NCBI GenBank assembly: GCA_016124795.1
Contig: WGNB01000036.1
Location: forward strand, 1 to 64,000
DNA from: Rhodopseudomonas sp.
GTDB lineage: Bacteria; Pseudomonadota; Alphaproteobacteria; Rhizobiales; Xanthobacteraceae
Direction of reading: 5' to 3'
DNA length: 64,000 bases
The position numbers and the translations under genes are program-made. The notes under the pieces were generated by a model, which saw nothing but the letters and a program-made list of their open reading frames with translations, searched no databases and was not told the origin of the DNA. Shown piece after piece: positions 1 to 64,000 of the stretch. Position 1 is the stretch's first letter. The number at the start of each line of letters is the position of its first letter.

Positions 1-1
1 A

Positions 2-1183
2 CTGCTCGCGCAGAACAATCTCGGCGGCTTCGGCGGCATGGGCGAAGGCATCGCGATCCAGGCCGCCAAGGACGGCCGCCGCATCGCCTGGCTGGCGCAT
101 GAAAGCGCGCCGAAGAATTTCACCGGCGTCGACGTCACCGATCCGCGCAATCCGAAAGTCATCGTGCAGACGTCGCTGCCGCATGCCGACGTGCGCTCGA
201 ATTCGCTCGACCTGTCGGGCGACATTCTCGCGGTCGCCTACCAGACCAAGAAAGTCGGCATGCAGCCGGCCGGCCTCGAACTGTTCGATGTGTCGAACCC
301 GGACAATCCGAAGTCGATCTCGTTCTTCGACTGCTCCGGCGCGACCTCGCGCGGCGTGCATCAGTTGTGGTTCTGCGACGGCGAGTACGTCCACATGGCT
401 TCGGGCGCACCCGACTTCAAGCCGAGCCATCCCAACGACGACCAGTTCTATCGCTGCATCGACGTGCGCAATCCGTCGAAGCCGGTGGAAGTCGGCCGCT
501 GGTGGATGCCGGGCACCTCGGCGACCGACAATGTCGTGCCGCCGCCGCGGCATCCGCTCGACAAGGGCTATCGCGCCCACAACACCAACGTCTATCCGCA
601 GCGGCCGGACCGGCTTTATCTCTGCTACATCGACGGCGGCATGTTCGTGATGGACATCGCCGACAAGGCGAACCCGAAAGTGATCTCGCACTGGACCAAC
701 TCGCCGCCTTACACCGGCTTCATGCATACCGCGGTGCCGCTGTTCGACCGCAACCTGATGCTGGTGACCGACGAATCGACCGAGGACAACGCCGCCGACT
801 GGCCGAAGCTGATCTGGGTGCTGGACGCCCGCGACGAGCAGCATCTCGTGCCGATTTCGACCTGCCCGCTGCCTCCGGTCGACGCCTACAAGGATCGCGG
901 CGGCCGCTTCGGCGCGCACAACATCCATGAAAACGTGCCGGTGCCGACCTCGTGGCAGAATGACCAGATCGTGCTCGGCACCTTCTTCAACGGCGGCCTG
1001 CGCGCCTACGACATTTCCAATCCGTATCAGCCCAAGGAAGTCGCCGCCTTCGTGCCGCCGGCTCCGACCGGTTCGACGGTCGGAGCCATTCAGCTCAACG
1101 ACGTCTATGTCGACGAGCGCGAGGTGGTCTACACCGTCGACCGATTCTCGGGCGGGCTCTATACGCTGGAGATGGATTTCTAG
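2..1183 (+). CDS. LVIVD-repeat beta-propeller protein, 5'-truncated by the window edge
   Basis: The reading frame is open to the left edge, so the true start and any signal peptide lie outside the window. The visible part has repeated blocks of the form 'V-D-V-[TRS]-[DN]-P-x-x-P-K' (for example VDVTDPRNPKV, FDVSNPDNPK, IDVRNPSKP, YDISNPYQPKEV), one per propeller blade. These are typical of LVIVD-repeat proteins, which are often secreted and of unknown biochemical role. No catalytic motif is recognised. The next gene starts about 170 bases downstream, across a palindromic repeat, so they are probably not one operon. Fold assignment is good; function is unknown. Confidence 0.75.
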   Translation: MLAQNNLGGFGGMGEGIAIQAAKDGRRIAWLAHESAPKNFTGVDVTDPRNPKVIVQTSLPHADVRSNSLDLSGDILAVAYQTKKVGMQPAGLELFDVSNPDNPKSISFFDCSGATSRGVHQLWFCDGEYVHMASGAPDFKPSHPNDDQFYRCIDVRNPSKPVEVGRWWMPGTSATDNVVPPPRHPLDKGYRAHNTNVYPQRPDRLYLCYIDGGMFVMDIADKANPKVISHWTNSPPYTGFMHTAVPLFDRNLMLVTDESTEDNAADWPKLIWVLDARDEQHLVPISTCPLPPVDAYKDRGGRFGAHNIHENVPVPTSWQNDQIVLGTFFNGGLRAYDISNPYQPKEVAAFVPPAPTGSTVGAIQLNDVYVDEREVVYTVDRFSGGLYTLEMDF

Positions 1184-1214
1184 CGCGCGTCCGAAGAACG
1201 CAAAGCTTGCGTCA

Positions 1215-1290
1215 TATTCCGCTCGTCCCCGCGGAAGCGGGACCCAGGACTTTGGCCAAAGAACTGGATTCCCGCTTCCGCGGGAATGAG
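1215..1290. repeat. Long imperfect inverted repeat (palindromic intergenic element, type B)
   Basis: Two arms of about 30 bases face each other: an arm containing TCCCCGCGGAAGCGGGA and a partner containing TTCCCGCTTCCGCGGGAA, both extending outward into CCGCTC/GAGCGG. Each arm is itself a small hairpin with a GAA-type loop. Similar 'CCCCGC-GRAR-GCGGG' hairpins recur near 12437, 16158 and 35386. It lies between two genes on the same strand and may act as an RNA hairpin. Confidence 0.7.
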
Positions 1291-1351
1291 CGGCGAATGA
1301 CGATGGACCATGCACCATCTCAGCGCTGCTGAATGATGGTATAGTGCTGCC

Positions 1352-2386
1352 ATGAACTCGCTCTTCCCCTCCGCCGCCGCCGGCCCCTTCGGCCGCCGCC
1401 TGCGGCGCGCGCGCGGCGCCAAGGTGCCGGTGACGGTGATCACCGGCTTTCTCGGCGCCGGCAAAACCACGCTGCTCAATCGCTTCCTGCGAAGTCCGGA
1501 AGGCGCCGGCACCGCCGTCGTCATCAATGAATATGGCGCGGCCGGCATCGACGACGCGCTGGTGCGCGACAGCGCCGACGAGACCGTGCTGCTCGGCAAT
1601 GGCTGCCTGTGCTGCATCGCGCGTACCGACTTGCAGGAGACCCTGCGCCGCATGGTGGTCGAGCGCGAGCGCGGCGAACTGCCGGACTTCAAACGCATCG
1701 TGATCGAGACCAGCGGCATGGCCGATCCATCGCCGATCCTGCAAACCTTCGCCACCGACCGCGCGCTCGGTGAAGTGTTTCATCTCGAGGTCGTCGTCAC
1801 CGTCGTCGATGCCGAGAACGGGCTCGATACGCTGCGCTGGTCGGCGGAAGCGCGCAAGCAGGCCATCCTCGCCGACCGGCTGATCATCACCAAGACCGAC
1901 ATCAAGACTGGCGCTGCCGGTCAGAAAGCCAACGAGGCCTTGCGCGCGCAACTGCGCCAGCTCAATGCCGGCGCCGAGATATTCGAAGCGGCGCAAGGCA
2001 TCATCGAACCGGCCTGCTTCACCGAGCCCGGCGACGGCGCTCGAAACGTCTTTATCGCCGAAGCCGAGCATAGCGACGGCATCGCCAGCTTCGTGCTCAC
2101 CGACGACAAGCCGATGCCCTGGCCGGTCTTTGCCCGCACCATGGATGTATTGACCACGATGCGCGGCGCGGACCTGTTGCGGGTCAAGGGCTTCCTCAAC
2201 GTCGAAGGCTGCAAAGGCCCGGTGGTCGTGCAGTTCGTGCAACATCTGTCGCCGCCGCCGATCGAACTCGAACGCTGGCCGGATGGCGACACGACCAGCC
2301 GCGTGGTGTTCATCACGCGCGGCGTAACCGAAAAGCAGGTGCGTGATGTGTTCGCGGCGGTTAAGGGGCTTTTGCCGTCATCCTGA
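1352..2386 (+). CDS. CobW/G3E-family GTPase, putative metal chaperone
   Basis: G3E P-loop GTPase of 344 residues. The Walker A loop GFLGAGKTT is at residues 32-40, the family CxCC metal-binding motif (GCLCC, C85/C87/C88) follows, then an ETSGMADP switch region and a TKTD guanine-specificity motif. The C-terminal third matches the CobW_C domain that ends many COG0523 proteins. Members deliver Zn or Co to client enzymes or serve cobalamin synthesis; no client gene is adjacent, so the metal cannot be assigned. The start is the first ATG, giving an N-terminal extension of about 25 basic residues before the GTPase core. The last residues (PSS) and the stop codon are read from the palindromic repeat at its 3' end. 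Confidence 0.88.
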   Translation: MNSLFPSAAAGPFGRRLRRARGAKVPVTVITGFLGAGKTTLLNRFLRSPEGAGTAVVINEYGAAGIDDALVRDSADETVLLGNGCLCCIARTDLQETLRRMVVERERGELPDFKRIVIETSGMADPSPILQTFATDRALGEVFHLEVVVTVVDAENGLDTLRWSAEARKQAILADRLIITKTDIKTGAAGQKANEALRAQLRQLNAGAEIFEAAQGIIEPACFTEPGDGARNVFIAEAEHSDGIASFVLTDDKPMPWPVFARTMDVLTTMRGADLLRVKGFLNVEGCKGPVVVQFVQHLSPPPIELERWPDGDTTSRVVFITRGVTEKQVRDVFAAVKGLLPSS

Positions 2387-2509
2387 GGCGGCCGCGCCAT
2401 CTCGTGCGAAGGCCACGTCCACTGGGTTGCGGTGCGTGGCCCTCGAAGGATGAACGGCCCGGGCTCGTCATCCTTCGAGGCTCGCTTCGCTCGCACCTCA
2501 GGATGACGG
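2375..2509. repeat. BIME-like double palindromic element (type A) between convergent genes
   Basis: Outer arms CCGTCATCCTGAG (2375-2387) and CTCAGGATGACGG (2497-2509) are a perfect 13-base inverted repeat. Inner arms CCTCGAAGGATGA (2441-2453) and TCATCCTTCGAGG (2468-2480) are another perfect 13-base pair. The layout is two hairpin units in opposite orientation. The same arms recur at 27682-27793 and, diverged, at 18775-18897. The element overlaps the 3' ends of both flanking convergent genes and provides their stop codons. It can also fold as a bidirectional terminator-like structure. Confidence 0.85.
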
Positions 2510-3415
2510 ATTTAACCGCTTCACGCCCGCCCTCGCCGCGCGGATCACCTCCGGCACGGCCGCATCGTTGTTCGGCGCCATGATATGCACGCCGGCGACG
2601 CCGGGTATCTCGCACAGCTCGCCGATCAGATCGACGCAGATCGCGCGACCTTCGGCAACGGGATCGGCCGCCTGCTCCATCCGCGCGACGATGGCATCGG
2701 GAATGATCGTGCCGAACAGCTTTTCCTTCATCCAGATCGCCGACTTGGCCGAACGCAATGGCGCGATGCCAATCAGGATCGCCAGTTGTTCGGTCAGGCC
2801 ATGCTCGGCCAACCGCGCCACGTAGCGCCGCACCACGCCGGCATCCATGCAGAACTGTGTCTGGGCGAATTGCGCGCCGGCCGCGATCTTGGCCTGCAAC
2901 CCTTTCGGCTCCCAGCCATCCGGCGGATCGATCGGACTGTCGGCGCAGCCGATAAAAAACTCCGCGCGACCCGCGACCTTGCGGCCGGTCGGCAGTTCGC
3001 CGGCATCGCGCAGCCGCCTCGCCGTCTCCATCAACTGGCGCGCATCGAGATCGAACACCGGTTTGGCATCGGGCTGGTCGCCGGCCGACGGGTCGTCGCC
3101 GCGCAGCGTCAGGAGATTGCGCACGCCGGCGGACGCCGCCGCGATCAGGTCGCTCTGCAGCGCGATCCGGTTACGGTCGCGACAGGTGAGTTGCAGGATC
3201 GGCTCGATGCCCTCCTGCGCCAGCATCGCCGCCGCCATCACGGCGGAGAGATGCGGCCGGGCGCCGGCGCCATCGGTCAGGTTGACCGCGTCGGCCAGCC
3301 CTTTCAACGGCAAGGCCTTGGCGACGAGATCGGCGCGGTCGAAGGAAACCGGCGGCGTGACTTCGGCGGTGATGACGAAGCGCTTGGCGGCAAGCTTTTC
3401 TTGCAAGGTGTCCAT
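2498..3415 (-). CDS. Methylenetetrahydrofolate reductase (MetF-type) family protein
   Basis: A 305-residue single-domain protein with the MetF TIM-barrel pattern: N-terminal 'FVITAEVTPP' in place of the usual 'fEffPP', an ILQLTCRDRN segment (MetF consensus H-L-T-C-x-x-x-x), then NLLTLRGDDP and a 'FAQTQFCMD' segment matching the MetF 'itQ-fFd' strand. It would bind FAD and reduce 5,10-methylene-THF to 5-methyl-THF, or act on a related pterin substrate. It differs from housekeeping MetF at several consensus positions, so a paralogue role (for example in C1 transfer or demethylation) is possible. Its C-terminus (NPSS) and stop come from the type A repeat. It converges on the CobW-type gene. Confidence 0.78.
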   Translation of the reverse strand: MDTLQEKLAAKRFVITAEVTPPVSFDRADLVAKALPLKGLADAVNLTDGAGARPHLSAVMAAAMLAQEGIEPILQLTCRDRNRIALQSDLIAAASAGVRNLLTLRGDDPSAGDQPDAKPVFDLDARQLMETARRLRDAGELPTGRKVAGRAEFFIGCADSPIDPPDGWEPKGLQAKIAAGAQFAQTQFCMDAGVVRRYVARLAEHGLTEQLAILIGIAPLRSAKSAIWMKEKLFGTIIPDAIVARMEQAADPVAEGRAICVDLIGELCEIPGVAGVHIMAPNNDAAVPEVIRAARAGVKRLNPSS

Positions 3416-3502
3416 GCTACCGACGTTGCAAAATTATGTGGACCTGGCAAGCGCAACAATACAGGTTACGTCCATTCCGGATGCCCACTCACCGTGGGCA
3501 GA

Positions 3503-3547
3503 CCCGGTATCCAGCGTCGACGAAAGTGGGCGCGTCAGGATACCGGG
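3503..3547. repeat. Inverted repeat upstream of the CoA-transferase operon
   Basis: CCCGGTATCC (3503-3512) and GGATACCGGG (3538-3547) form a perfect 10-base inverted repeat with a 25-base spacer. It resembles a decayed intergenic palindromic unit. It lies about 45 bases before the CoA-transferase start and could form a hairpin in the leader. Confidence 0.6.
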
Positions 3548-3589
3548 CCATCTCCTCGACGTGTTCCGGAACGGAATAAAGGAAACGCC

Positions 3590-4408
3590 ATGGCCACTAT
3601 CGCTCCATCGCTCGACGACGCGCTCGGCATCATCGCCGACGGCTGCATGCTGGTCGTGCCACGCGAAGTCTCCGGCGTGCCGATGGCGGCGACCCGCGCC
3701 CTGATCCGGCGCGGAATCAGGAATCTGCATCTGGTGGCGCTGCCCACCTCCAGCCTGCAAGCCGACATGCTGATCGGCGCCGGCTGCATCGCAACGCTGG
3801 AGACCAGCGCGGTCAGCCTCGGCGAATTCGGACCCGCGCCGCGCTTTTCCGCCGCCATCACCGGCCGCACCATCAAGATGATGGACGCGACCTGTCCGGC
3901 GCTCCACGCCGCCTTGCAGGCCTCCGAAAAGGGCGTGCCCTTCATGCCGCTGCGCGGACTGATCGGCTCCGACGTTCTGAAGTATCGCGACGACTGGAAG
4001 GTGGTCGACAATCCGTTCGGCGGCGACGATCCGATCGTGCTGCTGCCGGCGCTCAAGCCCGACGTCGCGCTGTTCCACGCGCCGATGGCGGACCGCTTCG
4101 GCAATGTCTGGATCGGCCGGCAACGCGAACTCGTCACCATGGCGCACGCCGCCGCGCATAGCGTGGTGACGGTCGAGGCCATCCACGACGGCAACCTGCT
4201 GGAAGACCCGCTTTATGCCGCCGGCTGCCTGCCGGGCTTTTATGTCGACAGCATCGCCGTCGTCGAGCGCGGCGCCTGGCCGTTGCCGTTGCCGGATCGT
4301 TACAAAGCCGACGGCGCACACATCGCCGAATACGCGAAAATGGCGGCGACGCCGGAAGGTTTTGCCGATTATCTCAATCAACATGTCTTCGAAAAGCAGG
4401 CGGCTTAA
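3590..4408 (+). CDS. Class I (glutaconate-type) CoA-transferase, alpha subunit
   Basis: A 272-residue subunit of a heteromeric family I CoA-transferase, which moves CoA between an acyl-CoA and a free carboxylic acid. Family features are the N-terminal 'GCMLVVPREVSGVPMAATRALIRRG' type glycine-rich strand-turn, the 'ADRFGNVWIG' motif (consensus aD..GN..i.G) and a 'DSIAVVERGAWPL' C-terminal strand. The ATG is preceded by an AAAGGAAA ribosome-binding site. A much longer upstream extension of the frame is rejected because it overlaps the MetF-like gene. The beta subunit follows with no gap (TAA then GTG), so the two are translationally coupled. The substrate is unknown; glutaconate, 3-oxoadipate or sterol-ring intermediates are all seen in the family. 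Confidence 0.85.
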   Translation: MATIAPSLDDALGIIADGCMLVVPREVSGVPMAATRALIRRGIRNLHLVALPTSSLQADMLIGAGCIATLETSAVSLGEFGPAPRFSAAITGRTIKMMDATCPALHAALQASEKGVPFMPLRGLIGSDVLKYRDDWKVVDNPFGGDDPIVLLPALKPDVALFHAPMADRFGNVWIGRQRELVTMAHAAAHSVVTVEAIHDGNLLEDPLYAAGCLPGFYVDSIAVVERGAWPLPLPDRYKADGAHIAEYAKMAATPEGFADYLNQHVFEKQAA

Positions 4409-5149
4409 GTGAATTTCCTCCCCGAAGAACTGCTGATAGACCAGGTCGCGCAACTGATCGGCGACGTGCGACATGTCGCGGTCGGCAATGCCTCGCCGAT
4501 TCCGGCCGCCGCGTCGCTGCTGGCGCGCGAGATCGGAAAGGGCCGGCCTTACGTATCGCTGCTCGGCAGTCCGAAAAATACATTCTGGACCGACGGCGCG
4601 CGCGAACTGTTCGACTGCGCCGGCCAGGGCCGCATCGATGTCTTCTTTTTGTCCGGCGGACAGATCGACGGCCACGGCAACATCAACCTGGTCGAGATCG
4701 GCAGCCACGACAAACCGAAGGTGCGTTTCCCCGGCTCGTTCGGCTCGGCCTATCTCTATTACGTGGTGCCGAAAGTCATCCTGTTCCGCACCGAACATTC
4801 GCGCCGGACACTGGTGCGGGATGTCGATTTCATCAGCGCACCGGGCGCCAACGATCCGAACGTGTTCCGCACCGGCGGACCGATCGCACTGATCACCAAC
4901 CGTTGCCTGTTCGCCTTCGCCGATGGCCGCTTCACGCTGCAATCAGTGCACCCCGGCCATACGCTCGATGAAGTGATCGAGAACACCGGCTTCGACTTCA
5001 TCATGCCGGCCTCGGTGCCGGAGACGCCGGCGCCGTCGGCCGACCGGCTCAAGCTGTTGCGCGAAACGGTCGCGCCGCAATTGGCCGACGTCTATCCGCA
5101 ATTCGCAAAGCAGATATTCGGAGTCGGCAAGACTGCTTTGACGGGATGA
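4409..5149 (+). CDS. Class I CoA-transferase, beta subunit (GTG start)
   Basis: A 246-residue partner of the preceding subunit, beginning with GTG directly after its TAA. It carries the family fold signature 'HVAVGNASPIPAAASLLAR' and the 'SGGQIDGHGNINLVEIG' loop (consensus G-a-a-Q-i-D-x-x-G-N-x-N), then 'PGSFGSAYL', equivalent to the 'pGsgG' turn. In family I enzymes the beta chain contributes the catalytic glutamate; the exact residue cannot be assigned with certainty here. The next gene starts about 130 bases downstream on the same strand and may be cotranscribed. Confidence 0.83.
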   Translation: MNFLPEELLIDQVAQLIGDVRHVAVGNASPIPAAASLLAREIGKGRPYVSLLGSPKNTFWTDGARELFDCAGQGRIDVFFLSGGQIDGHGNINLVEIGSHDKPKVRFPGSFGSAYLYYVVPKVILFRTEHSRRTLVRDVDFISAPGANDPNVFRTGGPIALITNRCLFAFADGRFTLQSVHPGHTLDEVIENTGFDFIMPASVPETPAPSADRLKLLRETVAPQLADVYPQFAKQIFGVGKTALTG

Positions 5150-5278
5150 AATCGAACGCCTGTCGGATTGCCATGCCGGCATGGGACAAGGCCATGCCGA
5201 TCGGTGAAACGTCTTTCGAACCTTGCAGCGCTCGGCTACCGTTCGCCCCACAAAAAATCAAAATGGGGAAGCGGACCG

Positions 5279-6370
5279 GTGAAGGCAGTCGAAGCAGCGG
5301 TGATCGGCGTCGGTTGGATCGGTGGCTTGCGGGCGGAGACGCTGGCGCGCACGGCCCTGGTCGGCAAGCTGCATCTGTGCGACATCAGGCCCGACCGGCT
5401 CGCCGAAGTGAAGGCGAAGTATCGTCCCCACGCCGCAACCCTCAATTATCAAGAGATCATCGATAACCCGAACATCTCGGTCGTCTATGTCTCGACGACG
5501 CCGGAGAACAACCACTACCCGATCGCGCGCGACTGCCTGAAGGCCGGCAAGAACGTGATGCTGGAAAAGCCGATCGCGCTCGAATTGTGGGAAGCCGACG
5601 AACTGATTCATCTGTCGCGAACCCATAACCTCAAATTCACCATTGGCTATTCGCAGCGCTTCAACACCAAGATCGCCTTCGCCAAGAAAAAGATCGCCGA
5701 CGGCACGCTCGGCAATGTCGTATCGGTGCTGGTGTCGCGCCATCTGTCGCGCGATCTCGGCAAGAAGATCGCCGGCCGGGTGCGGCTGTCGCCGGTCGTC
5801 ATGGAATCGACCCACGACCTCGATTTCGTGTTCTGGCTGCTGGAGCCGGCCAAGCCGGTGCGGGTCTATAGCCAGGGCGCCTATGGCTACATGAAGCCGG
5901 TCAACGGTTCGCATGACGTCATGTTCACCACCGTGACCATGGACAACGGCACCGTGGTGATGATCGGTGGCGGCTGGAACTTTCCGCCGAGCTATCCGAA
6001 TTACTGCTCGACCTGGATCGAGATTACCGGCGTCGACGGCGCGCTGGTGCTCGACGACACCCAGCGCGACAACTGGCTCAATACCGAGACGCGCGGCCAG
6101 GAATTTCCGATGTCGACGATGCCGGGCGAATGGGTCGACCACGTCTATGCCGGCGGCATCGGGCCGGAAACCATCCATTTCCTCGAAGCCTGCATTCGCG
6201 ACACGCCGGTGATGGTGACGCCGGAATCGGCGCGCCGGGTGATGGAGACCTATAGCGCGGCCGACCTGTCGGCCTATCGCAACGAACCAATCGACCTGCC
6301 GCTGACCAACGAAACCATCAACGGCATCGCCGAACTCAAGCAGCTCAATCGCGCGGGGTTGAATACGTAA
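5279..6370 (+). CDS. Gfo/Idh/MocA-family NAD(P)-dependent oxidoreductase
   Basis: About 363 residues. The Rossmann motif is GVGWIG near residue 9, with an acidic 'LCDIRPDR' second strand. The family signature EKPIALE (consensus E-K-P) lies after 'GKNVMLEKP', and 'ESTHDLDFVFWLL' stands in place of the usual G..H..D.. catalytic segment. The GTG start is chosen because a GGGGA site lies about 11 bases upstream and homologous proteins begin directly at the Rossmann strand; an upstream ATG would add 37 low-complexity residues. The substrate (sugar, inositol or other polyol) cannot be told from sequence. It sits between a CoA-transferase operon and a solute receptor. Confidence 0.85.
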   Translation: MKAVEAAVIGVGWIGGLRAETLARTALVGKLHLCDIRPDRLAEVKAKYRPHAATLNYQEIIDNPNISVVYVSTTPENNHYPIARDCLKAGKNVMLEKPIALELWEADELIHLSRTHNLKFTIGYSQRFNTKIAFAKKKIADGTLGNVVSVLVSRHLSRDLGKKIAGRVRLSPVVMESTHDLDFVFWLLEPAKPVRVYSQGAYGYMKPVNGSHDVMFTTVTMDNGTVVMIGGGWNFPPSYPNYCSTWIEITGVDGALVLDDTQRDNWLNTETRGQEFPMSTMPGEWVDHVYAGGIGPETIHFLEACIRDTPVMVTPESARRVMETYSAADLSAYRNEPIDLPLTNETINGIAELKQLNRAGLNT

Positions 6371-6436
6371 CCTCACGCGCGACCGACCTCGACCCCGCCG
6401 GCAGCGGCACTCGCCGACGCCGGCCCAATCAGACGG

Positions 6437-6451
6437 CATAAGCCGCTTATG
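6437..6451 (+). promoter_or_regulatory. Small hairpin abutting the ribosome-binding site of the TctC-like gene
   Basis: CATAAG-CCG-CTTATG is a perfect 6-base stem whose last base is the first G of the GGGAGG ribosome-binding site. The ATG follows six bases after that site. The stem could modulate access to the site. It is short, and this is only suggestive. Confidence 0.35.
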
Positions 6452-6461
6452 GGAGGATACG

Positions 6462-7448
6462 ATGAGGAGACGCGCGAAGGGCTTGTTGTTGAGTCTGTTG
6501 CTAACGGTCGTCGGCATCGGCGTGGCGGCCGCCGCCGACGAGGCTTATCCAACCAAGCCGATCCATATCATCGTGCCCTTCGCGCCCGGCGGCGCATCGG
6601 ATTTCGCGATCCGGCTTATTCAGCCCGGCTTGCAGGCCGCGCTCGGCCAGCAACTCGTCATCGATAACCGCAGCGGCGCGGCCGGCAGCGTCGGCATGGA
6701 AGTCGCCGCCCATGCCGCGCCCGATGGCTACACTCTGTTCCTCGGCAATGTCGGCACCATCGCGATTAACCCACATTTCTTTCCGAACCTGACGGTCAAG
6801 CCGCAGCGCGATTTCATTCCGATCTCGCTCGCCGCCGAGACGCCCGGCATCGTCATCGCCAGCAACAAGTTCGCGCCGAATTCGCTGAAGGAGATGATCG
6901 CCTATGCCAAAGCGCATCCCGGCAAGGTCAATTACGCGGCCGCCGGCGTCAGTACGCTCAACACCTTATCGATGGAACAGTTCCGCCACCGGCTCGGCCT
7001 TCAGATGGCACAGGTGCCCTACAAAGGTGGCGCCGGGCCGGCGGTGATCGATCTGATGGCCGGCAATGTCGACGTGATGTTCGTCACATTGTCGTCGGCG
7101 GTGCAATTCGTGAAGGCCGGCAAGCTCAAGGCTTTCGCCGTCACCACGGTCAAGCGCGTGCCGCAATTGCCCGACGTGCCGAGCATGGCGGAACTCGGCT
7201 TTCCGGACGACGTCAGCAGTTCGTGGCAGGGCCTGTTCGCGGTGGCCGGCACGCCGGCGCCGATCGTCGCCAGGCTGCACGCCGCGGTGCTGAAGGCGAT
7301 GGCCGATCCGGATGTCCGCCAGCACATGATCGTCGCCAGCATGACGCCGACCTCAAGCCCGACGCCCGAGAGCTTCGCGAAATTTGTCGCCGCCGAATCC
7401 GACAAATGGAAAGGCGTGGTCGAGAAGCTGAAGGCCGGCAAGGACTGA
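6462..7448 (+). CDS. Tripartite tricarboxylate transporter (TctC/Bug) substrate-binding protein
   Basis: A 328-residue periplasmic receptor with an N-terminal signal peptide (MRRRAKG, hydrophobic LLLSLLLTVVGIGVAA, cleavage near AAA-DEAYP). Bug hallmarks follow: 'YPTKPIHIIVPFAPGG', the 'DNRSGAAGSVG' loop that contacts the ligand carboxylate, and 'VPYKGGAGPAVIDLMAG' in domain 2. An excellent GGGAGG ribosome-binding site precedes the ATG. Neither the TctA nor the TctB membrane subunit is present in the window, so it is an orphan receptor, as is frequent for Bug proteins. It may share a remote membrane component or act as a sensor. The ligand is probably a carboxylate. Confidence 0.9.
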   Translation: MRRRAKGLLLSLLLTVVGIGVAAAADEAYPTKPIHIIVPFAPGGASDFAIRLIQPGLQAALGQQLVIDNRSGAAGSVGMEVAAHAAPDGYTLFLGNVGTIAINPHFFPNLTVKPQRDFIPISLAAETPGIVIASNKFAPNSLKEMIAYAKAHPGKVNYAAAGVSTLNTLSMEQFRHRLGLQMAQVPYKGGAGPAVIDLMAGNVDVMFVTLSSAVQFVKAGKLKAFAVTTVKRVPQLPDVPSMAELGFPDDVSSSWQGLFAVAGTPAPIVARLHAAVLKAMADPDVRQHMIVASMTPTSSPTPESFAKFVAAESDKWKGVVEKLKAGKD

Positions 7449-7518
7449 ACGACAGAAACGAACGATCCGGGCGCGGCGATCGATGCCACGCCCGGATGCC
7501 GATTAACTGCGCGGCCGG

Positions 7519-8367
7519 TTACAGCGCGGCGGCCACCACCGTGCTCAGCGGCGTGGTCGGATGGCCGATCAGCTTGCCGAGCTGGCGGCTGTCGTCGAAC
7601 AGCGCGCCTTTCGAGGCGCCGACATCGGAGTCGGCGAGCAGCGCGGCGAGCGGCTCCGGCAAACCGGCGCCGAGCAGCACCGCCTTGAAGTCGGCTTCCG
7701 GCATGTTCTTGTAACCGATCGGCTTGCCGGACTGACGGGCAATCTCGGCGGCAAATTCGGCGAGCGTATAAGAGGTGTCGCCGGCCAATTCATAGACCTT
7801 CCCGGCCTGACCTTCGGTGGTCAGCACGACGGCGGCGGCTTCGGCGTAATCGGCGCGCGCCGCCGACGCGATGCGGCCTTCGCCGGCGCTGCCGAGCATC
7901 ACGTCATGGGCGAGAGCGGCCGGAATGCTGGCGGCATAATTTTCGGTGTACCAGCCGTTGCGCAACAGGACATAGGGAATGCCAGAGGCCGCCAGCGCGG
8001 CTTCGGTGTCGCGATGCTCGGCGGCAAGCCCCAGCGGCGAGGTGTCGGCATGCAGCACGCTGGTATAGGCGATCAATTTGACGCCGGCTTTCCTGGCCGC
8101 GTCGATCACGGCACGGTGCTGCGGCGCGCGCTGGCCGAGTTCGCTCGACGAGATCAGCAGCAGCTTGTCGACGCCGGCGAGGGCGGCGGCCAGCGTCTCC
8201 GGTTTGCCGTAGTCGGCCGGGCGGACCGCGACACCGGCGGCCTTGAGGTCGGCGGCCTTGTCGGGGTTGCGGACGGCCGCGACGATTTCGGACGCGGGCA
8301 CCTTTTTCAAGAGGTTGGCGATGACGAGGCGGCCAAGCTGGCCGGTGGCTCCGGTAACGGCAATCAT
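7519..8367 (-). CDS. qorB: NAD(P)H:quinone oxidoreductase type 2, NmrA-like
   Basis: A 282-residue NmrA-type atypical SDR. The N-terminal dinucleotide motif is TGATGQLG, and the whole length resembles E. coli QorB (YtfG), including LLLISSSELGQRAPQHR, YTSVLHADTSPLGLA, LRNGWYTENYAAS and the C-terminal LADSDVGASKGALFDD block. It reduces quinones with NADPH, which is protective against electrophilic quinone stress. The start was set at the ATG encoding MIAVTGATG, preceded by AAGGAG. It is divergent from an HxlR-type regulator, the same arrangement as qorB/ytfH in enterobacteria. Confidence 0.92.
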   Translation of the reverse strand: MIAVTGATGQLGRLVIANLLKKVPASEIVAAVRNPDKAADLKAAGVAVRPADYGKPETLAAALAGVDKLLLISSSELGQRAPQHRAVIDAARKAGVKLIAYTSVLHADTSPLGLAAEHRDTEAALAASGIPYVLLRNGWYTENYAASIPAALAHDVMLGSAGEGRIASAARADYAEAAAVVLTTEGQAGKVYELAGDTSYTLAEFAAEIARQSGKPIGYKNMPEADFKAVLLGAGLPEPLAALLADSDVGASKGALFDDSRQLGKLIGHPTTPLSTVVAAAL

Positions 8368-8430
8368 GGGGGGCTCCTTGTTTTGGTGTTGCCTGGACCC
8401 CACCTAGACTGCTAACGAACTAATTGTAAG

Positions 8431-8446
8431 TACCAACAAAATGGTA
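8431..8446. promoter_or_regulatory. Candidate HxlR operator in the qorB/regulator divergent region
   Basis: TACCA-N6-TGGTA is a perfect 5-base inverted repeat inside a pair of GTAAGTA-like direct repeats. It lies in the roughly 80-base AT-rich region between the divergent qorB and HxlR starts, where an HxlR-family redox regulator would bind. It overlaps the most upstream possible start of the regulator, which favours a downstream ATG. Confidence 0.45.
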
Positions 8447-8455
8447 AGTATGAAA

Positions 8456-8845
8456 ATGACCGAAGTCCCAGCCAAGCAACCCGGCATCATTTCCGGCATG
8501 ATGGAACGCGGCGACCTGTTTTCGACCGCCTGCCCGTCGCGGGCGGTGCTGCGGCACATCACGAGCCAATGGGGCGTGCTGGTGCTGGTCGCGCTCTTGT
8601 CCGGCACCCATCGTTTCAGCGAATTGCGCCGCAAGGTCAGCGGCGTCAGCGAACGAATGCTGGCGCAAACGCTGCAATGGCTGGAAAACGACGCGCTGGT
8701 GAACCGTAAATCCTTCCCGGTCGTGCCGCCGCATGTCGAATACAGCCTGACGCCGCTCGGCGTCGAAGCCGCCCGCCATGTCGAGGCGCTAGCGGACTGG
8801 GTCGAAGCGAGCCTGCCGCGTATCCTGGAAAAGCAGGCGGCATAA
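8456..8845 (+). CDS. HxlR/DUF24-family transcriptional regulator
   Basis: About 130 residues forming a winged helix. The 'CPSRAVLRHITSQWGVLVLVALLSGTHRFSELRRKVSGVSERMLAQTL' block is the classic HxlR core, with the single N-terminal cysteine that in family members such as YodB, QorR and HypR senses quinones or disulfide stress. The 'LTPLG' wing strand and a C-terminal dimer helix follow. ATGs at 8441, 8450 and 8456 are in frame; the last avoids the operator-like repeat. It probably represses qorB and itself until oxidised by quinones. Confidence 0.88.
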   Translation: MTEVPAKQPGIISGMMERGDLFSTACPSRAVLRHITSQWGVLVLVALLSGTHRFSELRRKVSGVSERMLAQTLQWLENDALVNRKSFPVVPPHVEYSLTPLGVEAARHVEALADWVEASLPRILEKQAA

Positions 8846-8943
8846 CCGACCGGGTGGCAACGCCGGCAGACCGCGCAGGGCGCTCCGGCCCGGCGTGACG
8901 CTATCCAACTGTTTTGAAAGGGAAGTTTGGATTCGACGAAAGT

Positions 8944-8988
8944 CCAAATAGTCTGCATTTCAAATAATTTGAAATTCAAACTATTTGG
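8944..8988. promoter_or_regulatory. 45-base nested palindrome upstream of marR: candidate MarR operator
   Basis: The outer arms CCAAATAGT (8944-8952) and ACTATTTGG (8980-8988) are perfect complements. The inner arms TTTCAAAT (8958-8965) and ATTTGAAA (8967-8974) are also perfect complements. Both pairs share the same centre, base 8966, with 5-base spacers on each side. The tract is strongly AT-rich against a GC-rich background and ends 15 bases before the regulator ATG. This fits a high-affinity autoregulatory MarR dimer site. Confidence 0.75.
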
Positions 8989-9003
8989 TCTTACATATAT
9001 TTG

Positions 9004-9471
9004 ATGCCTCCTTCATCCCCCTCCGACCGGCAACGGTTTGGCTTCATCTTTTCCGTGCTGGCGCGCCGCTGGCGGCGCCTGCTCGACACCCGGCTGGCCG
9101 CCGTCGGTCTCACCGACGCAACCTGGACGCCGCTCATCCATCTGTTCGAACTGGGCGACGGCATCAGCCAGAAGGATCTGGCGGCTCGGGTCGGCCTCGA
9201 CGGATCGAGCCTGGTGCGGCTGCTCGACATTCTCACCGAGCGCGGCCTGGTAGCCCGACGTGTCAGCGACAGCGATCGCCGCGCCAATCTGATCTACCTC
9301 ACCGATGCCGGTCACGCCGCGGTCGTCGACATCCGCCGGCTGCTCACCGAAGCCGAGCGCGACATGCTGGCCGAAATCGGCGACGACGAGATCGCGACCA
9401 TGCTCGCGGCGTTCGAACGAATCGGCGCGCGGATCGAGCAGATCCAGACCGAGCGCGACGGCATCACATGA
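9004..9471 (+). CDS. MarR-family transcriptional regulator
   Basis: A 155-residue winged-helix protein. The MarR order of helices is clear: 'FSVLARRWRRLLDTRLAAVGLTDATWTPLIHLFELGDGISQKDLAARVGLDGSSLVRLLDILTERGLVARR', then the wing 'DSDRRANLIYLTDAG' and a C-terminal dimerisation helix. There is no clear ribosome-binding site, and a TTG lies directly before the ATG. It ends inside the start of the FUSC gene (ATGA overlap), so the two are coupled and the regulator very probably controls the efflux gene. The ligand is likely an aromatic acid or other amphipathic compound, by analogy with MarR-FUSC operons. Confidence 0.9.
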   Translation: MPPSSPSDRQRFGFIFSVLARRWRRLLDTRLAAVGLTDATWTPLIHLFELGDGISQKDLAARVGLDGSSLVRLLDILTERGLVARRVSDSDRRANLIYLTDAGHAAVVDIRRLLTEAERDMLAEIGDDEIATMLAAFERIGARIEQIQTERDGIT

Positions 9472-11408
9472 CCCTGACCGACCGCCTCACAGCCTGGGGC
9501 CTCGACAAGGGCCGGCTGACATTCGGCCTGCGCACCGCCTTCGCCGCCTGTCTGGCGCTGCTGGCGGCCTGGCTCATCGGGCTTGAACATCCGCAATGGT
9601 CGGCGATGACGGTGTGGGCGGCCTCGCAACCTTTGCGCGGCCAGTTGATCGAAAAGAGTCTGTTCCGCGCCTTGGGTACGATGGTCGGCGTGACCGTCGG
9701 CGTCGCCCTCGTCGTTGTCGCCGCCGACCGACTGTTCATCGTCGTCATCGGCCTCTCGCTGTGGATCGGCTTCTGCGCCGGGCTCGGCAACATCCAGCGC
9801 GGCTTCCTCGCTTATGGCAGCATGCTCACCGGCTATTCTGCGGCGATGGTGGCGCTGCTCGACACCCGCCATCCCGATCATATCATCGCGCTCGGCCTGG
9901 ACCGGCTGGCGACTGTACTGGTCGGCGTGGTGACCGCGCTGCTGATCGGCCTGCTGTTGACGCCGAAACACGGCGAACAACCGCTGGCCGAGCGCGTACG
10001 CCGGCTGACGACGCGCGTGCTCGACGACATGACCCGCCGGCTTGGCGGCAAACCGGCCAACATCGCCGAGGAGCAAAACATCATCCTGAGCGAGATGGCG
10101 GCGATCGAAGATACGCTCGATCCGCACAGCGCCGGCTCCTTGCGGTCGCGCAGAACGGTGCGCGCCATTCGCGCCCTGCTGACGGCGCAGGTCGCGGCCC
10201 TGCTGTGGTTGCGCGGCGCCATCGCCATCACCACCGACAGTGATGCGAGCGCGGCACTCGGCGATGCCGCGCGCAAACTGGCGATGCCGACGCGGGATGC
10301 GAGCCAGCGCCAGCAGCTCGATCAGGCGGCGATCGCGGATGTCGAACGCGCCGCAGACCTTGCGACCTCCCCTGCATTGCGCGCGGTGATCCGACCGATC
10401 GAAACCGCGCTGCGCGATCAGCTCGGGCTCATCGCCAGCGACGCCGAGCGGCCGCAGACCCACCACCTTGTCATTCTGCATCGCGACTGGGTGGGCGCGC
10501 GCGAAGCCTTCATCCGCGCCGCCGGCTCGCTGATGGCGGTCGGCGCGCTGTGGCTTGTGACCGGATTGAACGAAGGCGCGTTCCTGATGCTCGGTCTGGC
10601 GATCATGACCTCGATCTTCTCGACCTTCGACAATCCGGCGCGAATGATGCCGTTTGTCTTCACCGGCCAGGCTTTGGGCGCGGCGGTCGCGCTCGCCTGC
10701 ACCTGGCTGATCTGGCCATCGGCCGGCAGCGGCCTCGCGATGGTGCTGCTCGTCATGCCATTTGTCTTTGCCGGCGCCTTGTTGTTCGCGCACCGGCGCA
10801 CCACCGCGATCAGCTTCGACTACAACATGGTGCTGCTTCTGCTGCTGCATCCGGCGTTTCCGCTTTCCGGCAGCTTCGACGCCTCGCTCTACGCAGCGCT
10901 GGCTGTCGTCGCCGGCCCGGCGGTCGCCTATTTCGTCTACCGCCTGATCTTCCCCGCGACCGAAGGGCGTCGCATGAACACGCTGATCGCCATGATGGTC
11001 CGCGAGCTGGAGAACATGGCCGGAACGGACAACGCCAAGAGCCGGCAGGTCTGGCGCGCGCGGCTGTATCATCGCCTGCTGCGCCTGGTTCGCTGGGCCG
11101 AGAAAACCGGCGACAAGAAGTTCCTGGTCGTCAACGGCAGCCTCGCCGTGTTGCAGGTCGGCAGCGCGGTCCTGCATATCCAGGACCTCTTGCGGCGTGG
11201 CGGTATCGGCGTCGGCGGCAAACGGGCACTGACCGCGGTCCTGCGGCGCATCCGCCACATCGGCCGTCAGCCGGAACGCGCCGGACGCGCGCTCATGCTC
11301 GCAGCCGCGCGCCTGAAACGCGACGGCTGCACCGAAACGGAGCCGATCGAAAGCGCCGCACTGGCGCTTGTCGGCTGCAGCGACTTCCTGCATCGCGCCA
11401 CCGCGTAA
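9468..11408 (+). CDS. FUSC-family inner-membrane efflux protein (AaeB-like)
   Basis: A 646-residue protein with two copies of the FUSC arrangement. An N-terminal block of about six hydrophobic segments (from 'RTAFAACLALLAAWLIGLEHPQWSAM' to 'VLVGVVTALLIGLLLTP') is followed by a cytoplasmic domain of about 180 residues. A second membrane block (starting near 'FIRAAGSLMAVGALWLVTGLNEGAF') and a C-terminal soluble tail follow. FUSC proteins export aromatic carboxylic acids and biocides, normally with a DUF1656 protein and an HlyD-type adaptor. Neither partner is next to it, so it may borrow an adaptor or work alone. It is translationally coupled to the marR gene. Confidence 0.85.
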   Translation: MTLTDRLTAWGLDKGRLTFGLRTAFAACLALLAAWLIGLEHPQWSAMTVWAASQPLRGQLIEKSLFRALGTMVGVTVGVALVVVAADRLFIVVIGLSLWIGFCAGLGNIQRGFLAYGSMLTGYSAAMVALLDTRHPDHIIALGLDRLATVLVGVVTALLIGLLLTPKHGEQPLAERVRRLTTRVLDDMTRRLGGKPANIAEEQNIILSEMAAIEDTLDPHSAGSLRSRRTVRAIRALLTAQVAALLWLRGAIAITTDSDASAALGDAARKLAMPTRDASQRQQLDQAAIADVERAADLATSPALRAVIRPIETALRDQLGLIASDAERPQTHHLVILHRDWVGAREAFIRAAGSLMAVGALWLVTGLNEGAFLMLGLAIMTSIFSTFDNPARMMPFVFTGQALGAAVALACTWLIWPSAGSGLAMVLLVMPFVFAGALLFAHRRTTAISFDYNMVLLLLLHPAFPLSGSFDASLYAALAVVAGPAVAYFVYRLIFPATEGRRMNTLIAMMVRELENMAGTDNAKSRQVWRARLYHRLLRLVRWAEKTGDKKFLVVNGSLAVLQVGSAVLHIQDLLRRGGIGVGGKRALTAVLRRIRHIGRQPERAGRALMLAAARLKRDGCTETEPIESAALALVGCSDFLHRATA

Positions 11409-11526
11409 CGGTATTGTCGTGATACATTGCAGTCGCATTGACGACATCGCGCCGTCACTGCGCCGTGAAACGCTGCAATGCGTTCCGGGACTGGCGTTGT
11501 CGATGCCACCGCACTAAATTCCGGCG

Positions 11527-12426
11527 ATGATCGATTCAATGCCGCACGCCGCTTCGAAGCCCGGTATTTTCCGCAATATCCTGACATGGGCCGCTTGGCC
11601 CGGCCTGCTGGCGATCTGTCTCGCCATCACCGCTTACGGTTTCTCGCTCGGCTATCCGGCGATCACGTTCAACGTCGCCTATGCGATTCTCGCGGTTTGT
11701 CTTTACGCGCTGGAACAAGCCATGCCGCATGAGCGTGTGTGGAACGAAAGCGATGGCCAGACCTTCGCCAACATCGCGCATACGCTGACCAGCAAAGGCG
11801 TGGTGCAGACCGTGGTGATCTTCAGCACCGTCATCGGACTGACCGCTTACGTCACGCCGGCCGTCGAGCCTGGCTATGGCATATGGCCGCGCGCCTGGCC
11901 GATGGCCGTGCAGGTGATCATGGCCATCGTCGTCGCCGAGTTCGGCCTCTATTGGGCGCACCGCATCGCTCACGAATGGCCGTGGCTCTGGCGCTTCCAC
12001 GCCGTACATCACAGCGTCACCCGGCTCTGGATCGTCAACACCGGACGGTTTCATTTCGTCGACAGCTTCAAGAGCATCGCCATCGGCATAGCGATCCTGC
12101 TGGCGCTCGGTGCGCCGATGGAAGTGCTGATCTGGCTATCGGCGATCACCGCCTATATCGGCATGCTGACGCATTGCAACGTCGACATGAAATTCGGCCC
12201 GCTATCGTGGTGGTTCAATACGCCTGAGCTGCATCGCTGGCATCACAGCCGCGACCTGCGCGAGGGCAACAAGAACTACTCGGAAAACATCATGCTGTGG
12301 GACCACGTCTTCGGCACGTATTACAATGCGCGGCACTACCGGCCGCCGGTCGACATCGGCATTGCCGAAGACATGCCGCCCGGCTTCTTGCAGCAACTGG
12401 CCTGGCCGTTCAAACGCGCGAGCTGA
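11527..12426 (+). CDS. Sterol desaturase / fatty-acid hydroxylase family membrane protein
   Basis: A 299-residue integral membrane di-iron protein. Four or five hydrophobic spans surround the three histidine boxes of the superfamily: HRIAHEW (HX3H), HAVHHS (HX2HH) and HRWHH. The box order and spacing match PF04116, whose bacterial members hydroxylate or desaturate lipids such as fatty acids, carotenoids or hopanoid-related compounds. No electron donor gene lies beside it. It converges on the Ldh-family gene across a short GC hairpin. The substrate is unknown. Confidence 0.88.
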   Translation: MIDSMPHAASKPGIFRNILTWAAWPGLLAICLAITAYGFSLGYPAITFNVAYAILAVCLYALEQAMPHERVWNESDGQTFANIAHTLTSKGVVQTVVIFSTVIGLTAYVTPAVEPGYGIWPRAWPMAVQVIMAIVVAEFGLYWAHRIAHEWPWLWRFHAVHHSVTRLWIVNTGRFHFVDSFKSIAIGIAILLALGAPMEVLIWLSAITAYIGMLTHCNVDMKFGPLSWWFNTPELHRWHHSRDLREGNKNYSENIMLWDHVFGTYYNARHYRPPVDIGIAEDMPPGFLQQLAWPFKRAS

Positions 12427-12436
12427 AGATCATGAT

Positions 12437-12452
12437 CCCCGCGGAGGCGGGG
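12437..12452. repeat. GC hairpin between convergent genes (half of a type B unit)
   Basis: CCCCGC-GGAG-GCGGGG, a perfect 6-base stem with a 4-base loop, sits between the ends of two convergent genes. It shares sequence with the type B repeat arms. It may end transcription from either side, though no T-tract follows. Confidence 0.5.
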
Positions 12453-12477
12453 ACGTCATCGGTGCCGGCTCAGCCGA

Positions 12478-13554
12478 TTATCGCGCCAGCGCCGCGATTC
12501 CCAATTCAGCCGCAAGCTTGTCGAGTTGCACCAGCAATTCCGGCGGCAAGCTCAGACCGTGGGCCAGCCGATCGGCGCGCCGCGCCGCGCGCTGTTCGCC
12601 CGGCAGCCGCACGGCGTCCTGTCCCGGCAGCACCTTCGACTGCCGCAGGCTGCGGATATGCCGGTCGACTTCCGCCTTGAACTGCGCGAGCGGCTGGAAC
12701 CGGGACGGATCGAGCGCGACCACGAACTGCCCGGTATTGGTGACGCGATCGGGTTCGGCATTGAAGTCGACGCAGTCGCGGCCGAACAGCGCGCCGTTGA
12801 GCGTACCGGCCAGCAAGCCGAGCATCAGCGCCAGGCCCGCGCCCTTGTAGCCGCCCATCGGCAGCAACAAGGCTTCGAGGCTCTTGTGCGGATCGATCAC
12901 CACTTCGCCGGTCTTCGGATCGATCATCCAGTCGTTCTTGAGCGGCTGATTTTGCAAGCGGTGATTCTTGATGGTGCCGTATGACACGATCGAGGTCGCG
13001 ATATCGAGCACCAACGGCGGCTCTTCGCCGGCCGGAATGCCAATCGCCAAGGGGTTGGTGCCGAGCAGCGGTTCGGCGCCGCCGGCCAGCGGCATGTGAT
13101 TGGCGTTCGCCACCGCCGAATAGATGCCGATCATGTCGGACTTCAGCGGCAGCGCGGCATAGACACCGGCGGCCCCGGCATGGCCCGACATCCGGCAACC
13201 GACCCAGGCAACGCCGCATTCGCGCGCCATCTCGATCGCCATCTCGGTGGCACGCGCCACGACCAGATGACCCATGCCGTTATCGCCATCGACCAGCGCC
13301 ACCGCCGGCGCGGTCTTGTTGACGGTGATATTGGGACGCGGATTGGTCGAGCCGAGCTTGAGCCGCTGAACGTATTGCGGCAGCCGGAACACGCCATGCG
13401 CATCGGCGCCGATCAGATCGGCCTCCACCATCAGCTCGGCAAGCTTGCCGGCATCCTGCGGCGGCACGCCGGCTTTGACGACCGCCTCGATCATGAAGGC
13501 GGTGACGGCCGCGACCGGAACCCGGCGCGCCTGGGCGTTGATCGGCATGTTCAT
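12478..13554 (-). CDS. Malate/L-lactate dehydrogenase (Ldh)-family NAD(P)-dependent oxidoreductase
   Basis: A 358-residue protein of the LDH2/MDH2 family, which is not Rossmann-fold LDH. Signatures are 'LIGADAHGVFRLPQYVQRL' (family D-x-x-G-x-x-S/A-H-G-x-x-R-L), 'SGHAGAAGVYA', 'NPLAIGIPAG' and 'MGGYKGAGLALML' near the C-terminus. Members oxidise 2-hydroxy acids such as lactate, malate, ureidoglycolate, sulfolactate or 2,3-diketogulonate. The start chosen is the ATG encoding MNMPINAQ, which has an AGGGA site about 10 bases upstream; a longer frame adds 16 unlikely residues. With allantoin-forming genes about 13 kb away, ureidoglycolate dehydrogenase is a possibility, but nothing in the sequence decides it. 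Confidence 0.82.
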   Translation of the reverse strand: MNMPINAQARRVPVAAVTAFMIEAVVKAGVPPQDAGKLAELMVEADLIGADAHGVFRLPQYVQRLKLGSTNPRPNITVNKTAPAVALVDGDNGMGHLVVARATEMAIEMARECGVAWVGCRMSGHAGAAGVYAALPLKSDMIGIYSAVANANHMPLAGGAEPLLGTNPLAIGIPAGEEPPLVLDIATSIVSYGTIKNHRLQNQPLKNDWMIDPKTGEVVIDPHKSLEALLLPMGGYKGAGLALMLGLLAGTLNGALFGRDCVDFNAEPDRVTNTGQFVVALDPSRFQPLAQFKAEVDRHIRSLRQSKVLPGQDAVRLPGEQRAARRADRLAHGLSLPPELLVQLDKLAAELGIAALAR

Positions 13555-13816
13555 AACGGCGTTCCCTGCATTCGCAATTTCGGCATCACCGCCGAATGGC
13601 ACATATTGTTATCGGGCTCGACACAGGACCACCGCCGCCAATTGCGATCGGCAACGCAGCATTGTCGTTAACCGATTTCGTCACCTGAAATCGGCCGCCA
13701 TGTCGCAGCTTCAACCCGTTTCACTGCCGGAGCCAGCGAACTTGCGCAAGCCCCTGTTGGATTGGAATGTTTGGGTTATAAAAGGCGTCCTTTAGACCCG
13801 CACCTGGAAAGCAGCC

Positions 13817-16144
13817 ATGACAGCGACCGTTCCCGCCCGCAGCAAAAACGAACCGCGCGTCGAGGACGACGCCCTGGTGCGCGGCAGCGGCCGCTTTGCC
13901 GACGATCCGCGCCTGCCGAACCAGGCCTATGCCGTCTTCGTGCGCTCGCCGCACGCGCACGCCCGGATCAAATCGGTCGACACCAGCACGGCGCAAAAGT
14001 CGAAAGGCGTCGTAGCAGTGCTGACCGCGGCCGACATTGCGGCCGCCGGCATCGGCAGCATCGCGCGCCATCCGCCGATGAACGGCCGCGGCGGCGCCAA
14101 GATGATCATGCCCTTCCGTCCGGCGCTGGCCAGCGACAAGGTGATGCATGGCGGCGACCCGGTGGCGATGGTGGTGGCCGAGACCACCGCACAGGCACTC
14201 GACGCCGCCGATCTGGTCGAGGTCGAATACGAACAACTGCCGGCCGTGGTCGATCTCGACGCCGCGATGAAAGGCGACGTTCAGCTTTTCGACGAAGCGC
14301 CGCGCAACCTCTGTCTCGACTGGCCCGGCCCGGTGCCGAGCGAGGACAACGAACGCGCGGTCGATGCGCTGATCGCCAAGGCAGCGCACGTCGCCAAGGT
14401 CAGCGTCGTCAACCAGCGCATGGTGGTGGCGTCGATGGAGACGCGCGGCGCGACCGGCGTCTACGACAAGGCCGCCGACAGCTACACGCTGCACGCCTGC
14501 TCGCAGGGCGCGGCGCCGTTGCGCGGCATGGTCGCCAGCGTGATGGGCGTGACCAACGACAAGATGCGCGTCATCACCGAGGATGTCGGCGGCGGCTTCG
14601 GCATGAAGACACCGGTCTATCCGGAATACATCCCGCTTCTCGTCGCGGCCAAGAATCTTGGCCGGCCGGTACATTGGCAATCGACCCGCTCGGAAGCCTT
14701 CGTCACCGACACCCAGGCGCGCGACACCGTCACCCATGTCGAACTCGCCTGCGACGACAAGGGCAAGTTCATCGCGCTGCGCGTCAATCACCTGTGCAAC
14801 CAGGGGGCCTATGTCAGCCCGTCGGGCGTCCACATCAATACCAACAACTTCGCAAAATGTTTCCCGGCGATGTACAAGATCCCGAAGATCGCGATTTCGG
14901 TGGCTTGCTATTTCTCCAACACCATTCCGATCGGCCCTTATCGCGGCGCCGGCCGGCCGGAGGCCAATTACGCGCTGGAGCGCGCTGTCGAGGAAGCCGC
15001 CCGTCTGTTGAAGATGGACCCGGTCAAACTCCGCAAGAAGAACCTGATCCCGGCTTCCGCCATGCCGTTCAAAACGCCGATCAATACTTATGATTCAGGC
15101 GACTTCCCCGGCATCGTCGACAAGGCGCTGACGCTGGCCGATTACGCCAACTTCGCCAAGCGCAAGCGCGAAGCCGCCAAACGCAAGAAACTGCGCGGCA
15201 TCGGCGTGTCCTGCATGCTCGAACATGCCGGCGCCTCGCCGCTTGAAACCGCGTCGGTCAGCTTCCCCGGCGGCGACAAGCTGATTGTCGGCTGCAATGT
15301 GCAATCGACCGGCCAGAGCCACGCCACCGTGTTCAGCCGCCTGCTTGCCCACAAGCTCGGCATCGACGCCAAGGCTGTCGAGCACCGCCACGGCGACACC
15401 GATCTTGGCCTGACCGGCGGCGCCTCGGTCGGCTCACGCTCGGCGATGTGCGCCGGCTCGGCCATCGTCCACACCGCCGACGTGATGCTGGATAAAGGCA
15501 GGAAGGTCGCCTCGACGCTGCTTGAAGCCTCCGAGTCGGACATTCAATATCGCGCCGGCGGCTTCGAGGTGGTCGGCACCGACCGCAAGATCTCGCTGTT
15601 CGAGACCGCGCGCCGCGCCAAGGACATGGGACAAAGTCTCGACACCATGGACAAGGTCGAGATCCCGCTGACCTTCCCGAACGGTTGCCATATCGCCGAA
15701 GTCGAGATCGATCCCGACACCGGCCTTTTGGAAATCGTCACCTACACGGCGGTCGACGATTGCGGCAACATGCTCGACAAGACCGTGGTCGAGGGCCAGG
15801 TACAGGGCTCGATCGCCAACGGCCTCGGCCAGGCGCTGACCGAAAATGCGGTCTACGATTCGCAGAGCGGACAATTGGTGACCGGCTCGTTCATGGATTA
15901 CGGCATGCCGCACGCCCACATCATGCCGACCGAATTGCGCGAGGCCGCGCACATCACGCCAGCAACCACGAACCCGCTCGGCGTCAAGGGCACCGGCGAG
16001 GCCGGCACCACGGCGGCCATCGCCGCCGTGATGAACGCGATCGCAAATGCGATCCCGAACGGTGCGGCCGATTACATGGAAATGCCGGCGACGCCGGCGA
16101 AGATCTGGGAAGCCTGCCAGAAGGGATTGGCGGCGGGGAAATAG
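13817..16144 (+). CDS. Orphan molybdenum hydroxylase large subunit (xanthine dehydrogenase/aldehyde oxidase family)
   Basis: A 775-residue molybdopterin-binding subunit. Features in order are the aldehyde-oxidase a/b hammerhead ('[25 protein letters not shown]'), the 'EDVGGGFGMK' molybdopterin loop, 'GPYRGAGRPEANYALER', and near the C-terminus 'GVKGTGEAGTTAAIAAVMNAI' with the catalytic glutamate in G-x-G-E. The active-site loop reads YRGAGR rather than the AYRCSFR of true CO dehydrogenase, so a CO-oxidising role is unlikely. The FAD (medium) and 2Fe-2S (small) subunits that normally accompany it are missing on both sides. It converges on an aldehyde dehydrogenase across a strong terminator. 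It probably oxidises an aldehyde or N-heterocycle. Confidence 0.85.
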   Translation: MTATVPARSKNEPRVEDDALVRGSGRFADDPRLPNQAYAVFVRSPHAHARIKSVDTSTAQKSKGVVAVLTAADIAAAGIGSIARHPPMNGRGGAKMIMPFRPALASDKVMHGGDPVAMVVAETTAQALDAADLVEVEYEQLPAVVDLDAAMKGDVQLFDEAPRNLCLDWPGPVPSEDNERAVDALIAKAAHVAKVSVVNQRMVVASMETRGATGVYDKAADSYTLHACSQGAAPLRGMVASVMGVTNDKMRVITEDVGGGFGMKTPVYPEYIPLLVAAKNLGRPVHWQSTRSEAFVTDTQARDTVTHVELACDDKGKFIALRVNHLCNQGAYVSPSGVHINTNNFAKCFPAMYKIPKIAISVACYFSNTIPIGPYRGAGRPEANYALERAVEEAARLLKMDPVKLRKKNLIPASAMPFKTPINTYDSGDFPGIVDKALTLADYANFAKRKREAAKRKKLRGIGVSCMLEHAGASPLETASVSFPGGDKLIVGCNVQSTGQSHATVFSRLLAHKLGIDAKAVEHRHGDTDLGLTGGASVGSRSAMCAGSAIVHTADVMLDKGRKVASTLLEASESDIQYRAGGFEVVGTDRKISLFETARRAKDMGQSLDTMDKVEIPLTFPNGCHIAEVEIDPDTGLLEIVTYTAVDDCGNMLDKTVVEGQVQGSIANGLGQALTENAVYDSQSGQLVTGSFMDYGMPHAHIMPTELREAAHITPATTNPLGVKGTGEAGTTAAIAAVMNAIANAIPNGAADYMEMPATPAKIWEACQKGLAAGK

Positions 16145-16151
16145 ATAAAGG

Positions 16152-16230
16152 TGGTATGCCCGCGAAGGCGGGCACCCAGTCACCACCGATCTGTCGGTGT
16201 ATACCGGGTCCCCGCGCGCGCGGGGACGGC
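16152..16230. repeat. Type B palindromic repeat with two hairpins
   Basis: GCCCGC-GAAG-GCGGGC (16158-16173) and the perfect 20-base palindrome GTCCCCGCGCGCGCGGGGAC (16208-16227) flank a spacer, with CACCCAG and CCGGGT edges facing each other. The layout matches the type B element near 1215. It lies just after the stop of the molybdenum hydroxylase gene. Confidence 0.65.
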
Positions 16231-16253
16231 AGAAATAAAACGCCGTGCGAAAA

Positions 16254-16282
16254 AAAATGGCCGGGTTTCACCCGGCCATTTT
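16254..16282. terminator. Bidirectional Rho-independent terminator
   Basis: The stem AATGGCCGGG-TTTCA-CCCGGCCATT is perfect and extends through further A:T pairs. On the plus strand it is followed by TTTTCATTT. On the minus strand it is followed by a run of at least six T. It lies between two convergent genes and is the clearest intrinsic terminator in the window. Confidence 0.92.
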
Positions 16283-16303
16283 CATTTCATACCAGTGAGC
16301 GGA

Positions 16304-17731
16304 TCAAGCCTGGCTGATGAACTTGGTGTTCATATAGGCCTGCAGACCTTCGATGCCGCCTTCCGAGCCGTAACCGGATTCCTTGATGCCGCCGAACGGC
16401 GTTTCCGGCGTCGAGATCATCACGCTGTTGACGCCGACCATGCCGGACTGGATGGCATCGCCGATGGCGGCCGCCGTCGCGCCCGACGCGGTGAAGGCAT
16501 AAGCGGCCAGACCGAACTCCAGCGAATTGGCGCGCTCGACGACTTCATCGAAGGTCTTGAACGGCACGATCGGCGCCACCGGCCCGAACGGCTCCTCGGT
16601 CATGATCTTGGCATCGTCCGGCACGTCGGTGATGACGGTCGGCTCGAAGAAGAAGCCTTCGTTGCCGTGGCGCGAGCCGCCGGTCTGGATCTTGCCACCG
16701 CGCGCCTTGGCATCGTTGACGAAGGATTCCATGGCGTCGAGACGGCGCGGATTGGCCAACGGCCCGAGCGTGGTGCCCTTCTCCAGACCGTCGCCAAGCT
16801 TGAGACCCTTGGCGTATTCGACAAAGCGGGAAACGAATTTGTTGTAATTCTTCTCCTGCACATAGAAACGCGTCGGCGAAATGCAGACCTGACCGGCATT
16901 GCGATACTTGAACGCCGCGATGGTGTCGGCGGCTTTCTCCGGATCGGCGTCCTCGAACACCACCACCGGCGAATGGCCGCCCAGCTCCATGGTGGCGCGC
17001 TTCATGCCCTTGGCGGCCAGACCGGCAAGATGCTTGCCAACCGGGATCGAGCCGGTAAAGGAGATCTTGCGCACGATCGGCGACGGAATGAGATGTTCCG
17101 ACACCTCGGCCGGCACGCCGAACACCAGGTTCAAGACGCCCGCCGGCAGGCCGGCATCGGCGAAGCATTTGACCAGTTCGACGCAACCGCCGGGGGTTTC
17201 TTCCGACGCCTTGATGATCAGCGCGCAGCCGGCGGCGAGCGCACCGGCGATCTTGCGTACCGGCGTCAAGGTCGGGAAATTCCACGGCGTGAAGGCGGCG
17301 GCGACACCGACCGGCTCCTGCGTCACGAGTTGGCGGATGCCGGCAACGCGGCCCGGCACGATCCGGCCATACGAGCGACGGCCTTCCTCGGCATACCAGT
17401 CGATGATGTCGGCGGAGGTCATCACCTCGGCGCGCGATTCGGCGTAGGACTTGCCCTGCTCTTGAGTCTGAACCTTGGCGACGTGATCGTAACGCTCGCG
17501 CAGCAGATCGGCGGCCTTGCGCATGATCTTGGCGCGGTCATAAGCCGAGGTTGCCTTCCACGCCGGGAAAGCCTTCTGCGCGGCGGCCAGCGCTGCGTCG
17601 AGGTCGGCCTTGCCCGCGTGCGGCAACCTGGCCAGCACCTTGCCGTTGGCCGGATTGATGACGTCTTCGCTGTTACGGCCCTCGACGCCGAGCCATTTTC
17701 CATCAATGAAAAGCTTGAGATCGGTGTACAT
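16304..17731 (-). CDS. NAD(P)-dependent aldehyde dehydrogenase, succinate-semialdehyde dehydrogenase-like
   Basis: A 475-residue ALDH-superfamily enzyme of standard length. The family motifs are present: 'FTPWNFP', 'FTGSIPVGKHLA' (NAD-binding FTGS), 'MELGGHSPVVVF' with the general base E249, and 'GQVCISPTRFYV' with the nucleophile C283. The C-terminal 'PFGGIKESGYGSEGG' matches the GabD/SSADH branch. The ATG encoding MYTDLKLF was chosen because a GAGG site lies upstream and homologues begin there. Exact aldehyde specificity is unproven; succinate semialdehyde is the best guess. Its neighbour upstream encodes a crotonase-fold protein. Confidence 0.9.
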   Translation of the reverse strand: MYTDLKLFIDGKWLGVEGRNSEDVINPANGKVLARLPHAGKADLDAALAAAQKAFPAWKATSAYDRAKIMRKAADLLRERYDHVAKVQTQEQGKSYAESRAEVMTSADIIDWYAEEGRRSYGRIVPGRVAGIRQLVTQEPVGVAAAFTPWNFPTLTPVRKIAGALAAGCALIIKASEETPGGCVELVKCFADAGLPAGVLNLVFGVPAEVSEHLIPSPIVRKISFTGSIPVGKHLAGLAAKGMKRATMELGGHSPVVVFEDADPEKAADTIAAFKYRNAGQVCISPTRFYVQEKNYNKFVSRFVEYAKGLKLGDGLEKGTTLGPLANPRRLDAMESFVNDAKARGGKIQTGGSRHGNEGFFFEPTVITDVPDDAKIMTEEPFGPVAPIVPFKTFDEVVERANSLEFGLAAYAFTASGATAAAIGDAIQSGMVGVNSVMISTPETPFGGIKESGYGSEGGIEGLQAYMNTKFISQA

Positions 17732-17948
17732 CCTGGATTTCCTCGCCAAACCGAAATTTTCGTTGCCGTGGATTAGCACTTTCGTGCCTACCCGGCCATC
17801 CTTGCGTCAGGACAGGCCGGCGCAAAACGCCGCGCCCGCAATCCCGACGAATACGTAAGGGATATAATTCTGCAATCCGGGGGCGTCGTATCGCGACGCC
17901 CCGGGACAACAGCTACTTATACAGTCGCCGTCACGGTCGTTTGTACGT

Positions 17949-18749
17949 TCATTTGCCGGTGAATTTCGGCTTGCGCTTTTCCATGAAGGCCCTGCGGCCT
18001 TCGATGAAATCGTTCGAGGCAAAGCAGGCCTGCACCATGGCTTCCGCCTTGGCGAGATCGCGCTCGGCCGGGTCCTTGAGAATTTCGCCGACGATGAACT
18101 TGACCGAATCGACGCTCAACGGCGCGTTGCCGGCGATCGTGTCGGCATAATCCTTCACGTAGGATTCCAGCTCGGCGTCCGGCAATACGCGATTGACCAG
18201 ACCCATCGTCTGCGCCTCCTGCGCGGTGAACTGCCGCGCGGTGTAGAAGATTTCCTTGGCGAAGGACGGACCGACCACGTCGACCAGCTTTTTCAGGCCG
18301 GCATAACGATAGCCGATGCTGAGCTTGGCCGCCGGCACCGCGAACTTCGAACCTTCGGTGCAGATGCGCAGGTCGCAGGACATCGCCAGCCCCATGCCGC
18401 CGCCGATGCAATAGCCACGGATCATCGCGATGGTCGGCTTCGGAAACTCGTAGAACGCGCCATAGGCGTGATCGACGGCTTCGTTGTAGCGATCGGACGC
18501 TTCCTTGCTGGCGCGCTCGCTTTCGAACTTGGAGATGTCGGCGCCGGAGACAAAGGCCTTGCCGCCCGCGCCGGTCACGACGACGACACGGATATTATCG
18601 TCGTTCTTGAAGTCCTCGAGATAGCCCGACGCCGCTTCCCACATGTCGAGCGACACCGCGTTATGCTTTTCCGGATTGTTGAAGATCACATAACCGACCT
18701 GACCTTCCTTGCGGGACAGCATCTTGTCGGTGGTCGCGGGCGCGTTCAT
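17949..18749 (-). CDS. Crotonase-fold enoyl-CoA hydratase/isomerase family protein with altered catalytic positions
   Basis: A 266-residue crotonase-superfamily enzyme. The CoA-binding strands are typical: 'YVIFNNPEKHNAVSLDMW', the oxyanion-hole segment 'AFVSGADISKF' and 'GYCIGGGMGLAMSCDLRI'. At the two positions that hold the catalytic glutamates of classical enoyl-CoA hydratase (GGGCE and PEi), this protein reads GGGMG and PAAK, so neither acid is visible. It may therefore catalyse decarboxylation, hydrolysis or isomerisation of an acyl-CoA rather than hydration. The ATG encoding MNAPATT has an AAGGA site. It is separated from the upstream class III CoA-transferase gene by a palindromic repeat and may be cotranscribed with it. 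Confidence 0.85.
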   Translation of the reverse strand: MNAPATTDKMLSRKEGQVGYVIFNNPEKHNAVSLDMWEAASGYLEDFKNDDNIRVVVVTGAGGKAFVSGADISKFESERASKEASDRYNEAVDHAYGAFYEFPKPTIAMIRGYCIGGGMGLAMSCDLRICTEGSKFAVPAAKLSIGYRYAGLKKLVDVVGPSFAKEIFYTARQFTAQEAQTMGLVNRVLPDAELESYVKDYADTIAGNAPLSVDSVKFIVGEILKDPAERDLAKAEAMVQACFASNDFIEGRRAFMEKRKPKFTGK

Positions 18750-18774
18750 TCCGTCATTCCTTCTCTTCAAAAAG

Positions 18775-18897
18775 ACCGTCTTCCTGAAGCGCCAAGGTCG
18801 CAAGGCGACCAAGCCTCGAAGGATGACAGCCCGGGATCAAGCGGCCGTTCATCCTGCGCGGCGCGGCATCGCCGCGCATCCCAGGATGACGGATCGA
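18775..18897. repeat. Diverged type A palindromic element
   Basis: It contains GGTCGC-AAG-GCGACC, then a CCTCGAAGGATGA arm, and TGCGCGGCG-CGGCAT-CGCCGCGCA flanked by TCATCC and GGATGA. The arms match those at 2375-2509 and 27682-27793 with differences in the loops. It lies between two minus-strand genes of acyl-CoA metabolism. Confidence 0.7.
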
Positions 18898-18901
18898 GGG
18901 A

Positions 18902-20095
18902 CTAGACCGCCTTGGCGGCGTGCAACTCGGCAATCTCGTAATCGGCGAAACCGAATTCCTTGAGCACTTCGTCGGTATGCTGCCCAAGTTCCGGCGGCGT
19001 CACGACGATCTTGCTCGGCGTGCGCGACAACGCAATCGGCTGACCGACGAATGTCTCGGTTTCGCCGTTCGGCCGCTTGGCGTCCTGGGCGATACCGAGG
19101 TGCTTGACCTGCTCGTCGGCGAAAACCTGATCGATCGAATAAATCGGGCCGCAGGGCACGCCGATCTCGTTGAAGCGCGCGATCCACTCGGCGCTGGTCC
19201 TGGTCACCGTTCTGGCTTCGATGGCGGCATTGATCGCGTCGCGGTTCTTCGAGCGCAGCGCACTGGTCTTGTAATCCGGGTTGTCGAGCATTTCCGGCGT
19301 CTCGATCGCCTTGCACAAACGCTCCCACATCACATGGCCGGTTGAGGCGATGTTGATGTGGCCGTCGCTGGTCTTGAACACGCCGGTCGGGATCGAGGTC
19401 GGATGGTTGTTGCCGGCCTGCTTGGGCACCTCATGCGCCTGCAACCAGCGCGCGGCCTGGAAGTCGAGCATGAAGATCTGCGCCTGCAACAGCGAGGTGT
19501 TAACCCACTGGCCTTCGCCCGACACTTCGCGCTCCAGCAGCGCGGTCTGGATGCCGAGCGCGGCGAACAGGCCGGCGGTGAGGTCGGCGACCGGAATGCC
19601 GACGCGCATCGGGCCGCGGCCCGGCTCGCCGGTGATCGACATCAGCCCGCCCATGCCCTGCGCGATCTGATCGAAGCCCGGCCGGTCGCGGTAAGGCCCG
19701 TCCTGACCGAAACCGGAAATGCTGGCCAGGATGATGCGCTTGTTGACCTTGCGCAGCGAGGCATAGTCGATGCCGAGCCGGTCCTTGACGTCGGGCCGGA
19801 AGTTCTCGACCACCACGTCGGCCTTCTCGACCAGCCGCAGAAAAGCGGCGAGCCCCTGCTTCGACTTCAGGTCGAGGGTCATGCTGCGCTTGTTGCGATG
19901 CAGGTTCTGGAAATCAGGCCCCTGACGCGGACCGCCCGGCCCCTCGCCCTTTTCCAGATGCGCCGGCGTCTCGATCTTGATGACGTTGGCGCCCCAATCA
20001 CCAAGCTGGCGGACGCAGGTCGGACCCGACCGCACCCGTGTCAGATCGAGAATCGTAAAGCGGGAAAGGGCCTCCGAGGCCTTGGCGGCGGGCAT
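18902..20095 (-). CDS. Class III (CaiB/BaiF) CoA-transferase
   Basis: A 397-residue family III CoA-transferase of usual length. Hallmarks are the N-terminal 'ILDLTRVRSGPTCVRQLGDWGANVIKIE', 'NLHRNKRSMTLDLKSKQG', 'VVVENFRPDVKDRLGIDY', and 'RPGFDQIAQGMGGLMSITG' carrying the catalytic aspartate. Such enzymes swap CoA between an acyl-CoA donor (often succinyl-CoA) and a carboxylic acid. With the adjacent crotonase-fold protein and aldehyde dehydrogenase it suggests a short acid-activation and catabolism route, but the substrate is not identifiable. Confidence 0.9.
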   Translation of the reverse strand: MPAAKASEALSRFTILDLTRVRSGPTCVRQLGDWGANVIKIETPAHLEKGEGPGGPRQGPDFQNLHRNKRSMTLDLKSKQGLAAFLRLVEKADVVVENFRPDVKDRLGIDYASLRKVNKRIILASISGFGQDGPYRDRPGFDQIAQGMGGLMSITGEPGRGPMRVGIPVADLTAGLFAALGIQTALLEREVSGEGQWVNTSLLQAQIFMLDFQAARWLQAHEVPKQAGNNHPTSIPTGVFKTSDGHINIASTGHVMWERLCKAIETPEMLDNPDYKTSALRSKNRDAINAAIEARTVTRTSAEWIARFNEIGVPCGPIYSIDQVFADEQVKHLGIAQDAKRPNGETETFVGQPIALSRTPSKIVVTPPELGQHTDEVLKEFGFADYEIAELHAAKAV

Positions 20096-20506
20096 GAAAT
20101 GGGCTCCGGAACTGAATGATCGGGGCGGGATGGATTTGGCCGCGCGACATTCCTCGATCTATCGCGGCTTGTCCATCGGGGCCGGGGCAGCGATATACCG
20201 GCAGCGGCAGCGATTTTGACGGATTCGGCGCGGTTTGTTCATCAATCCGGGCAATAAAGCCGGCGCCCGCCTTGAAAAGACCATCGACCCCTGTCATATG
20301 AACGCTGCGAGTGAACGACCCGACCTTGCACGATCGAGATTCGGGTTTGCGGGCTGCGTGCACGAAACTCTCTGAAACGATTTTCGCCCCGCCCATTCGA
20401 TTTTCTGAACACGACCGACTTCCCTGGCAACGCGGGCAGTCAAGAACCGCGATACCGCCGGTCGCAATAGCGATTCGGCCGTTTTGCCATATGGAAAGAT
20501 AGCTTT
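20096..20506. other. Intergenic region between divergent CoA-transferase and rhlE
   Basis: About 410 bases with no convincing gene. Short frames are present, but none has coding character or a ribosome-binding site. It must hold the promoters for both divergent genes. A weak TTGAAA-N17-CATATG pair near 20272-20300 is the best sigma-70-like candidate facing rhlE, leaving a leader of about 200 bases. A long leader is common for cold-regulated DEAD-box genes; no specific structured RNA is recognised. Confidence 0.4.
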
Positions 20507-21952
20507 TTGACTTCATTTAACGACTTCGGCCTCGCAGAGCCGATCCTTCGCGCGCTTGCGGAAGAGAAGTACGAAACCCCGACCCCGATCCAGGCCCAGA
20601 CCATTCCGATTGCCCTTTCGGGCCGCGACATCATCGGCATCGCCCAGACCGGCACCGGCAAGACCGCGTCATTCGCGCTGCCGATTCTTAACCATCTGTT
20701 CACCAAGCGGATGCGGCCGGAACGCAAGTCCTGCCGCGTGCTGGTGCTGTCGCCGACGCGCGAACTGTCGGGCCAGATCGCCGACAGCTTCCGCGCCTAC
20801 GGCCGGCACATGCGGCCGCTGGCGATCGAACTCGCGATCGGCGGCGTGCCGATCAACCGCCAGATCCGCGGCCTCAACCACGGCGTCGAAGTGCTGGTGG
20901 CCACCCCCGGCCGCCTGCTCGACCTCGTCGCGCAGCGCGCCATCACGCTGCATCAGGTCGAAGTCCTGGTGCTCGATGAAGCCGACCGCATGCTCGACAT
21001 GGGCTTCATCAACGACATCCGCAAAGTCGTCGCGATGCTGAGCAAGCAGCGCCAAACGCTGTTCTTCTCGGCCACCATGCCGGGCGAAATCACCAAGCTG
21101 GCCGACCAGATGCTGATCGACCCGGCCCGCGTCGCGGTGACGCCGCAATCCTCGACCGTCGAGCGCATTGCCCAGAGCGTCATTCTCACCGAAAAGGCGT
21201 CGAAGCCGGCGCTGCTGCTTGAGGTGCTGAAGACCGAGACCACCGATCGCGTGCTGGTTTTCACCCGCACCAAGCATGGTGCCGACAAGGTCGTCCGCCA
21301 TCTGCAAAAGTCCGGCTACGGCGCCGAGGCGATCCACGGCAACAAGTCGCAGAATCAGCGCGAGCGCGTGCTCGCCCAGTTCCGCACCGGCAGCCTGCGC
21401 ATCCTGATCGCCACCGACATCGCCGCTCGCGGCATCGACGTCGACGGCGTCAGCCATGTGGTGAATTTCGACCTGCCGAACATTCCGGAATCCTACGTTC
21501 ACCGCATCGGCCGCACCGCGCGCGCCGGTCGCGACGGCGTCGCGATCTCGTTCTGCGATTACGAGGAAAACGCCTACCTGCGCGATATCGAACGGATGAT
21601 CCGGATCAAGATTCCGGCGACCGACCGGCGCACCGGGGTTCGCCCGGCACCGCGTCCGGCCGAGCACCATCACGCCGCCAACGGCCAGAACCGGCCGCAT
21701 CGCGGCCGTCAGCAGCGCGGTCACGGCGGTAACGAGGGCGGGCAAAACGGCAAACAGGCCAACCACGGCGGCCGCAATAACGGCGCGAACGGCCATCAGG
21801 GCCGGCCGAACCGGAACGGCAAGCCGTCGGGCCACCCACAGGCACCGCGGGTCGACACCTCGGCGGGCGAGCCAAAGGCGATCGGGGGTGTTACATTCCT
21901 CCAGCGCCCGAACGAGCCGCGCCGCAACGCCGGCACCCGCGCGCCGCGCTAA
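20507..21952 (+). CDS. rhlE: DEAD-box ATP-dependent RNA helicase
   Basis: A 481-residue RhlE-type helicase that unwinds RNA in ribosome assembly and mRNA turnover. All core motifs are visible: Q motif (F-N-D-F-G-L ... TPIQAQTIP), motif I AQTGTGKTA, DEAD in VLVLDEADRMLDMGF, SAT in FFSATMP, and motif VI HRIGRTARAGR. The start is TTG, with GGAAAG upstream; it directly precedes the Q motif and no better in-frame ATG exists. The C-terminal tail of about 100 residues is rich in Gly, Asn, Arg, Gln and His and looks disordered and RNA-binding. A type of IF-1 is encoded next, a frequent pairing in alphaproteobacteria. Confidence 0.93.
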   Translation: MTSFNDFGLAEPILRALAEEKYETPTPIQAQTIPIALSGRDIIGIAQTGTGKTASFALPILNHLFTKRMRPERKSCRVLVLSPTRELSGQIADSFRAYGRHMRPLAIELAIGGVPINRQIRGLNHGVEVLVATPGRLLDLVAQRAITLHQVEVLVLDEADRMLDMGFINDIRKVVAMLSKQRQTLFFSATMPGEITKLADQMLIDPARVAVTPQSSTVERIAQSVILTEKASKPALLLEVLKTETTDRVLVFTRTKHGADKVVRHLQKSGYGAEAIHGNKSQNQRERVLAQFRTGSLRILIATDIAARGIDVDGVSHVVNFDLPNIPESYVHRIGRTARAGRDGVAISFCDYEENAYLRDIERMIRIKIPATDRRTGVRPAPRPAEHHHAANGQNRPHRGRQQRGHGGNEGGQNGKQANHGGRNNGANGHQGRPNRNGKPSGHPQAPRVDTSAGEPKAIGGVTFLQRPNEPRRNAGTRAPR

Positions 21953-22114
21953 CTTTCAAGGCCCTGTCGCCGCCCCGGCCCTGATGTCGCCAAGGCTTTA
22001 GCCATGCGACTTTAGGCTTGGGGCGGGAGCGGGTTTTCGGATAGAGATCATGCCGCCGGGCGCAGGACCGCCGGCGCACAGGCTGGCCTAAGAGCTGACC
22101 GGGAGAGGATTTGG

Positions 22115-22387
22115 ATGGCGAAAGAAGAAATGCTGGAATTCGACGGCACGGTGACCGAAGTGTTGCCGGACGGCAATTTCCGGGTGATGCTCGACAACCA
22201 ACACGAAGTGCTGGCCTATACCGCCGGCAAGATGCGCAAGTTCCGCATCCGCACCGGTGTCGGCGACCGCGTCATTGTTGAAATGTCGCCGTATGATTTG
22301 CAGCGCGGCCGCATCAGCTTCCGCCACAAGGGCGACGCCCCGGCTCCCAATCCGCAGAATCGCCGGCCGAATTTCCGCAGGCGTTAA
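22115..22387 (+). CDS. infA: Translation initiation factor IF-1
   Basis: A 90-residue S1/OB-fold protein: [20 protein letters not shown], '[25 protein letters not shown]', '[23 protein letters not shown]'. It binds the ribosomal A site during initiation. It is longer than the usual 72 residues because of a Pro/Asn/Arg C-terminal tail, typical of the second IF-1 copy in Hyphomicrobiales. A GGGAGAGGA site precedes the ATG. The gene lies about 160 bases behind rhlE, on the same strand. Confidence 0.93.
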
Positions 22388-22398
22388 ATTTGCGTCGG

Positions 22399-22416
22399 CA
22401 GGCGGCGCGCCGCCTG
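22399..22416. terminator. GC palindrome after infA
   Basis: CAGGCGGCG directly followed by CGCCGCCTG is a perfect 18-base palindrome, flanked by G and T that can also pair. It lies 12 bases after the infA stop. There is no T-tract, so it may act as a 3'-end stabiliser or factor-dependent stop signal. Confidence 0.45.
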
Positions 22417-22559
22417 TCGTCCGATGCCGCCGTCCACGGAGCATCGGTTTATTTTAAAGAAACAGCATTGCCGTTTCACCTGCCGCCGGCCGGCGGCGCG
22501 GGCGACTTTCTCGGCCATCGCCTGACAGCCCGATCGTTCAGGGCCGAGCACGGTTGACG

Positions 22560-23324
22560 ATGTCAAAGCATCTGCTGGCCCACGACGAAATCGCACCGGT
22601 GACCGTCTACCACGAAGGCGGCGCTTCGCCTTTGCTGCTGATCGCCGATCACGCCGGCAAACTCATTCCACGCGCCTTGGGCGACCTCGGCGTATCGGAA
22701 GCCGAACGCGCCCGCCATATCGGCTGGGACATCGGCATCGCCGGTGTATCGCGTCATCTCGCCGACGCGCTCGACGCCATGCTGATCATGCAGAATTACT
22801 CGCGGCTGGTGATCGACTGCAACCGGCCGCCGGGTGTGCCGACCTCGATGCCGGTCATCAGCGAACTGACGCCGATACCCGGCAACGAGAACCTGAGCGA
22901 AGCCGACCGGGCCTTACGCGTCACCGAAATCTTTCAGCCCTATCACGACCGGATCGTCGCCGAACTCGAACGGCGGCAACAGGCCGGCCATGAAACGGCG
23001 CTGATCGCGATGCATTCCTTCACGCCGGTGTTCAAGGGCGTGGCGCGGCCGTGGCATGTCGGCCTGCTGTATAACCGCGACGACCGGCTGTCGCAGCGGC
23101 TGCTGGCGCTGTTGCGACAGGAGAGCGGTCTCGTGGTCGGCGACCAGGAGCCATATCTTGTCAGCGACGCATCGGATTACGCGGTTCCGGTGCATGGCGA
23201 ACAACGCGGCCTGCATCACACCGCTATCGAAATCCGCCAGGATCTGATTGCCGACGAAGCCGGCCAGAAACAATGGGCGGCGCTGCTGGCGCGGCTGCTG
23301 CCGCAGGCTTACGCCGCGCTGTAG
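22560..23324 (+). CDS. N-formylglutamate amidohydrolase family protein
   Basis: A 254-residue protein of the FGase family. The family pattern is visible: 'LLLIADHAGKLIPRALGDLG' (metal-ligand His in D-H-A-G), 'HIGWDIGIAGVSRHLAD', 'SRLVIDCNRP', and 'LIAMHSFTPVFKG' with the conserved His-Ser. Family enzymes hydrolyse N-formyl-glutamate to glutamate and formate at the end of one histidine route; related members act on other N-acyl amino acids. No hut genes are nearby, so the physiological substrate is uncertain. The ATG two codons after an in-frame TTG is preferred. Confidence 0.85.
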   Translation: MSKHLLAHDEIAPVTVYHEGGASPLLLIADHAGKLIPRALGDLGVSEAERARHIGWDIGIAGVSRHLADALDAMLIMQNYSRLVIDCNRPPGVPTSMPVISELTPIPGNENLSEADRALRVTEIFQPYHDRIVAELERRQQAGHETALIAMHSFTPVFKGVARPWHVGLLYNRDDRLSQRLLALLRQESGLVVGDQEPYLVSDASDYAVPVHGEQRGLHHTAIEIRQDLIADEAGQKQWAALLARLLPQAYAAL

Positions 23325-23345
23325 TAAAGCGACGCGCCGGCCCGA

Positions 23346-24548
23346 TTATTTCGCCATGCAGTCGAGCACGGTCATGCGCACGCGGGCGACATCGGCGGCC
23401 ACCGTCGCCCAGGCCTCGGCGATGCGCTTTTCGCGGTTCGCCGCCATGTCGCGGGCACGATCAATAAAGTCGAAGCGCGCCGCCAGATAATCGGCCATGG
23501 CGCGCTCGCGCGCGTCGTCATTGGCGCCGGGAAAATTCCTGATCAGGTCGGTCTTGATTTTTTCCCAGCCGCCGACGCCCGCACTGGCATCTTTGAGCAC
23601 TTCGACCGGTGGATCGTTCGGCCGCGCCGCGCGCTCGACCTTGTAGGCGTTGTAAAGCCTGCCTTTGAGTTTCGGCAGCAGCGCTTTTTCATTGATGCCG
23701 TTCGAGAGACGATAGGCTTTTTGCGACAATGAAATCAGCGTACCGAACGGACCGGGCAGATATTTCACCAGCCGGTCGGTGATGCGCTGGGCCATGCTGC
23801 CGGAACCGCCGATCGCCTTGGCCGCCTCGATCCATTGCGGATCGAAGTCGTCGACGTCGGCCGCCGCCGCCATCGCCTCGACGACATGTTGCTGATAGGC
23901 GGCGGCTTCGATCCGCGCTTTGATCTCGGCGTTGCGCGGTTCGTTCAGTTTGGCGAAGGCCTCGTCGAAACATTGGCGCGCCAACGGGCCTTCGGCCTGA
24001 CCGAGTTGCCGCCACAGCGCGGAACGAATTTGCGGCTCGCCGAAGCCGGTCTGCGCAGGCGCCGTATCCAACACACGCCAGGTCGCGAGCGACGGTTCGG
24101 GGCCGGACTGTTCGACCTTGCCAACGACAATCGCGCACTTGGCCGACGCCTTGGTGTAGGTGCCGGTACCGCCGGTCCACGTCCCCTTGCCGGTGCCGCC
24201 ATCTTCCAGGGTGAGGCGCAAGCCCGCCTTCACCACATGCTCGGCGCTGCAGACCGGATCGGCATAGCGCGTGGTCGAGACATATTTCATATCGAGCGCG
24301 CCATCCTAGACGGTGCCGTCGAGAATGTCGGTCGTGTTGACCACCCCCCAGTGCATCGACCCTTCGCAATGGATCGACTGCGCCGACAACGTACAAACAT
24401 GATTGAATTTAAAGTCTTCTTTGCCCGGCACCCAGGTGATCAGTTCGATCCGGCCGGCCGGTGGCAGTACGGCATTGCCGGCAAAAGCCGGCAGCGCGAC
24501 ATGGCAAGCCAAAACGGCGATGGCCCACGATAGACAATGACGCGACAT
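23346..24548 (-). pseudogene. Secreted protein of unknown family interrupted by an in-frame amber codon
   Basis: One continuous frame of 400 codons begins with a clear signal peptide (MSRHCLSWAIAVLACHVALPAFA, cleavage after AFA) and ends in a helical C-terminus. Codon 81 is TAG (bases 24308-24306). On either side the protein looks continuous: before it '...WGVVNTTDILDGTV', after it 'DGALDMKYVSTTRYADPVC'. An internal ATG five codons after the TAG would give a 314-residue product without a signal peptide. This may be a recent nonsense mutation, an assembly error, or rarely read-through. Paired cysteines in the N-terminal half suggest a periplasmic, disulfide-bonded fold. The family is not recognised. 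Confidence 0.7.
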
Positions 24549-24641
24549 TCCGGCTTCCCCACCCGACGCGCGGACCTGTTGCGACGCAACCGGGCCTGGG
24601 CGCGATTAAAATAACAGTGCCGGTATTGCGGCGCGCCAGCT

Positions 24642-24655
24642 TTGACGTGCGTCAA
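24642..24655. promoter_or_regulatory. FNR/FixK-type palindromic box
   Basis: TTGAC-GTGC-GTCAA is a perfect dyad matching the FixK/FNR-family consensus TTG[AC]-N6-[TG]CAA. It sits in the 259-base region between the broken secreted-protein gene (minus) and the carboxypeptidase gene (plus), 94 bases from the former start and 152 bases from the latter. It suggests oxygen or nitric-oxide linked control; it is a single motif hit without supporting promoter data. Confidence 0.4.
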
Positions 24656-24807
24656 CGGGTTCGGTCCTTCGGCCGGACATGGCGCGGCTTCGCCCCGAAA
24701 ACCCCACATTACAATGAGCTAATTCGGGCAGGCCGGACACATCGGCTATCGTCGCGCCGTTGTGTGCGGCAAGACTGGACCCGGTCGCGAAGATTGAGGC
24801 AATCACG

Positions 24808-26367
24808 ATGAAAACGGCTTCCATCCTGCGTTTCGCAATCGCCTTTGTCATGGCGGGCGCAATGGCCGCGGCTTCGGCGCAGGACCGGCCAAAAGACGCC
24901 GGACGAAATCAGCCAAGTCATAACGAAAGTCATAATGAAAGCCGCGGCGAGAGCCGCGCGCCGTCGCAAGGCATTCTGAGACTGCTGCCGGCCGATTCAG
25001 TAACCGAACATTCGGTCGATACGCCGAACGGCAAGCTCAGCTATACCGCGACCGCAGGTACGCTGAGTTTCTACGACCAGTCCGGCAGCGAAAGCGCCAA
25101 GGTGTTCTACACCGCCTATGTCGCCAAAGATGCGAACAGGAATGGCGGGGGCAAAGCCGGCAGCCGCCCGATCACCTTCGCCTTCAATGGCGGACCGGGC
25201 GCGGCCTCGGCCTTCCTCAATCTCGGTCTGGTCGGTCCGCGCATTCTGTCGCTCGGACCGAACGGGCACGATGCGGCGCGCGCGCAGTTGCACGACAATC
25301 CGCAGACATGGCTCGCCTTCACCGATCTCGTCCTGATCGATCCGATCGGCACCGGCTGGAGCCGCGCGGCAAAAGCCGACGACGCCAAGAACTTCTGGAA
25401 CGTGCAGAGCGACGCTGGCGCCATGGCCAAGGCGGTCGCGCTTTATATCGCGCATCACGACCGCGCTGCTTCCCCGAAATATCTGCTTGGCGAGAGCTAT
25501 GGCGGCTTGCGCGCGGTCAAGACAACGCGCGCCTTGCAACGCGACCAGGGCATCGCCGTCAACGGCATCGTCATGTTGTCGCCGCTGCTGGAAGGCTGGC
25601 TGACCTTCGGCGACGACACCTCGGCCCTGCGGGCGGCGCTGACGCTACCGTCGCTGGCGGCGGCCGAACTGGAGCGCAACAAGACCTTCAATCTGGAAAA
25701 CCTGTTGGCGGCGGAAAAATTCGCCATGACCGACTACCTGACGACGCTGTCGGTGCGGCCGCCGCAAGGCGCCGCCGGCGCCGCTTTCTATCGCAAGGTC
25801 GCGAAAATCAGCGGCCTGCCCGAGGCGACCGTCGAAAAGACCCGCGGCTTCGTCGCGCAGGCCTATGTCAAGAATTTGCGCGCCGGCAAGATCGTCAGCC
25901 AGTACGACGCCACGTTCACGGTCGACGACCCCGCGCCCGAGCGCAGCGGCGAACGCAGCGGCGATCCGATCCTCGACGGCGTGGCGCGCGCCTATGGCGG
26001 CGCATTCGCCGATTACGCCCGCAACGAACTCGGCTTCAAGACCGAAATGACCTACGCGCTGCTCGCCAATGACGTGACGCGCGGCTGGGACTGGCATGGT
26101 GGCCGCTTCGCCGCCAGCGCCGACGACGACATCCGCACGTTACTGTCGTTCAGCCCGTCGTTCCGGCTGATGATCGCGCACGGCTATTCCGACATGGTCA
26201 CGCCCTATGGCATGACACGCTACTTGATCGACCATCTGCCGCCGATCGGCCCGCCGGGCCGGGTGCAACTGGCGCTCTACCGCGGCGGCCACATGTTCTA
26301 TATCGACCCGGACTCGCGCCGGGCCTTCAGCGCCGACGCGGCGGCATTTTATCGCAACGGCGAGTGA
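24808..26367 (+). CDS. Secreted peptidase S10 (serine carboxypeptidase) family protein
   Basis: A 519-residue alpha/beta-hydrolase carboxypeptidase exported by an N-terminal signal peptide (MKTASILRF..., cleavage near ASA-QD). A short polar linker with NES/RGES repeats follows. S10 motifs are present: oxyanion loop 'FNGGPGAAS', nucleophile S230 in GESYGG, acid D462 in HGYSDMVTP, and H495 in GGHMFY. It should release C-terminal amino acids from peptides in the periplasm or outside. The start ATG leads directly into the signal peptide. It is transcribed away from a broken secreted-protein gene and shares a regulatory region with it. Confidence 0.9.
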   Translation: MKTASILRFAIAFVMAGAMAAASAQDRPKDAGRNQPSHNESHNESRGESRAPSQGILRLLPADSVTEHSVDTPNGKLSYTATAGTLSFYDQSGSESAKVFYTAYVAKDANRNGGGKAGSRPITFAFNGGPGAASAFLNLGLVGPRILSLGPNGHDAARAQLHDNPQTWLAFTDLVLIDPIGTGWSRAAKADDAKNFWNVQSDAGAMAKAVALYIAHHDRAASPKYLLGESYGGLRAVKTTRALQRDQGIAVNGIVMLSPLLEGWLTFGDDTSALRAALTLPSLAAAELERNKTFNLENLLAAEKFAMTDYLTTLSVRPPQGAAGAAFYRKVAKISGLPEATVEKTRGFVAQAYVKNLRAGKIVSQYDATFTVDDPAPERSGERSGDPILDGVARAYGGAFADYARNELGFKTEMTYALLANDVTRGWDWHGGRFAASADDDIRTLLSFSPSFRLMIAHGYSDMVTPYGMTRYLIDHLPPIGPPGRVQLALYRGGHMFYIDPDSRRAFSADAAAFYRNGE

Positions 26368-26441
26368 CCCGTCGCCATCCGCTGGGCCGCCAGCATGGAT
26401 TTTGCATAAACCTCCCTTGAACAGGCCGCCGCCGATCTGCC

Positions 26442-27674
26442 ATGCTGATCGGGACGGCGCTTATGGGGGTTTGTGTCTTGGATCTGGTTTTGACGGAATG
26501 GTTGAGCGCCACCATCAGGTGGCTGCATGTCATCGCGGGCATCGCCTGGATCGGCTCGTCGTTTTATTTCATTCACCTCGACCTCAGCCTGAAGTCGCAC
26601 AAGGAACTGCCCGACGGCGTCAAGGGCGAAGCCTGGCAGGTGCATGGCGGCGGCTTCTACCAGATGATCAAGTTCATGGTCGCGCCGAGCAAGATGCCGG
26701 ACGAACTGACCTGGTTCAAATGGGAAGCCTACACCACCTGGCTGTCCGGTTTCGCGTTGCTGGTCGTGGTCTATTACATGAACGCCAGCCTGTTCCTGAT
26801 CGACAAGTCGGTCTGGGACATGACCGAGCCGATGGCGGCCGGCGTCGCCTTCGGCAGCCTGGCCGCCTGCTGGATCGCCTATGAAGTGATGTGCCGCTCG
26901 CCGCTCGGCAAGCACGAAGTGGCGCTGGCGCTGATCGGTTACGTATTCCTGGTGGCGCTGACCTACGCCTTCACCCACGTCTTCAGCGGTCGCGGCGCCT
27001 TCACCCAGATCGGCGCGTTGATCGGCACCATCATGGTCGCCAATGTCTTTGCGATCATCATGCCCTACCAGCGCAAGACCGTCGCGGCGATGATCGCCGG
27101 CCAGGAGCCCGATCCGCATTGGGGCGCGATGGGCAAGCAGCGTTCGGTGCATAACAATTACCTGACGCTGCCGGTCGTGTTCCTGATGCTGAGCAACCAT
27201 TATCCGTTGTTCTTCGCGACCCAGTACAACTGGCTGATCGTCGCCATCGTGTTGCTGATCGGACCGGTGATCCGGCATTTCTTCAATTCGCAGCACGCCG
27301 GCAAGGGCTCGCCCTGGTGGACCTGGGCGGTTGCCGCCGCCGGCATGATCGCGATTGCCCTGTTGTCGGCGGCCGGTCCACGCGGCGAGAAAGTCGGCGC
27401 GCTGCCGACGACGCCGAAGTTCTCCGAGGTCACCGATATCGTCAGCGGCCGCTGCTCGATGTGTCATGCCAAGGAACCGTTCTGGCCGGGCATCGCCACC
27501 GCGCCGAACGGCGTGCGGCTCGACACGCCGGAACTGATCAAGCTGCACGCCCGGATGATCGCGATCAACGCCGTCAAATCGAGCGCCATGCCGCCCGGCA
27601 ATGTCTCCGAGATCACGCCGGAAGAACGCCAGAAACTGGCGTCCTGGATCGCCGCCGGCGCACCGGACAAGTGA
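26442..27674 (+). CDS. puuD: Membrane urate hydroxylase with C-terminal cytochrome c domain
   Basis: A 410-residue PuuD-type urate oxidase, which converts urate to 5-hydroxyisourate in the membrane and passes electrons to its own haem. About eight hydrophobic spans begin at 'RWLHVIAGIAWIGSSFYFIHLD', the PuuD signature. The C-terminal tail has a class I haem site CSMCH (C338, C341, H342) with a likely axial Met in SAMPPGN. An ATG at 26463 is an alternative start that sits closer to the usual family N-terminus. The gene is followed, across a palindromic repeat, by the fused enzymes for the next two steps, so urate can be taken to allantoin locally. Confidence 0.93.
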   Translation: MLIGTALMGVCVLDLVLTEWLSATIRWLHVIAGIAWIGSSFYFIHLDLSLKSHKELPDGVKGEAWQVHGGGFYQMIKFMVAPSKMPDELTWFKWEAYTTWLSGFALLVVVYYMNASLFLIDKSVWDMTEPMAAGVAFGSLAACWIAYEVMCRSPLGKHEVALALIGYVFLVALTYAFTHVFSGRGAFTQIGALIGTIMVANVFAIIMPYQRKTVAAMIAGQEPDPHWGAMGKQRSVHNNYLTLPVVFLMLSNHYPLFFATQYNWLIVAIVLLIGPVIRHFFNSQHAGKGSPWWTWAVAAAGMIAIALLSAAGPRGEKVGALPTTPKFSEVTDIVSGRCSMCHAKEPFWPGIATAPNGVRLDTPELIKLHARMIAINAVKSSAMPPGNVSEITPEERQKLASWIAAGAPDK

Positions 27675-27681
27675 GAATGTT

Positions 27682-27793
27682 CCGTCACCCCGAGGTGCGC
27701 GCGCGACGGGCCTCGAAGGGTAACGGCAAAGATCGAACACGAGTGGGCCATTCATCCTTCGAGGGCCGCTTCGCGACCACCTCAGGATGACGG
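27682..27793. repeat. Type A BIME-like double palindrome between puuD and uraD-hiuH
   Basis: Two hairpin units in tandem: CCGTCACCCCGAGG with CCTCGAAGGGTAACGG, then TCATCCTTCGAGG with CCTCAGGATGACGG. The architecture is the same as at 2375-2509. Its last bases contain an ATG in frame with the next gene, but the better start lies nine bases after the element. Confidence 0.85.
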
Positions 27794-27801
27794 ATCGATC
27801 A

Positions 27802-28689
27802 ATGACGCAATATTCCCTCGCCGACCTCAACGCGATGAGCGCCGCCGATTTCACCGCGGCGCTGGCCGACATCTATGAACATTCGCCCTGGGTGGCGGAG
27901 GCCGCGAGCACGCAACGGCCGTTCGCGACGCTCGCCGCCCTGCACGCGGCGATGGCCGCGGCGGTGCAAGACGCCTCGGCCGAGGCGCGGACCGCGCTGG
28001 TCCAGGCGCATCCCGATCTGGCCGGCAAGGCGGCGCGGGCCGGTACACTGACCGCCGACTCGACCCATGAACAGGCCAGCGTCGGGCTCGACCGGCTGAG
28101 CGAAGCGGAATTCGCCCGCTTCCACCAACTCAACGACGCCTACAAAGCCAAGTTCGGCATTCCCTTTATTGTCTGTGTGCGCCGGCACACCAAGGATTCG
28201 ATCCTGAAAGCCTTCGAGCGCCGGCTCGCCCATGGCAATGCCGATGAGTTCGACACCGCCATCGAGGAAATCGTCCGCATCGGCGCGCTGCGGCTCGACC
28301 AGCGCGTCACGGCGCCGGATCAACTGCCGCTCAACGGCCGGCTGTCGACCCATGTGCTCGATACCCATAGTGGCCAACCGGCCGTCAACGTGCCGATCGA
28401 ATTGTGGGAACTGTCGGCGGCCGGCACAAACCGCCTGATCTGGCGTGGCGTCACCAACAAGGACGGCCGGACCGACAGCCCGCCCATCGCCGGGCGGCCG
28501 GTGCCGATGGGAACCTATGAACTACACTTCTCGGTCGGCGGCTATTTCTCCGCGCGCGGCGTGCCGCTCTCCGATCCGCCATTTCTCGACGTCGTGCCGA
28601 TCCGCTTCTCAGTGGCCAAACCCGAGGGCCATTATCATGTGCCGCTGGTGGTCTCGCCCTGGAGCTATTCGACCTATCGCGGCAGTTGA
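27802..28689 (+). CDS. Bifunctional OHCU decarboxylase / 5-hydroxyisourate hydrolase (UraD-HiuH fusion)
   Basis: A 295-residue fusion. Residues 1-165 are UraD: 'LVQAHPDLAGKAA' with catalytic H70, 'EQASVGLDRLS' and 'FGIPFIVCVRRHTKDSIL'. Residues from about 176 are the transthyretin-like HiuH: 'LSTHVLDTHSGQPA' (H184) and the diagnostic C-terminal tetrapeptide YRGS. The HiuH half hydrolyses 5-hydroxyisourate to OHCU; the UraD half decarboxylates OHCU to (S)-allantoin. Domain order is UraD first. With PuuD upstream, two genes cover urate to allantoin. A start five codons earlier, inside the repeat, is possible but less likely. Confidence 0.94.
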   Translation: MTQYSLADLNAMSAADFTAALADIYEHSPWVAEAASTQRPFATLAALHAAMAAAVQDASAEARTALVQAHPDLAGKAARAGTLTADSTHEQASVGLDRLSEAEFARFHQLNDAYKAKFGIPFIVCVRRHTKDSILKAFERRLAHGNADEFDTAIEEIVRIGALRLDQRVTAPDQLPLNGRLSTHVLDTHSGQPAVNVPIELWELSAAGTNRLIWRGVTNKDGRTDSPPIAGRPVPMGTYELHFSVGGYFSARGVPLSDPPFLDVVPIRFSVAKPEGHYHVPLVVSPWSYSTYRGS

Positions 28690-29028
28690 GATTCTGCACA
28701 AATCGCGGGCAGTCGAAGACCCGCCCGGCTGGCCGGGCATGGCGGCAACCGGTCTCATCGACCGGCTTTCAAGGCACTTCGTCGCATCCCGAAGCGATCA
28801 AGGCGTGCCGGTCGACCGCCAGCTCATGGTCTATCGGCATGACTTGAAATGACTTTTCCCCACAGTCCGGACGCTGGCGCGGCTTTAGGCGGTGCCTGCT
28901 ATTAATTCATGGCTTCAATTGCCGAGAGAATTGGCACACTATTGGCTTGTGAGGTCGGGGGTGCCGCTTGCGGCTTTGGGGCGAGCGGGATTGTCAGTCG
29001 CAATCGAAGAGTTCGGGGCAGCGTCAGT
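28690..29028. other. Intergenic leader before the purine-type ABC operon
   Basis: About 340 bases without a convincing gene. It is less GC-rich toward its 3' half and contains the candidate sigma-54 promoter listed separately. In-frame codons continue 40 residues upstream of the ATPase start, but they give no recognisable domain and no ribosome-binding site. Confidence 0.5.
28932..28947 (+). promoter_or_regulatory. Candidate sigma-54 (-24/-12) promoter of the BMP-type ABC operon
   Basis: The stretch TTGGCACACTATTGGCTT has the invariant GG, exactly ten bases, then GC, with TGGCAC at -24 matching consensus fully. The -12 box reads TGGCT instead of TTGCA/T. The start of transcription would lie about 70 bases before the ATPase ATG. 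Nitrogen control through NtrC/RpoN would suit purine uptake. Confidence 0.5.
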
Positions 29029-30612
29029 ATGTTGAATCCGGTGTCTGCCAATGGCGAATCGACCCGCGCACCCTTGTTGCAGGCGATCGGCATCACCAAG
29101 GCTTACGGCACCTTCCTCGCCAATAACGCCATCGACCTCGACCTCTATCCCGGCGAAATTCACGCGCTTCTAGGCGAAAACGGCGCCGGCAAGTCGACGC
29201 TGGTCAAGACCATGTACGGCTTGATCCAACCGACGGCGGGCGAACTGCGCTGGATGGGCGAAAAAATCGAACTGACCGGACCTTCCGATGCCCGTTCGCG
29301 CGGGATCGCCATGGTGTTCCAGCACTTCTCGCTGTTCGACAACCTGACGGTCGCCGAAAACGTCGCGCTCGGCCTCGACGGCAGCGAGACCTTCGCCGCC
29401 ATGTCGGCGCGGCTGGCCAAGGTGTCGAGCGATTATGGCCTGCCGCTCGACCCCAACCGCGAAGTCTGGCGGCTGTCGGTCGGCGAACGCCAGCGCATCG
29501 AGATCGTCCGCGCGCTGATGCAGAACCCGAAACTGCTGATCCTCGACGAGCCGACCGCGGTGCTGACGCCGCAGGAAGCCGATCAGCTTTTCACCGTGCT
29601 GTTCCGTCTCAAGAGCGAAGGCCGCGCGCTGCTCTACATCAGCCACAAGCTCGATGAGGTGAAGCGGCTGTGCGACACCGCGACGATTCTGCGCGGCGGC
29701 AAGAAGGTCGAAACCTGCGATCCGCGCCAGGAGACCGCCGCGTCGATGGCCCGGATGATGGTCGGCGCCGAGATCGGCGAGGTCAAGGCCGCGGCTGGCC
29801 GCACCACCACCATCCCGCGTCTGCTGATCAACGATCTGTCGATGGAGCCCGACGATCCGCATGGCGTCTATCTCAAGGGCGTCACCGTCGAGGTCAAAGG
29901 CGGCGAAATCCTCGGCATCGCCGGCGTCGCCGGCAACGGTCAGGATGAATTGTTCTCGGCCTTGTCCGGCGAACGGCTGTCGCCGCATTCCGACAACGTC
30001 ATTGTCGACGGTCATGCCGCCGGCCACCTCACCGTCACCCAGCGCCGCCGCCTCGGCGCGGCCTTCGTGCCGGAGGAGCGACTTGGCCACGGCACCGCGC
30101 CGCGCATGAAGCTGTCGGAAAACGCGCTGCTCACCGGCCATGCCGCCAGCGACATGGTGCATCGCGGCTTTGTCGATCGGGTGGCGACGCTGGCCACCGT
30201 CGACAAGACGACGACGACCTTCGACGTCCGCAAGGCCAAGCGCGACCCGGAGGCCGCCAGCCTGTCGGGCGGCAATTTGCAGAAATTCATCGTCGGCCGC
30301 GAAATCCTGCGCGAGCCCGGCGTGCTGATCGTTAGCCAGCCGACCTGGGGCGTCGATGCCGGCGCCGCCGCCGTCATCCGTCAGGCGCTGCTCGATCTGT
30401 CCAGCCGCGGCACGGCCGTGCTGGTCATCAGCCAGGACCTCGACGAACTGGCCGAGATCGCCGACCGCATCGCGGTAATGTTCCACGGCCATCTGTCGGA
30501 GCCGATCGCGGCCGCCGACGCCACACGCGAAAAGCTCGGCCTGCTGATGGGCGGCGCATCCGTCGGCGACGCCGCCGGACAACAAGAGGCGAGCCATGCA
30601 ACTGGTTCTTGA
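29029..30612 (+). CDS. ABC transporter ATP-binding protein, BMP/nucleoside type (tandem ATPase)
   Basis: A 527-residue duplicated ATPase. The first cassette has Walker A GENGAGKST, signature LSVGERQRIEI and Walker B LLILDEPTAVL. The second has a degenerate P-loop 'GVAGNGQDELFSAL' and signature LSGGNLQKFIVGRE, typical of the NupA/RbsA-like tandem class. It energises uptake with the two permeases and BMP-family binding protein that follow. The ATG encoding MLNPVS is chosen over an upstream ATG that adds 40 residues of unlikely sequence. It overlaps the first permease by 17 bases. Confidence 0.92.
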   Translation: MLNPVSANGESTRAPLLQAIGITKAYGTFLANNAIDLDLYPGEIHALLGENGAGKSTLVKTMYGLIQPTAGELRWMGEKIELTGPSDARSRGIAMVFQHFSLFDNLTVAENVALGLDGSETFAAMSARLAKVSSDYGLPLDPNREVWRLSVGERQRIEIVRALMQNPKLLILDEPTAVLTPQEADQLFTVLFRLKSEGRALLYISHKLDEVKRLCDTATILRGGKKVETCDPRQETAASMARMMVGAEIGEVKAAAGRTTTIPRLLINDLSMEPDDPHGVYLKGVTVEVKGGEILGIAGVAGNGQDELFSALSGERLSPHSDNVIVDGHAAGHLTVTQRRRLGAAFVPEERLGHGTAPRMKLSENALLTGHAASDMVHRGFVDRVATLATVDKTTTTFDVRKAKRDPEAASLSGGNLQKFIVGREILREPGVLIVSQPTWGVDAGAAAVIRQALLDLSSRGTAVLVISQDLDELAEIADRIAVMFHGHLSEPIAAADATREKLGLLMGGASVGDAAGQQEASHATGS

Positions 30613-31711
30613 AAAACGCGCCGAGCGTTCGACGCTGATCGCGGTGGCGTCGCCGCTGATCGCCATCGTGCTGACGCTCGTCACCATGTCGATCCTGTTC
30701 GCGATCCTCGGCAAGAACCCGATCGCGGCGCTCAACGTCTATTTCGTCGAGCCCTTGACCGACACCTATACGCTTGGCGAAATCATCGTGAAGGCGACGC
30801 CGCTGGTGATGATCGGCATCGGCCTGTCGCTGTGCTATCTCGCCAATGTCTGGAACATCGGCGCCGAAGGCCAGTTCCTGATCGGCGCGGTCTGCGGCAG
30901 TTGGCTCGCCGTCGTCACCAACGGCACCGGTGCCGGCTATTGGGTCCTGCCGGCCATGCTGGTACTGGGCGCGGCCGGCGGCGCGCTTTACGCGCTGATC
31001 CCGGCGCTGTGCAAGGTGCGCTTCGGCGCCAATGAAATCCTCACCAGCCTGATGCTGGTCTATGTCGCCGAACTCATTCTCGATTATCTGGTGCGGGGGC
31101 CGTGGCGCGACCCGAAAGGCATGAACTTTCCGACCACCGCCGCCTTCGATCCGGTCGCGACCGTACCGACGCTGTTCGACGGCAGTCGCGTTCATGCCGG
31201 TTCGATCATCGCGCTCCTGGTGGTGATCGCGGCGACCGTAATGCTCGGCCGCACCATCAAGGGCTTTGAAATCCGCGTGGTCGGCGCGGCGCCACGCGCG
31301 GCGCGCTTTGCCGGCTTCAGCGCCGATCGCCTGGTGCTGTTCACCTTCGCGGTGTCCGGCGCGCTCGCCGGTCTGGCCGGCATCATCGAGGTCGCCGGCC
31401 CGGTCGGTGTGCTGCAACCCGGCATCTCGCCCGGCTATGGCTTCACCGCGATCATCGTCGCCTTCCTCGGCCGGCTGAATCCGATCGGCATCCTGATCGC
31501 CGGCCTGTTCCTGGCGCTGACCTTCATCGGCGGCGAAGGCGCGCAGATCTCGATGAAGATTCCGCTCGACCTCACCAAGGTCTTCCAGGGCATTCTGCTG
31601 TTCTACGTGCTGGCCTGCGACTCGATGATCCTCTACCGCATCCGCCTGATCGCCACGCCGAAGAAATCCGCGCCGGCAAGCGTGCAAGGAAATGTTCATG
31701 GGACTGCTTGA
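30596..31711 (+). CDS. ABC transporter permease 1, BMP/nucleoside type
   Basis: A 371-residue membrane protein of the BPD_transp_2 family with eight to ten hydrophobic spans. Family segments include 'ATPLVMIGIGLSLCYLANVWNIGAEGQF', 'RFGANEILTSLMLVYVAELIL' and 'AAPRAARFAGF' (the EAA-like coupling loop). It pairs with the next permease to form the channel. It starts inside the ATPase gene and ends inside the next gene, so the three are tightly coupled. Confidence 0.9.
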   Translation: MQLVLEKRAERSTLIAVASPLIAIVLTLVTMSILFAILGKNPIAALNVYFVEPLTDTYTLGEIIVKATPLVMIGIGLSLCYLANVWNIGAEGQFLIGAVCGSWLAVVTNGTGAGYWVLPAMLVLGAAGGALYALIPALCKVRFGANEILTSLMLVYVAELILDYLVRGPWRDPKGMNFPTTAAFDPVATVPTLFDGSRVHAGSIIALLVVIAATVMLGRTIKGFEIRVVGAAPRAARFAGFSADRLVLFTFAVSGALAGLAGIIEVAGPVGVLQPGISPGYGFTAIIVAFLGRLNPIGILIAGLFLALTFIGGEGAQISMKIPLDLTKVFQGILLFYVLACDSMILYRIRLIATPKKSAPASVQGNVHGTA

Positions 31712-32618
31712 AGCCATTCTGATCTCGGTGATCGCGGCATCGACGCCGTTGCTGCTGGCGGCGGCCGGCGAGCTGGTGGTCGAACGTTCCGGCGTGCTCA
31801 ATCTCGGCGTCGAGGGCATGATGATCATGGGCGCGGCCTGCGGCTTCGCCGGCTGCTGGCTGACCGGCTCGACCTTTCTTGGCGCGCTCTGCGGCATCGC
31901 CGCGGGCGCGGCGCTGTCGCTGGTCTTCGCGATGCTGACGCTCGGGCTGGCGGTCAATCAGGTCGCGGCCGGTCTGGCGCTGACGATCCTCGGCACGGGC
32001 CTGTCCGGCCTGATCGGCGCCGGCTTCGTCGGCCAGCGCATCGTGCCGGCGCCGCATCTCGACATTCCGTTCATCACCACGCTGCCGGTCGTCGGCAAAT
32101 TGTTCTTCGGCCAGGACGGCTTTGTCTATTTCTCGATCCTGCTGGTGATCGCGATCTGGTGGTTCCTGTATCGCACCCGCGCCGGCCTGATCCTGCGCGC
32201 GACCGGCGACAACCACACCTCGGCGCATGCGCTGGGTTATCCGGTTCTCAAGATCAGATTGCTGGCGGTGCTGTTCGGCGGCGGTTGCGCCGGACTGGCC
32301 GGCGCCTACCTGCCGCTGGCCTATACGCCGTTCTTCATTCCCGGCATGACCGCCGGCCGCGGCTGGATCGCGCTGGCGCTGGTGGTGTTTTCGTCATGGC
32401 GGCCGGGCCGGCTGGTCGGCGGCGCCTATCTGTTCGGCGCGGTCACGATCCTGCAATTGCATGCCCAGGCGCTCGGCCTCGGCATCCCCTCGCAGCTCAT
32501 GACCTCGCTGCCTTATCTCGCCACCGTCGTCGTCCTCGTGCTGATATCGCGCTCGCGCGGCATCGCCGGATCGGCGGCGCCCGCTTCGCTCGGAATGGTT
32601 TTTGTGCCCGATCGCTAG
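31698..32618 (+). CDS. ABC transporter permease 2, BMP/nucleoside type
   Basis: A 306-residue BPD_transp_2 permease. The segment 'LLLAAAGELVVERSGVLNLGVEGMMIMGA' is the family fingerprint, and 'GDNHTSAHALGYPVLKIRLLAVLFGGGCAGLAG' is the cytoplasmic coupling region. The start at the second ATG is preferred because AAGGA lies seven bases upstream; the first ATG is too close to it. It overlaps the preceding permease by 14 bases. Confidence 0.9.
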   Translation: MGLLEAILISVIAASTPLLLAAAGELVVERSGVLNLGVEGMMIMGAACGFAGCWLTGSTFLGALCGIAAGAALSLVFAMLTLGLAVNQVAAGLALTILGTGLSGLIGAGFVGQRIVPAPHLDIPFITTLPVVGKLFFGQDGFVYFSILLVIAIWWFLYRTRAGLILRATGDNHTSAHALGYPVLKIRLLAVLFGGGCAGLAGAYLPLAYTPFFIPGMTAGRGWIALALVVFSSWRPGRLVGGAYLFGAVTILQLHAQALGLGIPSQLMTSLPYLATVVVLVLISRSRGIAGSAAPASLGMVFVPDR

Positions 32619-32672
32619 CGCAAGGTCTCGGCCGACCGGACCTTGAGCGGCGTCTTGAACTGTCTTCCCCAT

Positions 32673-32699
32673 AAGCGCGCGCGGACGGGCGACGCGCTT
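32673..32699 (+). promoter_or_regulatory. Intra-operon hairpin before the binding-protein gene
   Basis: AAGCGCG (32673-32679) and CGCGCTT (32693-32699) are perfect arms around a 13-base loop, about 40 bases before the binding-protein start. Such a stem could set differential expression of the abundant periplasmic subunit. Confidence 0.35.
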
Positions 32700-32737
32700 G
32701 CCGGGACCAATAAAATACCCGTCTGTGAACCGGAGCT

Positions 32738-33826
32738 ATGCCCATGAAAAAACTACTGATGATAAGCGCCGCGATCGCCGCCGTGGCCGTCGCCGCCACC
32801 GGCTACAACGCCCATGCCGCCGACAAGCTCAAGGTCGGCTTCATCTATCTCGGCCCGGTCGGCGATCTCGGCTGGACCTATCGCCACGAGGTCGGCCGCC
32901 AGGAACTGGTCAAGGCGCTCGGCGACAAGATCGAGACGACCTATCTCGAAAACGTCAACGAAGGCCCGGACTCCGAGCGCTCGATCGAGCAGCTCGCCCG
33001 CACCGGCCATCAGCTGATCTTCACGACGTCGTTCGGCTACATGGACCCGACGCTGAAGGTCGCCAAGCGCTTCCCGAAGATCAAGTTCGAGCATGCCACC
33101 GGCTTCAAGACCGCGCCGAACATGGGCAACTATGCTGGCCGCTTCTATGAAGGCCGCTACATCCAGGGCGTGATCGCCGGCAAGATGTCGAAGAAGGGCG
33201 TGATCGGCTACATCGGTTCGTTCCCGATCCCGGAAGTCATCTCCGGCATCAACGCCACCATGCTCGGCGCGCAGTCGGTCAATCCGAACATCAAGGTCAA
33301 GATCATCTGGGTGAACACCTGGTTCGACCCGGGCAAGGAAGCCGACGCCGCCAAGGCGCTGGCCGACCAGGGCGTCGACATCATCATGCAGCACACCGAC
33401 TCGCCGGCCGCCATGCAGGTCGCGGCGCAGCGCGGCATCCTCGCCTTCGGCCAGGACTCGGACATGATCAAGTTCGGCCCGAAGACGCAGCTGACCGCGA
33501 TCATCGACAACTGGGGCCCCTACTACATCAAGCAGACCAAGGCCGCGCTCGACGGCACCTGGAAGGCCGGCGAAACCTGGGACGGCCTGAAGGAAAAGAT
33601 GGTGGTGATGGCGCCCTACACCAACATGCCGGATGACGTGAAGGCGCTGGCCGAAAAGACCGAAGCCGGCATCGTCGCCGGCACGCTGCATCCGTTCAAA
33701 TGCCCGGTCTATGGCCAGGACGGCAAAGCGGTCGAATGCAAGGGCGGCACCCATCTCGCGCCCGGCCAGATCCTTGGCATGAACTTCTACGTCAAGGGCG
33801 TCGACGACAAGATCCCGGGCAAGTGA
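32738..33826 (+). CDS. BMP-family ABC transporter substrate-binding protein
   Basis: A 362-residue periplasmic receptor of the PnrA/BmpA family. It has an N-terminal signal peptide (MKKLLMISAAIAAVAVAATG, cleavage near AHA-ADKL), then 'VGFIYLGPVGDLGWTYRHEVGRQEL', 'ATGFKTAPNMGNYAGRFYEGRYIQGVIAG' and 'VDIIMQHTDSPA', all family-typical. Two close ATGs are possible starts. BMP proteins bind purine nucleosides or bases. Placed among puuD, 8-oxoguanine deaminase and xanthine dehydrogenase genes, the likely ligand is a purine such as xanthine, hypoxanthine, urate or 8-oxoguanine. Confidence 0.92.
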   Translation: MPMKKLLMISAAIAAVAVAATGYNAHAADKLKVGFIYLGPVGDLGWTYRHEVGRQELVKALGDKIETTYLENVNEGPDSERSIEQLARTGHQLIFTTSFGYMDPTLKVAKRFPKIKFEHATGFKTAPNMGNYAGRFYEGRYIQGVIAGKMSKKGVIGYIGSFPIPEVISGINATMLGAQSVNPNIKVKIIWVNTWFDPGKEADAAKALADQGVDIIMQHTDSPAAMQVAAQRGILAFGQDSDMIKFGPKTQLTAIIDNWGPYYIKQTKAALDGTWKAGETWDGLKEKMVVMAPYTNMPDDVKALAEKTEAGIVAGTLHPFKCPVYGQDGKAVECKGGTHLAPGQILGMNFYVKGVDDKIPGK

Positions 33827-33843
33827 AGCCCGTGCCGGTCATC

Positions 33844-33952
33844 TGTCATTCCGGGATGGCGCGAAAGCGCCAGACCCGGAATCCGGAGGCCGGCCTGTCG
33901 CACGTCGCCGGGTTCCGGGTTCGCGGCCTTCGGTCGCGCCCCGGAATGACGG
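33844..33952. repeat. Palindromic intergenic element (GTCATTCCGGG type)
   Basis: GTCATTCCGGG (33845-33855) and CCCGGAATGAC (33940-33950) are perfect outer arms. GGCGC-GAAA-GCGCC and CGCGGCC-TTCGG-type hairpins lie within. It sits between the ends of the convergent binding-protein and 8-oxoguanine deaminase genes, and can fold on either strand. Confidence 0.8.
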
Positions 33953-33969
33953 CAAGACGCATGAAACGT

Positions 33970-35316
33970 CTATCCCTGCACCATGCGCGCCGCCGCCTGA
34001 TGGCGGCGCATCAGGCCGGAAAGATCGAGGCCCGGAATAGCGCCGTCGACAACGGTCCAGCGACCATTGACCATCACCCGGTCGGCGCGATGCGCGCCAC
34101 ACAGGACCAGCGCCGCGAGCGGATCGCCATGGCCGGAAAAGCGCAACTCGTCGAGCTTGAACAGCGCCAGATCGGCGCGCTTGGCGACGGCGATCTCGCC
34201 CAGTTCGGGCCTGCCGACACAAGCCGCCGACCCTTGCGTCGCCCAGCGCAGCGCGTCCTTATGGCTGACCGCCTTGACGCCGTAGCGCGCCCGCTGCAGC
34301 AGGAACGCCGCGCGCACTTCCTGCATCAGATTGGATTCATCATTCGAGGCCGAGCCGTCGACGCCAAGACCGATCGCCACACCGGCGGCTTCGAGATCGC
34401 AGACCGGACAGCAGCCCGAAGCCAGCGTCTGGTTCGAACAGGCACAATGGCTGATCGACACCCCGCCTTTCGCCAGTCGCGGCATCTCGTCGGCGGAGAA
34501 GTGAATGCCGTGCGCCAGCCAAGTGCGCGCGTTCAGCCAGCCGCAATCTTCGAGATAATCCAGCGGCCGGCAACCGTAGAGCTCGTTACAGAATTTGTTT
34601 TCGTCCTCGGTCTCGGCGAGATGCGTGTGCAATCGCACGTCGAGCTTGGCGGCCAGATCGGCGGTCGACTTCATCAGCGCGGTGGTGACCGAAAACGGCG
34701 AGCACGGCGCCAGCGCGACTTGCGTCATCGCCGCCTCGCCGCGTTGGTGATAGCGCTCGACCAGCCGCTGGCTGTCGGCGAGAATCGTGTCCTCGTCCTG
34801 CACCACGCTGTCCGGCGGCAGCCCGCCGTCGCGCTCCGACAAATTCATCGAGCCACGCGTCAGCAGAACGCGCAGGCCGAGCCGCTTGGCGGCGGCGATC
34901 TCGATATCGATGCCGTCCTCAAGTCCTTTCGGAAAGACGTAATGATGATCGGTGGTGGTGGTGCAACCGGACAACATCAGTTCGGCCATCGCCACGGTGA
35001 CGCCGGCGTCGAGCGCCTCGGGGGTCATCTTCGCCCAGATCGGATAAAGCGCCTTGAGCCAGGGAAACAGTTCACGGTCGAGCGCCGCCGGCACCGCGCG
35101 GGTCAGCGTCTGATAAAAGTGATGATGGGTATTGATCAGCCCCGGAATCACAACGTGGTCGCGCGCCTCGAAAACCGTCGCGCCGGCGGTCGCGGGCTCA
35201 CGGCCCTTGCCGACCAGTTCGACGATCCGGCCGTCGTCCACCACCACGCCGCGCTCGGCGCCGTCGGCCAGAATCGCCAGCGGGTCCTTGATCCAGATCG
35301 GTTGAGTGTCGGTCAT
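33970..35316 (-). CDS. 8-oxoguanine deaminase (amidohydrolase, cog0402)
   Basis: A 448-residue metal-dependent amidohydrolase. The zinc site is readable: HxH at H64/H66 in NTHHHF, a later His in HTHLAETEDEN, another in AHGIHFS, and the catalytic Asp in GLGVDGSASND. The cysteine-rich 'CACSNQTLASGCCPV' loop and the 'FPKGLEDGIDIEI' segment are typical of 8-oxoguanine deaminases such as Pseudomonas Pa0142. The reaction gives urate and ammonia, which links directly to puuD. It is divergent from the xanthine dehydrogenase operon. An alternative is a related guanine or hydroxyatrazine-type deaminase. Confidence 0.85.
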   Translation of the reverse strand: MTDTQPIWIKDPLAILADGAERGVVVDDGRIVELVGKGREPATAGATVFEARDHVVIPGLINTHHHFYQTLTRAVPAALDRELFPWLKALYPIWAKMTPEALDAGVTVAMAELMLSGCTTTTDHHYVFPKGLEDGIDIEIAAAKRLGLRVLLTRGSMNLSERDGGLPPDSVVQDEDTILADSQRLVERYHQRGEAAMTQVALAPCSPFSVTTALMKSTADLAAKLDVRLHTHLAETEDENKFCNELYGCRPLDYLEDCGWLNARTWLAHGIHFSADEMPRLAKGGVSISHCACSNQTLASGCCPVCDLEAAGVAIGLGVDGSASNDESNLMQEVRAAFLLQRARYGVKAVSHKDALRWATQGSAACVGRPELGEIAVAKRADLALFKLDELRFSGHGDPLAALVLCGAHRADRVMVNGRWTVVDGAIPGLDLSGLMRRHQAAARMVQG

Positions 35317-35379
35317 TGCTACATCCTCTCGCCGTCATCCTATCGGGTCTTGCAAGTCCGAGACCAGCACCGTTGTCGG

Positions 35380-35401
35380 CTCGTCCCCGCGAAAGCGGGA
35401 C
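35380..35401. repeat. Short CCCCGC-GAAA-GCGGG hairpin in the xdh promoter region
   Basis: A small GAAA-loop hairpin identical in design to the type B repeat arms near 1215. It lies about 30 bases upstream of the xanthine dehydrogenase FAD-subunit start. Confidence 0.5.
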
Positions 35402-35432
35402 TGAATAGAGGCTGCCGCTACACCGGTGCCGC

Positions 35433-36257
35433 ATGGACTTGAACACCATCAACGCCGTAACCCGTCCCAATACGCGCGCCGAACTGACCGGCTGGCGCGA
35501 TGGTGACGCTTATGTCGGTGGCGGCACCTGGCTGTTCTCCGAACCGCAGCCGCACCTGAAGCGTCTGGTCGATCTGACCACGCTCGGCTGGACGCCGCTG
35601 ACCGCCGCTGACGACGGCCTCGAAATCGCCGCCACCTGCACGGTGGCGCAACTCGACGGCTTCACGCCACCGCCGGGCTGGACCGCCGCACCGGTCATCA
35701 ACCAATGCTGCCGCGCCTTTCTCGCCTCGTTCAAGATCTGGAACACGGCCACCGTCGGCGGCAATATCTGCATGTCGCTGCCGGCCGGCCCGATGATTTC
35801 GCTGACCGCCGCGCTCGGCGGCATCGCCTTGCTGTGGGCGCCGGACGGTTCGGAACGGCGCGTGCCCGTTGTCGACTTCGTCACCGGCCCGCTGCGCAAT
35901 GTCCTGACGCCCGGCGAAGTGCTGCGCGCGATCATCCTGCCGGCGTCGACACTGACCGGGCGCGCCGCGTTCCGGCAAGTGTCGCTGGCAAATTATGGTC
36001 GCTCCGGTGCGCTGGTGATCGGCACGCTGGCCGCATCCGGTGCTTTCGCCCTGACGGTAACGGCGGCCACGCCACGCCCGATCAAACTCGACTTCGACGC
36101 CATCCCCACGACCGCAAACCTGCAGGCGCGGATCGACGAGGCGATCCCCACCGGCCAATGGTACGACGACATTCATGGATTGCCGGCCTGGCGGCGGCAC
36201 ATGACCTTGCACTTCGCGCAACAGATACGCGATGAACTCGCCGGAGCCGCGCGATGA
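35433..36257 (+). CDS. Xanthine dehydrogenase FAD-binding subunit
   Basis: A 274-residue CoxM/XdhB-type flavoprotein subunit. FAD-binding strands are VGGGT near residue 29 and 'TATVGGNICMSLPAGP' near residue 107 (family T-I-G-G-N). The C-terminal CO_deh_flav_C-like part is short. It passes electrons from the 2Fe-2S clusters to NAD. It overlaps the next gene by four bases (ATGA), so the complex is cotranslated. The product oxidises hypoxanthine and xanthine to urate, upstream of PuuD. Confidence 0.88.
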   Translation: MDLNTINAVTRPNTRAELTGWRDGDAYVGGGTWLFSEPQPHLKRLVDLTTLGWTPLTAADDGLEIAATCTVAQLDGFTPPPGWTAAPVINQCCRAFLASFKIWNTATVGGNICMSLPAGPMISLTAALGGIALLWAPDGSERRVPVVDFVTGPLRNVLTPGEVLRAIILPASTLTGRAAFRQVSLANYGRSGALVIGTLAASGAFALTVTAATPRPIKLDFDAIPTTANLQARIDEAIPTGQWYDDIHGLPAWRRHMTLHFAQQIRDELAGAAR

Positions 36258-38965
36258 GTTTCACCGTCAACGGCAAGACCTTCGACGACGCACCGGCCCC
36301 CGGCCAATGCCTGCGCACGTTCCTGCGCCAGCTCGGCCACTTCGGCGTCAAGAAAGGCTGCGACGCCGGCGACTGCGGCGCCTGCACCGTTTATCTTGAC
36401 GGCGAGCCCGTGCATTCCTGCCTGATCCCGGCGTTTCGCGCCGAAAGTCATGAGGTCACCACCATCGAAGGCCTGGCGCAGGGCAACGAACTGCATCCAA
36501 TGCAGCGCGCCTTTCTCGACGCGCAGGGCTTCCAATGCGGCTTCTGCACCGCCGGCATGATCATGACGGCGGCGTCGCTGAACCAGGCGCAACGCGCCGA
36601 CCTGGCGCGGTCGATGAAAGGCAACCTGTGCCGCTGCACCGGCTATCGCGCCATCGATGACGCCATCGCCGGCAGGCGCGACACCGAGCAGGCGCAAGCC
36701 GGCGAAAGCATCGGCCACAACGTCGCCGCGCCCGCCGGACCCGATGTCGTCACCGGCAAGGCCCGCTTCACGCTCGATATCGCGATCGACGGATTGCAGC
36801 ACATCAAGTTGCTGCGCTCACCGCACGCTCATGCCCGCATCCGATCCATCGACAAGACCGCCGCGCTGGCGGTGCCGGGCGTCATCGCTGTCCTGACCCA
36901 TGAAGACGCGCCGCCTGTCGCCTTTTCGACCGCACGGCATGAAGTGCGCGAGACCGACGTCGACGACACGATGGTGCTCGACAACGTCGTGCGTTTCATC
37001 GGCCAGCGCGTCGCGGCGGTCGTCGCCGACAGCGAAGCCGCCGCCGAGGAAGGCTGCCGCAAGCTGATGGTGGACTATGAAATCCGGCCGGCGGTGTTCG
37101 ATCCGGAACGGGCGATGGCCGATGGCGCGCCGGTCATCCACGACAAAGGCCCGGACAGCCGCATTCTCGATCCGGCGCATAACATCGTCGCCGACGTTCA
37201 CGGCAGCTTCGGCGACGTCGACGCCGGCTTCGCCGAAGCCGACGTCGTTCACGAAGGCACTTATTTCGTACCGCGCGTCCAGCACGCCCATCTCGAGACG
37301 CTTTGCGCCATTGCCTGGACCGACGACGCCGGCCGGCTCAACGTGCGCTCCTCGACGCAGGTGCCATTCCTGACGCGGCTCGAACTCGCGCGCGTCTTCG
37401 GCCTCGATCCCGACAAGGTCCGCGTGCTGTGCGAGCGGGTCGGCGGCGGCTTCGGCGCCAAACAGGAAATGATGGTCGAGGATATCGCCGCGCTCGCAAC
37501 GCTGAAGACCGGCAAGCCGGTGAAGATCGAGTTCACCCGCGAGGAACAATTCATCGCCGCCACGACGCGGCATCCGATGAAAGTCGACATCAAGATCGGC
37601 GCCAGGCGCGACGGCACGCTCACCGCGATCCGGATGCACGTCATCTCGAACACCGGCGCTTACGGCAATCACGGCGCGCCGGTGCTCGAACATGCCTGCT
37701 CGGAATCGATCAGCGTCTATCGCTGTCCGAACAAGAAAGTCGACGGCTACGCGGTCTATACCAATACCGTGCCGGCCGGCGCTTTTCGCGGCTACGGCCT
37801 GCCACAGACCTCGTTCGCGGTCGAACAGGCGATCGACGAAGTGGCGCGCGCCCTCGGCATCAACGCGCTTGAGTTCCGACGCCGCAATGTCGTCAAGCCG
37901 GGCGAACCGATGATCGGCGCGCATGTTTCGCCGGACGATGTGATCTATGGTAGTTACGGACTCGATCAATGTCTCGATCTGGTCGATGAGGCGATGCGCC
38001 AGCCCGCCGCGCACGAGCCGCTCTCCAGCGAATGGCTCACCGGCCAGGGCACGGCATTGACCATGATCGACACCGTGCCGCCCGGCGGCCATTACTCCGA
38101 CACGCACATCTGGCTCGACACCGACGGCGGTTACCGCATGACCGTCGGCACTGCGGAGTTCGGCAATGGCACGTCGACCGTTCATGTGCAGGTCGCCGCC
38201 ACCGCCTTGCAGACGACGCCACCGCGCATTCGTTACACGCAATCCGACACCGACCATTACGGCCATGATACCGGCGCTTACGGTTCGACCGGCACCGTGA
38301 TCGCCGGCCGCGCCACCCAGTTGGCGGCCGAGGCTTTGCACGAACGCCTGCTGACCTTCGCCGCCGCTCACAGCGGCACGACGCCCGATCAATGCCGCCT
38401 GACCGATGGCGCGGTATCATGCGCCAGCAAGACCGTCGCGCTGGCCGACTTGCACAAGGCTGCGCAAACCGCCGGCGTCGTTCTGGCCGCGCACGGCAAG
38501 ACCGACGGCAGTCCTCGCTCGGTTGCGTTCAACGTTCAGGGCTTCAAGGTGGCGGTCAACCGCATCAGCGGCGAAATCAGGATCCTGAAAAGCGTCCAGG
38601 CCGCCGATGCCGGCTTTGTCATCAACCCGATGCAATGCCGTGCTCAGGTCGAGGGCGGCGTTGCCCAGGCGCTCGGCGCGGCGCTGTTCGAGGAAGTCGT
38701 GATCGATGCGCTCGGTCGGGTCGCCAATCCCAGCTTTCGCAACTATCACATCCCGGCCTTCGCCGACGTGCCACGCACCGAGGTGCTGTTCGCCAAGACC
38801 GCCGACAAACTGGGGCCCTATGGCGCCAAATCGATGAGCGAAAGCCCGTATAATCCGGTCGCCGCCGCGCTCGGCAACGCCATCAGGGACGCTACCGGCG
38901 TGCGCTATACCCGGCTGCCGTTCAAGCCGGACCGCATCCAGGCGCAGTTGCCACAACTTGGCTAA
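36254..38965 (+). CDS. Xanthine dehydrogenase, fused 2Fe-2S and molybdopterin subunits
   Basis: A 903-residue fusion. Residues 1-150 carry two [2Fe-2S] clusters: plant-type ligands in [16 protein letters not shown]...C, and a second set in CGFCTAG...CRCTGY. From about residue 160 runs the molybdopterin subunit with '[11 protein letters not shown]', '[12 protein letters not shown]' and '[17 protein letters not shown]'. The catalytic Glu lies in [19 protein letters not shown], where the usual G-x-G-E reads S-M-S-E. The small-to-large fusion differs from the separate three-gene type. XdhC, the usual cofactor-insertion chaperone, is not encoded nearby. Confidence 0.92.
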
Positions 38966-39112
38966 CCAAAGCGTCAGGAACTGCTGGCAATTGGCTGGAA
39001 TTGTGCGCCAACTGGCTGCTCGGCCTGAAACTTGCTTACTTAATGGGCACAATCCGGGCCCCAAGAACGATACACCCTTCGTCAAACCTTCGGTCAACAG
39101 TCACGGGTAGCC

Positions 39113-42100
39113 ATGTCGATCCTCGCCGGCCTCCATCACGTCACGCGCTATGTTTACGACAAACCGATCGCGCTCGGACCCCAGGTCGTGCGATTGCGGC
39201 CGGCGCCGCATAGCAAGGCCAAGATCCAGAGCTACTCGCTCAAGGTGACGCCGGCGCAGCATTTCGTGAACTGGCAGCAGGACCCGCACGGCAACTGGCT
39301 GGCGCGTTTCGTCTTCCCGGAAAAGACCAGCGAATTCTCGGTGACGGTCGATTTCCTCGCCGACATGGAAGTGATCAATCCGTTCGACTTTTTCGTCGAA
39401 CCTTATGCCGACAAATGGCCCTTCGAATTTCCCGCCGATCTGAAGGAAGACCTGTCGGCCTATGTCGTGCCGGAACCGGCCGGACCGATGCTCAAGAGCC
39501 TGATCGATTCGATCTCGCGCGAGCCGCGCAACACGGTCGACTTCCTGGTTGAGCTCAACCAGCGCATCCAGCGACTCGTCAAATACATCGTGCGGCTGGA
39601 GCCCGGCGTACAGACGCCGGAGGAAACGCTGGTCGAAGGCCTTGGCTCATGCCGCGACTCGGCATGGCTGATGACGCAACTGCTGCGCCATATCGGACTG
39701 CCGGCGCGTTTCGTCTCGGGCTATCTGATCCAGCTCAAGCCGGACATCAAATCGCTCGACGGCCCGAGCGGCACCGATCACGATTTCACCGACCTGCATG
39801 CCTGGACCGAGGTCTATCTGCCCGGCGCCGGCTGGATCGGCTTCGATCCGACCTCCGGCCTGCTGTGCGGCGAGGGTCATATCCCGGTCGCGGCAACGCC
39901 GCACTACCGGTCGGCGGCGCCGATCACCGGCATGGTCGAACCGAGCGGCGTCGATTTCGAATTCGAAATGAAAGTCGAGCGCATCGCCGAACGGCCGCGC
40001 GTCACCGCGCCGTTCTCCGACGAAGCCTGGCAGGCGCTCGACGCGCTCGGCGAACGGGTCGACGCCGACCTGATGGCGCATGACGTGCGACTGACGATGG
40101 GCGGCGAACCGACTTTCGTATCGATCGACGACTATCAATCGGCCGAGTGGAACACCGCCGCGCTCGGCGCCGAAAAGCTCAAGCGCGCCGGTCATCTGAT
40201 TCAGCGCCTGCACGACCGGTTCGCGCCCGGCGCCCTGCTGCATTACGGCCAGGGCAAATGGTATCCGGGCGAGGAACTGCCGCGCTGGGCTTATTCCTTG
40301 TACTGGCGGCGCGACGGCCAGCCGATCTGGCACAATCTCGATCTGATCGCACGCGGCCCCTCGACGCCCGCGCCGACGGCCGGCGACGCCGGCCTGTTCA
40401 TCGAAACGGTGGCCGGCCGTCTCGGCCTGAAGAATGAATTCGTCCAGCCGCTTTACGAAGACCCGGCCGAACGCCTGCTCAAGGAAGGCGCGCTGCCGCT
40501 CAACATCGATCCGAGCAATCCCAAGCTCGACGATGCCGCCGAGCGCAACCGCATCATGCGCACCTTCGAGCGTCAGCTCACGCATCCCACCGGATTTGTT
40601 CTGCCCGTGCAGCACTGGAACGCGCAAGGCCAGACCGGCTGGCTGAGCGAGATCTGGAATACGCGGCGCGGCCGGCTGTTCCTGATCGCCGGCGATTCAC
40701 CGGCCGGCTTCCGCCTGCCGCTGAACTCGCTGCCCTATTACGCGAGCATCGATTTTCCGCATCTGGTGCCGGCCGATCCGTTCGACGAACATCAGCCTTT
40801 GCCGGCGCCGCTCAAGGTCGCTGGCCAGGCCGCCAGGCCAGCCGCGCTGGTCGAACAGGAAGGGCCGCGCCCGCTGGCGAAGCTGCAATCGGTCGGCATT
40901 CCTGTGCGCACCGCGCTGACGGTCGAAGTCCGCAACGACCGTCTTTGCGTCTTCATGCCGCCGGTCGAACGGCTTGAAGACTATCTCGAACTGCTTGCTG
41001 CGATCGAAGCCACCGCCGCCGAATTGAAAATGCCGGTTCATATCGAAGGCTATACGCCGCCGAACGATCCGCGCATCAACGTCATTCGCGTCACGCCCGA
41101 TCCAGGCGTGATCGAGGTCAACATTCATCCGGCGGCAAGTTGGCGCGAAGCGGTGGCGATCACCACCGGCATTTACGAGGACGCGCATCAGTCGCGCCTC
41201 GGCACCGACAAATTCATGATCGATGGCCGCCACACCGGCACCGGCGGCGGCAATCATGTCGTCCTCGGCGGCGCCAATGCCTCGGACAGCCCCTTCCTGC
41301 GCCGTCCCGATCTCCTCAAGAGCCTGGTGCTTTACTGGCAACGTCATCCGTCGTTGTCGTATCTGTTCTCCGGCCTGTTCATCGGCCCGACCAGCCAGGC
41401 GCCGCGCATCGACGAGGCGCGGCAGGATCTGCTCTACGAACTTGAAATCGCCTTCGCGCAAGTGCCCGCACCCGGCATGGGTTACGCGCCGCCGCCATGG
41501 CTGGTCGACCGGCTGTTCCGCAACATCCTGGTCGATGTCACCGGCAATACCCACCGCACCGAAATCAGCATCGATAAACTGTTCTCGCCGGACGGTCCGA
41601 CCGGCCGGCTCGGCCTGGTCGAGTTCCGCGGCTTCGAAATGCCGCCGGATGCCCGCATGAGTCTGGCGCAGCAACTTCTGCTGCGTGCGCTGGTGGCGTG
41701 GTTCTGGCGCGAGCCACAGGACGGCCGGCTGGTCCGCTGGCAGACGGCGCTGCATGACAAATTCATGCTCGAGCATTTCGTCTGGGAGGATTTCCAGGAC
41801 GTGCTCGCCGACCTCAAGCGCGCCGGCTACGACTTCGATCCGGTCTGGTTCGACGCCCAGCGCCAGTTCCGCTTCCCGCGCTACGGCGCGGTCGAGCACG
41901 GCGGCGTCAAACTCGAAATCCGGCACGCGCTCGAGCCCTGGCATGTGCTCGGCGAGGAATCGACCGCCGGCGGCACCTCGCGCTTCGTCGATTCATCGGT
42001 CGAACGGCTGCAGATCAAGGTCCAGGACTTCAACGAAAGCCGCCACGCGGTAACCTGCAATGGCCGCCGCTTGCCGTTGCGTTCGACCGGACGGGTCGGC

Positions 42101-42415
42101 GAATTCGTCGCCGGCGTGCGCTTCAAGGCCTGGAAGCTGGCTTCCGCGCTACAGCCGACGCTCAATGTCGACGCGCCGCTGACCTTCGATATTGTCGATT
42201 TGTGGAGCCAGCGCTCGCTGGGAGGTTGCGTTTACCACGTCGCACACCCGGGTGGGCGCAATTATGAGACATTCCCTGTGAACTCCTACGAGGCGGAGGC
42301 CCGGCGGCGGGCGCGCTTCGAGGATATCGGCCATACTGGCGGCCGTTTTAACCCTCCCGAGGCCGTTCGCTCGCTCGAATACCCGACCACGCTCGACTTG
42401 CGGCGGCCGGCGTAA
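39113..42415 (+). CDS. Transglutaminase-like protein with DUF2126 C-terminal region
   Basis: An 1100-residue cytoplasmic protein. Residues 1-100 match the bacterial transglutaminase N-domain. Residues 150-260 are the core with an intact triad: C180 (GSCRDS), H229 (LHAWTEV) and D245 (FDPTSG). From about 300 to the end is DUF2126, with conserved segments such as '[11 protein letters not shown]', '[11 protein letters not shown]', '[17 protein letters not shown]' and '[12 protein letters not shown]'. In amidoligase comparative genomics this family travels with circularly permuted ATP-grasp and alpha-E proteins, as here. The core may act as a peptidase or transamidase on an unknown peptide. Confidence 0.9.
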
Positions 42416-42433
42416 AATACGATTCAGTCATCT

Positions 42434-44950
42434 ATGGCAGCCCAGACCGACAATGCGACCCTGAAAACCGGTAACGGTCTGGAGGCCTTGGTGTCCGGCT
42501 ATCGGCCGTTGCCGGGCATTGTCGATGAGATGATGGATGGCAACGGCCAGGTGCGACCGCACTGGAAACCGTTGCTGTCGATGCTGGCCGGCCTCGGACC
42601 GGAGGAAATCGGCCGGCGCTTCGCCTCGGCCGACCGTTATCTGCGCGATTCCGGCGTGTTCTACCGGGTCTACGAAGACCCGGCCGGCGTTGAGCGGCCC
42701 TGGCCGCTCAGCCACATGCCGCTGCTGATCGAACCTTCGGAATGGAAGGCGCTTGAAGCCGGCCTGATCCAGCGCGCCGGGCTTCTGGAAGCGGTGCTGG
42801 CCGATGCCTATGGCCCCGGCGATCTGATCCGCGACGGCCGTCTGCCGGCGGCGCTGGTCGCCGGCAATCCGGAATTCCTTCGGCCATTGGTCGGCGTCGC
42901 GCCGGCCGGCGGCGCGCATCTGCGTTTCATCGCCATGGACGTCGGACGCGGACCCGATGGCCGCTGGTGGGTACTGGGCGACCGCGCCCAGGCGCCCTCG
43001 GGCGCCGGCTACGCCATCGAGAACCGACTGGCGCTGTCGCGCGCCATCCCGGAAATTTATCGCAAGGCCCACGTCAAACGGGTCGCGCCGTTCTTTCAGG
43101 CGTTTCAGGCCGAATTGTTCGAATATAACCGGCAGGAAGACGCCCGGGTCTGTCTGTTGACGCCCGGCCCGCTCAACGAAACCTATTTCGAGCACGCTTA
43201 TCTGGCGCGCTATCTCGGCCTGCTGCTGGTCGAAGGCGAGGATCTGGTCGCGCGCGACGACGGCGTTTTCATCCGGACGATTTCGGGCCTGCGCCGCACC
43301 GAAGTCCTGCTGCGCCGGATCGACGCCGACTTCGCCGACCCGCTCGAACTCAATGCCCGTTCGCGCCTCGGCGTCGCCGGCCTCGTGCAGGCGGTGCGCG
43401 ACGGCAAAGTAGTGATCGCCAATGCGCTCGGCGCCGGCCTGGTCGAGGCCCGCGCCATGCTGGCCTTCCTGCCGGCTCTCGCATCGCATGTGCTGGGTGA
43501 AGAACTGTTGCTGCCGAATGTCGCGACCTGGTGGCTCGGCCGCGCCGACGTGCGCGACGATATCCTGGCGAAACTCGACAGCATGGTGATCGCACCGGCC
43601 TTCGCCTCGCTGCCCGACGACGCCCATCTCGGCCGCGGCATCTTGGGCGCCGCGCTCGACGATGAGCAGCGTCAGCATTTGCTGCAATCGATCGCCGACC
43701 GCCGCGTCGATTACGTCGCGCAAGAGGCGGTCACGCTGTCGTCGACGCCGGTCTGGCGCGACGGGCGCTTGCAGCCACGACCGTTCTCATTGCGACTGTT
43801 CCTCGCCAAGACCGGCGACAAATGGCAGGTCATGCCCGGCGGCTTCGTGCGCATCGCCGAAAACGCCGATGCCCGGGCCATCAGCCTGCAACGTGGCGAC
43901 GCCACCGCCGATGCCTGGGTTTTGTCGGACGCGCCGGTATCACCGATCACACTGTTGCCGTCGCCGGGCCGCGTCGCGGTGCAGCGCGCCCCCGGCATGT
44001 TGCCGAGCCGCGCCGCCGACAATCTGTTCTGGGTCGGACGCTATGTCGAACGCGCCGAGGCGACGCTGCGGCTGGCGCGCGCGCTGCTCAACCGCATCAC
44101 CGAAGCCGAGGACTCGGCTGCGCCCGTCGTTATCGCCATGACCGGGCTGCTGCAAAGCTGGAGCGCCGCACCAACCGACGCTGCGCCGCTGTCGGTATCG
44201 GCCGCGGCCACCCAGGTCGCCGGTTCGGCATTGATGGGCAAGGACTTCGAGGGCTCGCTGCCGCGTCTGGTCAAGGCGGCGCGCACAGCGGCCTCTGTCA
44301 TACGCGAACGGTTTTCGCCGGATGCCTGGCGGGCGGTCAACGATCTGGTCGCCATGATCGAGGCCCCGCTTAGCCAGGGTCCGGTCGAAAGCGCGATGAT
44401 CGAAAGAGTCGAAGCCGCGTTGCGGATCATTTCATCGTTCTCCGGTCTGGCGCAGGAAAACATGACCCAGCTTGCCGGCTGGCGTTTTCTCGAACTCGGC
44501 CGCCGCATCGAACGCGCGCTACAAACCTGCCGCTTCGTGCGCTGCTTCGCCAATGCCGGCGCGCCGGAAGGCGGCCTCGATGTCCTGCTCGAACTCGCCG
44601 ATAGCCAGCTCACCTATCGGCAACGCTATGTGATGATCGCGTCGCGCGCGCCGGTCATCGACCTGGTGATGCTCGATCCGAATAATCCGCGCTCGGTCGC
44701 CTATCAGGTCGACCGGATCGAAACGCATCTGGCCGCGCTGCCGGTGCGCCAATCGGCCGGACGGCTGTCGCCGGTGCAACAGGTCGCCGCCTCGATCGCC
44801 ACGCGCTTCCGCATCGGCAATGCCGGCCACATCGACGAAAGGCAGATCATCGAAATCGAATCCGACCTGATGCGGCTATCGGAAGCGATCGGTGCGACCT
44901 ACCTCACCCATAACGAGCCGGCGCAGGCGGTCTGGGCCACGCTGCCATGA
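42434..44950 (+). CDS. Circularly permuted ATP-grasp ligase fused to alpha-E domain
   Basis: An 838-residue fusion. Residues 30-480 are the circularly permuted ATP-grasp (COG2308/DUF404-407): 'RDSGVFYRVYEDPAG', 'FIAMDVGRGPDGRWWVLGDRAQAPSGAGYAIENR', 'YLARYLGLLLVEGEDL' and 'RIDADFADPLEL'. Residues 505-835 are the all-helical alpha-E domain (COG2307): 'RAADNLFWVGRYVERAEATLRLAR' through 'LMRLSEAIGATYL'. The ATP-grasp is predicted to form peptide-like amide bonds; alpha-E is its obligate helical partner. In many genomes the two are separate genes. It starts 18 bases after the preceding gene, so they form one operon. Confidence 0.92.
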   Translation: MAAQTDNATLKTGNGLEALVSGYRPLPGIVDEMMDGNGQVRPHWKPLLSMLAGLGPEEIGRRFASADRYLRDSGVFYRVYEDPAGVERPWPLSHMPLLIEPSEWKALEAGLIQRAGLLEAVLADAYGPGDLIRDGRLPAALVAGNPEFLRPLVGVAPAGGAHLRFIAMDVGRGPDGRWWVLGDRAQAPSGAGYAIENRLALSRAIPEIYRKAHVKRVAPFFQAFQAELFEYNRQEDARVCLLTPGPLNETYFEHAYLARYLGLLLVEGEDLVARDDGVFIRTISGLRRTEVLLRRIDADFADPLELNARSRLGVAGLVQAVRDGKVVIANALGAGLVEARAMLAFLPALASHVLGEELLLPNVATWWLGRADVRDDILAKLDSMVIAPAFASLPDDAHLGRGILGAALDDEQRQHLLQSIADRRVDYVAQEAVTLSSTPVWRDGRLQPRPFSLRLFLAKTGDKWQVMPGGFVRIAENADARAISLQRGDATADAWVLSDAPVSPITLLPSPGRVAVQRAPGMLPSRAADNLFWVGRYVERAEATLRLARALLNRITEAEDSAAPVVIAMTGLLQSWSAAPTDAAPLSVSAAATQVAGSALMGKDFEGSLPRLVKAARTAASVIRERFSPDAWRAVNDLVAMIEAPLSQGPVESAMIERVEAALRIISSFSGLAQENMTQLAGWRFLELGRRIERALQTCRFVRCFANAGAPEGGLDVLLELADSQLTYRQRYVMIASRAPVIDLVMLDPNNPRSVAYQVDRIETHLAALPVRQSAGRLSPVQQVAASIATRFRIGNAGHIDERQIIEIESDLMRLSEAIGATYLTHNEPAQAVWATLP

Positions 44951-44963
44951 TCGACGCTATCGC

Positions 44964-45842
44964 ATGATTTACGACATCCGCCAGACCACCGACTGCACTT
45001 ACGCCTCGTCGGTCGCCCATGCCCACCATGTCTTGCGGCTGACGCCGATCAATCGGCCCGGCCAGCGCGTGCAGGTGTCGTCGCTACGCATCGAACCGGA
45101 GCCGGTGCATTGGCGCGAGGGCCAGGACTTCTTTGGCAACCGATTGACCTGGATCGCGATCGAGGAAGCCCACGAAGCATTGACCGTCAAAATGTCGGCG
45201 CGGATCGCGGTTGAAAAATTCGCGGTGCCGGCCGTCGCCGACACGCCATCCTGGGAAGCCGTTCAGGAGGAAGTCTTCGCCTCGACGGCAATCGGTCCGA
45301 CCGCGCCCTCGCATTTTCTGTTCCCAAGCCGGATGGTATCGCTCGATCCGGAAATCCGCGACTATGCGCGGCCCAGTTTCCCGCCGGGCCGCTCGCTGTT
45401 CGAAGGGGCGCGCGAACTGATGCGGCGGATCAAGACCGACATGGTCTACGACACCGCGGCAACCACGGTGACCACGACACCGCCGATGTCCTTCGCGCTG
45501 CGGCGCGGCGTCTGCCAGGACTTCGCGCATATCATGATTTCAGGATTGCGCGGCCTTGGCCTGTCGGCGGCCTATGTCAGCGGCTATTTGCGAACCAACC
45601 GGCCGCCGGGCGCGACCCGATTGCAGGGCGCCGACGCCACCCATGCCTGGGTGCTGGTCTGGTGCGGCGCGGCGATCGGCTGGGTCGGCTTCGATCCGAC
45701 CAACGACCTGATCGCTTCCGACGAGCACATCGTTCTGGCGGTCGGCCGCGACTACACCGACGTCGCGCCGATGGATGGCGTCATCGTCGCGCATGGCGGC
45801 CAGCATATCGATGTATCGGTCAACGTCATTCCGGTCGGCTGA
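44964..45842 (+). CDS. Transglutaminase-like cysteine protease family protein
   Basis: A 292-residue protein with an N-terminal beta domain ('YDIRQTTDCTYASSVAHAHHVLRLTP') and a transglutaminase core with intact triad C184 (RGVCQDFAH), H227 (ATHAWV) and D244 (GFDPTND). It begins 13 bases after the ATP-grasp/alpha-E gene and completes the cassette. The family predicts thiol-peptidase or transamidase action on the peptide tag made by the ligase. The proteasome-like Anbu subunit often found with this cassette is not encoded in the following 18 kb. Confidence 0.9.
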   Translation: MIYDIRQTTDCTYASSVAHAHHVLRLTPINRPGQRVQVSSLRIEPEPVHWREGQDFFGNRLTWIAIEEAHEALTVKMSARIAVEKFAVPAVADTPSWEAVQEEVFASTAIGPTAPSHFLFPSRMVSLDPEIRDYARPSFPPGRSLFEGARELMRRIKTDMVYDTAATTVTTTPPMSFALRRGVCQDFAHIMISGLRGLGLSAAYVSGYLRTNRPPGATRLQGADATHAWVLVWCGAAIGWVGFDPTNDLIASDEHIVLAVGRDYTDVAPMDGVIVAHGGQHIDVSVNVIPVG

Positions 45843-46057
45843 TCCAGGCCAAAGTTCCATTTTCAGGCAATGTGTGGATTGAACACAGCCGTGACGTGAT
45901 AAAAGTCAGCAAAACTTATCAGATGCAACTATAGTCGCATCATGAATCGCTTTGCATCGATGGCGCCGGCGAGCATTTCATTTCGGCCGGACAGCTCCAC
46001 TCAAAATTGTACATTTCAAGCGACCGCGGCCTCCGGTTGCGGACAGGCCGTACGCCC

Positions 46058-47011
46058 ATGGTGAGGAAACCTGCCTTGCAGTCAGTGGCGACCGGCGCCG
46101 CCATGGCGGGACTGGTCGTTGCGGGCCTGACCCTCGCCGGTCTCACACCGGCCAAAGCGGTCGAAAACGGACAAAGCCCATATCTGAAGGGCTTTCGCGA
46201 CTTCGGCAGCGGTGTCTTGCCGAAGCCCGGCGTCCTCATCCGCAACGATCTCTATATCTACAGCGGCAAGGACAATTCGACGCTTCCGCAGGGCAAGCTC
46301 GCCGCCGCGCTACACAGCTACGCCGAGATATTAAGCGCCACCGTGATCACGCCTTATCAGATCTGGGGCGGCAACTATGCCTTCGCGATTCGTGGCGCCG
46401 CATCCCATCTCTATGCCGACCGCAGCCTGACGACGGCGAAAGGCACGTCGACGCGCGACGGCAAGATGACGGGATTCAACGACATCGTCATCAATCCGTT
46501 TATCGTCGGCTGGCATAACGGAAACTGGCACTGGAACGTCGTGACCACGGTCTGGTTGCCAACCGGCGATTACGACTCCACGCGTCTGGTCAATACCGGC
46601 AAGAATTACTGGGCCTGGTCGCCGCAATTCGCGGCAACCTACTTCAATCCGAAGTCGGGCTGGGAAGTGTCGGGCGCGTTGAGTTACGTCATCAATTCCG
46701 AGAACACCACCACGCATTATCGTTCGGGCAATATCCTGCACCTCGACATGGCGGTGGGTCGGATGCTGGTCCCCGGCTTCACGCTGGGCATGGCTGGCTA
46801 TGTCGTCGAACAGCTCACCGACGATGGCGGTCGCGGCGACACGATCGGCCCGCGGCGCGCGCAGGTGTTCGGCCTCGGTCCGGCGGCAAGAATTCGATTG
46901 AACTCGGGCGATGTTCCGGTCACGCTGGTCGTCAAGTACGCACGCGAATTCGCGGCGCAAAACACCACCGAGGGCGATTCGGCCAATCTGTCGCTGCGGA
47001 TCAAGTTCTAG
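46058..47011 (+). CDS. Outer-membrane channel-like protein, MetA/SphA (phenol degradation meta-pathway) family
   Basis: About 317 residues with an N-terminal signal peptide (MVRKPALQSVATGAAMAGLVVAGLTLAG, cleavage near AKA-VEN). The rest is rich in alternating aromatic and polar beta strands, such as 'WHWNVVTTVWLPTGDYD', 'YWAWSPQFAATYFNPKSGWEVSGALSYVINS' and a terminal 'SLRIKF' with C-terminal Phe, the usual outer-membrane barrel ending. It resembles the PF13557 family, putative channels for hydrophobic substrates. The start at 46058 begins the signal peptide; an upstream in-frame ATG adds 17 residues. Confidence 0.78.
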   Translation: MVRKPALQSVATGAAMAGLVVAGLTLAGLTPAKAVENGQSPYLKGFRDFGSGVLPKPGVLIRNDLYIYSGKDNSTLPQGKLAAALHSYAEILSATVITPYQIWGGNYAFAIRGAASHLYADRSLTTAKGTSTRDGKMTGFNDIVINPFIVGWHNGNWHWNVVTTVWLPTGDYDSTRLVNTGKNYWAWSPQFAATYFNPKSGWEVSGALSYVINSENTTTHYRSGNILHLDMAVGRMLVPGFTLGMAGYVVEQLTDDGGRGDTIGPRRAQVFGLGPAARIRLNSGDVPVTLVVKYAREFAAQNTTEGDSANLSLRIKF

Positions 47012-47121
47012 CGGCAGCCATCGGCATGAGCTCGCGCCGCCGGTGACATGAACCGGCCTGCCCCGACGCACCCGGCATCTCCCGCGCCTGCAAAACGGTC
47101 CAGGCCAGAAAGCAACGGCTC

Positions 47122-48066
47122 ATGAGCACTCATCATATTTTGCGCGCCGATGTCGGAACCGTCCATCGCGGCACGTTCGACGCATCGATCCCGCCAGTGC
47201 TGACCATCGCCTCCGGCGACACCGTCGACGTTACCACGCTATCGGGCAATGTCGCGGATCTGCCGCCGCCGGGATCGGGATTCACCGTGACGCCGGAACA
47301 CCGCCGCGTGCTGGAGCAAGTACCGGCGGGCCTCGGCGTTCACCTGATGACCGGGCCCATCGCGGTTGCCGGCGCGATGCCGGGCGACGAACTGGCGGTA
47401 GAAATCGTGGCCATACGGCTCGCCCAGGACTGGGGCTGGAACATGATCAAGCCCGGCATGGGCGCCCTTCCGGACGACTTCGACAAGCTCCGGCATATCC
47501 ACATTGCGATTGACGCCGACCGCGGCATCATCACCATGCCCTGGGGTCTCGAACTGAAGGCCGCGCCGTTTTTCGGCGTGATCGGCGTCGCACCTCCGCC
47601 GTCGGACGGGCCGCAGACATCGATCATTCCGCGCGCCTGGGGCGGCAACCTGGACAACAAGAATTTCGGCGCCGGCTCGATCCTGCATCTGCCGGTGTTC
47701 AACCCGGGCACACAATTGTCGGTCGGCGACGGTCATGCCGTCCAGGGCGACGGCGAAGTCTGCGTCACCGCCATCGAGACCGCGCTTGCCGGCACGCTGC
47801 GTATCTCGTTGATCAAGCAGTCCGGCATCGCGACGCCCTGGGCCGAAACTGCGACCCATTTCATGACCATGGGCATGAACGAAGACCTCAACAAGGCGGC
47901 CGAATTCGCGGTGCGCGAAATGATCGCGCTGATCCGTCGCCACAGCCCCTTGTCGGCCGAGGACGCCTATACGCTATGCAGCATCGCCGCCGATGTCAGC
48001 GTGACCCAGTTGGTCAACGTCAGCAAAGGCGTCCACGTCATGCTGGCCAAGGCGCTGCTGAAATGA
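47122..48066 (+). CDS. Acetamidase/formamidase family protein
   Basis: A 314-residue FmdA/AmdA-family amidohydrolase. Characteristic segments are 'GPIAVAGAMPGDELAVEIVAI', 'RAWGGNLDNKNFGAGSILHLPVFNPG' and 'LSVGDGHAVQGDGEVCVTAIET' (family G-D-x-H-x-x-Q-G-D-G-E), followed by a C-terminal helix region. It releases ammonia from short amides such as formamide or acetamide. It converges on the ABC transporter operon behind it and may supply the last step for amides made by the cyclic amidohydrolase there; that link is inference. Confidence 0.88.
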   Translation: MSTHHILRADVGTVHRGTFDASIPPVLTIASGDTVDVTTLSGNVADLPPPGSGFTVTPEHRRVLEQVPAGLGVHLMTGPIAVAGAMPGDELAVEIVAIRLAQDWGWNMIKPGMGALPDDFDKLRHIHIAIDADRGIITMPWGLELKAAPFFGVIGVAPPPSDGPQTSIIPRAWGGNLDNKNFGAGSILHLPVFNPGTQLSVGDGHAVQGDGEVCVTAIETALAGTLRISLIKQSGIATPWAETATHFMTMGMNEDLNKAAEFAVREMIALIRRHSPLSAEDAYTLCSIAADVSVTQLVNVSKGVHVMLAKALLK

Positions 48067-48088
48067 CAGAGCGCCTTGCCGGCGCGGC

Positions 48089-48862
48089 TCAACCCATCGC
48101 GAAATCATCCTTGCGATGGGCCCAGCCGGTAATCTTCGATTCGATCAGCGAGAAAACCGCGTAAAGCGCGACGCCAAGAATGGCGAGGATCAGCAGTCCG
48201 GCAAAAACCAGCGGCACATCGAAGTTAGACGACGCGATCATCATCACGTTGCCAATACCACGGTTCGAGGCGACGGTCTCCGAAATCACGGTTCCGACGA
48301 AAGCCAGCGTCACCGAAACTTTCAGCGAGGCGAAGAAATAAGGCATGGTGCGCGGCAGACCGACATTCCACAGAATGTCGAGCTTGCTGGCGCGCAGAGC
48401 CTTCATCACGTCTTCCAGTTCGGGTTCGGTGGTGGCCAACCCGGTCGCGACATTCACGACGATCGGGAAGATGCTCATGATCATCGCGGTCAGAATCGCC
48501 GGCACGGTGCCGGAGCCAAACCACAGCACGAAGATCGGCACCACCGCGACTTTCGGAATCGACGCAAAGCCGACCAGCAAGGGATAAGCCACGTCATAGG
48601 CGAGCCGCGACGAACCGACCAGAACGCCAAGCAACACGCCGGCGACGATGCCGAAAACGAACCCGACCAGCGTGGTATACAACGTCTGCAAGGTATGCGG
48701 CCATAGCGCCGGCATCCGCTCCACGAGCGTCACGATAATCTGGCTCGGCTTCGGCAGGACGATATCGCTGACGTTGAACAGCCAGCACAACGCCTCCCAC
48801 ATCACGAAGAAGCCGATGATCAGGACGATCGACCAGATCCGGCGGCGCAATTGCTGGTCCAT
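48089..48862 (-). CDS. ABC transporter permease (SsuC/TauC-like)
   Basis: A 257-residue BPD_transp_1 permease with six predicted spans. The EAA-type loop is 'LEDVMKALRASKLDILWNVGLPRTMPYFFASLKVS'. It is the last gene of the minus-strand operon and its ATG overlaps the ATPase stop by one base (TAATG). It works with the ATPase and the NMT1-type binding protein to import a small organic nitrogen or sulfur compound. Confidence 0.9.
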   Translation of the reverse strand: MDQQLRRRIWSIVLIIGFFVMWEALCWLFNVSDIVLPKPSQIIVTLVERMPALWPHTLQTLYTTLVGFVFGIVAGVLLGVLVGSSRLAYDVAYPLLVGFASIPKVAVVPIFVLWFGSGTVPAILTAMIMSIFPIVVNVATGLATTEPELEDVMKALRASKLDILWNVGLPRTMPYFFASLKVSVTLAFVGTVISETVASNRGIGNVMMIASSNFDVPLVFAGLLILAILGVALYAVFSLIESKITGWAHRKDDFAMG

Positions 48863-49704
48863 TACACGGTCTCCTTAACCGGGCGCGCCGAGACGATCAG
48901 TTCGCGCAAACGCTGGGTCATCGAAACGAATTCCGGCAGATAGGACATGTCGATGTTGCGCGGGCGCGGGAACGGCACTTTGGCATCGTCGATAATCTGG
49001 CCCGGGCGCGTCCGCATCACGCAGATCCGGTTGGCGAGATAACCGGCCTCCTTCAAGTCGTGGGTGACGAGAAGGACCGTCGGCTTGAGCTTCATCCAGA
49101 GCTCCTGCATGATCGCCCACAATTCCTCGCGGGTGAACTGGTCGAGCGCACCGAAAGGTTCATCCAGCATCAGCAGTTGCGGCTCGTGAATCAGCGCGCG
49201 ACACAACGAGGCGCGTTGCAGCATGCCTCCCGACAACTGCCACGGATGCTTGTCGCCGAAACTGGCAAGTCCGACTTCCTTCAGAAGCGCATCGGCACGG
49301 TCGCGAAACTCCGTCTTGCGCTTTGTCCGGTAATCCTGTCGAAACGGCGGAACGATCTTCAGCGGCAACATGACGTTATCGCGCACCGTCAGCCACGGCA
49401 GCATGGTCGGATTCTGAAACGCCATGCCGACACGGACCGGCTCGGCACCGACTTCGCGGCCGGCAACGTAGACATAGCCGTCGCTGGCCTTCAGCAGACC
49501 TGTGACAAGCTTGAGGATGGTCGATTTGCCGCAACCGGACGGGCCGACCAGCGCGACAAAATCGCCCTGGTCGATGCGCAGGGTGGTTTCGCCGAGCGCA
49601 ACGATCTGTTTCTCGCCCCGACCGTAGGTCAGCGTGACCTTCTCCAGTTCGACAAACGTCTCGTCAGAGCGCGGCGGCGATTCGGAAAGCGTGGCGGCGG
49701 TCAT
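48862..49704 (-). CDS. ABC transporter ATP-binding protein (SsuB/TauB-like)
   Basis: About 280 residues. The ATPase motifs are Walker A GPSGCGKST, Q-loop 'FQNPTMLPWLTV', signature LSGGMLQRASLCRAL, Walker B LLMLDEPFGALD and the H-loop in TVLLVTHDL. The ATG encoding MTAATL is favoured because AAAGGA lies upstream; a TTG three codons earlier is possible. It sits between the cyclic amidohydrolase gene and the permease gene. Confidence 0.9.
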   Translation of the reverse strand: MTAATLSESPPRSDETFVELEKVTLTYGRGEKQIVALGETTLRIDQGDFVALVGPSGCGKSTILKLVTGLLKASDGYVYVAGREVGAEPVRVGMAFQNPTMLPWLTVRDNVMLPLKIVPPFRQDYRTKRKTEFRDRADALLKEVGLASFGDKHPWQLSGGMLQRASLCRALIHEPQLLMLDEPFGALDQFTREELWAIMQELWMKLKPTVLLVTHDLKEAGYLANRICVMRTRPGQIIDDAKVPFPRPRNIDMSYLPEFVSMTQRLRELIVSARPVKETV

Positions 49705-49718
49705 AAGGTTCAAGTCCT

Positions 49719-51146
49719 TTACGATTGACGGCCCACGATGGCCTGCATCGAATGTTCGGCGTTGCGCACCGTCGGCTCCGGCATCGCTTGGATGGCATGC
49801 ACCGACTGGCCCCAGCCCTTGGTGCCAGCGACCAGTTTTCGATCCTTCATCACGAAGCGACCGCGCACCAAAGTGTGCACCGGCACCCCCTTCACCGGAC
49901 GACCGTCCCAGGGAGAAATTTTCGAACGAGACTGAATTTCGGCATCGCGGATTATGTGGTCGCGCGACAGGTCGACGATGGCGATGTCGGCATCCGAGCC
50001 TGGTTGCAAAGCACCCTTGCGCGGATAGAGTCCCCAGATCCGGGCCGGGTTATAGGCGCTGATACGAACATAATCGCTGATCGATAGCCGGCCAGCATTC
50101 ACCGCGGTCAGCATCAACGGCATTTGGGTCTCAACGCCGGGAAAACCGCAATCGACGGTCCAGATATCCTTGCGCGTCTTCTCTTCCGGCGTATGCGGTG
50201 CATGATCGGTGGCGATGACGTCGATCGCGCCGTCGAGCAAAGCCTGCCAGATCAGCTCCTGGTTAACCGCCTCGCGCACCGGCGGGTTGACCGCGATGAC
50301 GCCCGGGACGCGGTCATAATCGTCGGTCGACAGCATCAGATAATGCGGACAGGTCTCGCCAGTAATGTCGACGCCGCGCGCCTTGGCTTCGCGCAAAGGC
50401 CGCAACTCTTCCGCCGTCGAAATATGCAGGACGTGAATTCGCGCGCCGGTCCATTCCGCCAGCGTCGCGGCGCGGCTGACAGCTTCGACCGCGACCACAT
50501 TGGGCCGCGCGGCCAGATGCGCCCACTGATCTTTTTTACCAGCCGCCATCAGACGCTTCTGACGGCGCTCCATGATGTCATTATTTTCGGCGTGCAGCGA
50601 CACGCGCTTGCCGGTCGCCGCCGCCACCTCGAAACACTCCAGCGTCGCGCCGGTGTCGGGCGACGGGATCTTGCCGAACGTATTGCCCATATAAAGCTTG
50701 AAGCCGATGACGCCGCCTTCGATCAGATCGGGCACATGGGCAATGGTGTCATCGCCGAGCAAACCGTAAAGCCCGAAATCGACATGAGCCTTGGAGGCCG
50801 CGATGGCGTGCTTGGCGGCCAGCACCTCCTTGGTGCCGGTCGGCGGAATCGTATTGGGCATATCGAACACGCAGGTCACACCACCAAACGCGGCCGCCGC
50901 CGTGCCGCTTTCCCAGTCTTCCTTGTGCGGATAACCGGGGTCTCGGAAATGCACATGGTCGTCGATGGCGCCAGGCAAGAGATGCAGGCCGCTGGCGTCG
51001 AAGGTCTCGGTTGCCGACGGCATCGCCGACGCTGCGCCAATCGCCAGCACCTGGCCATCCTTGATCGCAATCGAAGCCTCGATGACGGAATCCGGCGAAA
51101 CGATCTTGCCGTTATGAATGACGAGGTCGGCAATAATGTCGGTCAT
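49719..51146 (-). CDS. Cyclic amidohydrolase (dihydroorotase/allantoinase/dihydropyrimidinase superfamily)
   Basis: A 475-residue binuclear-metal amidohydrolase. All ligands are readable: H64 and H66 in DDHVHFRDP, the carboxylated lysine K150 in GFKLYMG, H185 in SLHAENND, H241 in VLHIS and D314 in ATDHAPH. The 'ETCPHYL' and 'AVNPPVR' loops resemble allantoinase and class I dihydroorotase more than hydantoinase. Gene context (NMT1-type importer, SDR, nearby formamidase) argues against pyrimidine biosynthesis and for catabolism of an imported cyclic amide or ureide. Allantoinase is attractive because allantoin is made elsewhere in the window, but it is unproven. Confidence 0.85.
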   Translation of the reverse strand: MTDIIADLVIHNGKIVSPDSVIEASIAIKDGQVLAIGAASAMPSATETFDASGLHLLPGAIDDHVHFRDPGYPHKEDWESGTAAAAFGGVTCVFDMPNTIPPTGTKEVLAAKHAIAASKAHVDFGLYGLLGDDTIAHVPDLIEGGVIGFKLYMGNTFGKIPSPDTGATLECFEVAAATGKRVSLHAENNDIMERRQKRLMAAGKKDQWAHLAARPNVVAVEAVSRAATLAEWTGARIHVLHISTAEELRPLREAKARGVDITGETCPHYLMLSTDDYDRVPGVIAVNPPVREAVNQELIWQALLDGAIDVIATDHAPHTPEEKTRKDIWTVDCGFPGVETQMPLMLTAVNAGRLSISDYVRISAYNPARIWGLYPRKGALQPGSDADIAIVDLSRDHIIRDAEIQSRSKISPWDGRPVKGVPVHTLVRGRFVMKDRKLVAGTKGWGQSVHAIQAMPEPTVRNAEHSMQAIVGRQS

Positions 51147-51154
51147 AACGGTCC

Positions 51155-51949
51155 TCACAACATCGCCCAGCCGCCGTCGACCGGCAGGTCGGCGCCGGTG
51201 ATCTGGCGGGACACGTCGCTCGCCAGAAACAGGCAGGCATTGGCCACGTCGTCGTCGACGGTCACGCGGCGAAGTGCGTAATCGGCGGCGTGCCGCTCCA
51301 TCGCCTCTTCGAGCGTGATACCGAGCCGCTTGGCCATATCGGCGCAAACCTTCTCGCGGAAGCGCGGACCATCGACCATACCGGGCGCGACGCAATTGAC
51401 GTTGATGTTATACTGGCCGACCTCGAGTGCGAAACTCTTGGTGATACCGCGCAGGCCCCATTTCGAGGCCGAATAAGCCATCCGGCCGGCGCGACCGCGC
51501 ATGCCGAAAGTGCCGCCGACGTTGACGATCTTGCCGTCACGCTGCGCAATCATGGTCGGCAGCACGGCGCGCATGGCATGAAAGCAGCCGTTCATGTTGA
51601 GGGTAACGATATCGTCGAATTCTTGCGGTGTCGTCTCGACGCCGGTCTTGCCGATCGGCCCGGAGCCGCCGGCAACGTTGACCAGAATATCGATGCGATC
51701 ACCATAGGCTTCGCGGGTCTTCCGCGCCGCCACTTCGCATTGCGCCGCGTCGGTCAGATCGCAGGCCACGACAATCGCCTGCGCGCCGGACGCGCGAACT
51801 TCATTGGCGACCGGCTCAATCGCCGCGACATCGCGTCCGATCAATGCAAGCCTGGCGCCTTCCGCGGCGAAGGCCCGCGTAATAGCGGCGCCCATGCCCT
51901 TGGCCGGACCGGTGATAATCGCCACCCGGCCTTCGAGTTTCAAATCCAT
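51155..51949 (-). CDS. Short-chain dehydrogenase/reductase
   Basis: A 264-residue classical SDR. The cofactor motif is TGPAKGMG near residue 12, 'NVAGGSG' stands for the NNAG motif, and YSASK holds the catalytic Tyr and Lys. The C-terminal 'QITGADLPVDGGWAML' is standard. The start is the ATG encoding MDLKLEGR; the long upstream extension overlaps the operon hairpin and is rejected. It lies between the binding-protein and amidohydrolase genes in one operon, so it likely acts on the same catabolite. In the yeast URC pathway a malonic semialdehyde reductase is a partner enzyme, but nothing here shows that specificity. Confidence 0.88.
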   Translation of the reverse strand: MDLKLEGRVAIITGPAKGMGAAITRAFAAEGARLALIGRDVAAIEPVANEVRASGAQAIVVACDLTDAAQCEVAARKTREAYGDRIDILVNVAGGSGPIGKTGVETTPQEFDDIVTLNMNGCFHAMRAVLPTMIAQRDGKIVNVGGTFGMRGRAGRMAYSASKWGLRGITKSFALEVGQYNINVNCVAPGMVDGPRFREKVCADMAKRLGITLEEAMERHAADYALRRVTVDDDVANACLFLASDVSRQITGADLPVDGGWAML

Positions 51950-51981
51950 TGTCGCACCCGCTGAACATCGCTTGAGAAGAA

Positions 51982-52011
51982 GCCGTTCCCCCAAAGAAGC
52001 GGGGGAACGGC
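51982..52011 (-). terminator. Strong hairpin behind the binding-protein gene
   Basis: GCCGTTCCCCC and GGGGGAACGGC form a perfect 11-base stem with an 8-base loop, followed on the minus strand by TTCTTCTC. It lies just after the binding-protein stop and before the SDR gene. It could be an attenuating terminator or a 3' stabiliser giving excess binding protein over the downstream genes. Confidence 0.7.
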
Positions 52012-52031
52012 CGAGTTTGGCAGGCGGGTCG

Positions 52032-53072
52032 TTAGAACAGCTTCTTGGGCAGATCGGCGACCGGCGGCATGAACTTGTCGGTGTAAATTTCATCGACGGC
52101 CGGCGTGCGCGGCAACTTGTTAGCCTTGACCAGGATGTCGATCGACTTCTTCAGGCGCGCCTTGTCGACATTACCGAGGCCGATCTTGGCGATTTCCGGC
52201 GAGTTCATCTCGTCATGCAACGTCGCCTCGAAACGTTCCTTCTCGACGGAAGCCTTGATCAGCGGCTCGCGTTTGACGACAGCCGCAATCGCGGCGTCCG
52301 GGTCCTTCAGCGCGTCCTTCAGGCCATGATTGATCGCGGCGATCAGGCCCTTGACGACTTCCGGATGCTCTTCAGTCAGCTTTTTGGAGACAATGATGGC
52401 GTTGGAATAGAGGTCCATGCCGTAATCGCCGTACTTGATATAACGGATGTCCTTGTCCGACACGCCCATCAGCTTCGCCGAGAACCGGATGGTGTTGACG
52501 TAGCCGAACACGCCGTCGACCTGCTTGTTCATCAGCATCTGCTCGCGCAGGTTCGGCTGCATGTTGGTGACTTCGATCTTGCTGCAATCGATCTTGGCGA
52601 TATCGCAGAAGGCCGGGAACAGCTTGAGCGCGCCGTCGCCGGCGGCGCCACCGAGCTTCTTGCCAACCAGATCCTTCGGCGTCTTGATCGCGCTGTCGGC
52701 GCGCACCGCGATGGTAAAGGGCGGTTGATTGTACATGACGTAGACCGCGATCGGCGCCTCCTTCGGCTTCGTCGCGGCGAACTGGATCAGCGCATTAATG
52801 TCGCCAAATCCGACGCCATAGGTGCCGCTTGCAACCAGCGGGATGGGCGCACCGGAGCCATTGCCCTGATCCATGGTGATGTCGATGCCAGCGGCTTTGA
52901 AATAGCCGCGGTCCTGCGCGAGGAAGAACCAGCCCTGCGGACCCTGGTATTTCCAGTTCAGCACCATTTTAAGCTTCGTTTCGGCGGCGGCGGGCGCCGC
53001 CGTCATCATCGGAACGGCGATACCAATCGCGGCGGTGGCCGCGATCAGGAAGTTACGGGCGGAAAAAGTCAT
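52032..53072 (-). CDS. NMT1/THI5-like ABC transporter substrate-binding protein
   Basis: A 346-residue periplasmic receptor with a signal peptide (MTFSARNFLIAATAAIGIAVPMMTAA, cleavage near AAA-ETK). The mature start 'LKMVLNWKYQGPQGWFFLAQDRGYFKAAGIDI' is the NMT1 fold signature, shared by receptors for pyrimidines (HMP, riboflavin precursors), taurine and nitriles. A GGAGA site precedes the ATG. It is the first gene of the minus-strand operon and diverges from the LysR gene. A pyrimidine or ureide ligand would suit the surroundings. Confidence 0.9.
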   Translation of the reverse strand: MTFSARNFLIAATAAIGIAVPMMTAAPAAAETKLKMVLNWKYQGPQGWFFLAQDRGYFKAAGIDITMDQGNGSGAPIPLVASGTYGVGFGDINALIQFAATKPKEAPIAVYVMYNQPPFTIAVRADSAIKTPKDLVGKKLGGAAGDGALKLFPAFCDIAKIDCSKIEVTNMQPNLREQMLMNKQVDGVFGYVNTIRFSAKLMGVSDKDIRYIKYGDYGMDLYSNAIIVSKKLTEEHPEVVKGLIAAINHGLKDALKDPDAAIAAVVKREPLIKASVEKERFEATLHDEMNSPEIAKIGLGNVDKARLKKSIDILVKANKLPRTPAVDEIYTDKFMPPVADLPKKLF

Positions 53073-53137
53073 TGAGGGATCTCCTGTCCAGAATTCCGCC
53101 AAACCCTAACCCGCTGCGGCGTTGCTTTCTGCTGCTG

Positions 53138-53164
53138 TTTTTCGGCTAGACTGGTGCCGAAAAA
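53138..53164. promoter_or_regulatory. Inverted repeat in the divergent LysR / ABC-operon promoter
   Basis: TTTTTCGGC and GCCGAAAAA are perfect 9-base arms around a 9-base spacer, within the 118-base divergent region. The site lies 26 bases before the LysR start and about 65 bases before the binding-protein start. Position and symmetry suit a LysR operator serving both directions. Confidence 0.6.
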
Positions 53165-53190
53165 GCATCACCCCCGGACGAGGCCCGCCG

Positions 53191-54135
53191 ATGAAGCATT
53201 TGCGCATTCTCGACTACGTCGATGAAGTGGCCCGGTCCCGCTCGATCCGCAGGGCAGCCGAGCAACTCAATGTGACCGCCTCGGCGGTCAATCGCCGCAT
53301 TGCCGACCTTGAGGAAGAACTCGGCGCGGTGTTGTTCGACCGTCAGCCGAACGGCGTGCGCCTGACCGCGGCCGGCGAGGTTTTCGTCAATTACCTGCGC
53401 AAGCAGAATGGCGAAGCCGAACGCATGAAATCGCAGATCGAGGACCTCAAGGGCCTACGGCGTGGCACCGTGCGGCTGGCCTGCAGTCAGGCCCTGGCGC
53501 TCGACTTCCTGCCAAGGATCGTCGCCGAATTTCACAAAACCCATCCAAAAGTCGAATTCAACATCAAGGTCGTCGATCACGAATACGCCATGGCGGCGCT
53601 GGCCGCCTTTGAAGTCGACCTTGTGCTGGTGTTCCGGCCGCCGTTTCTGGCGAATTTCCATCCGATGATGACGCTGGAACAACGGCTGGTGGCGGTCATG
53701 GCCAAGACGCATCCGCTCGCGAAAGCGTCGGGCAAAGCGCGCAAGCTGCGATTGCGCGATTGCGCTGCCCACCCGGTCGCATTAGCCGAGCGCTCGATCG
53801 GCGGCCGGCAATTGCTCGAAGAAGTGATGGCCCGCACCGGACTGCGATTCAACATCATGGCGGAATCGAACTCATTCGAGATGCTGCGCGGCCTCGTCAT
53901 TCACGCCGGATTGATTTCATTTCAGATCCAGATCGGCGCACTGCCGGACGGCAACAAGCTCGGCCTGGTGGCGCGCGAGATCGACGCCCGCGACATGCCC
54001 ACCGCGAAGCTCGTGTTCGGCGGTCTGCGCGACCGCAACCTGCCGGTCGCCACCGCCGTTTTTGCCGAACTGGTTAAACGCCGTCTGGAAGCATTGGTAA
54101 ATGCCGACATAGGCAGTGGGCATCGCAAGACATAA
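53191..54135 (+). CDS. LysR-family transcriptional regulator
   Basis: A 314-residue LTTR. The N-terminal winged helix covers residues 1-60 ('LDYVDEVARSRSIRRAAEQLNVTASAVNRRIADLEEELGAVLFDR'), followed by the linker helix and a periplasmic-binding-like effector domain. The ATG encoding MKHLRILDYV was chosen over an upstream TTG that would span the operator-like repeat. It diverges from the NMT1-type ABC operon and precedes the URC-type cluster by 230 bases on the same strand. It could regulate either or both; a pyrimidine catabolite is a plausible inducer. Confidence 0.9.
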   Translation: MKHLRILDYVDEVARSRSIRRAAEQLNVTASAVNRRIADLEEELGAVLFDRQPNGVRLTAAGEVFVNYLRKQNGEAERMKSQIEDLKGLRRGTVRLACSQALALDFLPRIVAEFHKTHPKVEFNIKVVDHEYAMAALAAFEVDLVLVFRPPFLANFHPMMTLEQRLVAVMAKTHPLAKASGKARKLRLRDCAAHPVALAERSIGGRQLLEEVMARTGLRFNIMAESNSFEMLRGLVIHAGLISFQIQIGALPDGNKLGLVAREIDARDMPTAKLVFGGLRDRNLPVATAVFAELVKRRLEALVNADIGSGHRKT

Positions 54136-54365
54136 ATGACAGCCATGCCTGCCGCGCCGATTGCCGGTCGCGGAAGCGTCACTATATTTAACTTGCAAAG
54201 GGCGGGCGACGAGACCTAACCTGAGCAACGATTACAACATTCTGCACGACTGGCCCGTCCTCGGTGGCGGGCCGTATCCGTTTTGGCGGCGTGTGAAGTA
54301 ATCCGCCGAAGCCGCTTGCGATAAAGACACCTGCCGTTACAGCGCCACGAAAACAGTTGAACATC

Positions 54366-55622
54366 ATGACCCGTTCAAACCGGCCCAACCACATCCGCCT
54401 CACCTCCCATCCGGAACCAGGCGGCAAGCAGCGGTTTCCGATCCACTGGGGCGCACCGACCGCACGTGAACGCGGCCCTATCATCGGCACGGTATCGCGG
54501 CCCGGCGACCGCAATGTCATTGGCACCCATGGCGGCTCTTATGCGCTGTATCGCGCGCTCGCGGTCTCGGCTGGCGCGCTCGATCCGATCCGCCGCCCCG
54601 ACCTGACCAATACTTATCCGGCGGCCGCCATCGGCCCCTTCCCGCAATGGACCGATCCGCGCCGCATCGTTTCGCTCGATCCCTGGGGCCATCTGGTCGC
54701 CGAAAACTTCAAGGACGAAATCGCCGAGGGCGCCGATATCCGTCCCAGCATTGCCATCACCAAGGCGCGGCTCGATCTCATCGAAATGCAGGACGCCGTG
54801 CGCGCCGGCCGCTTGAAAGTCGATGGTGAACTGGTGCGTGAAAACGGCAGCATCGGCGTGACCAAGATCGCGGTCGATCCGGTCTGGTATCTGCCGGGCA
54901 TCGCCGAACGCTTCAAAACATCGGAGAACGCCCTGCGTCGCGTTCTGTTCGAGCAAACTGCCGGCATGTTCCCCGAACTGGTGACCCGGCCGGATCTTCA
55001 AGTGTTTCTACCGCCGATCGGTGGCATCACCGTCTATCTGTTCGGCGACGTCAGCAAGCTGAATAACCCGGCGACCAAGATCACCTGCCGCGTTCACGAC
55101 GAGTGCAACGGTTCCGACGTTTTCGGCTCCGATATCTGCACCTGCCGGCCTTACCTCATTCACGGTATCGAAGAATGCGCGCGCGGCGCGCAGGACGGCG
55201 GCCTGGGCATCATCGTCTATAACCGCAAGGAAGGCCGCGCGCTCGGCGAGGTTACCAAATTCCTGGTTTACAATGCCCGCAAGCGTCAGGAAGGCGGCGA
55301 TGCCGCCTCGGCCTATTTCGAGCGGACCGAATGCGTCGCCGGCGTGCAGGACGCACGTTTCCAACAATTAATGCCCGATGTCATCAACTGGCTTGGCCTG
55401 AAGCGGATCGATCGCTTCGTATCGATGAGCGACATGAAATACAACGCCATGGTCGAACAGGGCGTCGAGATCGTCGAACGAATCCCGATTCCCGACGAAT
55501 TGGTGCCGGCCGACGCCCATGTCGAAATCGCCGCCAAGAAAGCCGCCGGTTACTATTCGCCGGACGCGCCCAAGCCACAGGACCTGACCGGAACCGTCGG
55601 CCGCGACCTCAACAAATACTAA
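54366..55622 (+). CDS. GTP cyclohydrolase II-like protein of the URC1 type (uracil catabolism)
   Basis: A 418-residue protein. The C-terminal half is the RibA fold: zinc ligands C247, C258 and C260 with the exact C-x10-C-x-C spacing of E. coli RibA, then 'YNRKEGRALGE' for RibA 'YHRQEGRNIGL'. The base-recognition segment 'TNNP' of true RibA reads 'MSDMKY', and about 200 extra N-terminal residues are present. These features fit the URC1 family, first defined in the yeast Lachancea kluyveri, where it is needed to open the uracil ring. A DUF1688 (URC4) gene and a UPRT gene follow, which makes this assignment strong. It is unlikely to make riboflavin. Confidence 0.9.
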   Translation: MTRSNRPNHIRLTSHPEPGGKQRFPIHWGAPTARERGPIIGTVSRPGDRNVIGTHGGSYALYRALAVSAGALDPIRRPDLTNTYPAAAIGPFPQWTDPRRIVSLDPWGHLVAENFKDEIAEGADIRPSIAITKARLDLIEMQDAVRAGRLKVDGELVRENGSIGVTKIAVDPVWYLPGIAERFKTSENALRRVLFEQTAGMFPELVTRPDLQVFLPPIGGITVYLFGDVSKLNNPATKITCRVHDECNGSDVFGSDICTCRPYLIHGIEECARGAQDGGLGIIVYNRKEGRALGEVTKFLVYNARKRQEGGDAASAYFERTECVAGVQDARFQQLMPDVINWLGLKRIDRFVSMSDMKYNAMVEQGVEIVERIPIPDELVPADAHVEIAAKKAAGYYSPDAPKPQDLTGTVGRDLNKY

Positions 55623-55633
55623 GAACGAAACAT

Positions 55634-55658
55634 CGGCGCCGGGATAGTCCCGGCGCCG
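55634..55658 (+). terminator. Perfect hairpin between the URC1- and URC4-type genes
   Basis: CGGCGCCGGGA-TAG-TCCCGGCGCCG is an 11-base perfect stem with a 3-base loop, followed after about ten bases by CCTTTT. It starts 12 bases after the URC1-type stop. It could attenuate downstream expression or protect the upstream message. Confidence 0.7.
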
Positions 55659-55686
55659 CGAACGATTCCTTTTGGCCTGCCGATTG

Positions 55687-56937
55687 ATGGCGCTCCTGAT
55701 GAATTCCGAAACGGCCGCCGCAATGTCTCTCCTCAGCGCCCAAGCCGTTCGCGCGCGCGCGCAAACGATGCTGACGCTTGGGCTTGAAGACCGGCTGCCG
55801 AATTTCAGGGTCGATCTGTCTCAACTCGACGCAATCGCCGAACGCGTACTGGCGGTGACGCGCCAGGCTTATCCCTCGCTCGACATCCCGTTCCATTCCC
55901 GCTGGCGACACTTCGTCGTCAACGGCACGGATCGATTTGCCGTTATTGCCAACCAGGCACCATGGCGCGACGCCGCGGCAAGGGCGCGCGCCGAATTCGA
56001 TCTCGCCATCGTCAGCGTCTTTCTCGATGCCGGCGCCGGTGCGCAATGGCGCTATAACGATCCGGTCAGCGGCCAGGCCATCGGCCGCTCCGAAGGTCTG
56101 GCGCTCGCCAGCCTCGACATGTTCGCGGCCGGCGCATTTTCAGCCGACCCTCAGAACCCGTTGCGAGTCGATGCCACCGTACTGGCCGCGCTAACCGCGG
56201 ACCAACTGGCCAAGGGCTTTCAGGTCACCGCCGATAATCCGTTGGTCGGTCTCGACGGTCGCGCGGCATTGCTGCGCAGGCTTGGCGCTTTGATGCACGA
56301 AAAGCCGGCCGTCTTTGCCGGCAGCGATAGCGCCCGACCGGGCGGGCTGTTCGATCACATGACAGCACACAGCGGCAACACGACAACCATTGCCGCGCCA
56401 CATATTCTTGCCACGCTGCTCGTCGAACTCGGGCCGATCTGGCCGTCCCGCCTCACGCTCGGCGGCGTCCCATTGGGCGATTGCTGGCGGCACAGCTCGA
56501 TCAGGACCGCCGACGCGACAAACGGTCTCGTCCCGTTACACAAATTATCGCAGTGGTTGTCTTATTCATTGATCGAGCCGCTGCAACGCGCCGGCCTGAC
56601 CGTGTCCGACATCGATGGACTCACCGGCCTCGCCGAATATCGCAACGGCGGCCTCTTCGTCGATGGCGGGGTCCTCAAGCTTCGCGACGTAGCGCAATTG
56701 ACGCAAGCGCACGATGCCGGCTCGGAACTGGTGGTCGAATGGCGCGCTCTAACGGTTGCATTGCTCGACAAACTGGCAGCGACCATTCGCGAGCGTTTGA
56801 ACATGGACGCGGTCAGTCTGCCGCTGGCGAAAATTCTCGAAGGCGGCACCTGGGCAACCGGGCGCGTACTGGCGCGCGAACGGCGGCCGGACAGTTCGCC
56901 GCCGATTACGGTCATCAGCGACGGCACGGTATTTTAG
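55687..56937 (+). CDS. DUF1688 protein of the URC4 type (uracil catabolism)
   Basis: About 416 residues of the DUF1688/URC4 family. Conserved stretches include '[40 protein letters not shown]', '[24 protein letters not shown]', 'RPGGLFDHM', '[33 protein letters not shown]' and '[14 protein letters not shown]'. The domain is found almost only in URC clusters of fungi and bacteria and its exact chemistry is unsettled; yeast genetics places it in uracil ring degradation. Several ATGs (55687, 55699, 55723) are possible starts and none has a strong ribosome-binding site. The UPRT gene follows after an AGGAG that overlaps this gene's stop. Confidence 0.9.
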
Positions 56938-56948
56938 GAGCAAGACAT

Positions 56949-57584
56949 ATGGCCATCGAGGGCGTCACCGTCGTCAATCATCCGCTGGTGCAGCACAAGC
57001 TGACCTTGATCCGCGACAAAAGTCTGTCGACCAAGTCATTTCGCGAACTGCTGAGCGAAATCGGCATGTTGCTGTGTTACGAAGTGACGCGCGACCTGCC
57101 GCTCGAGATGACCGAAATCGAAACGCCGATGGCACGGATGAAGTCGCCGAAGCTCGCCGGCAAAAAACTGGTATTCGCGCCGATCCTGCGCGCCGGTCTG
57201 ACCTTCGCCCAAGGCATGCTCGATCTCGTGCCTGTGGCCCGCGTCGCGCATATCGGCATGTATCGCGAACCGGAAACATTTTCGGCGGTCGAATATTTCC
57301 TGAAGACGCCATCCGATATCGCCGAACGACTGGTCATCGTTATCGTGCCGGTACTGGCGACCGCGAATACGGCAGTCGCCGCCGTCGATCGGCTGAAAGA
57401 ACGCGGCGCCAAGGATGTCCGGCTGGTCTGCATGGTCAGTGCGCCGGAAGGCATCGAACGGATGCGCGGCATTCATCCCGACGTTCACATCTGGACGGCG
57501 GCGATCGACGAACGGCTCAACGAACAAGGCTTCATCATTCCCGGGCTCGGCGACGCCGGCGACCGCGCCTACGGCACCAAATAA
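56949..57584 (+). CDS. upp: Uracil phosphoribosyltransferase with altered PRPP loop
   Basis: A 211-residue UPRT. Family segments are intact: '[30 protein letters not shown]', 'PILRAGL' and the uracil-binding loop '[16 protein letters not shown]'. The PRPP-binding loop, DPMLATGGS in E. coli, reads VPVLATANT: Asp becomes Val133 and Gly-Gly becomes Ala139-Asn140. In the URC pathway UPRT converts uracil to UMP, the entry compound, so this copy is probably dedicated to catabolism rather than salvage. Start: ATG with AGGAG eight bases upstream, after the URC4-type gene. Catalytic competence of the altered loop is uncertain. Confidence 0.92.
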
Positions 57585-57597
57585 AAATCCCGTTCTG

Positions 57598-57614
57598 TCG
57601 CGCCGGTGGCGCGA
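57598..57614 (+). terminator. Weak hairpin between upp and folD
   Basis: TCGCGCC-GGT-GGCGCGA is a 7-base perfect stem starting 13 bases after the upp stop. There is no T-tract. It may mark the 3' end of the URC cluster. Confidence 0.4.
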
Positions 57615-57662
57615 TTCATCCAGCGCCGCCAGCGAACACACGACATTTTTTGAGACACGACC

Positions 57663-58544
57663 ATGACCGCCAAGCTGATCGATGGCAACGCGATAGCCCG
57701 CAAAGTCCGCGAGGAGATTCGTGTCCGCGTTGAAGTGCTGAAGCAAAAACATGGCGTCGCGCCCGGTCTCGCCGTGATCCTGATCGGCGAGGACCCGGCG
57801 TCCAAGGTTTACGTCCGCAACAAGATCAGAGCCTGCGCCGAGGTCGGCATTGAATCGCAGGTGGTCCGTTTCCCCACCACCGTCTCCGAACAGGAAGTCC
57901 TCGATTGCATCGAGCGTCTCAACAAGGACGCAGCAATCAACGGCATCCTCGTGCAGTTGCCGATCCCGCCGACGATCTCGATCAGGGCGGTGCTCGAAAC
58001 CATCTCGGTGGACAAGGACGTCGACGGTTTCCATCTCTACAATGTCGGCGGCTTGATCGCCGGAGATTCGGTATTCCCACCCTGTACGCCTTATGGCGTG
58101 CAAAAGATTCTCGAATACGAAGGCATTCCGCTGGAAGGGCGCAACGTCACCGTGGTCGGCGCCAGCAACATTGTCGGCAAACCGATGGCGCTGATGCTGA
58201 TGCAGAGCGAAGCAACGGTCGCCATCTGCCATGCCAAGACACGCGATCTCGCGCAATACACGATCCTGGCCGACATCCTCGTCGTCGCCGCCGGCAAGCC
58301 CAACCTGATTTTGCCGCAAATGGTCCGGACCGGCGCCGTCGTCATCGACGTCGGCATCAACCGTCTGCCCGACGGCCGCCTTGTCGGCGATGTCGATTTC
58401 GAAGGGGTGCGTCAAAAGGCGTCGCACATCACGCCGGTGCCGGGCGGCGTCGGACCGATGACGGTGACGATGCTTCTCTACAACACGGTGGCGTCTGCCG
58501 AACGCGAAGCCAACCATGCAGCGGCAGGCCAGATCGCGCGATAA
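57663..58544 (+). CDS. folD: Bifunctional methylenetetrahydrofolate dehydrogenase / methenyltetrahydrofolate cyclohydrolase
   Basis: A 293-residue FolD. Typical segments are 'LAVILIGEDPASKVYVRNK' with the catalytic Lys in the Y-V-x-x-K motif, 'GILVQLPIP', 'DVDGFHLYNVGGL', 'PCTPYGVQKIL', the NADP loop 'VTVVGASNIVGKPMALML', and 'ITPVPGGVGPMTV'. It interconverts 5,10-methylene- and 10-formyl-THF in the cytosol. It starts 78 bases after upp across a weak hairpin, so it may or may not be in the same transcript. Its C-terminus meets a tRNA gene on the other strand. Confidence 0.96.
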   Translation: MTAKLIDGNAIARKVREEIRVRVEVLKQKHGVAPGLAVILIGEDPASKVYVRNKIRACAEVGIESQVVRFPTTVSEQEVLDCIERLNKDAAINGILVQLPIPPTISIRAVLETISVDKDVDGFHLYNVGGLIAGDSVFPPCTPYGVQKILEYEGIPLEGRNVTVVGASNIVGKPMALMLMQSEATVAICHAKTRDLAQYTILADILVVAAGKPNLILPQMVRTGAVVIDVGINRLPDGRLVGDVDFEGVRQKASHITPVPGGVGPMTVTMLLYNTVASAEREANHAAAGQIAR

Positions 58545-58548
58545 AAAC

Positions 58549-58625
58549 TGGCGGTCCCGAGAGGAGTCGAACCTCCGACCTTCGGTTTAGGAAACCGCTG
58601 CTCTATCCTGCTGAGCTACGGGACC
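58549..58625 (-). tRNA. tRNA-Arg, anticodon CCT
   Basis: A 77-base cloverleaf with encoded CCA. The acceptor GGTCCCG pairs perfectly with CGGGACC, followed by discriminator G. The D arm is GCTC...GAGC, the anticodon loop TTCCTAA carries CCT (reads AGG), and the T arm is GGAGG-TTCGACT-CCTCT. The top pair of the anticodon stem is a G-A mismatch (positions 27-43). The 3' end lies four bases after the folD stop on the opposite strand. Confidence 0.95.
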
Positions 58626-58726
58626 GGCGCACCGCGATTTAGCACAGGGATTCCGGCCGCGCACCCATCGATCGGTGCCAGGACCGCCATATTGACGGCA
58701 TCGGCAGCAAATTCCGACAATCCGGC

Positions 58727-59524
58727 ATGGCCCCACCGCGCCCCTGCCGCTACTGCAAGCCCGTGATTGCCATTGCATTGGCGATGGTGCTTGGGCTGGC
58801 GCCATGCCCGGACCGCGCCCACGCGCAGGCCGCCTGCGGGAACGCCGCGATCGGGAGCGGCACGGTCGCCGCCGTCCGCGACGGGCGCACCGTTCTTCTG
58901 GCCAACGGACATGAAGTCCGGCTGACCGCGATCGAATCCGGCGTCGACGGCGGCACCATGCTGCACCACCTGACTATTGGTAAAATCGTCCGGTTATCGC
59001 GGCCGGAGGGTGGAAAAACGGGCGAATTCGACCGCTACGGCCGTCTAATCGCCTTTGCTACGCCCGAAGACGCGGCGCAATCGCTTCAGATGACACTTCT
59101 GAACGCCGGCCAAGCACTGGTTTCGGCGCGAATCGGCAGCAAAGCCTGCGCCGACGTCCTGTTATCGGCCGAAAAAGCCGCCCGCGCCGCCAAACGTGGG
59201 CTGTGGGCCAACCCCAATTCCGCCCCTTTAAGTTCCGACAACCTTGCAGGGCTCGAAGCCTCGCGGGGGCATTTCGCGCTGGTCGAAGGCCATGTATTGT
59301 CGGTCCGGGAGAGCGGCGCCATCGTTTATGTCAATTTCGGGCGGCACTGGACCCGTGATTTCACCGTCACGGTTCTCAAACGCCAGCGGCGCGCTTTCGC
59401 GGCCGCCGGCATCGATTTGACCAGGCTCGAAGGCCGCCGCATCAGGGTGCGCGGCTTTATCGAGCAACGCGGCGGCCCGATCATCGCGGCCACCGCGCCG
59501 GAGCAGATCGAACTTATCGAATGA
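58727..59524 (+). CDS. Secreted thermonuclease-like (SNase) protein
   Basis: A 265-residue exported protein with a signal peptide (hydrophobic VIAIALAMVLGLAPC, cleavage near AHA-QAA). The SNase/OB fold is suggested by 'VAAVRDGRTVLLANGHEVRLTAIES' and 'DRYGRLIAFA' followed by 'ALVSARIGSKACADVLLSAEKAARAAKRGLW', the usual order in thermonuclease-like proteins. The Arg of D-R-Y-G-R is present, but the calcium-binding Asp and Glu pair is changed, so nuclease activity is doubtful. The C-terminal 80 residues may form a second beta domain. It ends four bases before the M48 protease gene, so the two form an operon. Confidence 0.75.
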   Translation: MAPPRPCRYCKPVIAIALAMVLGLAPCPDRAHAQAACGNAAIGSGTVAAVRDGRTVLLANGHEVRLTAIESGVDGGTMLHHLTIGKIVRLSRPEGGKTGEFDRYGRLIAFATPEDAAQSLQMTLLNAGQALVSARIGSKACADVLLSAEKAARAAKRGLWANPNSAPLSSDNLAGLEASRGHFALVEGHVLSVRESGAIVYVNFGRHWTRDFTVTVLKRQRRAFAAAGIDLTRLEGRRIRVRGFIEQRGGPIIAATAPEQIELIE

Positions 59525-59528
59525 CGTT

Positions 59529-61025
59529 ATGCGTAAGGGCTCAATGGTGACGGCAACGCCAAGACGGATTTCAGGCAGCGGCACCCGGCAGATTTGGCGG
59601 GCCGGTCTGCTGGCGCTTGCCGTCATGGTCGCGGGTTGCACCGCCACGCCCGCCAATCGGCAAGTGTCGCTGACAACCGAAGACGCCGAATCGCAAAGCC
59701 AAATGCAGCCGGCGGCCCTGCGCGAGCACGCCCGTATTCTGGCGTCTTACGGTGGCGTATACGAAAACCCAAAGGTCCAGGCCGAAATCGAGAAGACCGT
59801 GGCGCGGCTCGTCGCGGCGTCGGAAAAGCCGAATCTGAAATACCAGATCACCTTGCTGAACTCGCCGGCGATCAACGCCTTCGCTCTGCCGAACGGCCAT
59901 CTTTACATCTCGCGCGGCCTGATCGCTCTCGCCAACGACAAAGCCGAACTCGCCTCGGTGCTCGCGCATGAGATGGGCCATGTGATCGCGCGCCACGCCC
60001 AGATCCGCGAGGAACAGGCGCGCCAGACGGCGATCATCGGTCATCTTGTCAATGACGTCCTGAGCGATCCGCAGACCGGCGCGCTGGCGCTGGCCAAATC
60101 CAAGCTGACGCTGGCGAGCTTCTCACGCGCCCAGGAATTCGAGGCCGACGGCATCGGCGTCGGCATTTCGGCACGCGCCGGCTTCGACGCCTTCGGCGCG
60201 TCGCGCTTTCTCACCGACATGCAGCGCAACGCCGACCTGAAGTCGAACGGCGGCCCGGTCGAAACCCACGGCGCCGATTTCCTTGCGACCCACCCGGCAA
60301 CGCCCGAGCGCGTCAAGAACGCCCTGCTCAATGCCCGGCAATATACCGGACCGGGCTCGGGCGAGCGCGACCACAACGAATATCTCGCCGATCTCGACGG
60401 CATGGTCTATGGCGAAGACCCGAGCGAAGGCTTTGCCCGCGGCCGCCGCTTCGTGCACCCCAAGCTCGGCTTCACCTTCATGGCGCCGCCGGACTTCACG
60501 CTCGACAATACGGCGCAGGCGGTGCTCGGCCTCAAGGACGGCGGCGGCGAAGCGCTGCGGCTCGATGTCGTGAGCGTGCCGGCCGAACAGGGGCTGGGCG
60601 ATTATCTCAAATCCGGCTGGATGGAAAACGTCGATAGCGCAAGCGTCGACCAATTCACCGTCAACGGCTTTCCGGCCGCAACCGCGACCGCCAAGGGCGA
60701 CCGTTGGGCCTTCCGGCTGTTCGCGGTGCGCTATGGCAGCGACGTCTATCGTTTCATTTTCGCCGCCAAGACCATGACGGACGCCGCCGACCGTTCGTTC
60801 CGCGACTCCGTATCGAGCTTCCGCCGCATGAGCCTGAAGGAAAGCGCGGCCATCCACCCGCTGCGTATCAAGATTATCACCGCGCGCGCCGGCGACACCC
60901 CGGAAACGATGGCACGTCAAATGGCCAGCGCCGACCACAAGCTCCAGCACTTCCTCGTGCTCAATGGCCTGACCACCCATGATCGGTTGAAGCCGGGCGA
61001 AAAGCTCAAGCTGGTGGTCGAATAA
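59529..61025 (+). CDS. Lipoprotein M48-family metalloprotease with LysM-like tail (BepA-like)
   Basis: A 498-residue periplasmic protease. A lipobox VAGC (C37) anchors it to a membrane. The zinc motif HEMGH is at residues 147-151 and the third ligand Glu lies in 'EFEADGIGV'. A central domain after residue 300 is of unknown type. The last 50 residues ('ITARAGDTPETMARQMAS...LNGL...LKPGEKLKLVV') resemble LysM. Related BepA/YfgC proteins control outer-membrane protein quality. The gene follows the nuclease-like gene by four bases. Confidence 0.9.
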   Translation: MRKGSMVTATPRRISGSGTRQIWRAGLLALAVMVAGCTATPANRQVSLTTEDAESQSQMQPAALREHARILASYGGVYENPKVQAEIEKTVARLVAASEKPNLKYQITLLNSPAINAFALPNGHLYISRGLIALANDKAELASVLAHEMGHVIARHAQIREEQARQTAIIGHLVNDVLSDPQTGALALAKSKLTLASFSRAQEFEADGIGVGISARAGFDAFGASRFLTDMQRNADLKSNGGPVETHGADFLATHPATPERVKNALLNARQYTGPGSGERDHNEYLADLDGMVYGEDPSEGFARGRRFVHPKLGFTFMAPPDFTLDNTAQAVLGLKDGGGEALRLDVVSVPAEQGLGDYLKSGWMENVDSASVDQFTVNGFPAATATAKGDRWAFRLFAVRYGSDVYRFIFAAKTMTDAADRSFRDSVSSFRRMSLKESAAIHPLRIKIITARAGDTPETMARQMASADHKLQHFLVLNGLTTHDRLKPGEKLKLVVE

Positions 61026-61251
61026 CCGACCCTGCATAGCCCCGCCAGCGCCGCGGGCCGACTGGCGACCGCTTCGCCAATCCATGATGATTTCGTCGTC
61101 GTTTCGACCTGTTCGGCCGTAGCGACGGCATGTCCTGGTCTGACGGGACTGCCGGCCTTGACCGGGTGCACCTGGAATAAGAAGGCAGGTATCCCGGCGT
61201 TAGGTTTCGCTTAACCATTGGGGCCGAATTTATTAACGGCAAAAAAACCGA

Positions 61252-62751
61252 ATGGAGAATAGCCTGCCTGCAATCGGGCAAAAGAAGACCATGGCCAAGA
61301 ACCGAGTCAACGCCTCCTCCACGCTCCTGAGCCAACGGAACCGGCGATGGATCGCCTTGACCGGCCTCGTCGCTTTTGCCGGCGCCTTTGCGGTGCTGTG
61401 GGCAGCGCCTCGGCAAGCTGACGCCGGCAACCCGGCCGCTCTTGCCACCATCGTGGCGATTTTCGCGATGCTGATTACGGCGATCGTAATATGGCAACGG
61501 ATGGGCGTCGAATATCGGCGGATGAAGGCCGCGCTCGATAATATATCGCAAGGCCTGTCGACGTTCGACCGTCACGGCCGGCTGGTTCTCTGCAACAAAC
61601 GCTATATCGAGATCAATCGACTGACCGACGAAGTGGCGCGGCCGGGCAGTTCGATCACCGCTATTCTCGAATACCGCGCCGCGACCGGCACCCTGCAACA
61701 CGATCCGGAAACCTATCGCCGCGCGCTGGCTGACGCGATGGCGCGCGGCGAGATCACCACCACCGAAATCGAGCTGGCTGACGGCAAGCTGATCTCGATC
61801 ACCAACAGCCCGATGACCGATGGCGGCTGGGTCGCGACCCACGATGACATCACCGAGCAGCGTGACGCCGAACTCGAGCGTGCGGCGATGCAGGAAAAGC
61901 AACAGCGCCGCGCCGCCATCGAACAGGCGATCGTGGTCTTCCGGCAAGGGATCGAGGAACATCTGCAACTGGCGACCGAGGCGGCGATGGCCATGCGCTC
62001 GACGGCCGCGACGCTTTCGGCCAATTCAAGCCGCACTTCGCGCAGCGCCACCGGCGCGGTCAATGCATCGAACGAGGCCTCCGCCAATGTCGAAGTCGCC
62101 GCCACGGCGACCGACGAATTGGCCGGCTCAATCTGCGAAATCAGCCGCCAACTGGCGTTGACGACCGATATCGTGCGCGGCGCCGTAACCGAAGCGCAAG
62201 ATACAAACCGGCAGATCGCCGCCCTCGCCGAAGCGGCACAAAGCATCGGCGACGTCGTCAAACTGATTCGCGCCATCGCCGGCCAGACCAATCTGCTGGC
62301 GCTTAACGCCACCATTGAAGCCGCCCGTGCCGGCGAAAGCGGTCGTGGCTTCGCCGTTGTCGCGTCGGAGGTGAAGTCCCTCGCGGTGCAGACCGCCAAG
62401 GCCACCGAGGACATCTCGCAACTGATCGTGGCCGTGCAGACGGCGACCTCGGCCGCGGTCGACGCGATCGGCCAGATCTCGACCCGGATGCACGAGATCG
62501 ATGGTTGCGCCACGCTCGTCGCCACCGCAGTCGAACAACAAAGCAACGCGACTACTGAAATCTCGCGCAATGTCGCCGGCGCCGCCACCGGTACCCGGGA
62601 CGTCGTCGCCGCGCTCGACGGCGTCGCTAGCGCCGCCACCGAAACCGCGCGTTCGGCGGAAAGCGTGCTGACCGAAGCCCAGGCCGTCGAAGCCGCCGCC
62701 GCCGAATTGCGCCGCGAAGTCGAAGGCTTCCTGCAACGGGTGGCGGCCTAA
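61252..62751 (+). CDS. Methyl-accepting chemotaxis protein with PAS domain and no HAMP
   Basis: A 499-residue receptor. Two transmembrane helices lie near residues 33-51 and 62-80 with almost no periplasmic loop, so sensing is probably internal. A PAS-like domain follows ('[28 protein letters not shown]...[19 protein letters not shown]'). The signalling domain has the conserved hairpin '[37 protein letters not shown]'. No HAMP linker is seen between PAS and signalling parts. A start at the ATG encoding MAKNRV (61291) is also possible. No other chemotaxis genes are close. Confidence 0.88.
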
Positions 62752-62886
62752 GGCCATCCACGCTGTGGTCCTTTCATCCTGACAAATTCGATGGCCGGCA
62801 ATCCCGGTGGCGACCTTTTGCCGTTCCCCCTGCTTGCGGACATGGGCTAGGTTGGCGCTCAGGAATTGAGCGAAGCGGAGACGACG

Positions 62887-63999
62887 ATGCGCTTGGGCTA
62901 CTTCACAATGCCGATTCACCCGCTCGGGCGGAACTGGACGCAAACGCTGCAGGAAGACCGCGAGGCCATCATCCTCGCCGACAAGCTAGGCTTTTATGAT
63001 GCCTTCGTCGGCGAACATCTAACCGACGCTTGCGAAAACGTCACCAACTCGATGCTGTTCCAGGCGACATTGATCAACGAAACCAAGACGATCAAGCTCG
63101 CCACCGGCACCACCAACCTGTCGCAAATGCATCCGGTGGTGATCGCGCAAAATGCAGCAATGTTCGACCATCTGTCGAAGGGGCGGTTCATTTTCGGCAT
63201 CAGCCCGGGCGCGCTGACCTCCGACGCCGAAGCGCTCGGCCTGCTCGACCAGGACCGCAACAAGATCTTCGCCGAAGCCATCGACGTCATCCTGGCGATC
63301 TGGCAACGCGATCCGCCCTACGACATCGACTTCGCCAATAATCGTTTCAAGGTCGCCGTCAACAAGACAGCCGCACGCGAACTCGGCATCGGCTTTTTCG
63401 GCAAGCCCTTCCAGTCGCCGCGACCGGAAATCGTCGGCACGGTCGTCGCGCCGTTCTCACCCGGTTGCGTCTTGATGGGCAAGCGCGATTTCCATCCGCT
63501 GTCGGCCAACTTCCTGCTGGCCAATCACCTCAAATCGCACTGGGAGAATTTCGCCAAGGGCAAGGCCGAGGTCGGCGCCAAAGCCGACGTCCGCGACTGG
63601 CGCGTCGCCCGCACCATTTTCGTGGCCGACGATGAAGCGACCGCCCGCCGTTATGGCCGCGACGATGCCAACAGCCCGTACCGGTTCTATTTTTCGCAGA
63701 TGGCCGCCAAGATGAAACGCGGCAACCGGCTCTATGTCTTCAAGAGCCACAAGGACCAGTCGGAAGACGAAATCACCCATGATTTCATCATGGACAACTG
63801 CGTCATTTACGGAACCGTCAACAAGGTGGTCGACGAGATTCTGAAATTACGCGAGATGACCGGCGATTTCGGCGAACTGGTCTATGCCGGCCTTGACTGG
63901 GTCGATCCCGCTCTGGCCAAGCGCTCGATGACGTTGATGGCCGAGCAGGTGATGCCGCGTGTTAATGCCGCAATCGCCAAACAGGCGGCGGCTGAATAA
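62887..63999 (+). CDS. LLM-class flavin-dependent monooxygenase (luciferase-like)
   Basis: A 370-residue luciferase-like TIM-barrel enzyme. The family start 'MRLGYFTMPIHPLGRNWTQTLQEDREAIILADKLGFYDAFVGEHL' is clear, followed by 'IKLATGTTNLSQMHPVVIAQNAAMFDHLSKGRFIFGISPG'. Such enzymes use reduced FMN to oxygenate substrates such as monoterpenes, alkanesulfonates or chelators. The length and N-terminus do not suggest the pyrimidine oxygenase RutA, despite the nearby uracil genes. It ends one base before the right edge of the window; no flavin reductase is visible. Confidence 0.9.
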   Translation: MRLGYFTMPIHPLGRNWTQTLQEDREAIILADKLGFYDAFVGEHLTDACENVTNSMLFQATLINETKTIKLATGTTNLSQMHPVVIAQNAAMFDHLSKGRFIFGISPGALTSDAEALGLLDQDRNKIFAEAIDVILAIWQRDPPYDIDFANNRFKVAVNKTAARELGIGFFGKPFQSPRPEIVGTVVAPFSPGCVLMGKRDFHPLSANFLLANHLKSHWENFAKGKAEVGAKADVRDWRVARTIFVADDEATARRYGRDDANSPYRFYFSQMAAKMKRGNRLYVFKSHKDQSEDEITHDFIMDNCVIYGTVNKVVDEILKLREMTGDFGELVYAGLDWVDPALAKRSMTLMAEQVMPRVNAAIAKQAAAE

Positions 64000-64000
64000 G

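Follow-up and report, generated by a model that had tools for sequence, protein, structure and literature searches.

The window, a 64,000-nucleotide stretch from Rhodopseudomonas sp. (contig WGNB01000036.1, positions 1 to 64,000), carries four consecutive, intact genes on the plus strand at 53191-57584. As originally predicted, a LysR-type regulator (53191-54135; PF00126, 1.8e-20; PF03466, 2.8e-33) precedes a trio made up of a URC1-type cyclohydrolase (54366-55622), a DUF1688 protein of the URC4/urg3 type (55672-56937) and a uracil phosphoribosyltransferase (UPRT) family protein (56949-57584). The DUF1688 reading frame opens at 55672 and stops at 56937, with the Pfam match spanning 55729-56934. 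For the UPRT, whose frame is listed from 56481, homology places the start at 56949, just 11 bases past the DUF1688 stop, and the gene ends at 57584. An Rfam search gave no match, and the predicted folding of the hairpin region is on a par with that of its shuffles (z 0.52). Gene identities, operon conservation, the DUF1688 fold, the register of its lysine and glutamate (K/E), and the loss of a UPRT aspartate were computed here.

The trio is the URC gene set, and the same order recurs in most loci examined across several bacterial groups, including Hyphomicrobiales, Caulobacter/Brevundimonas, Azospirillum, Cupriavidus and Gordonia. A survey of DUF1688 neighbourhoods, a check that the original prediction had proposed, recovered the association: URC1 is present in 76 and UPRT in 78 of 80 named DUF1688 loci, so the clustering goes far beyond chance. 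Outside the trio, a TctC-type receptor is the commonest neighbour, present in 7 of the 80 loci; it has no evident tie to uracil and counts against the explanation preferred below. The gene set itself is already known rather than new, and on plasmids with the same trio NCBI labels the DUF1688 product "URC4/urg3 family protein". According to earlier yeast studies, the same three protein families make up the URC pathway of Lachancea kluyveri (URC1, URC4, URC6) and the clustered urg1-urg2-urg3 genes of S. pombe (PMC3869809, PMC7530994, PMC2174524). The bacterial operon differs from its yeast counterpart in having a LysR protein where yeast URC has a zinc-finger regulator, in handling urea by urease instead of the URC3/URC5 route, and in carrying a UPRT that lacks its loop aspartate, unlike the yeast URC/urg system.

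The regulator and the divergent block

Divergent from the regulator, a block on the minus strand (48089-53102) encodes an ABC importer together with two candidate enzymes. It comprises an NMT1/THI5-like substrate-binding protein (52032-53102; PF09084, 5.1e-38), an SDR-family oxidoreductase (51155-52093; PF00106, 1.5e-51), an allantoinase/dihydroorotase-like cyclic amidohydrolase (49719-51395; PF01979), and the importer's ATPase (48862-49713; PF00005, 1.3e-30) and permease (48089-48862; PF00528, 1.2e-26). The amidohydrolase reading frame probably exceeds the true gene at its 5' end. Its product scores above the cut-offs for allantoinase (TIGR03178, 370 against 357.85 bits) and pyrC_multi (TIGR00857, 335.4 against 279.05), and misses the one for dihydropyrimidinase (TIGR02033, 337.9 against 393.25).

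The LysR gene and the whole block lie beside the trio in only four of the 80 named loci, some of which are short-flanked; these four (L033, L035, L036 and L037) are the nearest relatives with enough flank. In them, the LysR protein occupies the same place at 75-85% identity, and the SDR reaches 81-87%. The block exists as originally described, while the accompanying suggestion that it feeds uracil to the pathway is a guess, since among the named loci the arrangement was found only in those four and the allantoinase cut-off is passed. On the same two grounds, and as the dihydropyrimidinase cut-off is missed, the chances appear even that the block is a separate cyclic-ureide system of the allantoin or hydantoin type, meeting URC merely at urea, although its entire arrangement, including LysR, is kept at 68-89% identity in the four relatives and related ABC genes occur near the trio in L086 and L089.

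A UPRT family protein without its loop aspartate

The last gene of the operon encodes a protein that passes both UPRT family cut-offs (PF14681, 233.8 bits; TIGR01091, 255.7 over 208.35) and shares with canonical UPRT (Upp) the C-terminal GLGDAGD motif and most near-invariant columns. The PRPP loop departs from this pattern, a feature absent from the original prediction. It reads VPVLATANT, with V133 in place of the aspartate, against DPMLATGGS in what we take to be the E. coli Upp loop; the ATANS part is frequent in the order. This aspartate is the only acid of the UPRT ribose loop. Its absence makes the first step, from uracil to UMP, doubtful in this strain.

Among the copies compared, the loss occurs only within 1.7 kb of DUF1688, where 55 of 106 UPRTs keep the aspartate, as against 29 of 29 elsewhere. 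On a quick 77-row tree, it amounts to three changes, of which two fall on branches that are long and uncertain. Of 65 near-invariant columns (those at least 97% constant in aspartate-bearing rows), two, D133 and M135, are missing from every one of the 17 rows of the aspartate-less clade and a third, Y195, from 14, and 60 are kept in at least 15. Pairing the window's UPRT with four clade members gives dN/dS values of 0.07-0.15, indicating purifying selection. Two candidate correlates were rejected: the change from ATGGS to ATANS, considered as a mark of URC-linked UPRTs, also occurs away from DUF1688 in L130, L136, L152 and L154, and Y195F, considered as a strict partner of the aspartate loss, accompanies it in both odd rows and in 14 of the 17 clade rows, but L193 and L183 break the pattern.

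Eight genomes with an aspartate-less copy were searched for further UPRTs; five hold a canonical one elsewhere, and in G000, G171 and G194 the aspartate-less copy is the only full-length UPRT. The uridine kinase TIGR00235 scores above cut-off in none of 12 genomes. With neither a second full-length UPRT nor this kinase, the aspartate-less protein must work, if these bacteria use uracil. A rival reading holds that the UPRT is no longer PRPP-dependent, acting as a sensor, a scaffold or in some other way, and that URC1 and DUF1688 recycle UTP/UMP from RNA turnover rather than free uracil. The link between aspartate loss and proximity to DUF1688, the losses typical of the clade and the canonical copies in five genomes fit this view, which nevertheless seems rather unlikely, as the purifying selection, the retained columns and the three genomes with a single full-length UPRT argue against it. 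It is also quite unlikely, if conceivable, that the URC-linked UPRT of this lineage is under selection without being an ordinary PRPP enzyme, and instead acts on uracil in another way, for example as a sensor, or takes ribose-5-phosphate from the ribosylurea-5-phosphate on which DUF1688 would act.

DUF1688 and the URC1-type cyclohydrolase

The middle gene of the trio scores 498.6 bits against PF07958 (1.7e-149), and its predicted structure (model pLDDT 93.2) aligns to DUF2419 by both Foldseek and VIA-align, with a Qng1 glycosylase-like fold across the whole chain. Structures of Qng1/DUF2419 include PDB 7u07, 7u91, 7ulc, 7ugk and 7uk3. This fold match suggests an enzyme class, namely a predicted N-ribosyl hydrolase. 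Against Pfam Q_salvage, the protein reaches 18.8 bits, below the gathering cut-off of 25; judged by sequence, DUF1688 is best placed as a sister family and not a member.

Two methods give the same register, in which DUF1688 E303 and K272 fall on Qng1 D231 and K199, residues whose roles are read from mutant titles in the PDB. Counted along the reading frame that opens at 55672, E303 is residue 322 and K272 residue 291. Sequence scores for this register are weak: domain i-Evalues are 59-76, and hhalign gives E 2.6e-4 (probability 42%) with the A1 profile and 1.4e-3 (17.5%) with the A2 profile, against 0.014 (3%) for a hand-scrambled fragment control. Among full-length queries, only the A1 profile reached DUF2419 (E 0.11), the A2 profile and a single DUF1688 sequence found no match, and a C-terminal DUF1688 profile returned only ankyrin-type noise from the PDB. 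A Q_salvage search of 249 genomes of the phylum was empty, as were 14 controls, which makes it uninformative on absence. We found no literature joining DUF1688 or URC4 with DUF2419 or Qng1 in a search whose scope excluded most subscription papers, where such a link may be in print.

The lysine-glutamate pair is intact in all 125 distinct loci that also carry URC1. Two observations count against the preferred explanation: the catalytic acid of Qng1 is Asp, whereas DUF1688 has Glu at that register, and four loci (L090, L095, L098 and L099) carry a K/E-intact DUF1688 with no URC1 in the examined flanks. Divergent DUF1688 copies that adjoin a UPRT without a nearby URC1 have Asp as the acid and lack the Lys, which indicates that the family diversifies. 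Qng1 acts on queuosine-5'-monophosphate, a deazaguanine nucleotide, while the substrate of DUF1688 is presumably ribosylurea. Yeast work assigns to Urc4 the step from ribosylurea to urea (PMC7530994); together with the fold match, it tells against the earlier view that DUF1688 chemistry is unsettled. Since proteins of one fold can differ in substrate and the URC1-less copies are diverse, this glycosylase fold might serve another activity here, on a different nucleoside or in non-glycosidic ureide hydrolysis, but the yeast urc4 results and the unbroken conservation of the pair beside URC1 make that improbable.

The URC1-type protein contains GTP_CH_N and GTP cyclohydrolase II domains with three cysteines (PF12471, 272.7 bits; PF00925, 49.6; NF005536, 751.7), and all three predicted RibA-type zinc cysteines are present in the alignment (DEC..ICTC; DECNGSDVFGSDICTC); the altered base-recognition motif of the original prediction is putative. 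PDB 7ej3 and 7eev match it at about 599 bits over nearly its full length, compared with only 43.7 for 2bz0, and the RibA family TIGR00505 reaches 47.9 bits against a cut-off of 205.85. Among the references cited for URC is a 2021 study of UTP cyclohydrolase. The entries 7ej3 and 7eev are presumably the UTP cyclohydrolase structures of Zhang et al. ACS Catal 2021. By analogy with them, the gene product is a probable UTP cyclohydrolase; for URC1, two solved structures at this score tell against the description "poorly characterised in bacteria". It is very improbable that this gene supplies the organism with GTP cyclohydrolase II for riboflavin synthesis and that the cluster is only loosely tied to uracil: NCBIfam (for NF005536) and the depositors of 7ej3/7eev do use the name GTP cyclohydrolase II, and the assembly's sole further PF00925 match is fused to RibB and has no zinc cysteines in its cyclohydrolase half, but the structure and TIGR00505 scores and the pairing of URC1 with DUF1688 across the named loci point the other way, and a zinc-type RibA may be absent from the data because the assembly is 95% complete.

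A candidate route for uracil

The locus is likely a URC-type uracil catabolism operon running a UPRT/URC1/DUF1688 route, for which we infer the chemical steps, the phosphate on ribosylurea, the regulation and the import. UPRT would convert uracil to UMP, and cellular kinases would raise UMP to UTP. The URC1-type enzyme, acting like UTP cyclohydrolase, would then open the nucleotide's uracil ring, from which N-ribosylurea (5'-phosphate) and a C3 fragment would result. DUF1688 would cut the N-ribosyl bond of the former, as Qng1 does on its nucleotide, E303 serving as catalytic acid next to K272, and would release urea together with ribose (5-phosphate). Urease, encoded in the genome, would turn the urea into ammonia, and LysR probably senses a pathway metabolite. 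No operon gene was identified for the C3 fragment, which counts against this explanation. In the 95% complete assembly, the best RutA match reaches 140.8 bits against a cut-off of 498.3, and NF006183, which we take to be dihydropyrimidine dehydrogenase PreA/PydA, does not pass its cut-off in the genome; the growth test on uracil in the original prediction is therefore a fair one.

Of the uracil degradation routes described so far, URC is one of the least understood. Relating DUF1688 to an established nucleotide glycosidase, and pointing to two particular residues, would make a step of "unknown function" assayable with one protein. The loss of the aspartate in a selected UPRT, in genomes that yielded neither another full-length UPRT nor a TIGR00235 uridine kinase, may be a natural experiment on what type I phosphoribosyltransferases need, or may signal a new activity. 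If the protein did take up ribose-5-phosphate from ribosylurea-5-phosphate, the pathway would reuse its own ribose carrier, sparing PRPP.

A URC gene cluster, probably for uracil catabolism, and its surroundings

The original prediction is borne out for all four genes: each is intact, and they follow one another as it described, at 53191-57584 on the forward strand. Pfam and NCBIfam identify them as a LysR regulator, a URC1-type protein (GTP_CH_N plus GTP cyclohydrolase II), a DUF1688 protein (URC4/urg3) and a UPRT, which starts at 56949 rather than at 56481, where the listed ORF begins; a THF dehydrogenase/cyclohydrolase (folD-type) gene follows from 57663. The source assembly is 5.14 Mb in 76 contigs and 95% complete, and the closest named relatives by DUF1688 identity are MAGs of 'Rhizobium sp. 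Q54' (79%), an uncultured Rhizobiales (78%) and Pseudolabrys (76%). Four relatives share with the window a GC-rich hairpin (GGCCCG/CGGGCC) with T's after it, which lies between LysR and URC1 at 54251-54273 and is probably the LysR terminator; its surroundings fold no better than shuffled sequences.

In the order, DUF1688 was found in 80 of 297 genomes; an overlapping phylum sample gave 26 of 398, and 14 control genomes gave none. Among 80 named DUF1688 loci, the best of at least 589 confirmed, 76 carry URC1 and 78 a UPRT; 17 further loci from the phylum sample, some from genomes already in the order survey, gave 17/17 and 16/17. DUF1688 also appears in 13 plasmid records, four of which were examined. 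Records from Azospirillum, Pseudoroseomonas and Gordonia label the trio 'GTP cyclohydrolase II', 'URC4/urg3 family protein' and upp, and the Cupriavidus metallidurans plasmid, whose record has no gene table there, contains all three genes by tblastn. Because the trio is already labelled in this way, the window cluster is of a known kind, with ordinary gene content.

The divergent block (48089-53102, reverse strand) was compared across the 80 named loci. Together with LysR, its permease, ATPase, amidohydrolase, SDR and NMT1-type genes flank the trio in L033, L035, L036 and L037 (68-89% identity); the whole block was not found in the remaining named loci, some of which have short flanks. Related ABC genes also lie close to the trio in two other loci, L086 and L089. 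An acetamidase/formamidase gene (PF03069) lies beyond the importer block at 47122-48066, and L033 and L035 have one too. Neighbour clusters were counted within 7 kb, with one member per cluster annotated and groups defined by genus or title. Beyond the trio, the widest-spread clusters in the 80 loci encode a TctC-type receptor (7 loci), phosphopentomutase (13 loci, 6 groups) and an ABC ATPase (11 loci, 5 groups), with thymidine phosphorylase lower (9 loci, 3 groups); in Azospirillum the trio is followed by a BMP-type importer and an amidohydrolase. TctC excepted, the recurrent neighbours fit pyrimidine nucleoside use.

URC1, DUF1688 and other routes in the genome

Against the PDB, URC1 scores about 599 bits with 7ej3 and 7eev and 43.7 bits with 2bz0. 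The depositors named the first two GTP cyclohydrolase II; we take them to be the structures of the UTP cyclohydrolase study of Zhang et al. That study, a 2021 paper, is reference 14 of PMC12507026, where it is cited for URC. The only other PF00925 match in the assembly, L163 on contig C16, is fused to RibB, and the zinc cysteines are missing from its cyclohydrolase half. These matches therefore include no zinc-type GTP cyclohydrolase II that would serve riboflavin synthesis.

Urease is present in the source genome. RutA (140.8 versus 498.3 bits) and NF006183, presumably PydA (133.6 versus 335 bits), did not reach their cut-offs. A dihydropyrimidinase passes its own on a different contig, with no dehydrogenase of its pathway among the four ORFs scanned beside it. 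TIGR00235 uridine kinase exceeded its cut-off in 0 of 12 genomes and in 7 of 14 controls.

For DUF1688, an N-ribosyl hydrolase mechanism on the DUF2419/Qng1 fold, with K272 and E303 as the putative active-site pair, was not found in the literature searched and is offered as a specific, testable proposal. At L204-L208 and L212, a divergent DUF1688 adjoins UPRT with no URC1 nearby, lacks the Lys and has Asp in place of Glu; it may be a subfamily with another substrate. Enterovirga and a related strain (L090, L095, L098, L099) keep both residues, with no URC1 in the flanks examined and scanned neighbours that look unrelated.

A UPRT variant without the PRPP-loop aspartate

The window UPRT loop reads VPVLATANT, with Val at position 133, where E. 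coli Upp has DPMLATGGS. The ATANS motif is common in the order, and means little as a mark of URC-linked UPRTs. Among 135 distinct UPRT rows with at least 180 aligned residues, a sample skewed to Bradyrhizobium, all 29 that do not lie within 1.7 kb of DUF1688 (between midpoints) have the Asp, versus 55 of the 106 that do; among those 106 its replacements are T (28), S (12), V (6), A (3), H (1) and N (1). Certain of the 29, L096 and L125 among them, are nevertheless close to a URC1 gene. A quick tree of a thinned set of 77 rows shows three changes of the Asp state, in a clade of 17 and in L082 and L102, the latter two on long branches; L193 is another with N, its loop identical to that of L102. 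Sisters of the clade (L037, L039, L044, L087) keep the Asp, as does L150 of genome G236, so only part of the family has lost it. The copies from Azospirillum, Pseudoroseomonas, Gordonia and Cupriavidus have it too.

Nine genomes belonging to the window's family have an Asp-less copy, the ninth being G641 (L179), and the other eight (G000, G035, G143, G171, G194, G216, G253, G270) were searched for all UPRTs. A second, canonical full-length UPRT is present in five of these eight and was not found in G000, G171 and G194. Bradyrhizobium ivorense and B. uaiense (L045, L085) carry, besides the Asp-less copy within the trio, a canonical one upstream on the opposite strand.

In the Asp-bearing rows, 65 columns reach at least 97% constancy. 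Of these, the Asp-less clade has lost D133 and M135 in every one of its 17 rows, Y195 in 14, A164 in 8 and E167 in 5; each of the other 60 persists in at least 15 of the 17. The dN/dS of the window UPRT is 0.07-0.15 against four clade members, versus 0.29 and 0.23 against the Asp-bearing L037 and L044. The loop change is a real variant, maintained under selection. Either a UPRT without the Asp still works, or the pathway in these strains starts from something other than free uracil.
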